Positions 1-38,176 of a DNA stretch of 38,176 nucleotides are shown piece by piece (the stretch's first letter is position 1; every line of letters starts with the position of its first letter). This stretch comes from Deltaproteobacteria bacterium (GTDB lineage: Bacteria > Desulfobacterota > Deferrisomatia > Deferrisomatales > BM512), in contig PKTT01000067.1 in assembly GCA_002869015.1 (NCBI GenBank), positions 1 through 38,176 on the forward strand, given 5' to 3'. Made by a program: the position numbers and the translations under genes. The notes beneath the pieces are model-generated. The model ran no database searches. It was not told the DNA's origin and worked only from the letters and a program-made list of their open reading frames with translations.

Positions 1-579
1 CATCTTCTCACGCGCTGCCGGTGATTGAACGTATTGAGCCGCTACCTCGCCCAGCGCCTCGGCAAATCTCTCCACCTCACCGCCTAGGATACCGGCGGGT
101 GTTACCGAGGCTAGCTTGGCGCTCCAACCTGCCAGAGCCTCCTGCCCCTCGCGGTTAAGCGACCACTCCTCAATACGTGCTGATATTCCAATGAGGAGAT
201 TGGAAAAGATTTTTCGCGTTACCTCGGCGCGTTCACTGCCGAGGAGGTCCTCAAGGGGCCCAAGCTCGCCATCAAATTTTGCCTTTAGCTGCTCCGCTAT
301 GAGGCCCTTTAGCTCTTGGCGGAAGCGCTCATCTACCAGGCGGGATTTAAGGCGCTCCTCTCTGAGCAGCTTACTGCTTATGAGGCTGGCAACCGCGCGG
401 GCAACTTCCTCCTTGCGCCTGGGTATCATGCCTTGGAAGGTGAAAGGGCCAATCCTGAGAGGGTAGTGGGGACGAAAGAGCATCTTAACGGCTATGGCAT
501 TGGTCATATAGCCTATAGCCGCGCCGAATATAGGCGGAAGAGCCCAAGAAGCAATCTGAGTTACTGAGGTTGAGAGCAT
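1..579 (-). CDS. DUF445 family membrane protein, N-terminal part (runs off the left edge)
   Basis: The frame is open from an ATG at 577-579 to the left edge, giving 193 residues of a longer protein. It begins with a hydrophobic segment and then reads GAAIGYMTNAIAVKMLFRP, followed by an F-x-G-M-I-P-R-R-K-E-E stretch. That is the signature of the DUF445 (YheB-like) family: a glycine-rich membrane helix with TN-x-x-A-x-K-M-L-F, then a 'phenylalanine/glycine-isoleucine-proline' turn. The rest of the visible chain is helical and charged, as expected. DUF445 proteins are membrane-anchored and of unknown function. The start has only a weak GAGG upstream, so it may depend on the small ORF and promoter that precede it on the same strand. 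Family assignment is confident; function is not known. The C-terminal half, which usually carries a second membrane segment, is outside the window. Confidence 0.85.
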   Translation of the reverse strand, partial: MLSTSVTQIASWALPPIFGAAIGYMTNAIAVKMLFRPHYPLRIGPFTFQGMIPRRKEEVARAVASLISSKLLREERLKSRLVDERFRQELKGLIAEQLKAKFDGELGPLEDLLGSERAEVTRKIFSNLLIGISARIEEWSLNREGQEALAGWSAKLASVTPAGILGGEVERFAEALGEVAAQYVQSPAAREKM

Positions 580-637
580 CAAGCCTCGCGTGAAAGGGTT
601 TTCATCCGGCTTTGATGGAATAGCTTTGGAGGGTCAT

Positions 638-669
638 CCCGCGTGGCGCACATTGGTACACCACGCGGG
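638..669 (-). promoter_or_regulatory. Hairpin between small ORF and DUF445 gene
   Basis: CCCGCGTGG (638-646) and CCACGCGGG (661-669) are perfect inverted repeats of 9 bases around a 14-base loop. No T-run follows on either strand, so it is not an ordinary intrinsic terminator. Its place just after the 29-codon ORF and before DUF445 suggests an RNA-stability or attenuation element; that role is inference. Confidence 0.5.
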
Positions 670-676
670 GTACAGG

Positions 677-766
677 TTAGTGTCGGGCAGTTTTGGGTCT
701 TACCCAGGACTGGCCTATGCAGCCCTCGCTGCAATGAGCGGTACGGGGAACCATGAATCTTTTCAT
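677..766 (-). CDS. Putative 29-residue peptide with a perfect ribosome binding site
   Basis: On the minus strand AAAGGAGGTG sits 6 bases before an ATG (764-766) that opens 29 codons ending in TAA at 677-679. The peptide is basic, starts MKRFMVPRTA, and carries two cysteines in the pattern H-C-S-E-G-C. It has no membrane segment. The Shine-Dalgarno match is among the best in the window, and a good sigma-70-type promoter lies about 40 bases upstream. The ORF ends 8 bases before a strong hairpin (638-669) and lies 97 bases upstream of the DUF445 start. It could be a leader peptide for DUF445 or an independent small protein. I do not recognise the sequence. Codon usage cannot be judged at this length. 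Confidence 0.45.
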   Translation of the reverse strand: MKRFMVPRTAHCSEGCIGQSWVRPKTARH

Positions 767-804
767 ATTCGCCACCTCCTTTCCTGTGGATTAACTACAC
801 TAAA

Positions 805-833
805 AGTTTAAGTAGTGGCGCAGCCATAGTCAA
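805..833 (-). promoter_or_regulatory. Candidate sigma-70 promoter for the small ORF and DUF445 gene
   Basis: Reading the minus strand, TTGACT (828-833, 5/6 to consensus) is followed after exactly 17 bases by TAAACT (805-810, 4/6). Transcription would begin near 798 and give a 5' leader of about 30 bases before the small ORF. Confidence 0.5.
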
Positions 834-1081
834 GTCCGGGCAAAGCCCGTATTCTCGACTAAAGCAGATTTTAGGCGTAGCAACCGGAGAAAATGTTTGG
901 GTAAAAAATACGTATTAGATTTTTGGAGAGGAAAGAGGATCTATATTTTACTTTTACCAAATGTGTTTTTAATATAAATAAATCCAGTGGCTCTGCGCAA
1001 ACTGAGCGGCGCCATCAGATGTACGGCTATTTTTCTATCCCACCACACTTTGTTTGGCGACGCCAAAAGATGCGTAAGCTA
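834..1081. other. Intergenic stretch with one perfect palindrome, no gene seen
   Basis: This AT-rich divergent spacer holds no convincing ORF. The one clear structure is the 15-base perfect palindrome TTTGGCG-A-CGCCAAA at 1053-1067. No T-tract flanks it, which suits a protein-binding operator better than a terminator. It lies about 15 bases upstream of the candidate promoter for the Bax-inhibitor gene. Confidence 0.4.
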
Positions 1082-1110
1082 TTGAAGAAATCTTTCTAGC
1101 GATATATATT
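1082..1110 (+). promoter_or_regulatory. Candidate promoter for the Bax-inhibitor-1 family gene
   Basis: TTGAAG (1082-1087) and TATATT (1105-1110) are separated by 17 bases. The -10 matches 5/6 and the -35 4/6. The start site would be near 1117, leaving a leader of about 85 bases. Confidence 0.4.
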
Positions 1111-1201
1111 GAAGGTTCACGTTTTGTTCCGGGGGGCGATAAAGCGGGCAGTTTATACACCACTATTTACCCTATAAACACCTGAAAAATAAAGAGAAAT
1201 A

Positions 1202-1924
1202 ATGCTAGCGAACCACAACGGAGCTATCGGTGCCCACGCCGACCAAGCGACAAGAGAAGCGATAAAAACCGCCTTCATAAAGAACGTGTACAGTTGGATG
1301 GCGGGCGGGCTGGCCCTCTCTGCCATCGCTGCGCTCGCCGTGGTCAAAAGCGACTTCTTGATGGTCAACCTTATAATGGACAAGACCTGGTTCATGGCGC
1401 TCATCTTCTCGGAGCTTGCGCTGGTCTTGGCTATCTCTTTCGGGATAAACAAGTTCTCCGCATCCACAGCGGGGTGGCTATTCATAATTTATTCGATCCT
1501 TACCGGCGCTACCCTATCGGTAGTCCTGCTACGATATACGCCGGTCTCCATCTTTCAGTCCTTCATAGTCGCCTGCTCCATCTTCGGCGCAGCTGCGCTA
1601 TACGGTACCTATACAAAACGCGACCTTACCAGCTGGGGCAGCTTCCTCTTCATGGGCCTCATAGGCCTTTTAGTTGCAACTGTTGTAAATATCTTCACCG
1701 CCGCGATCTGGCTGGACTGGGCGCTTACCTATGGCGGCGCGCTCCTCTTCACGCTGCTCGCTGCCTACGATTCACAGAAGATCCAGAACATAGGCTACCG
1801 CGCAGCCGAGATGGGGATGGAGGCTCTTTCCAAGCAAGCCATTCTCGGCGCGCTGGCGCTCTATCTGGATTTTGTAAATCTCTTTTTGTACATGTTGAGA
1901 ATATTCGGTCGCGGACGCGACTGA
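1202..1924 (+). CDS. Bax inhibitor-1 / YccA family membrane protein
   Basis: The 240-residue protein has a short charged N-terminus, then about seven hydrophobic segments. Its C-terminal part, with A-A-Y-D-S-Q-K-I and LYLDFVNLFLYMLRIFG, is the hallmark of the BI-1/YccA/YbhL family. The paired acidic residues near the C-terminus, thought to form the pH sensor in bacterial BI-1 homologues, are present (the D in AYDSQ and in YLDF). Family members are inner-membrane channels or leak proteins for ions; YccA also binds and modulates FtsH in E. coli. An ftsH gene lies at 23974 here, but not adjacent. The length is normal for the family. The ribosome binding site is weak (AAAGAGAAATA before ATG). nifJ follows after 83 bases on the same strand, so co-transcription is possible. 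Confidence 0.9.
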   Translation: MLANHNGAIGAHADQATREAIKTAFIKNVYSWMAGGLALSAIAALAVVKSDFLMVNLIMDKTWFMALIFSELALVLAISFGINKFSASTAGWLFIIYSILTGATLSVVLLRYTPVSIFQSFIVACSIFGAAALYGTYTKRDLTSWGSFLFMGLIGLLVATVVNIFTAAIWLDWALTYGGALLFTLLAAYDSQKIQNIGYRAAEMGMEALSKQAILGALALYLDFVNLFLYMLRIFGRGRD

Positions 1925-1943
1925 TAATGGATATTGGACAATA

Positions 1944-1975
1944 GATTAATTTAATCAAATCTCCGGCACGCCGGA
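1944..1975 (+). promoter_or_regulatory. Two small palindromes upstream of nifJ
   Basis: GATTAA-T-TTAATC (1944-1956) is a perfect 13-base palindrome. TCCGGC-AC-GCCGGA (1962-1975) is a second one. Both sit in the 83-base gap between the Bax-inhibitor gene and nifJ, so they could be an operator and a small RNA hairpin. No terminator-like T-run follows. Confidence 0.3.
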
Positions 1976-2007
1976 AAATGAAGTTACGCTGAGAAGGAGT
2001 TCAAAAG

Positions 2008-5000
2008 ATGTCGCAACGCCGCAAATTAACTGTAGACGGCAACGAGGCGGTCGCCTCGGTAGCCCACCGCCTCTCCGAGGTCTCGGTAATCTACCCCATC
2101 ACCCCCTCATCACCCATGGGTGAGCACACCGACGAATGGGCCGCCAAAGGGATGAAAAACATCTGGGGAACCATACCCCACGTGATGGAGATGCAATCCG
2201 AAGGCGGAGCCGCAGGTGCAATGCACGGCGCCGCACAGGCAGGTTCGCTGGTAACCACCTTCACCGCCTCGCAGGGCCTTCTGCTCATGATCCCCAATAT
2301 GTATAAAATTGCGGGCGAGCTGACACCATTCACCATGCACGTCTCCGCGCGCTCATTGGCGGTACAGTCGCTCTCCATCTTCGGCGACCACTCCGACGTA
2401 ATGGCTTGCCGCCAGACCGGCTTCGCAATGCTGGCTTCCGGCTCCCCGCAGGAAGCGCATGACCTTGCTTGCGTTGCTCATGCGGCGACGCTCGACTCAA
2501 GAGTCCCCTTTCTCCACTTCTTTGACGGATTCCGCACCTCCCACGAGGTCGCCAAGATTGAGGAGCTAACCGACGCGGACCTTGCCTCCATGATAAATGA
2601 GGAGGCGATAAGTGAGCATCGCAGCCGCGCCTTGACCCCGGACCACCCGGTCCTCAGGGGTAGCGCGCAGAACCCTGACACCTACTTCCAGACCCGCGAA
2701 TCAGCCAACCATTTTTACATGGCCACACCCGGCAAGGTTCAAGCGGCAATGGATAATTTCGCAAAGCTCACCGGGCGCAAATACAACCTCTTCGATTACG
2801 TAGGCCACCCCGAAGCCGAAAAGGTCATAGTAATAATGGGCTCCGGCGCCGAAGCGGTCCACGACACCGTTGAGTACCTCGTAGAGAAGGGCGAGAAGGT
2901 AGGCGTTGTGAAGGTAAGGCTCTTCCGCCCCTTCTCCACCGCCGCCCTCCTTGAAGCTATGCCGGCAACAACAAAGCACATAGCAGTTATGGACAGGACA
3001 AAGGAGTCCGGGGCCATCGGCGAGCCGCTTTACATGGACGTCGTCACTGCACTGGCCGAGGCTCGTGTCTCAGGGTCATCCCCCTTCGCTTCCGAGCCGA
3101 CAATCATCGGCGGCCGCTACGGCCTCTCCTCCAAGGAGTTCAACCCGGCGATGGTCAAAGCGATATACGAGGAGATGGACAAGAGCGAGGCAAAGCGCCA
3201 CTTCACAATCGGCATCAACGATGACGTGACCAAGCTCTCCCTCGATTACGACGACAGCTTCGACATTGAGTCGGACGACGTAGTTAGGGCGGTATTCTTC
3301 GGCCTTGGCGCAGATGGCACCGTAGGCGCAAACAAGAACTCCATCAAGATCATCGGCGAAGAGACGGACAACTACGCGCAGGGCTACTTCGTTTACGACT
3401 CCAAAAAGTCCGGCGGCACAACGATCTCCCACCTGAGATTCGGACCCCGCTTCATACGTGCGCCTTATCAGATAAACAAAGCATCCTTCGTCGCCTGCCA
3501 TCTCCACGGCTTCCTCGACAAGTATGACATGCTCGACTTCGCCAGCGAGGGGGCAACGTTCCTCTTGAACACCCCCTACAGCGCGGACAAGATTTGGGAT
3601 GTGCTTCCCCGCCCCGTGCAGCAGTCGCTAATTGACAAGAAGATTAAGTTCTTTGTAATTGACGCCTCTGAGGTAGCTGCCAAGACGGGTATGGGCGGAC
3701 GCATCAACACGATAATGCAGACCTGCTTCTTTGCCATCTCCGGCGTACTGCCCCGTGAAGAGGCGATCGCCAAGATCAAGGGCGCGATTGAGAAAACCTA
3801 CGGCAAGAAGGGCCCGGAGATCGTCGCCAAAAACTTCGAGGCGGTTGACCAGACCCTCGCCAACCTCTTCCAGGTGGAGATACCTGCATCCGTGACGACC
3901 GATCGTGAGCTTCCGGCAATTGTTCCGGCCGAGGCACCTGACTTCGTCAAAAATATCACTGCGGTCATGATCGCAGGCAAGGGCGATGAGCTGCCCGTCT
4001 CCGCCTTCGCGCCGGACGGCACATGGCCGACACACACCACCCGCTGGGAGAAGCGAAACATTGCGCGTATGATCCCCGTGTGGAAGCCGGAGCTTTGCAT
4101 TCAGTGCGCAAAGTGCTCCATTACCTGCCCCCATGCCGCGATAAGGGTCAACGCTTACGACCCGGCGCTCCTAGAGGGAGCACCAGAAACCTTCAAGTCC
4201 ATTGACGCGAAGGGCAAGGAGTTCGAGGGCAAAAAATGGACCGTTCAGGTCGCCGCCGAGGACTGCACCGGCTGCGGACTCTGCGTAAAGACATGTCCTG
4301 CGAAGGATAAAGAGAACAAGGATATCCACGCAATCAACATGGACCTCCAGGCCGACCATGTTGACGCTGAGCGAGAAAACTTCGCCTTCTTCCTCACCCT
4401 GCCCCTGCCGGAGAGGAAGACCCTCAAGACCGATATCAAGGGAACCCAGCTCAGAGAGCCACTCTTTGAGTTCTCTGGCTCCTGCGCAGGTTGCGGCGAG
4501 ACACCCTATGTCAAGCTGCTCACCCAGCTCTTTGGCGACAGGCTCCTCATAGCAAACGCAACCGGTTGCTCCTCCATCTACGGCGGCAACCTGCCCACAA
4601 CTCCCTACGGGATGAATAGCGATGGGCGAGGCCCGGCGTGGTCAAACTCCCTCTTCGAGGACAACGCTGAGTTCGGCCTCGGCTTCCGTCTCTCAATCGA
4701 CAAGCATGAGGGTTACGCCAAAGAGCTTCTAAGCGGCCTCGGCTCCAAAGTGGGCGAAGGGCTCGTTGAGGCAATCATGGAGGCTGACCAGTCCTCAGAA
4801 GCTGGTATCGACGAGCAGCGCGAGCGCATCGCAGACCTTAAAGCGAAGCTCTCCGGCGTCGGCACCGAGGAGGCAAAGCGCCTTACAGACATCGCAGACT
4901 ACCTCGTCAAAAAGTCAGTCTGGATACTCGGCGGCGACGGCTGGGCCTACGATATCGGCTACGGCGGCCTCGACCACGTCCTCGCTACCGGCAGAAACGT

Positions 5001-5562
5001 CAACGTCCTGGTAATGGACACCGAGGTCTACTCCAACACCGGTGGCCAACAGTCCAAGGCAACCCCCTACGGGGCCTCCGCCAAATTCGCCTCCGCGGGC
5101 AAGGCTAGCCCCAAAAAGGACCTGGGCCTTATCTCCATGACATACGGCAATATCTATGTCGCGCAGACCGCGCTGGGCTACAAGGAGCTCCAGACTATTC
5201 GCGCCTTTGAGGAAGCAGATAGCTATAACGGAGCCTCCATCGTAATTGGCTACAGCCACTGCATCGCGCATGGCTTTGACCTTGTGGAGGGCAACAACCA
5301 CCAGAAGATGGCGGTTGAGTCCGGGCATTGGCCGCTCTACCGCTTCGACCCACGTCGCGCCGAAGCCGGTGAAAATCCGCTCCTCCTCGACACCAAGGAG
5401 ATTAAATCAGACCTGGCGGATTACGCATACTCCGAGACACGCTACCGCATGCTCAAGCAGATGGACCCCGAGCGCGCGGCAAAGCTGATGGAGGAGGCCA
5501 AGGCAATCAACGAGAGGCACTTCAACCTCTACCAGAAGCTGGCGGCACTCTCCAGTAAGTAA
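2008..5562 (+). CDS. nifJ: Pyruvate:ferredoxin (flavodoxin) oxidoreductase, single chain
   Basis: The enzyme oxidises pyruvate and CoA to acetyl-CoA and CO2, passing electrons to ferredoxin or flavodoxin; it is cytoplasmic and oxygen-sensitive. At 1184 residues it is full length for the homodimeric type. In order are domain I with V-I-Y-P-I-T-P-S-S near residue 30, the CoA-binding and middle domains, and a two-cluster ferredoxin domain (C697-x2-C700-x2-C703-x3-C707 and C753-x2-C756-x2-C759-x3-C763). Next is the thiamin-diphosphate domain with the proximal [4Fe-4S] ligands C826, C829, C854 and C1085, whose spacing matches the Desulfovibrio africanus enzyme. GDG at 976-978 and the N-T-G-G-Q-Q-S motif are the Mg-TPP site. 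A Shine-Dalgarno AAGGAG sits 8 bases before the ATG. The gene ends before a strong terminator. The lpdA gene at 14616 therefore need not imply a pyruvate dehydrogenase complex. Confidence 0.97.
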   Translation: MSQRRKLTVDGNEAVASVAHRLSEVSVIYPITPSSPMGEHTDEWAAKGMKNIWGTIPHVMEMQSEGGAAGAMHGAAQAGSLVTTFTASQGLLLMIPNMYKIAGELTPFTMHVSARSLAVQSLSIFGDHSDVMACRQTGFAMLASGSPQEAHDLACVAHAATLDSRVPFLHFFDGFRTSHEVAKIEELTDADLASMINEEAISEHRSRALTPDHPVLRGSAQNPDTYFQTRESANHFYMATPGKVQAAMDNFAKLTGRKYNLFDYVGHPEAEKVIVIMGSGAEAVHDTVEYLVEKGEKVGVVKVRLFRPFSTAALLEAMPATTKHIAVMDRTKESGAIGEPLYMDVVTALAEARVSGSSPFASEPTIIGGRYGLSSKEFNPAMVKAIYEEMDKSEAKRHFTIGINDDVTKLSLDYDDSFDIESDDVVRAVFFGLGADGTVGANKNSIKIIGEETDNYAQGYFVYDSKKSGGTTISHLRFGPRFIRAPYQINKASFVACHLHGFLDKYDMLDFASEGATFLLNTPYSADKIWDVLPRPVQQSLIDKKIKFFVIDASEVAAKTGMGGRINTIMQTCFFAISGVLPREEAIAKIKGAIEKTYGKKGPEIVAKNFEAVDQTLANLFQVEIPASVTTDRELPAIVPAEAPDFVKNITAVMIAGKGDELPVSAFAPDGTWPTHTTRWEKRNIARMIPVWKPELCIQCAKCSITCPHAAIRVNAYDPALLEGAPETFKSIDAKGKEFEGKKWTVQVAAEDCTGCGLCVKTCPAKDKENKDIHAINMDLQADHVDAERENFAFFLTLPLPERKTLKTDIKGTQLREPLFEFSGSCAGCGETPYVKLLTQLFGDRLLIANATGCSSIYGGNLPTTPYGMNSDGRGPAWSNSLFEDNAEFGLGFRLSIDKHEGYAKELLSGLGSKVGEGLVEAIMEADQSSEAGIDEQRERIADLKAKLSGVGTEEAKRLTDIADYLVKKSVWILGGDGWAYDIGYGGLDHVLATGRNVNVLVMDTEVYSNTGGQQSKATPYGASAKFASAGKASPKKDLGLISMTYGNIYVAQTALGYKELQTIRAFEEADSYNGASIVIGYSHCIAHGFDLVEGNNHQKMAVESGHWPLYRFDPRRAEAGENPLLLDTKEIKSDLADYAYSETRYRMLKQMDPERAAKLMEEAKAINERHFNLYQKLAALSSK

Positions 5563-5584
5563 CCAAGGCTACATAAACAAAGAG

Positions 5585-5618
5585 GAGGGCTCCCAAAAAA
5601 GGGGCCCTCTTTTTTTTA
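5585..5618 (+). terminator. Intrinsic terminator after nifJ
   Basis: GAGGGCTCC (5585-5593) pairs with GGGCCCTC and its neighbouring G (5602-5609), with one T-G wobble, around a C/A-rich loop. A run of eight T's follows at once. It lies 22 bases after the nifJ stop. Confidence 0.9.
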
Positions 5619-5684
5619 TTTTAGCTTCTTATGATAGCGGTAAAAAAACGGTCAATTTTGAGTGCTGATATGCGCATGGAGTTC

Positions 5685-5714
5685 TTGACAACTAAAGCCC
5701 GTTGCGGGTAGTCT
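5685..5714 (+). promoter_or_regulatory. Candidate promoter of tRNA-Cys
   Basis: A perfect TTGACA (5685-5690) is followed after 18 bases by TAGTCT (5709-5714). The -10 is poor (3/6), but its position 13 bases before the mature tRNA 5' end fits a short tRNA transcript. Confidence 0.45.
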
Positions 5715-5726
5715 CTATCGTCCCAA

Positions 5727-5801
<75 letters not shown>

Positions 5802-5809
5802 GTAAGTTC

Positions 5810-5832
5810 CCGGCTAAATAGCCGGTATTTTT
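5810..5832 (+). terminator. Intrinsic terminator after tRNA-Cys
   Basis: CCGGCTA (5810-5816) and TAGCCGG (5819-5825) form a hairpin with a tiny AA/AAAT loop, followed by TATTTTT. It starts 9 bases after the encoded CCA. Confidence 0.8.
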
Positions 5833-5838
5833 CCTCGG

Positions 5839-5873
5839 AGCGGAATCCAGAAATGGGTTCCGCTTCTTTATTT
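5839..5873 (+). terminator. Second, tandem terminator after tRNA-Cys
   Basis: AGCGGAATCC (5839-5848) pairs with GGGTTCCGCT (5855-5864), 10 pairs including one T-G wobble, and TTCTTTATTT follows. Read on the minus strand the wobble becomes a C-A mismatch and no T-run follows. It therefore serves the plus strand, not the convergent gene at 5903. Confidence 0.7.
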
Positions 5874-5902
5874 AGTCCTGTTATTTCGTAAATCTGGTTT
5901 AC

Positions 5903-7585
5903 CTAAGGGCGTAGCCCGGCCTCTACAATGTAGCGGTAATAGTAGGGCTTAAGTGTCGGCTCATCCGCCATCGCCTCAATAAATAGCGCTCTGCCTTCAT
6001 CGTGCTTGCCCATCTTAAGATTTGCCAGGGCGATGCTGTATTTGGCGTGGGGGGCATCACGACCGAAGTCGATTATCATCCGGCTCTCCCTATCCACAAA
6101 ACCCCACAAGCTTGTATCACCTATGGAATCAACCTCAGGAGACAGCCCTGTACGGGTGAATACAAGGGCGTCTGACGCTTCCAAAAGGCGCCAATTGGGG
6201 CTAAAGTTTAAAATATGCACTAGTGGATATATGCGGCCGGAGTTTTGGAATACCGACTTTATAAGAACTGTGTTAATCCCCTCGCTGTCCAATTTGGAAA
6301 GTGAGTTATCGCCAACAATTATCGACTCGTATATAGCCAAATGCCTCTCCCCACCCAAAGCACGAGGATCGATGTAAGTTGGTGGATTACCACTCCAAAG
6401 CCAATTAAGGCTTCCGCCTATATCGAAGTTGTTGAATATCGGGGCGGGAAGATTCTTTTCTTTTACGAAATTAGCCGCCTTAAAGGGAAAGAGCTCCTTA
6501 TGTACGCCAAACCCCCATCCCGGATCCCTATCAAATGTAGACAGAGCAACCATCATCGCGAAGAGTGTCAAAGTGGTAGCGGGTAAAAAACGCTTTAAGC
6601 TATTCCCTATTGAAAAGTCAAAGCCAGCCAGACCTTCAAGCGACACTGGAATCATTAAGAGAAGCGCCATAGCATAGTTTCGTGCCGCCAACACCCCTAG
6701 GAGCAGGAATAGAAACCATCTTGCCACACGCCATATTCGCCCCTGCCCTCCTCCCCAAGCCAAAGCGAAGGCAAAAATGGCTCCAAAAATAAATTTTAGC
6801 GCTACCTCAGGAAAGTCCCATATAGGCTGCATCTCGCTTATAAAAGCCAGATTTCCACCATCAGCCATACCCGCAAAAACCGTGTAGGCAAACTCGGCAA
6901 CATAAAACACTCCAAAAAGCGCCAGCACAGCCAATAGAGCGCTCACCCACTTTCCTCGGCATGTCAAAGTAGCGCGGCGCCAGAAAGGTTTATTTGGTGA
7001 GGAGATAAGCGTGAGCATCACAGCTCCAACCCCCAGCGGCCAACTTATATGGAGGGGAGCCCAGCACAAAAAGATGATGGAAATTGAAGCCAACTTTTTA
7101 AAGTCGGGGTAGATCCTCCAGCTCTCCGCCAAAAGGAGAGCAATTGCCAGGAGTAGATAAACGACCACCTCCGGCCTCGGGGCATAACGCTCACGTGCGA
7201 TGAAAAATATCACCACTATAAAGAGCGACCCCATAAGATTTTTTGTAGTATCTCTCGAAAGTTGTGGGAGATAGGTTGCTGCTGTCACCGCAGCAAAAAA
7301 GGCTACAAACAATGAAACCAAAGTTGAGCCGCCTACTGAATTTACCGCATAGATGAAAATTTGAAACGGCCACTCGGTGACATCGGCAGGCTGACCACTT
7401 AGACCCGCCAGGAATGGCTCAGAGATTGATATCTTACCTTGGGCCAAAAACTCTCGCCCCATCGCAAGGTGGGTCCAAAAATCAAAGGAAGCAATTTTGT
7501 GGAGATTAAATAGAAAGACTGCCGCAATGAGGCTTAATGGGACGATGGTAAAGTGAATAGTTGATTTAGTGAACCTTATAGTCAA
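5903..7585 (-). CDS. Polytopic membrane protein, GT-C glycosyltransferase-like
   Basis: The 560-residue chain has about ten hydrophobic segments over its first two thirds, then a soluble C-terminal third. After the first membrane helix it reads S-F-D-F-W-T-H-L-A-M-G-R-E (D35, W37, H39). A D-x-W-x-H-L-x-x-G motif there is common in uncharacterised GT-C-fold membrane glycosyltransferase-like proteins. The C-terminal 60 residues look like one TPR-type helical repeat (A-x-x-N-L-x-x-G-x-x-x-E-A-x-x-x-F). The start is TTG with GGTGGG upstream; no ATG, GTG or other TTG lies between it and an in-frame stop. It begins 54 bases after the glycosyltransferase at 7640 and is probably the last gene of that operon. 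Transfer of a lipid-linked sugar outside the membrane is an inference; the substrate is unknown. Confidence 0.7.
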   Translation of the reverse strand: MTIRFTKSTIHFTIVPLSLIAAVFLFNLHKIASFDFWTHLAMGREFLAQGKISISEPFLAGLSGQPADVTEWPFQIFIYAVNSVGGSTLVSLFVAFFAAVTAATYLPQLSRDTTKNLMGSLFIVVIFFIARERYAPRPEVVVYLLLAIALLLAESWRIYPDFKKLASISIIFLCWAPLHISWPLGVGAVMLTLISSPNKPFWRRATLTCRGKWVSALLAVLALFGVFYVAEFAYTVFAGMADGGNLAFISEMQPIWDFPEVALKFIFGAIFAFALAWGGGQGRIWRVARWFLFLLLGVLAARNYAMALLLMIPVSLEGLAGFDFSIGNSLKRFLPATTLTLFAMMVALSTFDRDPGWGFGVHKELFPFKAANFVKEKNLPAPIFNNFDIGGSLNWLWSGNPPTYIDPRALGGERHLAIYESIIVGDNSLSKLDSEGINTVLIKSVFQNSGRIYPLVHILNFSPNWRLLEASDALVFTRTGLSPEVDSIGDTSLWGFVDRESRMIIDFGRDAPHAKYSIALANLKMGKHDEGRALFIEAMADEPTLKPYYYRYIVEAGLRP

Positions 7586-7639
7586 ATTGACCCACCGTTT
7601 TATAGACCGGGAAATAGCTCATCCCATTAAAAACGCGAA

Positions 7640-8701
7640 CTATTCAGCTCGACACTTATCAAAAAATATAATGTGACGCTGGACTCCGAAGCTTACAAAC
7701 AAAAGCAGCCCCTCTGAAATTGCCTTTGCAATAAGAACCTGAATCCCCCAATGCGCATGCATATAGCTTATCGCTGCGGCGCTAATAGCTCCAAGCACCG
7801 CCACCAAGATTATATACTGCACAAATTGAATTAGCGCGCGCTTTCGTTTTTGTCTAAAAACCATATTACGCGCCATCACGAAGTAGAATAATGTAGCCCC
7901 TACTCGACTTATAACAATACTCACCGGTATATCAAGGAGGAACCAGTAGGCAAAGGTGAAGAGGATGTAATCAAGGAGCGACCCTGCAATTGACGCTGCG
8001 CTGAAGCGCACCAAAACCCAGTATATCAAAAATGAGTCACGTATGGGGCTGAAGTGGGACGCTGCATTGCCGTCGAAATAGATTTTGCGAATAGGCACCT
8101 CAAGCCAAGATACGCCACTGTGAAGTGACTCAAGGAGTGTTTCCGTTTCAAAATCGTAGCCGTTTCTAGTTGAGGTGAGGCTCTGCCGCATCAAATCGGC
8201 CGGCCATGCCCTAAGCCCAGTTTGTGTGTCATGAATCTCAGCGCAGGTTATCGCTTTGAAAATTGCAGCGGTCAGCATATTGCCAAGTTTTGAACGAAGT
8301 GGCTGTTGAGCCTCGCCGCTACGCCTACCAAGCACCAACTTGCCGGGGTTTGCTATCGCCTCCAGCGCTACTTTCAGTACATCCTCTGGGTGGTGCTGTC
8401 CATCCGCGTCTACGGTAACCGCAACTTCACCACCACGATTCAGGACCTCATTGAACCCTGTCCTTAAAGCTGCCCCCTTACCAAGGTTCACAGCATGTCG
8501 TAAAAGTTTAACCTTTGGGTTTTTCTCCAAAGATGAAAATACGTCTTCATGGACAGGTCCGCTGCCGTCATCGACAATGATAAAATCATCGAAGCCCAAC
8601 TCCTCAAGGTTACTCACCAAGCCAAGCAAAATATCATGTGAGGGAGCAAATGCTGGGATTATTATAGGCGCTTTAGAGCCATTCTTACTTGCCGTGATCA
8701 A
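7640..8701 (-). CDS. Family 2 glycosyltransferase with GtrA-like membrane domain
   Basis: Residues 10-220 are a GT2 domain of the dolichol/polyprenyl-phosphate sugar synthase type, with D-D-G-S-G at 44-48, D-A-D-G-Q at 98-102, G-R-R-S-G and D-T-Q-T-G-L-R. Residues from about 230 form four hydrophobic segments with L-L-D-Y...A-R-N-M-V-F, typical of the GtrA/DPMS_TM flippase-like domain. Such proteins load a sugar onto undecaprenyl phosphate at the inner face and may help flip it for use by GT-C enzymes, which fits its two neighbours. Translation starts at TTG (8699-8701), whose last bases overlap the TGA of the gene before it (TTGA), so the two are translationally coupled. Length is normal for the fused type. 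Confidence 0.88.
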   Translation of the reverse strand: MITASKNGSKAPIIIPAFAPSHDILLGLVSNLEELGFDDFIIVDDGSGPVHEDVFSSLEKNPKVKLLRHAVNLGKGAALRTGFNEVLNRGGEVAVTVDADGQHHPEDVLKVALEAIANPGKLVLGRRSGEAQQPLRSKLGNMLTAAIFKAITCAEIHDTQTGLRAWPADLMRQSLTSTRNGYDFETETLLESLHSGVSWLEVPIRKIYFDGNAASHFSPIRDSFLIYWVLVRFSAASIAGSLLDYILFTFAYWFLLDIPVSIVISRVGATLFYFVMARNMVFRQKRKRALIQFVQYIILVAVLGAISAAAISYMHAHWGIQVLIAKAISEGLLLFVSFGVQRHIIFFDKCRAE

Positions 8702-10404
8702 AATCCAAGCTCCGTGTATAGGAGTTCAGCTTTTTGGCGGTCAATAACATATATCCTCGTAAGTGGGTTTCGACCAACCCAATCAGGATAGTAGTCATAG
8801 TTGACCTCCTTAGTGCCTATAACCCTGTCAAAATACCCACGTCGAGGGACGCCGGGTGCCTCTATATAGTAATCCGCGAGAAGGTAGACCAGATGGTCAT
8901 AGGAAGGTCTGTCACTCTTTGACGCTAAGACTCTGACATTTCTTAGCCCAGACAAATCTATACCACCTGCACGAGCGAAAATATCTACTGATGCAGTTAC
9001 CAGGAATCTCTGTTCCGGATTTTGAGCAATATAGTCCACAAGCTCAGATGCTCGCTCCTCAGAGGAGGTGGGCTCTGCTACGCTCCAAGCTGTAGAGAAC
9101 ATACGCTGGCCATTAACACCAGTCCAAAGAAGGAAAAATGCAAGAACAACATAAGATGAGCTTCTTCCAAGGCTATTTTTTAAGGTAAAACTTATTCCTA
9201 TTCCTGAAAAGAGCGCCAAGGGGACGACTAGGGGCAGGTAATTGCGAACAATCGCCAGTCCGCTGCTCGTTATTATCATAAGGTAAGCAACGAAAAAGAG
9301 AGCGGCTGCAAAAACAAACTCCCGGTGCCTTTTTAAGGATACAACCAAGCCTATTAATGCAAAGAGATCAAGGGCAAGGGCTATGAGGATATTCGGAGAC
9401 AGCGCACTCGTCGTGACATAGCTGACGGCTTGTTTTAAATGGTCAAGCCTTCCTGTTGTACGGTAAGAGTCGAGGAGGGTGGAGGTTTCGCGGGTATAAT
9501 CCCGGCTTGTATAACCCCAATCATTGGCCACATTTACGGTGTCGAGTATTAATCCCGGATTCACTAAAAGTAGAGCTGCGAAGGAGATGATAATCGATAT
9601 TGACAGGCGCTTAAAAGTCTCGACGCGGCCAACTTTGCCGCATTGCAAAATAACAACTACGAGAACGGGTATGAGTAATGCCAGTGCTGTAAATTTTGTG
9701 CCGGTGGACATCCCCGCAACCAAAGCGGAAACATAAAGGAGCGTTGGACGATTTTCACCATCTCCCTTCAAATATGATGTTAGAAAAGCAAAAAACAGGG
9801 CTGTCATCATGACAAGGGTTGAATCAATAGCGATATGACGGCTGTGAGTGTTTATCTCCCAACTCAAAGCAATCACTGCGGCGGAGAACAACCCCGCCAT
9901 TGGAGAGTCACCTGCATCTCTAGCAGCTGAGAACTGAAAGAAAAGCCCTGCCGATGCCACTAAAATAAAGAGGTAGCGCAGCCTCACTAGAAAAGAATTG
10001 GATTTTATTTTCGCGTTAAGACCCTCTTGGATCCTCTTTATCTCAGTGGTAGGGGTAATCCTGCCACTATACTGACCCACCTTAAATGCCTCTGAGGTCA
10101 GCTCAGGTAGCGCACCAACCCACTCCGGCAAGAGCCCTGCATATCCCATTGTTGAATAAAATGAGCCGTAAAAATACTTGCTGGGCCATGCCGAAAGGTC
10201 ATTTACGCTCTCTTCCAACAACTCCTGCATGAAGTGCTCGTCCCAATGCACTCCATAATCTGCGCCCAAAAAGGCAGTGCCGACATTGAAGGTAAAGAGC
10301 ACGGCAAAAATTAGGTAAACGACATTTCTTAGCGTGTGGGAAGTTTCAAACTCACCGCCCATTCCAATCGCCTCTTCTGATTCGGTTGAAATCTTGGGGG
10401 TCAT
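8698..10404 (-). CDS. GT-C/GT39-like membrane glycosyltransferase
   Basis: This is a 568-residue protein with about ten membrane segments. After the first helix comes the periplasmic loop A-D-Y-G-V-H-W-D-E-H-F (D54, E55), the place and type of the acidic motif of GT39 enzymes such as ArnT and protein O-mannosyltransferases. Further on, H-S-R-H-I-A-I-D-S-T resembles the conserved arginine/aspartate helix of that family. GT39 proteins move a sugar from a polyprenyl-phosphate carrier to lipid A, protein or another acceptor on the outer face of the inner membrane. The partner at 7640 could make the carrier. I chose ATG 10402-10404, with AGGA upstream. A TTG 7 codons earlier (10423-10425) has no ribosome binding site. 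The acceptor is unknown. Confidence 0.78.
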   Translation of the reverse strand: MTPKISTESEEAIGMGGEFETSHTLRNVVYLIFAVLFTFNVGTAFLGADYGVHWDEHFMQELLEESVNDLSAWPSKYFYGSFYSTMGYAGLLPEWVGALPELTSEAFKVGQYSGRITPTTEIKRIQEGLNAKIKSNSFLVRLRYLFILVASAGLFFQFSAARDAGDSPMAGLFSAAVIALSWEINTHSRHIAIDSTLVMMTALFFAFLTSYLKGDGENRPTLLYVSALVAGMSTGTKFTALALLIPVLVVVILQCGKVGRVETFKRLSISIIISFAALLLVNPGLILDTVNVANDWGYTSRDYTRETSTLLDSYRTTGRLDHLKQAVSYVTTSALSPNILIALALDLFALIGLVVSLKRHREFVFAAALFFVAYLMIITSSGLAIVRNYLPLVVPLALFSGIGISFTLKNSLGRSSSYVVLAFFLLWTGVNGQRMFSTAWSVAEPTSSEERASELVDYIAQNPEQRFLVTASVDIFARAGGIDLSGLRNVRVLASKSDRPSYDHLVYLLADYYIEAPGVPRRGYFDRVIGTKEVNYDYYPDWVGRNPLTRIYVIDRQKAELLYTELGF

Positions 10405-10489
10405 CCTCAATCCTGGCGCTAACAAAAGTTTTTGTCGCCTAAAAATCTAACGTACTCTTTAAAAAATTATTTTCCCCGGCAGGTACCCC

Positions 10490-11413
10490 TTACGGGGGGC
10501 ATTCGCCGCAGACTGAGCGGAAGAGGTTGGTAGAGAGATAGCGGTCACCCCTGTCAGGAAAGATCGTTACTATTGTCCCCTCACCCAGTTCATCCGCCAT
10601 CTTTAGTGCCCCGACCAAGGCCGCGCCGCTGGACATACCTACGAATAGACCCTCTTTGGAGGCAAGCAGCCTCGCCGCCTCAAATGCATCCTCATCCTGT
10701 ATGGGGAAGTTGATATCGATCTTGGAGGGGTCGTAGATACCCGGCACGATAGCCTCCTCCATATTTTTCAGGCCCTGGATTCTATGCCCCGGTAGAGGCT
10801 CAGCTGCGACCACTTTGATATTCGGATTTTTCTCTTTGAGGAACCTGCCTGCTCCCATAATAGTCCCGGAGGTGCCTAGCCCTGCTACAAAAGCATCTAT
10901 ATTTCCACCGGTCTGCTCCCATATCTCAGGCCCTGTGGTCTCATAGTGGGCAAGGACGTTGGCGGGGTTTTCAAACTGGTTGGGCATAAAATAAGTTTCG
11001 GGGTCATCGGCGATGATATGCCGGGCCTGCCTTATGGCTCCATCTGTGGCGTCGCAAGCAGGGGAGAGGACAAGTTCCGCGCCATAACCCTCAAGAATTG
11101 CGCGACGCTCCATGGATACGCAGGCGGGCATTACCAATTTTACCTTGTAGCCCCTTGCTGCCCCAATCATAGCCAGCGCTATACCCGTGTTCCCGGAGGT
11201 AGCTTCCAGGATCACCTTGTCTCGGGTCAGCTCGCCCGATTTTTCAGCTTCACGAACCATGACCCACGCGGCGCGATCCTTTACTGAACCACCAACGCAG
11301 CTTCCCTCAAGCTTGGCTAAGATCGTAACTTTAGGGTTATCGCAAAGGTTTTGTATCTTTACCAGAGGGGTCTTTCCGATAGCCCCTGTAAGCTCTTCAG
11401 CGAATGCACTCAC
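10490..11413 (-). CDS. Cysteine synthase (CysK/CysM family)
   Basis: The PLP enzyme forms L-cysteine from O-acetylserine (or a related activated serine) and sulfide or thiosulfate. It has 307 residues, with the PLP lysine K45 in G-G-S-V-K-D-R, the substrate loop T-S-G-N-T-G at 72-77, and [10 protein letters not shown] for phosphate binding. The C-terminal [11 protein letters not shown] is closest to the CysM-like subgroup. Two things are odd: the usual N-P before the PLP motif is replaced by C39-V40, and the chain ends in C-G-E-C-P-P. A very good GGAGGTG lies 6 bases before the GTG start. It is the last gene of the long minus-strand run, 21 bases after the ComEA-like gene. Whether it prefers sulfide, thiosulfate or O-phosphoserine cannot be told from here, so cysK versus cysM is left open. 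Confidence 0.9.
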
Positions 11414-11434
11414 TTTTACACCTCCAAAACAAAA

Positions 11435-11797
11435 CTAACGGGAGCTATGAAACCACCCCCTGAGTTTTTGATATTTAACCTTGCCGATGCCAGGCACCTC
11501 CGGCAGGCGGTCCAAATCCTTAACCAGCATATCTCTGTTTTCCATTAGGGAGGAGGCTGTGCTAGGCCCAACGGTGGGCAAGGAGAGGATATCCAGATAA
11601 CTTGCGCTAGCCAAATCCAGCTGCTCGCCTAAAAGCAGCCCCCGCCATCCCTCAAAAAAGGTGCGATCGGCAGTTGTACTTACAGGCTTTAAGTGGCTGG
11701 CGGTAATTGGTACCGCAAGCGCAATGAGGATAGCGAACGCCCCCGTCGCCATCAGGCCGACTCCCAAAGGGGCGTCAAAGGGGTTACTGCTCTTCAA
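11435..11797 (-). CDS. ComEA-like helix-hairpin-helix protein with one membrane anchor
   Basis: The 120-residue protein has one membrane helix (about residues 12-33) followed by a tandem helix-hairpin-helix region. [22 protein letters not shown] and V-P-G-I-G-K-V-K are its two hairpins. ComEA proteins bind double-stranded DNA at the outer face of the inner membrane during DNA uptake. Many short HhH proteins of this type exist in bacteria that are not known to be competent, so the role is open. The first hairpin has T-V-G instead of the usual G-I-G, which could weaken DNA binding. The start is TTG with GAGGAG 4 bases upstream. It overlaps the 3' end of cimA by 14 bases, so it is probably translated with it. 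Confidence 0.75.
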
Positions 11798-13361
11798 GGC
11801 TCTCCTCGCGGAGGAGCTTATATTCGATGGAGTCGACTAGGGCAAGATATGATGCTTGTATAATGTTCTGGCTAACCCCGACAGTTCCCCACCTGTTTTT
11901 ACCATCGCTGGATTCGATGAGAACCCTTACGCGTGCGCCGGTGCCGTCGTCGCCCTCAAGGACTCGAACCTTGAAGTCTACCAATCGCACCTCCTTTATG
12001 GAGGGGTAGAACTTCTCCAAGGCTTTTCTAAGAGCGCAGTCAAGGGCATTTACCGGACCATTTCCAAGCGATGCGGTATGCTCCACCTCCCCGCCGACGC
12101 TAACCATTATGGCGGCTTCGGAGATCGGTATCTCATCCGCTGCCCGCTTCTCGTCAATTACACGAAAACCTACCAGGTCAAAGAAGGTCCGGTGAAGGCC
12201 AAGGCGCTTTTTGAGGAGTATCTCAAAGGATGCCTCCGCGCCCTCATACATGTAACCCTCACCCTCAAGGCGCTTTAGCTCCTCAAGAACATCCGCCGCC
12301 GCAGGGTCGTCCGGGTTTATGGAGATACCTATCTTCTCCGCCTTTGAAAGGACACTGGCTTTACCCGCAAGGTCGGAGAGGAGGATTCGCTGCCGGTTAC
12401 CTACTGCTGATGGGTCTATGTGCTCATAGGTAAGGGGATTTCGCATGACCCCGGAGACATGGACGCCCCCTTTATGGGCGAAGGCCGAGTCGCCGACGAA
12501 GGGCTGGTGCTTGTCGTGGGGCAGGTTTGCAAGCTCATCGACGTAGCGTGATACCTCTCTGAGTTCACCCAGCTTGCCTTCAGGCAAGCACTGATGCCCC
12601 TGCTTAAGCATGAGCGTGGGTATTATCGATACGAGGTTGGCGTTGCCGCAGCGCTCTCCATAGCCGTTGAAGGTGCCCTGCACATGGGTTACTCCCGAAT
12701 CCACCCCCATGAGGGTATTGGCGACCGCCAGCTCACCATCGTTGTGGCAATGGATGCCCAGCGGTATATCAACAACCTGTCGAACTCTCTTGACCATCTC
12801 CCCAATCTCCCAGGGGAGGCTCCCGCCATTCGTATCGCAAAGGACGATTACCTTGGCGCCGCCTCTGGCGGCTGCCTTCATAGTCTCTATTGAATACTCA
12901 GGGTTGGCTTTGAAGCCGTCGAAAAAGTGCTCCGCGTCATAGATGACCTCCTCCACCCGTGAGGATAGATAGGCAACGGTCTTCTCTATTATCTCAAGGT
13001 TTTTGTCGAGAGGTATGCGAAGCGCTTCGGTAACGTGGAGGTCCCACGTTTTCCCGAATATTGTGCAAACCGGAGTCCCTGCGGAGAGGAGGCGCTGAAC
13101 ATTCGGGTCATCCTCGGGGGAGAGGTCGGCGCGGCAGGTGGAGCCAAAGGCGCAGAGCTTTGAATTTAAAAAGCGCTCCTTGGCCGCCATCTCGAAGAAC
13201 ATGATATCTTTGGGGTTTGAGCCGGGCCAGCCCCCCTCGATGTAGTGGACGCCGAGGTCATCAAGCCTTAGAGCAATGCGCACCTTGTCCTCAGCGGAGA
13301 AGGATATATCCTCCGCCTGGGTGCCATCCCTCAGGGTAGTATCATAGAGTTTTACAATCAT
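11784..13361 (-). CDS. cimA: (R)-citramalate synthase
   Basis: It condenses pyruvate with acetyl-CoA to (R)-citramalate, the first step of the threonine-independent route to isoleucine. The 525-residue length and opening [14 protein letters not shown] fit the CimA group rather than LeuA or homocitrate synthase. The metal site H-C-H-N-D is present, as is [13 protein letters not shown]. After a linker near residue 370 comes the C-terminal LeuA-type regulatory domain, which in this family binds the end product. With nifJ supplying acetyl-CoA from pyruvate, both substrates are at hand. It lies 18 bases after lysC. The ribosome binding site is weak, so it probably relies on coupling. Confidence in the family is high. 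Confidence 0.93.
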
Positions 13362-13379
13362 TTCACAATCGCTTTAAAG

Positions 13380-14612
13380 CTACTCGATGTTTGGAGCGGG
13401 ACCTTCGAGTCCAAATGCATCATGCAGTACCCGAACAGCCAGTTCTGTGTACTTTTCCTCAATTACGCAGGAAACCTTGATCTCGGAGGTTGAAATCATA
13501 AGGATGTTAACCCCCTCCGCGGCAAGCACTTTGAACATCTTCGCTGCGACGCCAGCATGGCTGCGCATCCCGACGCCTACGATTGAGATCTTCGCAATCT
13601 CCTTGTTGGCGGATATCTCCTCCGCCTCCAGCTCATCAGCTACGGGTTTTATTACATCCAAGGTCTTTGAGAGGTCGGTTTGAGGAACGGTAAAGGTAAG
13701 CGATGCCTTGCCACCTTCGCCGATATCCTGGACTATCACATCAACAACTATATTCTCCTCGGATAGCGCGCCAAAGATCTTTGCGACGATGCCGGGCTTG
13801 TCCGGAACGCCCTTTACAGAGACCTTGGCCTCCTTGCGATCGTAAGCGATACCCGAAACTATTACCTGTTCCATACTGTCGTCCTCCTCGACGACCCACG
13901 TCCCCTCATTTTCATTAAAGGAGGAACGCACGTGAATCGGAACGCCATACTTTTTGGCGAATTCAACAGAGCGAATCTGAAGCACCTTTGCGCCAACGCT
14001 GGCTAGCTCCAGCATCTCATCATAGGAAATCTTGTCCAGCTTCCGCGCCTTGGGACAAAGGTTGGGGTCAGTGGTATAGACCCCATCCACATCCGTGTAT
14101 ATCTCGCAGGAGTCAGCCCCGAGCGCCGCCGCTATGGCAACCGCGCTTGTATCAGAGCCGCCCCTGCCCAGTGTCGTAATGTTGCCGCTGGGGTCAACTC
14201 CCTGAAATCCGGCTACGACTGCGACCTCGCCATTGGCGAGCGTCCCCTTGATGCCTCCTGTCTCGACGTCGGATATGCGGGCGCGGGTATGCGCTGAGTC
14301 GGTTACCACCTTAATCTGCGAACCGGTGAAAGAGCGAGCCGGAATGCCCATGTTTCGCAGCGTTATGGCAAGGAGCGCTATCGTAACCTGCTCTCCCGTC
14401 GACATCAGGACATCCATCTCCCGAGGCTCAGGGCGCTCGGTTATGGAGTTTGCCATATTAATAAGGTTATCCGTGTGCCCCGACATAGCGGATACGACCA
14501 CTACTACGTTGTCCCCCTCGGCGTGACGTTTTGCCACACGGCGGGCGACATTTGCAATCCTTTCAACATCTCCAACGGAGGTGCCGCCATACTTCTGAAC
14601 CACCAATGCCAT
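13380..14612 (-). CDS. lysC: Aspartate kinase
   Basis: The enzyme phosphorylates aspartate, opening the lysine, threonine, methionine and diaminopimelate pathway. At 410 residues it is the short, monofunctional type. It begins [11 protein letters not shown] (the kinase motif) and carries [11 protein letters not shown] in the catalytic core. Two ACT domains from about residue 265 onward hold the feedback site. AAGGA lies 7 bases before the ATG. lpdA ends 3 bases upstream and cimA starts 18 bases downstream. The lysC-cimA pairing joins two branched-chain/aspartate-family entry enzymes and is seen in Geobacter-type genomes. Confidence 0.95.
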
Positions 14613-14615
14613 TTA

Positions 14616-16022
14616 CTAGTCCTTCTTTTCGCGGCGCTTCCGCCCTGCTTTATGGATTGCCAGACCCATTGTATCCTCACTCGCCTCAAGGATAACCTCG
14701 CTGAGGGTCGGGTGAGCGTGGATTGTAGTTACGATGTCGCCCGGCGACGCCTCTACACGAATGGCAAGGGCCAGCTCGGCGACTAGCTCCGCCGCACCTA
14801 CACCAACGATGGTCCCGCCTAGTATGCGCCCTGTATCAGCGCTTGACAGGAGCTTTACAAACCCCTCCTTTTCGCCCATACAGACCGCCTTGCCGCTCGC
14901 GGCAAAAGCGAAGCGCCCAACTTTATAGGGAGTTCCGGCCTCTTTTAGCTGCGACTCAAGGAGGCCGACGGAGGAGACCTCAGGTGAGGTAAAGGTAGCC
15001 CTCGGGGTGGTCGTATAGTCCATCCAGTACTTTTTGCCGATGGTATTGTGCATAGCCACCAGCGCCTCATTTGTGGCTACATGGGCGAGCATGTACTTTC
15101 CGACCACGTCGCCTACCGCATAGACTCCAGGCACCGAGGTCTCCATCGCATCGCTAACCTCAATGAAGCCTCTCTTGTCTGTCTTTATTCCCGCATCTTT
15201 AAGGCCAATGCCTGAGGAGACGGGCTTTCTGCCAATTGAGACTACAACTCGATCGCAGACAATCTCTTCGCCGCCCTCAATGGTAACGGTTACTGTCTCA
15301 TCTTTCGCAACCGCCGAAGCGACCTTGACGCCTGTCATAAATTCAACGCCCTGCTTGGTGAGGGCTTTTTGTACTGTTCGTGACGCTTCTTTGTCCTCGG
15401 TTGAGAGGATGCGATCAAGCATCTCGACCACTGTTACCTTGGAGCCGAAGGAAGAGAAGATATGCGCAAGCTCGCAGCCAATAACGCCGCCGCCCACTAT
15501 GACGAGGCGCTCTGGGAGGTCGGAGAGGGCCCAGATATCGTCTGTAGTTACAATCTTCTCGCCATCCACCGGTATCGACGGGATGAGTATGGGGGTGGAG
15601 CCAGTGGCGATGATTATCGACCGGGCTTCAATGCGTTTTTTGCCCGACTCTGTCTCGACGACTATTTCCTCCGGGCCATCAAGGACACCTGTGCCCTTAA
15701 TAACCTCTACGCCATTCGCCTTCAGCAGCTGGGCGACTCCGCCGACCAGCTCATCAACGACTTCATCTTTGCGTTCGACGCATTTAGTTAGGTCAAAGGT
15801 GGGCGCTCCGGCATTTATGCCAAATTCTTCGGCGTCCGCGAGCATCTTCATCCGCTCAGCGCTCGCGTAGAATGCCTTTGAGGGAATGCACCCCCTGTTC
15901 AGGCAGGCACCGCCCAGCTCCCCCTTCTCGATGAGGCAAACCTTAAGCCCCAGCTGACCACCACGGATAGCACCAACATATCCTCCCGGACCACCTCCGA
16001 GAATAGCGACCTCATAGACCAC
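14616..16022 (-). CDS. lpdA: Dihydrolipoyl dehydrogenase (E3)
   Basis: The flavoenzyme reoxidises dihydrolipoyl groups with NAD+. It is 468 residues, full length. The FAD motif G-G-G-P-G-G-Y at 9-15 and the redox disulfide C40-L-N-R-G-C45 are present. The NAD-binding G-G-G-V-I-G-C-E and the C-terminal active-site H-A-H-P-T-L-S-E are also there. A basic tail (G-R-K-R-R-E-K-K-D) follows. The start is GTG with GAGGGAG 7 bases before it, inside the end of tsaE. No E1 or E2 genes are in view, and pyruvate is handled by nifJ. The partner may therefore be a glycine-cleavage, 2-oxoacid or other lipoyl complex elsewhere. Its insertion between tsaE and lysC breaks the order usual in related genomes. 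Confidence 0.94.
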   Translation of the reverse strand: MVYEVAILGGGPGGYVGAIRGGQLGLKVCLIEKGELGGACLNRGCIPSKAFYASAERMKMLADAEEFGINAGAPTFDLTKCVERKDEVVDELVGGVAQLLKANGVEVIKGTGVLDGPEEIVVETESGKKRIEARSIIIATGSTPILIPSIPVDGEKIVTTDDIWALSDLPERLVIVGGGVIGCELAHIFSSFGSKVTVVEMLDRILSTEDKEASRTVQKALTKQGVEFMTGVKVASAVAKDETVTVTIEGGEEIVCDRVVVSIGRKPVSSGIGLKDAGIKTDKRGFIEVSDAMETSVPGVYAVGDVVGKYMLAHVATNEALVAMHNTIGKKYWMDYTTTPRATFTSPEVSSVGLLESQLKEAGTPYKVGRFAFAASGKAVCMGEKEGFVKLLSSADTGRILGGTIVGVGAAELVAELALAIRVEASPGDIVTTIHAHPTLSEVILEASEDTMGLAIHKAGRKRREKKD

Positions 16023-16026
16023 GGCT

Positions 16027-16512
16027 CTACTCCCTCGTAGATAAAGCAGACCCTACATGTGACGCAACCTTCAATGAAAGCTCGCCCTGAGGGTCAAAAA
16101 GAAAAACGCGCCCCTCACCCTCCATTATCTCTATGGTGATGAGTAGGCGATCCTCTCCCAGGTGCTGGAGAAAATCATCGGGCCATTCTACCACGCTTAC
16201 ACCCGCTCGGCCCAATACTTCCTCTAGCCCAAGCTCGTGAGGGTCTGACCCCTCGTCAAGTCGGTAGAAATCAAGATGGTTGAGGGGAAGTCTACCCTCA
16301 TAACACTTGTGTATCGTAAAGGTTGGACTGGAAACATATTCCGGCCTAGGCACCCCAAGCCCTTTAGCGATGCCTTTAGTAAGGTGGGTTTTACCTGCGC
16401 CAAGGTCACCACGGAGCAGAACAACCAACCCATCCTCAGCGGCCTCTCCGATAAGCTCACCTAAAGCCAGCGTCTCTTCCAGGTTCTTTACCCTGACCTC
16501 AAATGGCATCAC
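16027..16512 (-). CDS. tsaE: tRNA threonylcarbamoyladenosine synthesis ATPase TsaE
   Basis: TsaE hydrolyses ATP to drive the TsaB-TsaD complex that makes t6A37 in ANN-decoding tRNAs. The 161-residue chain has the Walker A box G-D-L-G-A-G-K-T at 35-42, the S-P-T-F-T-I-H switch segment, and H-L-D-F-Y-R-L-D followed by V-E-W-P, all diagnostic. Two adjacent starts exist, GTG 16510-16512 and ATG 16507-16509. Either overlaps the 3' end of the CBS gene by 11-14 bases, implying coupled translation. tsaB and tsaD are not in the window. Confidence 0.94.
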   Translation of the reverse strand: MMPFEVRVKNLEETLALGELIGEAAEDGLVVLLRGDLGAGKTHLTKGIAKGLGVPRPEYVSSPTFTIHKCYEGRLPLNHLDFYRLDEGSDPHELGLEEVLGRAGVSVVEWPDDFLQHLGEDRLLITIEIMEGEGRVFLFDPQGELSLKVASHVGSALSTRE

Positions 16513-16954
16513 CCATCGCCTTGATTATATCCCGTTTGCCAACGATCCCTATGATATCGCCATTTTCATCCACTACCGGGAGAGTGTAGGCCCCCGAATC
16601 GCCCATCAGCGTGGCGACATCCGAGTGGGTGGCGTCAGGAGAGACCGTAACGGCCTCCTTCATTATATCGCCCACTGTTGAGGCGGCGACTACCCGCATC
16701 TCCTCCTCAAGCTTCTTGTTGGCGCCGAAGGAGAAAACGGAGTCAAATAGGGTAAAAAAAGTCGGGATGTGAAGCTTTTGATCACGGTGAATCAGGTCGC
16801 GCTCACTCACAACTCCCACCAGCCTTTTATTTTCATCCACAACGGGAAATCCGCTGACTCCAGTGTCAAGAAAAAGCTTTGCCAACTCGCCCACCGGTGT
16901 TGTAGGCATAACGGTGAGCACGTCACCTGTCATAAACTCTCTCACCTTCTTCAT
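16499..16954 (-). CDS. Tandem CBS-domain protein
   Basis: This 151-residue protein consists of two CBS domains and little else. The first reads M-T-G-D-V-L-T-V...G-V-S-G-F-P-V-V-D...V-G-V-V-S-E-R-D, and the second, after a linker of about 40 residues, D-I-M-K-E-A-V-T-V...Y-T-L-P-V-V-D...I-G-I-V-G-K-R-D. Paired CBS domains bind adenine nucleotides, S-adenosylmethionine or sometimes cyclic di-AMP. A diadenylate cyclase is encoded in the same gene run (cdaA), so a c-di-AMP or ATP/AMP sensor is a fair guess but only that. I chose ATG 16952-16954, which follows the nnr stop by 4 bases. An ATG-less extension to 16990 would overlap nnr. Confidence 0.85.
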   Translation of the reverse strand: MKKVREFMTGDVLTVMPTTPVGELAKLFLDTGVSGFPVVDENKRLVGVVSERDLIHRDQKLHIPTFFTLFDSVFSFGANKKLEEEMRVVAASTVGDIMKEAVTVSPDATHSDVATLMGDSGAYTLPVVDENGDIIGIVGKRDIIKAMGDAI

Positions 16955-16958
16955 CTCG

Positions 16959-18518
16959 CTAAACCTCTCCGGGGTTGCAAAACCCCTCAACCGCTAAGAA
17001 TGCTTCGGGTATTGCTCTAAGTATATCAGAGGCCGTGACACCTTCGACCCCCTCTATCTCTGCCGCCAAATCACCGGCAATGCCATGCAAAAGTGCGCCG
17101 GCAGAGGCTGCATGAAAGGTAGGTATACCCCGCGCCAGGAGCGCTCCTATAACTCCCGCAAGCACGTCTCCGCTACCCGCAGTGGACATACCGGGGTTGC
17201 CCCTATCTATGAGGAGCGTCGGCTCTCCGGGTGCTCCAATTAGCGTGGAGGCGCCCTTAAGGACCACCGTCCCGTGAAAAGCGTCGATTAGCTTTAAGAG
17301 GGCAAGCTCCCTCGCGCCCTGAATAACCTCTGTAGCAGAGTTAATCATGCGGGCAGCCTCACCGGGGTGGGGGGTGAAGACAACTTCTTTAATCTCACCC
17401 GGTAGCAGCGCTCTATCTCCAGCGACAAGAGTTAAAGCATCGGCATCCAAGACAACGGGAGGAAGACCCTCAAGCCTAAGTAGCTGTCCAAAAAATTCCC
17501 CCGTCTCAGCATCAAGGCCGAGGCCAGGGCCGACCACCACAGCGTCTACGGAGGAGATGAGCTGCTTTAATTTGGTGACCATCTCCGCGCTCCACCTCAG
17601 CTCACCGCCAATTGGCAGGGTCATAACCTCCGGTGGAAAGTTAACCTGCGCAGCCAAGCCGCCGGGGTAGGCTGCGGTTACTAGGCCCGCACCAGCTTTT
17701 AGAACTGCGGCGGCGGCTAGGTGCGCCGCGCCCATCTTCCCGGAGGAGCCGGCTACAACAGCAACATGGCCGAAGTGTCCTTTGTGGCTGTCCTCCCCTC
17801 TCAGGAATGCCCCCTCAAGGTCGCTTGGTTCAAGCAGGAATAGGTCCGGGGCCTCTTCAAGATAATGCCCCGGCATTATCCCTATATCCACAAGGGAAAC
17901 CTCACCGGAGAGAGCCCTGCCGGGGTGGAGGAAGTGACCTTTCTTGAAGTGGGCGAAGGTCACAGTCATATCGGCACTTACAGCCCTACCAAGGGCCTGC
18001 CCCGTATCGGAGGATACTCCGGAGGGTATATCGACGCTGACTACCGGTACAGGAGTGTTATTGACCTCATCAATACACTTTGCCGCCAGCCCCTCAACCT
18101 CACGGGTTAACCCTGTTCCAAAGAGCGCGTCGACGATGAGCGCCCAGTCTTCACCGGGGCATTCGGTGGATAACCCCTCTGTTACCGCAACCAGATCGCC
18201 ACCTGATTTTATAAGCGCTCCAAAGTGAACTTTCGCATCGCCCTTAACCTTATCGACGTCGCCTACCAGCGCGGTGGTGACTTTATATCCCAAGTTTTTA
18301 AGGACGCGCGCGATTACAAATCCATCGCCGCCATTGTTACCTGTGCCGCACAGAACCAATATACGGCCATCACCCACTAAATCCCCGTATCTCTCCAATA
18401 TCTTCGATACGACGCCGCGACCTGCGGTCTCCATAAGCACCGCGCCGGGTATGCCGATTTCGTCTATGGTGAATCGATCCAGCTTCTGCATTCGCGCAGT
18501 GTCAAGAAGGGGCTCCAT
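16959..18518 (-). CDS. nnr: Bifunctional NAD(P)H-hydrate epimerase / ADP-dependent dehydratase
   Basis: The enzyme repairs hydrated NADH and NADPH. The 519 residues are two fused domains. Residues 1-210 are the YjeF_N epimerase, with C-G-T-G-N-N-G-G-D-G-F-V near 58-68 and V-D-I-P-S-G-V. Residues from about 225 form the ribokinase-like dehydratase, with V-V-G-P-G-L-G, T-P-H-P-G-E-A-A-R and S-T-A-G-S-G-D-V-L-A-G. The fusion is the common bacterial form. It starts 3 bases after the acpS stop. The acpS-nnr-tsaE neighbourhood is conserved in many bacteria. Confidence 0.94.
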   Translation of the reverse strand: MEPLLDTARMQKLDRFTIDEIGIPGAVLMETAGRGVVSKILERYGDLVGDGRILVLCGTGNNGGDGFVIARVLKNLGYKVTTALVGDVDKVKGDAKVHFGALIKSGGDLVAVTEGLSTECPGEDWALIVDALFGTGLTREVEGLAAKCIDEVNNTPVPVVSVDIPSGVSSDTGQALGRAVSADMTVTFAHFKKGHFLHPGRALSGEVSLVDIGIMPGHYLEEAPDLFLLEPSDLEGAFLRGEDSHKGHFGHVAVVAGSSGKMGAAHLAAAAVLKAGAGLVTAAYPGGLAAQVNFPPEVMTLPIGGELRWSAEMVTKLKQLISSVDAVVVGPGLGLDAETGEFFGQLLRLEGLPPVVLDADALTLVAGDRALLPGEIKEVVFTPHPGEAARMINSATEVIQGARELALLKLIDAFHGTVVLKGASTLIGAPGEPTLLIDRGNPGMSTAGSGDVLAGVIGALLARGIPTFHAASAGALLHGIAGDLAAEIEGVEGVTASDILRAIPEAFLAVEGFCNPGEV

Positions 18519-18521
18519 GCT

Positions 18522-18902
18522 TTATAACTTCTCCAATACGACCACAGCCGAGGCAATCCCTGCATCATGCGAGATTGAAACATGCGATGTGGTTATGCCA
18601 CGCTCCTCGGCTATTGAGAGCGCCTTGCCATGGAGGAAAAGCTCCGGTTTGCCGCTAGAGCCGGTTACTACTTCAAAATCCCGCCATCGAACGCCATCTC
18701 CCCATCCCGTGCCCAGGGCTTTCATCGCGGCCTCTTTTGCGGCAAAGCGGCCCGAGAGTGATTTTGCCGCGTGGCCTCCCTCAAGGGAGGAGGCGCACTC
18801 CCGGTCTGTATAGACACGGTACAAGAAGCGCTCCTTTCGCGTCTCCACGATCCTTTCAATCCGCTCAACAGTTACAATATCAATACCTACACCGCAGATC
18901 AT
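18522..18902 (-). CDS. acpS: Holo-[acyl-carrier-protein] synthase
   Basis: AcpS transfers 4'-phosphopantetheine from CoA to acyl carrier protein. The 126-residue length is typical. The metal-binding G-I-D-I-V near the N-terminus and the G-R-F-A-A-K-E-A-A-M-K-A-L-G motif are intact. Its ATG overlaps the TGA of pdxJ by 4 bases (18899-18902), a classic coupled arrangement. It uses the product of the panC/panD/coaD pathway encoded further right in the window. Confidence 0.95.
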   Translation of the reverse strand: MICGVGIDIVTVERIERIVETRKERFLYRVYTDRECASSLEGGHAAKSLSGRFAAKEAAMKALGTGWGDGVRWRDFEVVTGSSGKPELFLHGKALSIAEERGITTSHVSISHDAGIASAVVVLEKL

Positions 18903-19630
18903 CTGGTTACCCCGCCACGAGCGATAATCCCCTTGTATTCCTCAACCGCCGCTTTAAGCCCAATAAAGATCGCCCTGCCGATTAGCGCATGGCCGATGTT
19001 CAGCTCCTCGAGATAGGGGAGCTCTACTATTGGCGGAAGATTCCTGACATTGAGGCCGTGTCCGGCGTGCACCTGTAAGCCCGCTTCGTGGGCACGTTCA
19101 GCGGCGGTGATAAGCCTCTGAAGCTCCACATTGGCATCTTTAGTGCCAAACTTCTCTGCATAAGCGCCGGTATGGAGTTCAACCGCTTTTGCTCCAGCGC
19201 GAAGGGAGGCTTCAATCTGGTCTACTTCTGGGTCTACGAAAAGGGAGACCAATATCCCCTCATCTGAAAGGCGCTCCGCCGCAGCCTTAACTGCATCAAA
19301 ATTGCCGATTACGTCGAGACCTCCCTCGGTGGTGACCTCCTCTCTTTTCTCAGGGACCATGCATACCGCGTGGGGTCTCTTATCGGCGGCAATCTCAACC
19401 ATCTCAGGAGTCACTGCGAGCTCCAGATTAACCGGCACCTGCGCCGCTTCGAGCACATTTACAAGGTCGCGGTCCTGTATGTGGCGGCGGTCCTCTCTAA
19501 GGTGGATCGTTATCTGGTCTGCCCCACCAAGTTCAGCCAGCACAACCGCCCAAACAGGGTCCGGCTCATCTATCATTCTCGCTTGCCTAACCGTGGCAAC
19601 GTGGTCGATATTGACGCCCAAACGGATCAC
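18899..19630 (-). CDS. pdxJ: Pyridoxine 5'-phosphate synthase
   Basis: PdxJ condenses 1-deoxyxylulose 5-phosphate with 3-amino-2-oxopropyl phosphate to give pyridoxine 5'-phosphate, the last ring-closing step of the DXP-dependent vitamin B6 pathway. The 243 residues start R-L-G-V-N-I-D-H-V-A-T-V-R-Q-A-R, which is diagnostic. The segments H-L-R-E-D-R-R-H-I and G-H-G-L-N close the TIM-barrel active site. The start is GTG with GAGGAG 6 bases upstream, 11 bases after glmM. A cysteine synthase and an aminotransferase in this window use the PLP it leads to. Confidence 0.96.
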   Translation of the reverse strand: MIRLGVNIDHVATVRQARMIDEPDPVWAVVLAELGGADQITIHLREDRRHIQDRDLVNVLEAAQVPVNLELAVTPEMVEIAADKRPHAVCMVPEKREEVTTEGGLDVIGNFDAVKAAAERLSDEGILVSLFVDPEVDQIEASLRAGAKAVELHTGAYAEKFGTKDANVELQRLITAAERAHEAGLQVHAGHGLNVRNLPPIVELPYLEELNIGHALIGRAIFIGLKAAVEEYKGIIARGGVTR

Positions 19631-19641
19631 GGTATTCTCCT

Positions 19642-21009
19642 CTATGCTCCAATGGCCTCGTCAGCGGCTGAGATCATATCATCTGCGAGGGAGTTAATCT
19701 TTTCAAGGGAGTCGCCCTCCACCATTACCCTGAGCTTGTTCTCCGTCCCGGAGTAACGCACAAGCACCCTGCCATTGTCGCCAAGCTCCTCTTCGGCGCT
19801 CTTTATGGCAAGTGCCAGCGCCGGGATATCTTCTACCGGAAGCTTTTCACGAACCATCAGCCCCTTTAAAACCTGCGGGTAGCGTGTCATGACCCCCGCA
19901 AGCTCCGAGAGCGGCTTGCCCTCCGAGACCATCACCGCGAGCAGCTGTAGCGCTGCGAGGGTGCCATCACCGGTTGTTCCATGGTCTAGGAATACGAGGT
20001 GTCCCGACTGCGCCCCGCCGAAGTTAAAGCCCCCGGCGCGCATGCGTTCGACGACGTACCTATCCCCTACCTGCGTTCGCTCTAAAGAGATCCCCTCCTC
20101 TTTCAAGGAGATGTCCAGCCCCATGTTTGACATTACAGTTGCTACAACAGTGTTGTTAGCCAACGCGCCGGCATCTTTTAGTTTTCTTGCGCAGATAGCC
20201 ATAATCTGGTCGCCATCTACCTCTTCGCCGCGCTCATCTACGACTATCAGCCTGTCGGCATCGCCATCAAGCGCAAGCCCCAAATGGGCAGAGTGCTCCC
20301 TTACAAGTTTGCTCACGCGATCGGGATATAGGCTGCCGCAATCACGGTTTATATTGAGTCCGTCAGGCGACACTCCGGTCTTTATCACCTCAGCCCCAAG
20401 CTCCTCGAAGACCAGTGGGGCAGTCTGGTAAGCCGCTCCATGCGCGCAGTCAAGGACGATCCTCATCCCCTCAAGGGAGAGGTGCGGGGGGAACTTGGTT
20501 TTAAGGTGGACAACATAGCGCCCCTGCGCATCTGTTATGCGTCGGGCTTTGCCGATTTCGGTTGCAGTAGGTCTTATGGACTCAATGAGGTCGCCGAAAA
20601 CGTGCTCCTCAATCTGCTCCTCAACATCATCTGGGAACTTGAAGCCGTCATGGTCGAAGAACTTGATTCCATTATCCTGAAAGGGATTGTGCGAAGCCGA
20701 GAGGACGACCCCTGCATCGGCACGCATGGATGAGGTGATGAAGGCTATCCCCGGGGTGGGAAGCGGCCCTACAAGGAGGATGTCAACCCCCATGGAACAT
20801 ATGCCGGAGGCGAGCGCGGTCTCTAACATATAGCCGGAGAGGCGGGTATCTTTTCCGATAACGATGCGGTGCCTCGTGGAAGCGCGTCGCTCTTTACAGA
20901 TATGCGCCATCGCGCGCCCAACCCTGACTATCGTCTCCGAAGTCATAGGCTCAATGTTTGCCTGACCCCTTATACCGTCGGTGCCGAAGAGGCGGCGACC
21001 GTTACTCAT
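19642..21009 (-). CDS. glmM: Phosphoglucosamine mutase
   Basis: GlmM interconverts glucosamine 6-phosphate and 1-phosphate for UDP-GlcNAc, peptidoglycan and LPS. The chain is about 455 residues. It has the N-terminal [11 protein letters not shown], the phosphoserine loop S-A-S-H-N-P (active serine near residue 106), the metal site D-G-D-A-D-R and the C-terminal phosphate loop R-Y-S-G-T-E-N. ATG 21007-21009 has GGAG 7 bases upstream and matches usual family starts. A GTG five codons earlier (21022-21024) is the alternative. In Firmicutes GlmM binds and inhibits CdaA; here cdaA, ybbR and glmM are consecutive, so the same link is possible. Confidence 0.95.
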
Positions 21010-21033
21010 ATTAGCTCCACTCACTTTACCGCC

Positions 21034-21954
21034 CTACTCGGAGGGTTTGACAAATACGCTCTCAGGCATAACTTCCACAAGCTCTGCGCCCGAAGGCAAA
21101 GTTACCCTTACGGGCACAAGGTCGCCGCCGCGATTTGCTGGCAAGGGCCCTGATATGCCAACTGTAATATCCTTGGCAGATAGCTGCGAGAGCACATCTA
21201 CTTCACCTGTCAGCGAAACCGTAACTTTAGAGGGAGTCACGCTCCATCCGCTCGGCGGCATAATTATTGGAATGTCGATGAACTCTCGTTGAGCTTTGAT
21301 CTTTGATAGCGTCACCTTGATTGTTATCTGCGTACGCTTCTCTAGTTTGAAGGAGGGGCCGGGGAAGAGCAGCTCAACCTCGCGGGTTATACCTCCATCG
21401 GCACCAGTAATATCCAAAGCCTCTGTAGATAGCTCGCGGACCAGCTTTAGAGCTTTTTCCGGGCCGATTACATTGACCAGCTCAGGTTCTACCTCTATAC
21501 GCGATACTTCGTAGCCGTCCGCCGGGAGCCCTTTGAGGACAGGCTTGACCGGAAGCTCCTTAACTCCTGCGCTGTCGGCAACTATCGTAACGACGGAGGG
21601 CGATATATCCGAGACTCTTACCCCGCGCGGAAAACCAAAGCGCGACGCCAGAAGCTCGTATGACGAGGTCCCGGGCTTAATCCCCTGAAGGTCAAGTGAG
21701 ACCCTGTACTGGCTTGGCTTCATCGTCGCTATAATTGTTCTCGGCCCAGTCACACGAACCGAAACCTCATTTGGCACGTTGGAGGTTACAATCATCGAGC
21801 GGGGCAGATTATCGAGCACCAGGGGCAGTGACATATGCACGTCAGATTGCTTCTCGCCTACGACAAAGAGCCAAAGCAAGAGAGCGATCAAAAAGCTTAC
21901 CGTCTTTAGCCCCCAATTTTCCAGGAAAGCCCGGCGCATCCAATCACTCATCAT
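21034..21954 (-). CDS. YbbR-domain protein (CdaA regulator-like)
   Basis: The 306-residue protein has one membrane helix near residues 17-33 (L-K-T-V-S-F-L-I-A-L-L-L-W-L-F-V), the typical YbbR start. Three or so YbbR repeats of about 80 residues on the outer face follow. Each is a beta-rich unit with P-V-x-x-x-G and V-x-V-x-G-P patterns. In Gram-positive bacteria the equivalent CdaR controls the diadenylate cyclase CdaA. Its ATG overlaps the cdaA stop by 4 bases, supporting a joint complex. The family is confident; the regulatory role is by analogy. Confidence 0.88.
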   Translation of the reverse strand: MMSDWMRRAFLENWGLKTVSFLIALLLWLFVVGEKQSDVHMSLPLVLDNLPRSMIVTSNVPNEVSVRVTGPRTIIATMKPSQYRVSLDLQGIKPGTSSYELLASRFGFPRGVRVSDISPSVVTIVADSAGVKELPVKPVLKGLPADGYEVSRIEVEPELVNVIGPEKALKLVRELSTEALDITGADGGITREVELLFPGPSFKLEKRTQITIKVTLSKIKAQREFIDIPIIMPPSGWSVTPSKVTVSLTGEVDVLSQLSAKDITVGISGPLPANRGGDLVPVRVTLPSGAELVEVMPESVFVKPSE

Positions 21955-22766
21955 CGCTGAGCCTCCTTAGCGCGGGTCTTTTTGCCCTTTGCCTTCCGGG
22001 GCTTCTCTCCGGGTTTGGGAAAGAGATTTGTGAGGACCCTTCTTAGCGCCGTACCATCCAGATCGCGAGTAATCCGGCCATTGATAACAACTGAAATAGC
22101 GCCGCGCTCCTCGCTGACCACTATGGCAACAGCATCTGTCTCCTCAGTTATCCCCATAGCTGCGCGATGCCTTGTCCCGAGTTCCTTTTCCAAATCGACT
22201 CTTGTGGTCAGGGGCAGGAAGGTTGCCGCCCAGGCTATAGTGTTGCCGCGCACCAAAACGGCTCCGTCGTGGAGAGGAGAATAGGGCATAAAGATAGTTT
22301 GGATAAGCTCCCGGCTAAGGAGCGCCCTCATCTCGACGCCGCCCTCGACGAAATTTTTAAGCTGCGTTTCGCGCTCAAGGACTATTATCGCACCTACCTT
22401 TTTGTTAGCCAGGCCAACCGACGCGCGCACCAACTCCTCAACGGCCTCCGCGACCCCCTCCCTGGATAGGGATGACGACCAGAGAGGATGACGGCCCATA
22501 TGGGCAAGCGCCCGCCTTATATCATTCTGAAACAAAATTACGACAACGAGGATGAAGGAGGAGAGGAAAGCATTAAGTATCCAGTTGAGGGCAACCAACT
22601 CCAGCACCTGGCTCCCCACATAGGCGACAAAGATAAGGATCAAGCCAAGCAGCACCTGGAAGGCGCGTGTCCCCTTAATGAGCAGGAGTATCCTGTAGAT
22701 GAGGAATGTCACCAGCAGAATATCGAGCACATCCTGTAGCCTTATTGTGAGGGGGAGGTCGAACAA
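21951..22766 (-). CDS. cdaA: Membrane diadenylate cyclase
   Basis: CdaA makes cyclic di-AMP from two ATP. Three hydrophobic segments in the first 80 residues are followed by the DAC (DisA_N) domain, with the catalytic D-G-A at 167-169 and R-H-R at 199-201 (G-T-R-H-R-A-A-M-G). The basic lysine-rich tail (from residue 252) is longer than in many homologues. The start is TTG with AAGGAG 6 bases upstream. folP ends 11 bases before it and ybbR follows with an overlap. c-di-AMP typically controls potassium and osmotic balance. Receptors are not evident here, apart from the CBS protein as a weak candidate. Confidence 0.94.
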   Translation of the reverse strand: MFDLPLTIRLQDVLDILLVTFLIYRILLLIKGTRAFQVLLGLILIFVAYVGSQVLELVALNWILNAFLSSFILVVVILFQNDIRRALAHMGRHPLWSSSLSREGVAEAVEELVRASVGLANKKVGAIIVLERETQLKNFVEGGVEMRALLSRELIQTIFMPYSPLHDGAVLVRGNTIAWAATFLPLTTRVDLEKELGTRHRAAMGITEETDAVAIVVSEERGAISVVINGRITRDLDGTALRRVLTNLFPKPGEKPRKAKGKKTRAKEAQR

Positions 22767-22777
22767 TCTTGCTCCTT

Positions 22778-23977
22778 TTACGCTTTAGTTACCGCCCAGG
22801 CTAGGTCTACCGCCCGGCGGGTGGCAAGTACGTCATGCGTTCTGATTATCTTGGCCCCCGAGCTGACAGAGAGCGCCGCCACCGCCAAACCGCCCTCAAG
22901 GCGTTCCTTGGGCTCATCTATGCCTAATGTCTTACCGATAAAGGATTTCCTGCTTGCGCCGACAAGCACGGGAAGGCCCATTGAGTTGAACTCCGATATC
23001 CTCTTTACCAGCGCGAGGTTGCCCTCCGCCGATTTTCCGAAACCGATACCGGGATCGATTATGAGCCGCTCACGTTCAACCCCTGCCTCAATCGCTTTCT
23101 TAACCCCCTCGGCGAGCAGGCGATATATCTCACCTACGAGGTCCCTGTAGTCAGTGTCTGACTGCATGGTCCTGGGCTTTCCTCGCATGTGCATCAATAT
23201 AAGCGGCGCACCGCTCTTTGCCGCGACTTTTGCGAGGTCAGGCTCGAAGTTTAGTCCGCTTATATCATTTATGATGGAGGCTCCCGCCCTTATCGCTTCA
23301 CGTGCCACAGCTACCTTTGTCGTATCAACCGAGATTGGTACTTCGGACTTTGCCGCGATTCCCTTGATGACTGGCAAGATGCGGGAAAGCTCCTCCTCGG
23401 CACTTACTGCCTCCGAGCCCGGCCGTGTCGATTCTCCGCCGACATCCAGAAGGTCAGCGCCCTCTTCCACCATCCTAAGAGCCGACTCTATGGCTGTATC
23501 CGCAGCGAAATTGTCACCGCCGTCGGAGAAGGAGTCGGGGGTGACGTTGACAATCCCCATAACAGCGGGGCTTGTGAGGTCGAGGAGTTTTCCTCCGGGC
23601 AAAGGCACACGCTCGTTGACCTCCTCCTTTAGGATCTCCGAGATCTCCTCGCCAAGGACCTTCAACCCGAAGGGCTGAGGTCGTAGCTTTCGGGTAACCG
23701 CTCTTAGCTGCTTCAAGGTGCCCATTATGACTGCGTCGGTTGTCTCGACAGAGCAGTTGATGACCCCACGGGCCACAGCCGCGTCGCAGCCCAGGGAGAG
23801 CGCCTCCTGCTTCAAAATATTCCCGGCAGCGGGCTTTAACCCTTCGACCTTAAGCGCCGCAAAGCGAGCCTTATCGCGCATGCGGCCGACGCCGGCCTCA
23901 TCCGCCAGGGTCAAATTCAGCTCCCGGAGAGCATCCTCACGGCTTGTTAGCTCCAGCTTTCTTACGCGAAATCTCAA
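22778..23977 (-). CDS. folP: Dihydropteroate synthase with N-terminal extension
   Basis: FolP joins p-aminobenzoate to the pterin diphosphate in folate synthesis. The TIM-barrel core runs from about residue 135 ([16 protein letters not shown]), through [10 protein letters not shown] and N-D-I-S-G, to the C-terminal I-R-T-H-D-V. The whole chain is 399 residues against roughly 280 for E. coli FolP. The extra first 130 residues contain the pattern [15 protein letters not shown] and no motif I can assign a reaction to. Similar extensions are, to my memory, found in Deltaproteobacteria and some archaea. The TTG start overlaps the ftsH stop by 4 bases (TTGA). Confidence 0.93.
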
Positions 23978-25881
23978 CGCTGGCCCCCTTCGCCATTTAT
24001 AAAGAAATCAAACGCCTCCTGCCGGGGATCTACTTCTTCCATGCCGCCGCCGACGCTTTTTGCGGGAGACTTTTCCCCCTTGCCCATTATCGCCTCTACA
24101 TCGTCGGCTGCAAGGGTCTCTTTTTCAAGGAGCGCGCTTACCAGCTGCTCCACCTTATCACGATTTTCCTCAATGACACTGTGCGCCGTTGAAAGGGCTG
24201 TCTCTATCAAATCACGTATCTCATTATCGATGTCAACTGCGGTAGCTTCGCTGAAATCCTTGTGTGTTGCGAGCTCTTTGCCAAGGAATATCTGCTCATC
24301 CTCCTTGCCGTAGGAGACAGGGCCCATCTTATCACTCATGCCATACTTGCAGACCATGCGCCTTGCGATCTCGGTCGCCTTTTCAATGTCGTTTGCGGCA
24401 CCGGTGGAGATATGCCCCAAAAATATCTCCTCAGCAGCCCGGCCGCCGAGCGCCACCGCAATTCTATCGACAAGGTACTCGCGGGTGTATGTGTACCTGT
24501 CATCGGAGGGCATTGAGAGGGTGACGCCAAGCGCTCGGCCCCTCGGGATAATGGAAATTTTGTGGACGGGGTCCGCATGGGGAAGGATTACGCCGACAAC
24601 TGCATGTCCCGCTTCATGGTAGGCGGTTATCCTTCGCTCCTCCTCGGAGAGGGCCATGGAGCGGCGCTCTGTGCCCATGAGCACCTTGTCCTTAGCCTTC
24701 TCAAAATCATCCATGTGGACAGCATCTTTATCGCTGCGCGCTGCTGCCAGCGCCGCCTCATTGACTAGGTTTTCAAGGTCCGCCCCCGAAAAGCCGGGGG
24801 TACCCCGCGCGATCACCTCAAGGTCAACATCATCCGATAGCGGAACGTCTTTGGCGTGTACTTTCAATATGCCGGTTCGCCCCTTAATGTCCGGCTGCGG
24901 CACAACGACCTGCCTGTCGAAGCGGCCCGGCCTCAGAAGGGCTGGGTCTAGAACGTCCGGGCGGTTGGTGGCAGCCATAAGTATGACCCCCTCGCTCGCC
25001 TCGAAACCGTCCATCTCAACGAGGAGCTGGTTGAGGGTCTGCTCCCGCTCATCATGTCCACCCCCGACCCCGGCTCCGCGGTGGCGGCCAACCGCATCGA
25101 TCTCGTCGATGAAAATTATGCAGGGGGCGTTTCGCTTACCCTGAATGAAGAGGTCTCTCACCCTGGAGGCGCCGACGCCGACAAACATCTCTACAAAGTC
25201 TGAGCCGGATATTGAGAAGAAGGGTACCCCTGCTTCGCCGGCTATAGCCTTGGCGAGAAGGGTTTTACCGGTGCCGGGAGAGCCCATGAGGAGGACGCCT
25301 TTTGGAATGCGCCCGCCTAGCTTGGTGAATTTCTTCGGGGAGCGGAGGAACTCTACAATCTCCTGCACCTCATCCTTGGCCTCGTCGATCCCGGCAACAT
25401 CCGCGAAGGATGCCTTGGTTTCATCCTGATTGAGGAGTTTGGCGCGCGATTTTCCAAAGGTCATCGCCTTGCCCCCACCCTGCATCTGCCTCATAAAGAG
25501 GAAGAAGACCACCATGAGCAGTATCATGGGGAACCAGTTTATAAGAAGCATCAGGAGAAATGGGGTTTCCTCAGCGGGGTCGACCGTTATGGAGACGCCC
25601 TTCTCCTTCATCACCTTCAGCAGATCGGGGTCTCCGGTGGGCCTTATGGTTTTGAAGGTTGTCTGGTCAGTATACTCGCCGTAAATTTCCTCGCCATTTA
25701 TGTGGACTTCAGTCACGCGCCCCTTTTCAAGGGATTCGACGAAATCAGAGTATGCGATTGTGTTCTGACCCGAATCAAGCTGGCCGAAGAACTGGTATAG
25801 CATCATCATGATGACGGCTATCAGCATCCACAGCGCAAGGTTTTTGAATACGGGTTTAATAGGCCTCGGGGCCGAGCTCAT
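23974..25881 (-). CDS. ftsH: ATP-dependent zinc metalloprotease FtsH
   Basis: FtsH degrades membrane and regulatory proteins at the inner membrane. The 635 residues have two membrane helices (about 13-31 and 109-130) around a periplasmic segment. Then comes the AAA module with Walker A G-S-P-G-T-G-K-T (200-207), Walker [10 protein letters not shown] and second-region-of-homology arginines. The zinc site is H422-E-A-G-H426. The Walker A second position is S rather than the more common P. The start has GGAG upstream. About 110 bases separate it from tilS, with a weak CCGGC/GCCGG hairpin but no clear promoter seen. Its overlap with folP continues the operon. Confidence 0.97.
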
Positions 25882-25992
25882 AAGTCTTTCTCCAAATTCT
25901 TTTTAAACCCCGGCGAAGTGCCGGATGGGTGGTTTCCGGTTAGAGATATCTTTAACATATTTAATAGAGTGTTTACTACATCTTGCGGGGAA

Positions 25993-27315
25993 TCAACGGG
26001 TTTTTTTCCACCACTTCTCGCTTACCCGCGCATATCTGAAAGGGGCCTCACTGGCCTCTTTGTCTTTTATCGTGGCAAAGGCGGGTGGCTCACCCGGGGC
26101 TATTATAGCCAATGGCCCCTCAGGGCCCTCACAAACGATGGTCCAGGGGCGACACCAGCGATGGATACGGCGACTTATCAGTATATCCTTCACCTTCCTC
26201 GTTCCCAGCCTGTCACCACGCACCAAATACCTGAAGGTGATACCTTCATCACTCTTTAAAAAAGGCAGCTTAAAAAGACTCTCGCCCTCTTCGCCATAGG
26301 CTTCCTCTAGCTCTACCAGCTCCACAGGAGGAGGGTCTGTAGGGCGCTCAAGGGGAGTGGCAAGCACCCACAACCTTTCGTAACTACGTACTATTTTTAC
26401 TTCACCGGGGAGCGGCGCGATCCGGTGCGGGCGCCCATCGTTTAAAAGCTTTTCCGCCTCGTTTAGGTGGTCGAGGGAGATGAGGGAGGTATCACCTCCG
26501 CCATCCCTGAAAGCAGCCAGGAGCACCCTGCTCCTAAGGGGCTGCGGGGCATCTTTAAGCGCTGCGACTTCAATGGAGATACCCTCAGGGGAGTTGGTCT
26601 TTATCCTTTGATAGAGCTCAAGAGAGAGCTCAGTCAGAAACTCCTCATCTCTCTTTGCAAGGGCGGCAAAGCGGAGGATAGCATCGTCAGCTCCAGGGCA
26701 GACCTCTCTGGCAAGGGGCAAAAGCTCGTGTCGAATGCGGTTTCTTGAGTATTTGCCCGTCGCGTTAGTCGGGTCTTCGCGGTGACTCCAGCCCCGTTTT
26801 ACGGCATACCCCTCAATATCACTGCGCCTCACTCCAAGAAGTGGCCTTAAATATGGGGGTTCCCAGATATTCATACCGGTTATTCCCCTGGGCCCCGCGC
26901 CACGGAGAAATCTAAAGAGCAGCGTCTCAATCTGGTCATCCGCGTGATGAGCAAGCAAGATTGCGTTAAAACCCCGCTCTTTTAATAGGTCCGAGAAGAA
27001 TAGTCGGCGGGCTTTACGCGCCTCCGACTGCACATTTCCGGCAAGCTCCCATTTTTCAAGTGTCTTAAGGTGAAGCGGTATCCCGAGTTCGCTAGAAATA
27101 TTTTGGCAAAATTCAGCGTCCTCGGCCGATGACGCCCTCAAATTATGGTCCAAATGCGCCGCTTCTAAAACCGGTCCCTCAATCTCTGCAAGCAGGCGAA
27201 GCAGTGTAGATGAGTCCAACCCTCCTGATAGCGCTACCAGCAACCGTCCTTCCATAAGGGAGGCGGATGCGAGGACAGTTTTAATTTCTTCTCTTAAATC
27301 CATTGACTTTTTCAT
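25993..27315 (-). CDS. tilS: tRNA(Ile)-lysidine synthase
   Basis: TilS converts the wobble cytidine of tRNA-Ile(CAU) to lysidine with lysine and ATP, so AUA codons are read correctly. The P-loop S-G-G-L-D-S is at 30-35 and H-L-D-H-N-L-R follows. A-H-H-A-D-D-Q-I-E-T-L-L-F-R, the conserved TilS segment, is near residue 130. The C-terminal lysidine-tRNA domain (TilS_C) occupies about residues 345-430. At 440 residues the length is normal. The first ATG is at 27313-27315 and another is 4 codons in; neither has a clear Shine-Dalgarno. The plus-strand promoter of the neighbouring Cys-rich gene overlaps this 5' end. Confidence 0.94.
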   Translation of the reverse strand: MKKSMDLREEIKTVLASASLMEGRLLVALSGGLDSSTLLRLLAEIEGPVLEAAHLDHNLRASSAEDAEFCQNISSELGIPLHLKTLEKWELAGNVQSEARKARRLFFSDLLKERGFNAILLAHHADDQIETLLFRFLRGAGPRGITGMNIWEPPYLRPLLGVRRSDIEGYAVKRGWSHREDPTNATGKYSRNRIRHELLPLAREVCPGADDAILRFAALAKRDEEFLTELSLELYQRIKTNSPEGISIEVAALKDAPQPLRSRVLLAAFRDGGGDTSLISLDHLNEAEKLLNDGRPHRIAPLPGEVKIVRSYERLWVLATPLERPTDPPPVELVELEEAYGEEGESLFKLPFLKSDEGITFRYLVRGDRLGTRKVKDILISRRIHRWCRPWTIVCEGPEGPLAIIAPGEPPAFATIKDKEASEAPFRYARVSEKWWKKTR

Positions 27316-27332
27316 TTACTGCCGTTTATCAT
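27303..27332 (+). promoter_or_regulatory. Candidate promoter of the Cys-rich protein gene
   Basis: TTGACT (27303-27308, 5/6) and TATCAT (27327-27332, 5/6) are 18 bases apart. The -10 sits in the loop of a GCCGT...ACGGC inverted repeat (27321-27325 and 27333-27337), which could be an operator. The -35 lies inside the first codons of the divergent tilS gene. Confidence 0.5.
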
Positions 27333-27393
27333 ACGGCGCTTCACGCAAATTAACCGGCCCCGTGCCGTACATATCAGCAGGAGGGCAAGAGCC

Positions 27394-27678
27394 ATGCTTT
27401 GCCAGACAGTTAAAAAAGATAAAGAGTGCCTCTTCTGGTCCGCAGGCGGCTGCGCACAAGAAACAGGCAAATGTCATATCGTGGACGAGAAGTGCGAAGG
27501 CTGCGCCCGTGTCGAAGAGTGGCCCACCGGCAAATATTGCGCAACCTACGCCCATCCAGAAAACCAGTGGGATTTGGGCGTCTGCAACATGGCGACCCAC
27601 ATCAAGGCAGAGGCTGCGGCGGAAGCACGTTTCGTCAACCCCCTCAAAGCCTCCAAGCGAGCAGGCGGTCGCCGCTAG
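27394..27678 (+). CDS. Small Cys-rich protein, PxxKW-type family
   Basis: The 94-residue protein has eight cysteines (C3, C12, C20, C27, C34, C37, C49, C64), including C-x2-C at 34-37. It ends in the conserved tail N-P-L-K-A-S-K-R followed by basic residues. This layout matches, from memory, the family annotated as 'PxxKW family cysteine-rich protein' in Deltaproteobacteria; the function is unknown. Metal or iron-sulfur binding in the cytoplasm is inferred from the cysteine pattern and the lack of a signal peptide. AGGAGG lies 9 bases before the ATG and a promoter candidate is upstream. Its TAG shares the bases CTAG with the stop of the convergent DUF502 gene. A minus-strand frame over the same bases lacks any such support. 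Confidence 0.8.
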   Translation: MLCQTVKKDKECLFWSAGGCAQETGKCHIVDEKCEGCARVEEWPTGKYCATYAHPENQWDLGVCNMATHIKAEAAAEARFVNPLKASKRAGGRR

Positions 27679-28385
27679 GCACCCTCTTCATTGCCAGTCT
27701 CTACGGCCCGTCCCTTCTGGGGGCGGGCCTTTTTATTCCCCTGGTAATTCTGGTCCCCCACCATACCCGCGCTCATCAACATCCTAAACGCCTGCTCAAC
27801 TGAGATATCAAGCCTGATAAGCTGATCCGAGGGGATCATCAGGTAGAACCCTGATGTCGGGTTGGGGGTTGTCGGGATGAAGATATTCACGACCTTGGAG
27901 GCCGTACGCTCCTGAATCTCTCCTCTGGTATCGCCCGTTACGAAAGCGAGGGAGTAGATTCCCTTCCGCGGGTACTCGACAAGCACCACTCCACGGAATC
28001 TGTCGGACCCCTTCCCCTGAAACTCCTCGAGAAGATTGAATACAGCCTCCATCATCTGCTTTAAGACGACGTAGAGCCAGCGCACCCCCGGAATCCTCTC
28101 AAGGAGGTTCTCATATCCTTCGAGAATCTTCTTACCCAAATAATTGGAGCTTATCGCGCCTACGATGTAGATGATGATGATGGTGAGTATCACCCCCAGC
28201 CCGGGCACCCGAAATGGGATATAGCTTTGCGGATTGAACCTCGGAGGAAGCGTCGACAACTGGCTCATTAAGACTTCGTCAAGCCAGTTAACCAGATATA
28301 CTGTTAATACAATTGGAACGAAGACAAGGACACCCGTGAGGAAGTGCCTCTTCATCGCTGACTTTACCTTTGCGAAAAAACCCAT
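27675..28385 (-). CDS. DUF502 family membrane protein
   Basis: The 236-residue protein has two membrane segments (about 18-36 and 58-85). The family signatures follow: F-V-P-I-V-L-T-V-Y, P-G-V-R-W-L-Y-V-V-L-K-Q, V-V-L-V-E-Y-P-R-K-G and I-F-I-P-T-T-P-N-P-T-S-G-F. DUF502 proteins are found across bacteria and plant chloroplasts; the function is not established. The last 20 residues are a polar tail that coincides with the terminator of the opposite gene and may be under dual constraint. ATG 28383-28385 has GAGAGG 7 bases upstream; a GTG two codons earlier is too close to it. It is the last gene of the panC operon. Confidence 0.88.
   Translation of the reverse strand: MGFFAKVKSAMKRHFLTGVLVFVPIVLTVYLVNWLDEVLMSQLSTLPPRFNPQSYIPFRVPGLGVILTIIIIYIVGAISSNYLGKKILEGYENLLERIPGVRWLYVVLKQMMEAVFNLLEEFQGKGSDRFRGVVLVEYPRKGIYSLAFVTGDTRGEIQERTASKVVNIFIPTTPNPTSGFYLMIPSDQLIRLDISVEQAFRMLMSAGMVGDQNYQGNKKARPQKGRAVETGNEEGA
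27705..27737 (+). terminator. Intrinsic terminator of the Cys-rich gene, inside the DUF502 coding region
   Basis: GGCCCGTCCC (27705-27714) pairs with GGGGCGGGCC (27720-27729), 10 pairs including one T-G wobble, and TTTTTATT follows. It lies 26 bases after the plus-strand stop and within the last codons of the convergent gene. Confidence 0.85.
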
Positions 28386-28418
28386 CGGCACGCCTCTCAG
28401 GTAGCAAGAATCAAATGT

Positions 28419-29585
28419 TCAACTTGTTGTCAAAATCCCCGCTGAAACCGTGGAGGATAGTATCCGCTCTTCCAGCGTCCATCCCTGCCCCAATTCCCTT
28501 ACGAGTATATCAGCCTTGAGACCCGGGGCGAAAGCCCCTCTTTCACCGGACACCCCAAGCACCGCCGCCCCTCCGCTCGTCGCGGCACGCAATGCCTCCG
28601 TGACCGTCCACCCGTAATCTTCAACCGCCGCCTTAACATCCCCCCAAAGGTCAAGGTCTCCACCGGATAGAGATGAATCGGTGCCGAGTCCCGTAGGCAT
28701 AGCTGAGTCCAGGATAATCCTGCCCGGGGCGTTGCCGACACCTAGATTTCTGTTTGAGCGGGGGCAGAGCACCGATGAGACGTTCGCTTTCGAAAGACGG
28801 GTTACATCTTCGGCGGAGACATTGACCAGATGAACGGCGATAAAGCCGCCGCCTAGCACCGCCGGGTTGAGGAGGTAATCCACAGGGGAGGCTTTAGGGC
28901 TCCTAGGCGGCTCAACAGGCAGCGGCCCAAATACTAACTCGGGAATTTTTCCGCCGCCATTCAGGAGGAACTCGACCTCATCTGAAGATTCGGCCAGGTG
29001 CGTGAAGATTGGCAGCCCTTTGGCGCGGGCATAAAGCGCTGCTTCTCGGTAGGCTTCGGCGCATACGGTATATGGGGAATGGAGGAAAACTCCACCCTTC
29101 GCCCCTTCTAAACCCTCCGAAATCCCCTTGGCGCTCTCAGCCGAGGGACATATAACCTCCCTGCTCGGGATAACCATTGCCCCATCTGCCGGGTATGCGC
29201 TCTCTACTCCAGCAACGCTTACCACATCCGCAACGACTCCCTGTCCCAGGGCACGACACGCCCTTGCGCCATCCGCCGCCGCCTCAAAAAAGCGTTCGGT
29301 ATTCGTGGCACGCTTTATAGCTATGACCTCAGCTATCCATTGGGAAAATGAAAGTCCGGGTGTGACTTCTCCGATTTCGGTCAACTCAAGGTGAGCGTGG
29401 CAATTGACCATTGAGGGCATCAGGAGCGATTCTTCAAAATGCTCCCGCGCGGCTTTTGGGTGACGCGCTGCTAACTCTTCCACGCTTCCCGCCGCAATTA
29501 TCTTGCCTCGGTCAACGAGAACCGCCCCATCTTTCAGGGGCGGGTTGATTCCATCAAAAATTACAGCTGCGCTTATCAGCTTCAC
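28419..29585 (-). CDS. Amidohydrolase, possible aminofutalosine/nucleoside deaminase
   Basis: The 388-residue protein is a metal-dependent TIM-barrel hydrolase of the cytosine deaminase/chlorohydrolase group. Ligands in the expected places are H63 and H65 (N-C-H-A-H-L-E), H196 (F-T-H-L-A-E-S), H252 (V-H-L-V-N-V) and D303 (G-T-D-S-S-L-S). The N- and C-terminal beta segments form the usual urease-type side domain. Members with this pattern include S-adenosylhomocysteine deaminase and the aminodeoxyfutalosine deaminase of futalosine-pathway menaquinone synthesis. The second is attractive in an anaerobe with multiheme cytochromes, but nothing here proves it. The GTG start overlaps the panD stop by 4 bases. 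Confidence 0.8.
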
Positions 29586-29944
29586 TTTGAGGCCATCTTG
29601 GTTACGCGGTTTTGCCCGTCAACGTAAGTCAGCTTTGGCTTCCACTCCATGGCCTCTTTCTCATCGACGTAAACGTAGCAGCAGATGATTATTATATCGC
29701 CGGCGCTGGCTTTGTGTGCTGCGGCGCCATTTACGCAAATTATACCGCTGCCGCGCTCACCGGCTATCGTATAGGTGGCAAAGCGTTCGCCATTCGTAAC
29801 GTTGTAAATCTGGACCTCCTCATATGGGAGGATGCCCGCTGCTTCCATCAGGTTTTCATCAATGGCTATGGAGCCCTCATAATGGAGGTCTGCACCAGTA
29901 ACTGTGCAACGGTGGATTTTTCCCTGCAACATCCTGCGCTTCAT
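29582..29944 (-). CDS. panD: Aspartate 1-decarboxylase
   Basis: PanD makes beta-alanine from aspartate for pantothenate. The 120-residue proenzyme self-cleaves between G24 and S25 (Y-E-G-S) to form its pyruvoyl group. K9 (L-Q-G-K-I-H-R), Y58 in the N-G-E-R-F-A-T-Y segment and the N-G-A-A-A-H motif are in place. AAGGAG lies about 10 bases before the ATG. It is 28 bases downstream of panC. panB (ketopantoate hydroxymethyltransferase) is not in the window. Confidence 0.96.
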
Positions 29945-29972
29945 GGTCTGTCAACTCCTTGGCTTAAAATCC

Positions 29973-30818
29973 TTAACGCGCCACGAGGACACGGTTATCT
30001 ATAAGTCTTGTGGTTCCCACATAGGCAGCTATCGCCAGCAGCAGGTTCCCTTTAAGAGATTCTATTCTGTCGAGGTTCTCTGCCCCCAAGAGTTCGACAT
30101 AATCGATTTCGAGATTGGCCGCCTCCAAAACTGACCTCACCTCCGAGATAAGCTCGGCAGGTTCTATTAACCCGCCACCTACCAGCTCCTCTGCCTTGTC
30201 GAGAGATTTTGAGAGCGCCAGGGCCCTCTGCCGCTCTGGGTCAGAGAGGTATTTATTCCTGCTGCTCATCGCAAGGCCGTCAGGTTCGCGGATTATAGGC
30301 ATACCCTCTATCCTGACGCCGACGTTTAAGTCCTTGACCATTCGCTCAATAACTTTGAGCTGCTGGTAATCCTTCATACCAAAATAGGCATCATCCGCAG
30401 CTGACATATTAAACAGCTTTAAAACTACAGTGCACACACCGTCAAAGTGCCCCGGCCGGTGCGCGCCGCAGAGTGGTTTCGTTATATGCTCAAGGTGCAC
30501 AACCGACTGAAATCCCTCCGGGTACACATCCTCGGGAGTAGGGATAAAGAGCAGATCAACCCCTGCCGCATCGAGAAGCGCTTCATCCCGAGCCAAATCC
30601 CTCGGGTATTTATCAAGGTCCTCACCGGGGCCAAATTGCGTTGGGTTTACGAAAATCGAAACGATCACGAAGTCGTTTCTCTCACGGGCGCGCCTGACCA
30701 ACGAGAGGTGGCCCTCATGGAGATATCCCATAGTCGGGACAAGTCCTACCGTGAGGCCCTCCTCCTTGGCCTCCAGCGATAGCTCCCGCAGCTTTTCAGG
30801 CGATGAAATCTTAAGCAT
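29973..30818 (-). CDS. panC: Pantothenate synthetase
   Basis: PanC ligates pantoate with beta-alanine using ATP. The 281-residue protein has the nucleotide motif V-P-T-M-G-Y-L-H-E-G-H-L-S-L near 28-40, F-V-N-P-T-Q-F-G-P-G-E-D, G-M-K-D-Y-Q-Q and M-S-S-R-N-K-Y-L-S, all conserved. ATG 30816-30818 has AAGG 7 bases upstream and lies just after the T-run of the leader terminator. A TTG two codons earlier (30822-30824) is less likely. Read-through of that terminator appears to be required for expression of panC, panD and the two genes after them. Confidence 0.95.
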   Translation of the reverse strand: MLKISSPEKLRELSLEAKEEGLTVGLVPTMGYLHEGHLSLVRRARERNDFVIVSIFVNPTQFGPGEDLDKYPRDLARDEALLDAAGVDLLFIPTPEDVYPEGFQSVVHLEHITKPLCGAHRPGHFDGVCTVVLKLFNMSAADDAYFGMKDYQQLKVIERMVKDLNVGVRIEGMPIIREPDGLAMSSRNKYLSDPERQRALALSKSLDKAEELVGGGLIEPAELISEVRSVLEAANLEIDYVELLGAENLDRIESLKGNLLLAIAAYVGTTRLIDNRVLVAR

Positions 30819-30828
30819 ATTCAAACCT

Positions 30829-30867
30829 TAAAACAAAAAAAGCGCCCCACCTTATCGGACGGGACGC
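30829..30867 (-). terminator. Leader terminator just upstream of panC (attenuator)
   Basis: On the minus strand GCGTCCCGTC (30867-30858) pairs with GGTGGGGCGC (30851-30842) to give 10 pairs with wobbles around a 6-base loop. TTTTTTTGTTTT follows. It ends about 4 bases before the AAGG of panC, so it must be bypassed to express the operon. Its 5' arm can instead pair with an upstream segment (see the leader entry). Confidence 0.85.
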
Positions 30868-30914
30868 GCAATGGTCGGCGCGGGCCTTGTCGGGCGCTCA
30901 CGCACTCCTTGCAT
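30852..30914 (-). CDS. Possible 20-residue leader peptide of panC
   Basis: ATG (30914-30912) opens MQGVRERPTRPAPTIARPVR and stops at TAA (30854-30852), which falls in the terminator loop. Five of 20 residues are Arg and four are Pro. GGAAAGAG upstream is a modest ribosome binding site. A ribosome ending here would cover terminator arms 3 and 4, which could favour read-through. It may equally be chance in a structured GC-rich leader. Confidence 0.3.
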   Translation of the reverse strand: MQGVRERPTRPAPTIARPVR

Positions 30915-30968
30915 ACTCTTTCCGTCCCGGTCCTTTTTTACGGATCCAAGCGTAGTGTGCTCTCTACC

Positions 30969-30977
30969 ATTATAGCA
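30969..30977 (-). promoter_or_regulatory. Extended -10 promoter of the panC leader
   Basis: On the minus strand TGC-TATAAT (30977-30969) is a perfect -10 with the TGn extension. The nearest TTGACA (30990-30985) is only 10 bases away, too near to act as its -35. Transcription would start near 30962. Confidence 0.65.
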
Positions 30978-30987
30978 CAACCGCTGT

Positions 30988-31000
30988 CAACCAGTGGTTG
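30988..31000. promoter_or_regulatory. Palindrome in the panC/coaD divergent control region
   Basis: CAACCA-G-TGGTTG is a perfect 13-base palindrome. It is centred about 20 bases upstream of the panC leader -10 and 24 bases before the coaD -35. A shared operator is plausible. Confidence 0.35.
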
Positions 31001-31017
31001 ATCTCAAGTGCTTTTCC

Positions 31018-31046
31018 TTTACAGGCGGGCCAAGCTACAGTATATA
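31018..31046 (+). promoter_or_regulatory. Candidate promoter of coaD
   Basis: TTTACA (31018-31023, 5/6) and TATATA (31041-31046, 4/6) are 17 bases apart. The transcript would start near 31053, about 30 bases before the TTG start of coaD. Confidence 0.55.
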
Positions 31047-31083
31047 AGACAATCCCCTTTTACCCACAGACGAGGAGCATCTT

Positions 31084-31575
31084 TTGAAGGGTTCCGTCGC
31101 AGTCTACCCAGGAAGCTTCGACCCGATAACCAATGGGCACGTTGACATTATCTCCAGAGCCTCCAAGGTTTTCGACAAGTTGGTGGTGCTGATAGCGGTT
31201 AATAGCGAGAAGAAGGGGCTCTTCACCCTTAAGGAGCGTTGCGAACTCATTAGGGAGGTTTTCAAAGACTGCCCAAACATTGAGGTGGACTCCTTTGAGG
31301 GCCTTCTGGTGGAATACCTTAAGAAAAGAGATATTCCCGTGGTCATAAGAGGGCTGAGGGCGGTATCGGATTTTGAGTATGAATTTCAGATGGCGCTGAT
31401 GAACCGTCGCATCTATTCCGGTGTCGAAACTTTTTTCATGGCATCGAGTGAGAACTGTTCTTATATAAGCTCCAGGATCGTAAAAGAGATATTCAGCCTG
31501 GGAGCATCGATAAGCGATCTGGCACCCGAAGCGGTCGTATCCGCTATGAACAAAAAATTTGCAGGGTCTAAATAG
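31084..31575 (+). CDS. coaD: Phosphopantetheine adenylyltransferase
   Basis: CoaD adenylates 4'-phosphopantetheine to dephospho-CoA. The 163 residues have the nucleotidyltransferase motif Y-P-G-S-F-D-P-I-T-N-G-H (T16-N-G-H19) and V-I-R-G-L-R. The C-terminal Y-I-S-S-R-I-V-K-E signature is also present. The start is TTG with GAGGAG 6 bases before it. In related genomes coaD often follows rsmD; here it stands at the head of a plus-strand transcript and faces panC. Genes for two separate stages of CoA synthesis therefore share one intergenic region. Confidence 0.96.
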   Translation: MKGSVAVYPGSFDPITNGHVDIISRASKVFDKLVVLIAVNSEKKGLFTLKERCELIREVFKDCPNIEVDSFEGLLVEYLKKRDIPVVIRGLRAVSDFEYEFQMALMNRRIYSGVETFFMASSENCSYISSRIVKEIFSLGASISDLAPEAVVSAMNKKFAGSK

Positions 31576-31587
31576 CAGGAGTCCAAG

Positions 31588-32781
31588 GTGAAATTAAGCA
31601 ATAGAGCAGAGAGCCTAAAGCCGTCGGCAACACTTGCAATAACAAGCAAGGCAAAACAGTTGAAAGCAGAGGGAGTTGACGTAATTGGTTTCGGCGCGGG
31701 GGAACCTGATTTCGCCACCCCGCCAAAGATAGTTGAAGCCGCCATAGAATCGCTAAAGGCAGGTGAGACCCATTACACCCCCGTCGGTGGCTCGCCAGCC
31801 CTTAAAGAAGCCATCGTAAAATTCATAAAGCGAGAGTATGGAATTGATTACTCCGCAGCCGAGGTAACGGCCTCCTGCGGTGCAAAGCACACCCTCTACA
31901 ACATCTTCATGGCGATCCTTGATGAGGGGGATGAGGTTGTTATCCCCTCCCCCTACTGGGTCAGCTACCCGGAGCAGGTTGCCCTCGTTGGCGGCGTCCC
32001 CGTTATAGCTGAAGTCGGCGAAGAAGAGGATTTCCTGCTTACGCCCGAAATATTGGAAGCTGCCATTACTCCAAAGACAAAAGCGATTGTGATAAACAGC
32101 CCATCAAACCCCTCTGGAGCGATGCTTGACGGCGAAAGACTGGCTGCTATCGCTAAAGTTATTGAGGGCCGGGACATCCTGGTGATAAGCGACGATATCT
32201 ATCACAAGCTGGTCTATGAGGGAGAGTTCGCCTCAATACTCACAGCCGCGCCATCCCTTAAGGACAAAGTGATCATCGTCAACGGGGTTTCAAAGACATA
32301 CGCGATGACTGGGTGGCGCATTGGCTTCGCGGCGGGGCCTAAGGAGATCATCTCCGCGATGGAGAAGATACAGGGGCAATCGACCTCTAACCCGACCTCC
32401 TTCGCTCAAAAGGGCGCGGTTGAGGCTATGGTTGGCGATCAGACATGCGTTGCCGATATGGTTGAAATTTTCAAGAAGCGCAGGAAACTTTTAGTCGATG
32501 GCCTAAACGAGATCGACAAAGTAAGCTGCCAAATGCCCACGGGGGCATTTTATGCCTTCCCCTCCATCGCAGGCTACTTTGGCGCTAAATTTGGCGGCAA
32601 GGTGATGAAAGACTCGATGGATATAGCCGCCTTCCTCCTGGAAGAGGCTAAAGTTGCCGTTGTACCGGGTACGCCCTTCGGGGCGCCCACAAACATGAGG
32701 CTTTCTTACGCTACCTCCGAGAAAAACATTATCGACGGGGTAAAACGTATTAAAGAGGCTTTCGCAAAGCTGGAATTTTAG
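31588..32781 (+). CDS. Aspartate aminotransferase (class I, subgroup I-gamma type)
   Basis: The PLP enzyme exchanges amino groups between aspartate and 2-oxoglutarate. Its 397 residues follow the compact bacterial (Thermus/Rhizobium-like) form. G-F-G-A-G-E-P-D-F is at 34-42, and N-S-P-S-N-P-S-G is near 170-177. S-D-D-I-Y at 201-205 and the PLP lysine K236 in N-G-V-S-K-T-Y-A-M-T-G-W-R complete the site. Aspartate specificity is the usual one for this subgroup, but prephenate or aromatic substrates are possible. The GTG start has AGGAG upstream, 12 bases after coaD. Aspartate is also the substrate of panD and lysC in this window. Confidence 0.9.
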   Translation: MKLSNRAESLKPSATLAITSKAKQLKAEGVDVIGFGAGEPDFATPPKIVEAAIESLKAGETHYTPVGGSPALKEAIVKFIKREYGIDYSAAEVTASCGAKHTLYNIFMAILDEGDEVVIPSPYWVSYPEQVALVGGVPVIAEVGEEEDFLLTPEILEAAITPKTKAIVINSPSNPSGAMLDGERLAAIAKVIEGRDILVISDDIYHKLVYEGEFASILTAAPSLKDKVIIVNGVSKTYAMTGWRIGFAAGPKEIISAMEKIQGQSTSNPTSFAQKGAVEAMVGDQTCVADMVEIFKKRRKLLVDGLNEIDKVSCQMPTGAFYAFPSIAGYFGAKFGGKVMKDSMDIAAFLLEEAKVAVVPGTPFGAPTNMRLSYATSEKNIIDGVKRIKEAFAKLEF

Positions 32782-32792
32782 CCCGTTAAAAG

Positions 32793-33680
32793 ATGAACTC
32801 AACTGAAGAAATTAATTACCAAGAGCTCACCGACGGTGAGCTCTTGGAGCTCCTCCACACCTCGGGAGACTCCCTTCCCATGGAGGTTGCCGAGGAGATT
32901 ATTGACCGAAGCGACCGCATGCTCCCGCTGTTGACTCTGATTGTGATCGACAAGTCCAACTGGACCCGACCAATGCCAGAGTGGTGGGCTACGGTGCATG
33001 CAACGTACCTGCTTGGGGCGATGGAGTCCATTGATGCGCTACCTGCGTTGATGAGCGCCCTTCGCTGGGCCGATGCTTTCGACAATGAGTGGGTAGCAGA
33101 GGACCTGCCAAGCATTTTTGGGAAGCTTGGTGTTGGTGCTTATCCTTATCTGATGGCGGTTGCCCATGATATCTCCGCGGGCTGGAGCGCGCGCGCCACG
33201 GCTCTCATGTCTATGGCATCTATCTGTGTGACCGAGATAAAACTACGAGCCGGCTTCCTCGATTTTGTAGCCGGAGTCTTGGACAATTTGGCCGAATCGA
33301 TAAATATAAGGCAGGCTGCAGCCAATATTCTCCTCGATTTCCGCTCCACGGCCCATCGGGAGTCGCTAATTAAATTCGGTCGCGAAGAAGCTCTTAGGAG
33401 AGATGAGATAGCCTCCTACGAGGGGGCCTTTTACGACTGGGAGGTTGACGATTTCCTCTCCTCGGATGGCCGCGACTTGGAATTTTACCAGCGCGATTGG
33501 ATGAGCTTTTACGAGGTCGATGAACGGCAACGCCGTCACGATTACTGGGCAGAGGAGCGTCAAGAGGGCAGAGAGGGCGGTGATGGAAATATCCCTTACC
33601 CATTCGATGAGGGTGAAGGTTACTGCCACTGCGGCTCAGGCATTTCTTTTGAAGAGTGCTGCAAGAAAAAAATCCACTAA
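32793..33680 (+). CDS. Helical-repeat protein with C-terminal SEC-C zinc motif
   Basis: The 295-residue protein is acidic and mostly helical. Residues about 40-200 resemble short HEAT-like repeats (L-L-x-L...A-L-P-A-L-M-S-A-L...A-Y-P-Y-L), similar to the DUF1186 group. A linker rich in acidic and aromatic residues follows. The last 20 residues hold C278-H-C280-G-S-G and C289-C290, a SEC-C zinc-binding motif of the kind at the end of SecA. SEC-C proteins outside SecA are poorly understood; binding to the ribosome or SecB is known for the SecA version only. It begins 11 bases after the aminotransferase with no clear ribosome binding site, so it is likely coupled. The gene ends 5 bases before the convergent Nudix gene. 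Confidence 0.78.
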   Translation: MNSTEEINYQELTDGELLELLHTSGDSLPMEVAEEIIDRSDRMLPLLTLIVIDKSNWTRPMPEWWATVHATYLLGAMESIDALPALMSALRWADAFDNEWVAEDLPSIFGKLGVGAYPYLMAVAHDISAGWSARATALMSMASICVTEIKLRAGFLDFVAGVLDNLAESINIRQAAANILLDFRSTAHRESLIKFGREEALRRDEIASYEGAFYDWEVDDFLSSDGRDLEFYQRDWMSFYEVDERQRRHDYWAEERQEGREGGDGNIPYPFDEGEGYCHCGSGISFEECCKKKIH

Positions 33681-33685
33681 ACCCG

Positions 33686-34120
33686 CTATGGCTTAGGTCT
33701 TTCGCCCTTTACAATAAATTTTTGCACGTCTTCTATGATCTGCCTGTGGTCAAAGGCAATATACCCAGGCAGGTCGCCCCAGGCAAAACGCAAAGCCTCA
33801 GCCGCATCGTCGCCACCCCTAGGCTCACCATCGGCCGCAGCTATAAAAACAGTTGATATTGTGTGATGTCTGGGGTCGCGGCGGGGGTCCGAGTAGGTGT
33901 AAAATTGCTCCTTTAGGATGACGCTGAGCCCTGTCTCCTCAAGCGCTTCCCTGACAGCCGCATCCTCAAGGGATTCACCTTCGTCCACGAAGCCGCCCGG
34001 CAGCGCCCATCCATAGGGGGGATTCTTTCTCGAAACGAGGACAAGCCCTGCTCCATCCGTTATTACGACATCAACGGTAGGATAGGGGTTTCTATATTCT
34101 TTCTCAGCTTTTTGGGTCAT
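33686..34120 (-). CDS. Nudix hydrolase, ADP-ribose pyrophosphatase-like
   Basis: The 144-residue protein has an intact Nudix box from G43 (G-F-V-D-E-G-E) through R57-E-A-L-E-E-T-G64. The S/P[11 protein letters not shown] lead-in is typical of small ADP-ribose or (d)NTP hydrolases. The substrate is not determinable. ATG 34118-34120 gives the usual family start ([10 protein letters not shown] soon after), 34 bases after the cytochrome gene, but there is no good Shine-Dalgarno. A longer frame to 34210 would overlap the cytochrome by 56 bases. Confidence 0.85.
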
Positions 34121-34154
34121 AGCTAGGAGCCACGGCTTAAAGAGATATTTACCC

Positions 34155-35795
34155 TTACTCTTCGTACCAGGCACGCTCCTCTTCTTCCTCTTCGCTAGTC
34201 GGCACAGCAATCAGCTTCTCATGACATCCGTTACAGCCCCCAACCACAGGGGAAAGCCTCGGCGAATCTGAGGAGTGAGGATTATGGCAGGATTTACAGA
34301 TGTAATTCCCGTCAGCGTCCAGCAGCATGCCATCGTAGATTTTGAGCGCCTTGCCGCCAGTGGGGTGGGTATGCGATGCCATCAGCGATTCGCTATGGCA
34401 GAGTGCACAGAGCCCCGCGCCATTGCCCTTTAGAAAGTATGTGTCATTTTCAGATGAATGGGGGTCGTGACAGCCGGTGCACTCATCGTTCTCCACAGGC
34501 GCGTGAACATAAAGCCCCGAGAGCTTCTCATTCATACCATCATGGCAGGAGAGGCAAAGCTCCGTCTGAGAGGAGTTCAGCTGGTACTTGAATGAAGATG
34601 AATGGGGGTTGTGGCATACTGTGCAAAAACCCATTGCGACTGGCCCGTGTACGTTCTTTCTCTCAAACTGCGCCATCACATCGCCGTGGCAGGTAAAGCA
34701 GAGCTCCGAGCCCATAGAAGTTAGCTCGAAGCGCTTGGGAGCAGACTCGAAATCGTGGCACGCGGGGCAACCACCGACGGGGATTGGACCGTGCACGTAT
34801 TTCTTCTTTGTCTGGTAGCCATGGCATACGTCGCAGACCATTGTCATGCCCATTTCGCCCTCAGCAGGCATGATATCATGACAATCGAGGCACTGCTCCT
34901 CACGGGACTCAATATGAAAAGCATATTCGGGGAAGTTTACGCCCATCCCCTCCCCCATACGGGGGTCACGGAATAGCACAACCGCCTGGGTTCCGACATC
35001 AGCCCCCTTCGGATAAACAACCTCAATGAAGTTGGAGCCGTAGCTTAGAGGAATCCTGGCGGCGAATTTCTCATCTTCGTATACCTCGACCTCATATTCG
35101 GTGCCGCCATTTAAGCGGACAGTAAATGGGCCGGGGTTGTCGCCAGTCAATCCAACCACCCAGATAGCGCGTTGGTAGGTTACGGTGAAGTTGGACGGGG
35201 CCAAGATGGTAACATCACTCTTGACCAACTTCTCCTCGGCCGAGATAGCCTCGCCGCTTACCACCTTGTCGACTATCTTTTCCAGCTTCGCCTTGTTGTC
35301 CTCATCCCAGCCGACGATGGTAGCAACAATCTCCGCATTTTTGTCGATCAGGATATATGTGGGAAGTGTCAGGACATCGAAGGCTGAGCTTATACTCAAG
35401 GAGCGATCTATGAGAATGGGAAAATTGAGATTCTCTTTAAAGGAATTAAAGAATCTTTTAACCCGGCCAAGACCGTAGGTATCCAGGTTGACACCGACCA
35501 CCTTAAGTTTGTCGGTGCCATACTTATTCTGCATTACTATGAGGTGGGGTATCGATTGAACACAGGTTGTGCAGTATATAGAGCCGAAATCCAGTAGTAT
35601 CGGCACCTTGCCAAGGTATGGATCCAGTGAGAACTCATCGTTGGTGAAGGTGTGCCCATCGAATGACTGGACTTTTCCTGCTCCACCTTCGGCGGCAATG
35701 GCCTGGGCGGAAAGCAGCAGTAAAATGGTAGAGAAAAAAACCACAAGCGCTGTCACACGTATCGCGCTTACCCTGCTTTTGCCCCGGTTAATCAT
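34155..35795 (-). CDS. Exported thioredoxin-like / Ig-like / decaheme cytochrome c fusion
   Basis: The 546-residue protein starts with a signal or anchor helix (about 12-33). Residues 40-185 are a TlpA/ResA-like thioredoxin fold with the redox pair C75-T-T-C78 and a cis-Pro loop (T-L-P-T-Y). Residues 190-275 look like an all-beta Ig-like domain. Residues 300-525 carry ten CXXCH heme sites, at C302, 321, 343, 366, 391, 414, 439, 463, 500 and 521, several in the 'doubled CXXCH' form (C-H-N-P-H-S-S). The tail is acidic. A multiheme electron carrier joined to a disulfide reductase is unusual. It suggests electron exchange between hemes and a thiol partner in the periplasm or at the outer surface. 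It starts 3 bases after the TlpA-like gene. Confidence 0.9.
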
Positions 35796-35798
35796 CTA

Positions 35799-36371
35799 TT
35801 AATTACCCAGAGCTTTTTCGATTTCCCCGGTGAGGACCTCTTCGCTAACCCGGCCAACACGGACAAAGGTAATCTCGCCTTTCGCGTTAACCATGTAAAG
35901 TGTTGGCGTTCCCGGCACCATGTAATCCTCAGCTACTATAAGTGAATCATCATCGCCGAGTTCATCGAGCAGTATTTTAAAGGTCAACTTGCTTTGCTTG
36001 GCAAACTGGGCGATGTTATTTGCGAGGTCGCCATCCAGCGCCACGGTAATTACATCAAAACCTTTACCTTTGTAGCGCTCATAAAGAGACTGAATCAGCG
36101 GCATCTCATCGCGGCAAGGCTCGCAAAAGATTGACCAGAAGACTAGAAGACATGCTCCGCCACGCTCTTCAGGGGTAAAGGTATAAGGATTGCCGCTCGT
36201 ATCTTTCAGGGTGAAGCTCGGCGCCTGCTCACCAGGCTGTAGCGCTTCCATGTCCCCAATAGTGGGAATATCAAGGGGAGTCATCCCTTCATCCTGAGCC
36301 AAGGCGGCGACGTTGAAGGCCATAAGGAGAGCCATAGCCAAACCGAGGATTGTGAAGGTACGCTTACGCAT
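35799..36371 (-). CDS. TlpA-like periplasmic thioredoxin
   Basis: The 190-residue protein has a cleavable signal peptide (about residues 1-25, ending A-A-L-A-Q) and an AhpC/TSA-Redoxin fold. The active site is W-S-I-F-C83-E-P-C86 and the cis-Pro loop is V-P-G-T-P-T-L-Y. Such proteins keep apocytochrome thiols reduced for heme attachment or shuttle electrons in the periplasm. A role in maturing or reducing the decaheme fusion encoded 3 bases downstream is the obvious guess. ATG 36369-36371 has GGGAG 7 bases upstream; a TTG five codons earlier lies in front of that site. Confidence 0.9.
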   Translation of the reverse strand: MRKRTFTILGLAMALLMAFNVAALAQDEGMTPLDIPTIGDMEALQPGEQAPSFTLKDTSGNPYTFTPEERGGACLLVFWSIFCEPCRDEMPLIQSLYERYKGKGFDVITVALDGDLANNIAQFAKQSKLTFKILLDELGDDDSLIVAEDYMVPGTPTLYMVNAKGEITFVRVGRVSEEVLTGEIEKALGN

Positions 36372-36439
36372 TTTATTCTCCCGCAAAATTAAAAAACTTC
36401 GTCAATGCCAATTTGCCGGACGGCCATCCAAAGAGCCCC

Positions 36440-37378
36440 CTACCGCTTGGCGAAATACAGAATGCGGGAGTTGGCTGAATCTCCCACATATACACCTCTT
36501 TTTTCATCGGCCACCAGGCATGTAGCCTTGGAGCCTGCGGGCATCTCGATTATCGAGGCCACCTCCCTGCGGGAGTTGACCACGATCACCCTGTTGCCCT
36601 TTTTATCCAATGCAAACAACCACCCAAAGCGGCTGTCGCAGGATATACCCGCAATATCAAGCTCATCACCTATGAGCGCCTTCAAATCAACAGACTCTTC
36701 CCACCCGCCATCAAGATCGAACCTGTCAAGCGTTTCCCTGCCCGACTGCAATATCCAGACGCTGCCCCTGTCATCATCCGAATAAGCAATGTCAATGGGG
36801 TGTTTAATAAGACGCTTTGACTTAACGCTTCGCTTACCCCATTCGTCGAGAAAGAGCCCCCGGTTGGAGAAGACCTGGACACGCTCATTGTCCCTGTCTA
36901 CTACATAAAGCCGACCGTTGGTACTATCGGCCAAACCACCCGGGTTCTTTAGCTCTCCTTTTCGTCTCCCCCGATCGGAAAAGATGCTTACTACCGAGCC
37001 ATGGGGGTCGAGCACGACCAGCCGGTCATTGCCCGAGTCGGAGACCCATAGCCTCTCCATCCTGTCCTCAGTGAGACCTGAGGGTTCATCAAACTCCAGA
37101 TGACCCTCACCATCGGGCAGGCCAACCGTCTTATCCCACCTACCATTAAAGGCGTCGTAATAGACAAGGTGGTCTTTGCCGGTGTCTGCCGCTACCAGCG
37201 AACCTGCTTTGGTCAATGCAAGTGCGGAGATAGTCTCCAGCTGATCCCAGCTGCCTGGGCCGCTGTCACCTATTGTTTTTTCAAGAACATACTCAGGAGC
37301 GCCAGCGCAGAGGCCAGCAGGGGCCGCTAAAAGAATAAATAGGATAGCGAGCCCGGCTCCAAGAAAAGTCTTTATTAT
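36440..37378 (-). CDS. Exported NHL-repeat beta-propeller protein (start codon probably ATA)
   Basis: Downstream of about residue 55 the chain is a run of NHL-type repeats (G-L-A-D-S-T-N-G-R-L-Y-V-V-D-R-D-N-E-R-V and four or five similar units), a six-bladed propeller scaffold. The first conventional start in this frame is TTG 37214-37216, but it would begin inside the fold with no signal. Reading further upstream in the same frame gives K-T-F-L-G-A-G-L-A-I-L-F-I-L-L-A-A-P-A-G-L-C-A-G-A-P, a textbook signal peptide beginning at ATA-ATA-AAG (37378-37370). AAGGTG lies 8 bases before the first ATA. I therefore extend the gene to 37378. The lipoprotein gene before it ends at 37375, so the two overlap. 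The propeller ligand is unknown. Confidence 0.75.
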   Translation of the reverse strand: MIKTFLGAGLAILFILLAAPAGLCAGAPEYVLEKTIGDSGPGSWDQLETISALALTKAGSLVAADTGKDHLVYYDAFNGRWDKTVGLPDGEGHLEFDEPSGLTEDRMERLWVSDSGNDRLVVLDPHGSVVSIFSDRGRRKGELKNPGGLADSTNGRLYVVDRDNERVQVFSNRGLFLDEWGKRSVKSKRLIKHPIDIAYSDDDRGSVWILQSGRETLDRFDLDGGWEESVDLKALIGDELDIAGISCDSRFGWLFALDKKGNRVIVVNSRREVASIIEMPAGSKATCLVADEKRGVYVGDSANSRILYFAKR

Positions 37379-38121
37379 TTTGGCTTCACCTTCAGAAGAA
37401 TTTCGTCGGGACCCGTGTCTTCGACATCTTCTGGCTCTTCATCGCCAAACAACTGTTCGTCACTTTCACCGCCGGAGAGCAGCTCAGCTTCATCCTGCTG
37501 CTGCTGGAATATAAGCTCTAGCTCAAGCTCACGGTTATCACGAATTGTGTCGGAGAGCTCATCCGCCAACTCAACCATGGCATCGTCGGCAAGCTCATTC
37601 ACCGACGGCCCCTCATTGAGGCCAAAAACTTCTGCAATTGTAGTATTTGAACGGGAGAATATTCTTGCGGACCAGATAAGGTCGCCGGTCTCTACGTGGA
37701 GCATATCAAGGAAGAAGGAGAACTCTATGTTGGTTGATTTTTCCTCTTCGCCGTAGAGGGTGAGGCCACCGACGATTACGGCATCAACTTGAAGCTCTTC
37801 GCCGATTTTTCTAACGATTTCACGGTCAAGGCTCTCTGTGTTGCGCAGCTTAAGTTTCTTCATCAGTCCCGCTACGTAGCGAGGCTCTTCAACTACATCG
37901 AAAACGCCCTCTGAGAGGAGCTCCTGCACCAGAATGTTCTCAGCTTGCTTGGGGCCTACGGCACCCTCGGCGAGGGTATCGAATGGCAGAACCGCTACCC
38001 TTTTGATGCCACTAAATAAAGGCCCTGGGGTTACGGGCTTGGAAAAGGTCTGCACCTGCGTGCCGGAACAGCCTGAAATCAGTAGCGCAAGCGCAAAAAA
38101 ACCCGCCCACAAAGTCCGCAT
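37375..38121 (-). CDS. CsgG/GNA1162-like outer-membrane lipoprotein
   Basis: The 248-residue precursor has a lipobox (L-L-I-S-G-C18-S-G). It is thus a lipoprotein; Ser at +2 favours outer-membrane sorting. Residues 38-190 contain I-K-R-V-A-V-L-P-F-D-T, then V-D-A-V-I-V-G-G-L-T-L-Y-G and G-D-L-I-W-S-A-R, the fold pattern of CsgG/DUF799 (GNA1162) family proteins. These assist secretion or form outer-membrane assemblies. The last 50 residues are a low-complexity acidic tail rich in Glu and Asp, not part of the usual fold. An excellent AAGGAGGGC lies 6 bases before the ATG. The TAATAA stop overlaps the ATA start of the next gene. Confidence 0.82.
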   Translation of the reverse strand: MRTLWAGFFALALLISGCSGTQVQTFSKPVTPGPLFSGIKRVAVLPFDTLAEGAVGPKQAENILVQELLSEGVFDVVEEPRYVAGLMKKLKLRNTESLDREIVRKIGEELQVDAVIVGGLTLYGEEEKSTNIEFSFFLDMLHVETGDLIWSARIFSRSNTTIAEVFGLNEGPSVNELADDAMVELADELSDTIRDNRELELELIFQQQQDEAELLSGGESDEQLFGDEEPEDVEDTGPDEILLKVKPK

Positions 38122-38134
38122 GTTAAAGCCCTCC

Positions 38135-38176
38135 TTAAAATGCCATCTCCGGCAAATGCACCGTTAAGGCAAAACA
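38135..38176 (-). CDS. Possible C-terminal end of an upstream gene (cut by the right edge)
   Basis: One minus-strand frame is open from the right edge and ends in TAA (38137-38135), coding for a last stretch that reads V-H-L-P-E-M-A-F. The stop overlaps the AAGGAGG of the lipoprotein gene, a common operon layout. Only 13 codons are visible, so identity and even reality are uncertain. Confidence 0.3.
   Translation of the reverse strand, partial: CFALTVHLPEMAF

Follow-up and report, generated by a model that had tools for sequence, protein, structure and literature searches.

The pan motif was described by Weinberg et al. in 2010 (PMC2864571) as a stem with two conserved bulged adenines that lies upstream of panB, panC or panD, and its tandem arrangement led these authors to propose a binding site for a dimeric protein. 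A literature search for a pan RNA ligand, which left most subscription papers uncovered, returned that paper and passing RNA-seq mentions, and none of these names a ligand. Here, we analysed a 38,176-nt stretch of a deltaproteobacterial genome (contig PKTT01000067.1; hereafter, the window) whose panC-panD leader had been predicted to form mutually exclusive helices and guessed to be a pan RNA. Our results make it very likely that this leader is a transcriptional attenuator that works as an OFF switch and whose sensor is a single pan-type hairpin, right at the transcript's 5' end.

Architecture of the panC-panD leader

On the minus strand, between about 30990 and 30816, the leader region begins with a TTGACA box and a probable -10 box; the hairpin comes next and is separated by 54 nt from a terminator, beyond which lies the Shine-Dalgarno sequence of panC (Table 1). 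The three overlapping helices at the heart of the original prediction all occur, base for base, where it had placed them. The first, given as 30950-30942 paired with 30933-30926, is real and proved to be longer, because pairs 30952-30923 and 30951-30924 extend it beyond a second bulged adenine. The complete pan hairpin has 10 pairs (30952-30946 and 30944-30942 with 30923-30924, 30926-30930 and 30931-30933), including a U30948-G30928 wobble, and where one bulged adenine had been claimed it carries two, A30945 and A30925. The second helix, the antiterminator (30933-30923 with 30866-30857), consists of 10 pairs and one bulged C, and the third, the terminator (30867-30858 with 30851-30842), of 10 pairs with a run of seven U behind them (30841-30835). 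The U-run ends 5 nt before the AAGG at 30829-30826, so the terminator is as close to the panC Shine-Dalgarno sequence as had been predicted. The pan hairpin and the terminator can coexist, while each excludes the antiterminator, with which it has a strand in common.

Among the ten panC leaders of the host's order, nine have TTGACA and the tenth TTGACG, with the box and the hairpin a near-constant distance apart. The strong extended -10 that had been proposed (TATAAT, 30974-30969) lies only 10 nt from this conserved -35 box (30990-30985), and comparison of the leaders favours 30966-30961 as the probable -10 box instead. Given the conserved TTGACA distance, transcription would start about 2-10 nt 5' of the hairpin with either -10, which would leave no room for a first pan hairpin. 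Upstream, coaD, a later CoA-pathway gene (31084-31575, plus strand), is divergent from panC and has the intergenic region in common with it; several relatives have the same divergent order.

Table 1 Features of the panC-panD leader and presumed operon in the window
Feature	Coordinates	Strand	Basis
panC-panD promoter, -35 box TTGACA	30985..30990	-	Near-constant distance to hairpin in 9/10 panC leaders of the order
Probable -10 box TAGAGA, 18-nt spacer	30961..30966	-	Comparative position
Rival extended -10 TGCTATAAT	30977-30969	-	Read from sequence only
Single pan hairpin, presumed sensor	30922..30953	-	Rfam pan 24.6 bits; model R1; covariation in 100 relatives
Switch strand: pan 3' arm and antiterminator 5' arm	30923..30933	-	Pairs with 30857-30866
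Unconserved spacer separating pan hairpin from terminator, contains a local hairpin	30868..30921	-	54 nt
Intrinsic terminator stem-loop GCGUCCCGUC/GGUGGGGCGC; 5' arm also antiterminator 3' arm	30842..30867	-	-15.0 kcal/mol
Terminator U-run, seven U	30835..30841	-	Sequence
AAGG Shine-Dalgarno, 7 nt 5' of ATG 30818	30826..30829	-	Sequence
panC, pantoate--beta-alanine ligase, likely start ATG 30818	29973..30824	-	TIGR00018, 328.9 bits (cut-off 212.75)
panD, aspartate 1-decarboxylase, same operon as panC	29582..29944	-	TIGR00223
Amidohydrolase, overlaps panD stop	28419..29585	-	Nearest NCBIfam model aminofutalosine-deaminase-like, below its cut-off
DUF502 protein, end of presumed operon	27675..28391	-	PF04367

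Relation to the pan RNA motif

An Rfam scan of the whole window gave one match above cut-off, a tRNA, and no pan RNA. In a permissive scan of 501 bases, the pan model (RF01749) matched on the right strand and at the right place with 24.6 bits (E 0.05), the sole noteworthy sub-threshold match; weak matches to Yfr1, ceN70, RUF6-5 and BjrC68 were at chance level. The covariance scan that the original prediction had called for therefore did return pan, but below the gathering cut-off of 36.2 bits, because the Rfam model describes a tandem pair of hairpins, whereas the leader has a single one. The second hairpin of the Rfam consensus aligns closely to the window hairpin, both bulged adenines included. 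We rejected the first hairpin of that alignment, which contains several non-standard pairs and falls in the promoter. The tandem arrangement, stated for most but not all pan RNAs, is absent from the window. The guess of a pan RNA was thus borne out for the 5' hairpin (30952-30923), which is pan-type with both signature adenines; judged by its sequence and its place, it is a pan RNA as originally described, a stem with two bulged adenines upstream of pan genes.

Distribution of the hairpin in relatives

In the host's order we found ten panC genes, each preceded by the same single hairpin and by a downstream terminator-like stem with a T-tract (an automated terminator finder missed one of these stems and chose a different stem in another leader). 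We built a single-hairpin covariance model, R1, from only these ten leaders. R1 finds the window hairpin with a genome-wide E of 5e-7, the window sequence itself being in the model, and because it was built from the panC leaders of one order, its matches elsewhere constitute an independent test. At E <= 0.1, R1 matched in 133 of 297 genomes of the host's phylum; the Rfam pan model exceeded its own cut-off in 19. The great majority of the tabulated sites (126/139) precede panB, panC, panD or genes connected with these. The first pathway gene is panB at 69 sites, panC at 43, a DUF2520 Rossmann gene with panB behind it at 7, hxlB at 4, an aldehyde:ferredoxin oxidoreductase (AOR) gene heading a panB operon at 2 and panD at 1. 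The 13 sites that lack a pathway gene are mostly weak matches, and eleven weak R1 matches of this kind were set aside as probable chance. Among 80 panC loci from named genomes of several phyla, R1 matched 22 at E <= 5, most strongly in Deltaproteobacteria and Nitrospinota.

Pan hairpins precede hxlB-hxlA in three families; hxlB encodes 6-phospho-3-hexuloisomerase (TIGR03127 at one locus) and is followed by the gene for hexulose-6-phosphate synthase and, at one locus, by a panE-like gene. PanB needs a one-carbon unit, and a formaldehyde link of hxlB-hxlA to the pan regulon is conceivable. The DUF2520/Rossmann gene follows pan hairpins in several phyla (13 loci), often before panB, and some of its products show weak ApbA/PanE similarity; it is a candidate for an alternative ketopantoate reductase. 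The aldehyde:ferredoxin oxidoreductase gene heads panB operons under a pan hairpin at two loci, in one of which it is followed by a small MoaD-like ORF and the operon reads panB-panC-panD.

One hairpin or two

We looked for second hairpins with a pan hairpin descriptor, which picks up 119 of the 126 known ones. It detected a second hairpin in only 4 of 126 leaders of the host's phylum, against 1.35 expected, the other 122 having one only. Tandems are detectable by the same descriptor: at L102, a Bacillota locus that scores 58 bits with the Rfam model, it reports both hairpins. A pass of the Rfam cut-off is itself no proof of a tandem, since the first hairpin is not evident in the AT-rich leaders of some deltaproteobacterial passes.

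In seven loci of Lachnospiraceae type, we observed only the other hairpin type (GGUAUYC..GRAACYGCAYC), directly before DUF2520. An obvious terminator was not noted in several of them, and translational control there is possible. These patterns raise the idea that the 'pan motif' comprises two related but distinct modules, each able to act alone, which we hold to be tenable though rather short of probable. Module B (CGCUUGGAUC..GACYGRGACG) would then account for the window and most sites in its phylum, module A for the Lachnospiraceae hairpins before DUF2520, and both in tandem for the Rfam form, as in L102.

Covariation and the expression platform

Within the host's order the stem is too invariant to reveal covariation, so a phylum-wide set was needed. 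Across 100 aligned relatives, 98.3% of stem cells are paired and 5 of 11 pairs vary on both sides. Both-side changes occupied 62 cells, compared with 16.3 +- 3.9 in shuffles (0/500), and sliding the strands destroyed the signal; these controls are a partial answer to the fact that the alignment was fitted to the model and so leans towards structure. The bulged adenines are invariant in the aligned relatives and the U-G wobble nearly so (93/95).

Of 120 leaders, 106 have a terminator (dG < -10 kcal/mol) between the hairpin and the gene, versus 19 when leaders were shuffled. The 5' arm of the terminator pairs with the 3' arm of the pan hairpin and its tail, commonly AAGG, at a mean of -12.4 kcal/mol, versus -9.9 kcal/mol with shuffled arms. 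When arms were instead permuted among leaders, the matched mean was reached in none of 300 permutations for panB leaders and in 2 of 300 for panC leaders. With one locus per DNA-similarity cluster, which removes shared ancestry only in part, a mean of 2.6 of 200 permutations reached the observed value (range 0-12 over 20 draws). Single loci are weak, as only 25% beat 95% of their shuffled arms. The absence of covariation that had been named as contrary evidence was thus not what we found: the stem covaries, as do terminator and pan arm. The proposed switch logic of mutually exclusive helices fared equally well, the platform having an intrinsic terminator and a leader's own arms outdoing permuted partners. 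A minority of leaders lack a terminator, among them five in which the pan hairpin stands about 12-15 nt before panC; such members must work differently, perhaps at translation, and the five probably act on access of the ribosome.

Folded without constraints as far as the last base of the terminator, the leader formed the pan hairpin and the terminator together. Forced folds gave -47.8 kcal/mol for this state versus -46.9 kcal/mol for the antiterminator, whose duplex (30933-30923 with 30866-30857) accounts for -18.8 kcal/mol. The two alternative states in the window are therefore predicted to be nearly balanced, such that a modest binding energy would tip them. The total folding energy of the leader is unexceptional (z -1.5 to -1.8) and uninformative as a test, and the case for more than a chance fold is comparative rather than energetic.

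Proposed mechanism and alternative explanations

We propose that a shortage of the effector would let the pan hairpin open, and that its 3' strand would then capture the 5' strand of the terminator, allowing read-through into panC-panD. Binding of the effector would stabilise the pan hairpin, the terminator would form and transcription would stop, giving feedback repression. The same design probably turns vitamin B5 genes off in many relatives once the vitamin, or what is made from it, is abundant. More tentatively, the effector may be pantothenate or a compound made from it, for example CoA. In the host genome, panB is unlinked to panC-panD and R1 has one match only, which puts panC and panD under the switch but leaves panB outside it. 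Because the element controls only panC-panD in the host's order, with panB elsewhere and lacking it, pantothenate or CoA would fit better than pantoate, an odd choice of OFF signal given that PanC uses it as substrate.

In this same attenuator the pan hairpin might be bound by a regulatory protein and not by a metabolite, an explanation that we take seriously but judge somewhat unlikely. The motif is a simple bulged stem lacking an evident pocket, and a dimeric protein site has been proposed for it (PMC2864571); its invariant adenines and almost invariant wobble would suit protein and metabolite alike. However, because one hairpin suffices, as the low count of second hairpins indicates, the dimeric argument fails in the host's phylum, and no candidate regulatory protein was identified.

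The direction of the switch could also be reversed, with effector binding favouring read-through, as some riboswitches do act as ON switches. This is improbable, since the pan hairpin and the antiterminator have a strand in common and a stabilised pan hairpin can only favour the terminator. Still less likely is a non-regulatory 5' UTR that combines a chance hairpin with the terminator of some upstream transcript. The ordinary folding energy of the leader would agree with it, but the divergence of coaD leaves no adjoining co-directional gene to terminate, and conservation across families and the association with pan genes speak against it. Leader-peptide attenuation, in which ribosome position decides the fold, is the least credible, as the sole short frame seen (10 codons from an ATG at 30970, stop 30940-30938, no conserved leader ORF being found) does overlap the hairpin but begins in the -10 region, over the TATAAT box and before either of the likely start sites. 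In many relatives, moreover, hairpin and terminator are a mere 10-20 nt or so apart, which leaves no space to encode a leader peptide, and it is the sequence of the hairpin that shows conservation and covariation.

If the leader is indeed a one-hairpin OFF switch on panC-panD alone, the search for the ligand would narrow to pantothenate and the compounds that follow it in the CoA pathway, and an RNA of about 30 nt would rank among the smallest natural sensors.

Comparison with known systems

The pan hairpin type and its place at pan genes have been known since 2010 (PMC2864571). What our comparisons appear to add is a single-hairpin architecture across a large group, a conserved antiterminator and new regulon members. 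A minimal one-hairpin pan RNA with a clear terminator/antiterminator platform, present in dozens of families, offers a simple test object for the sensed signal and shows that the tandem pairing on which the dimeric-protein idea was based is dispensable. Bringing the DUF2520 protein and hxlB-hxlA into the pan regulon makes the functions of these genes testable.

The leader resembles single-hairpin attenuating riboswitches of the preQ1-I type in having a very small presumed sensor with a strand in common with the adjoining expression platform; it differs from them in sequence and genes. Feedback control of pantothenate synthesis is a likeness to the PanD-PanZ system (PMC4410942), a CoA-dependent inhibition of pantothenate synthesis that controls PanD at the protein level, whereas control in the window would reside in the mRNA leader. 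The closest likeness is to the pan RNA motif itself (RF01749; PMC2864571), with which the window has in common the two conserved bulged adenines, a near-identical second-hairpin sequence (UGGAUCC..GGACCGGGAC) and a position upstream of panB, panC or panD. The window departs from that motif in its one hairpin, its sub-cut-off score and a terminator coupled to the hairpin through a conserved antiterminator.
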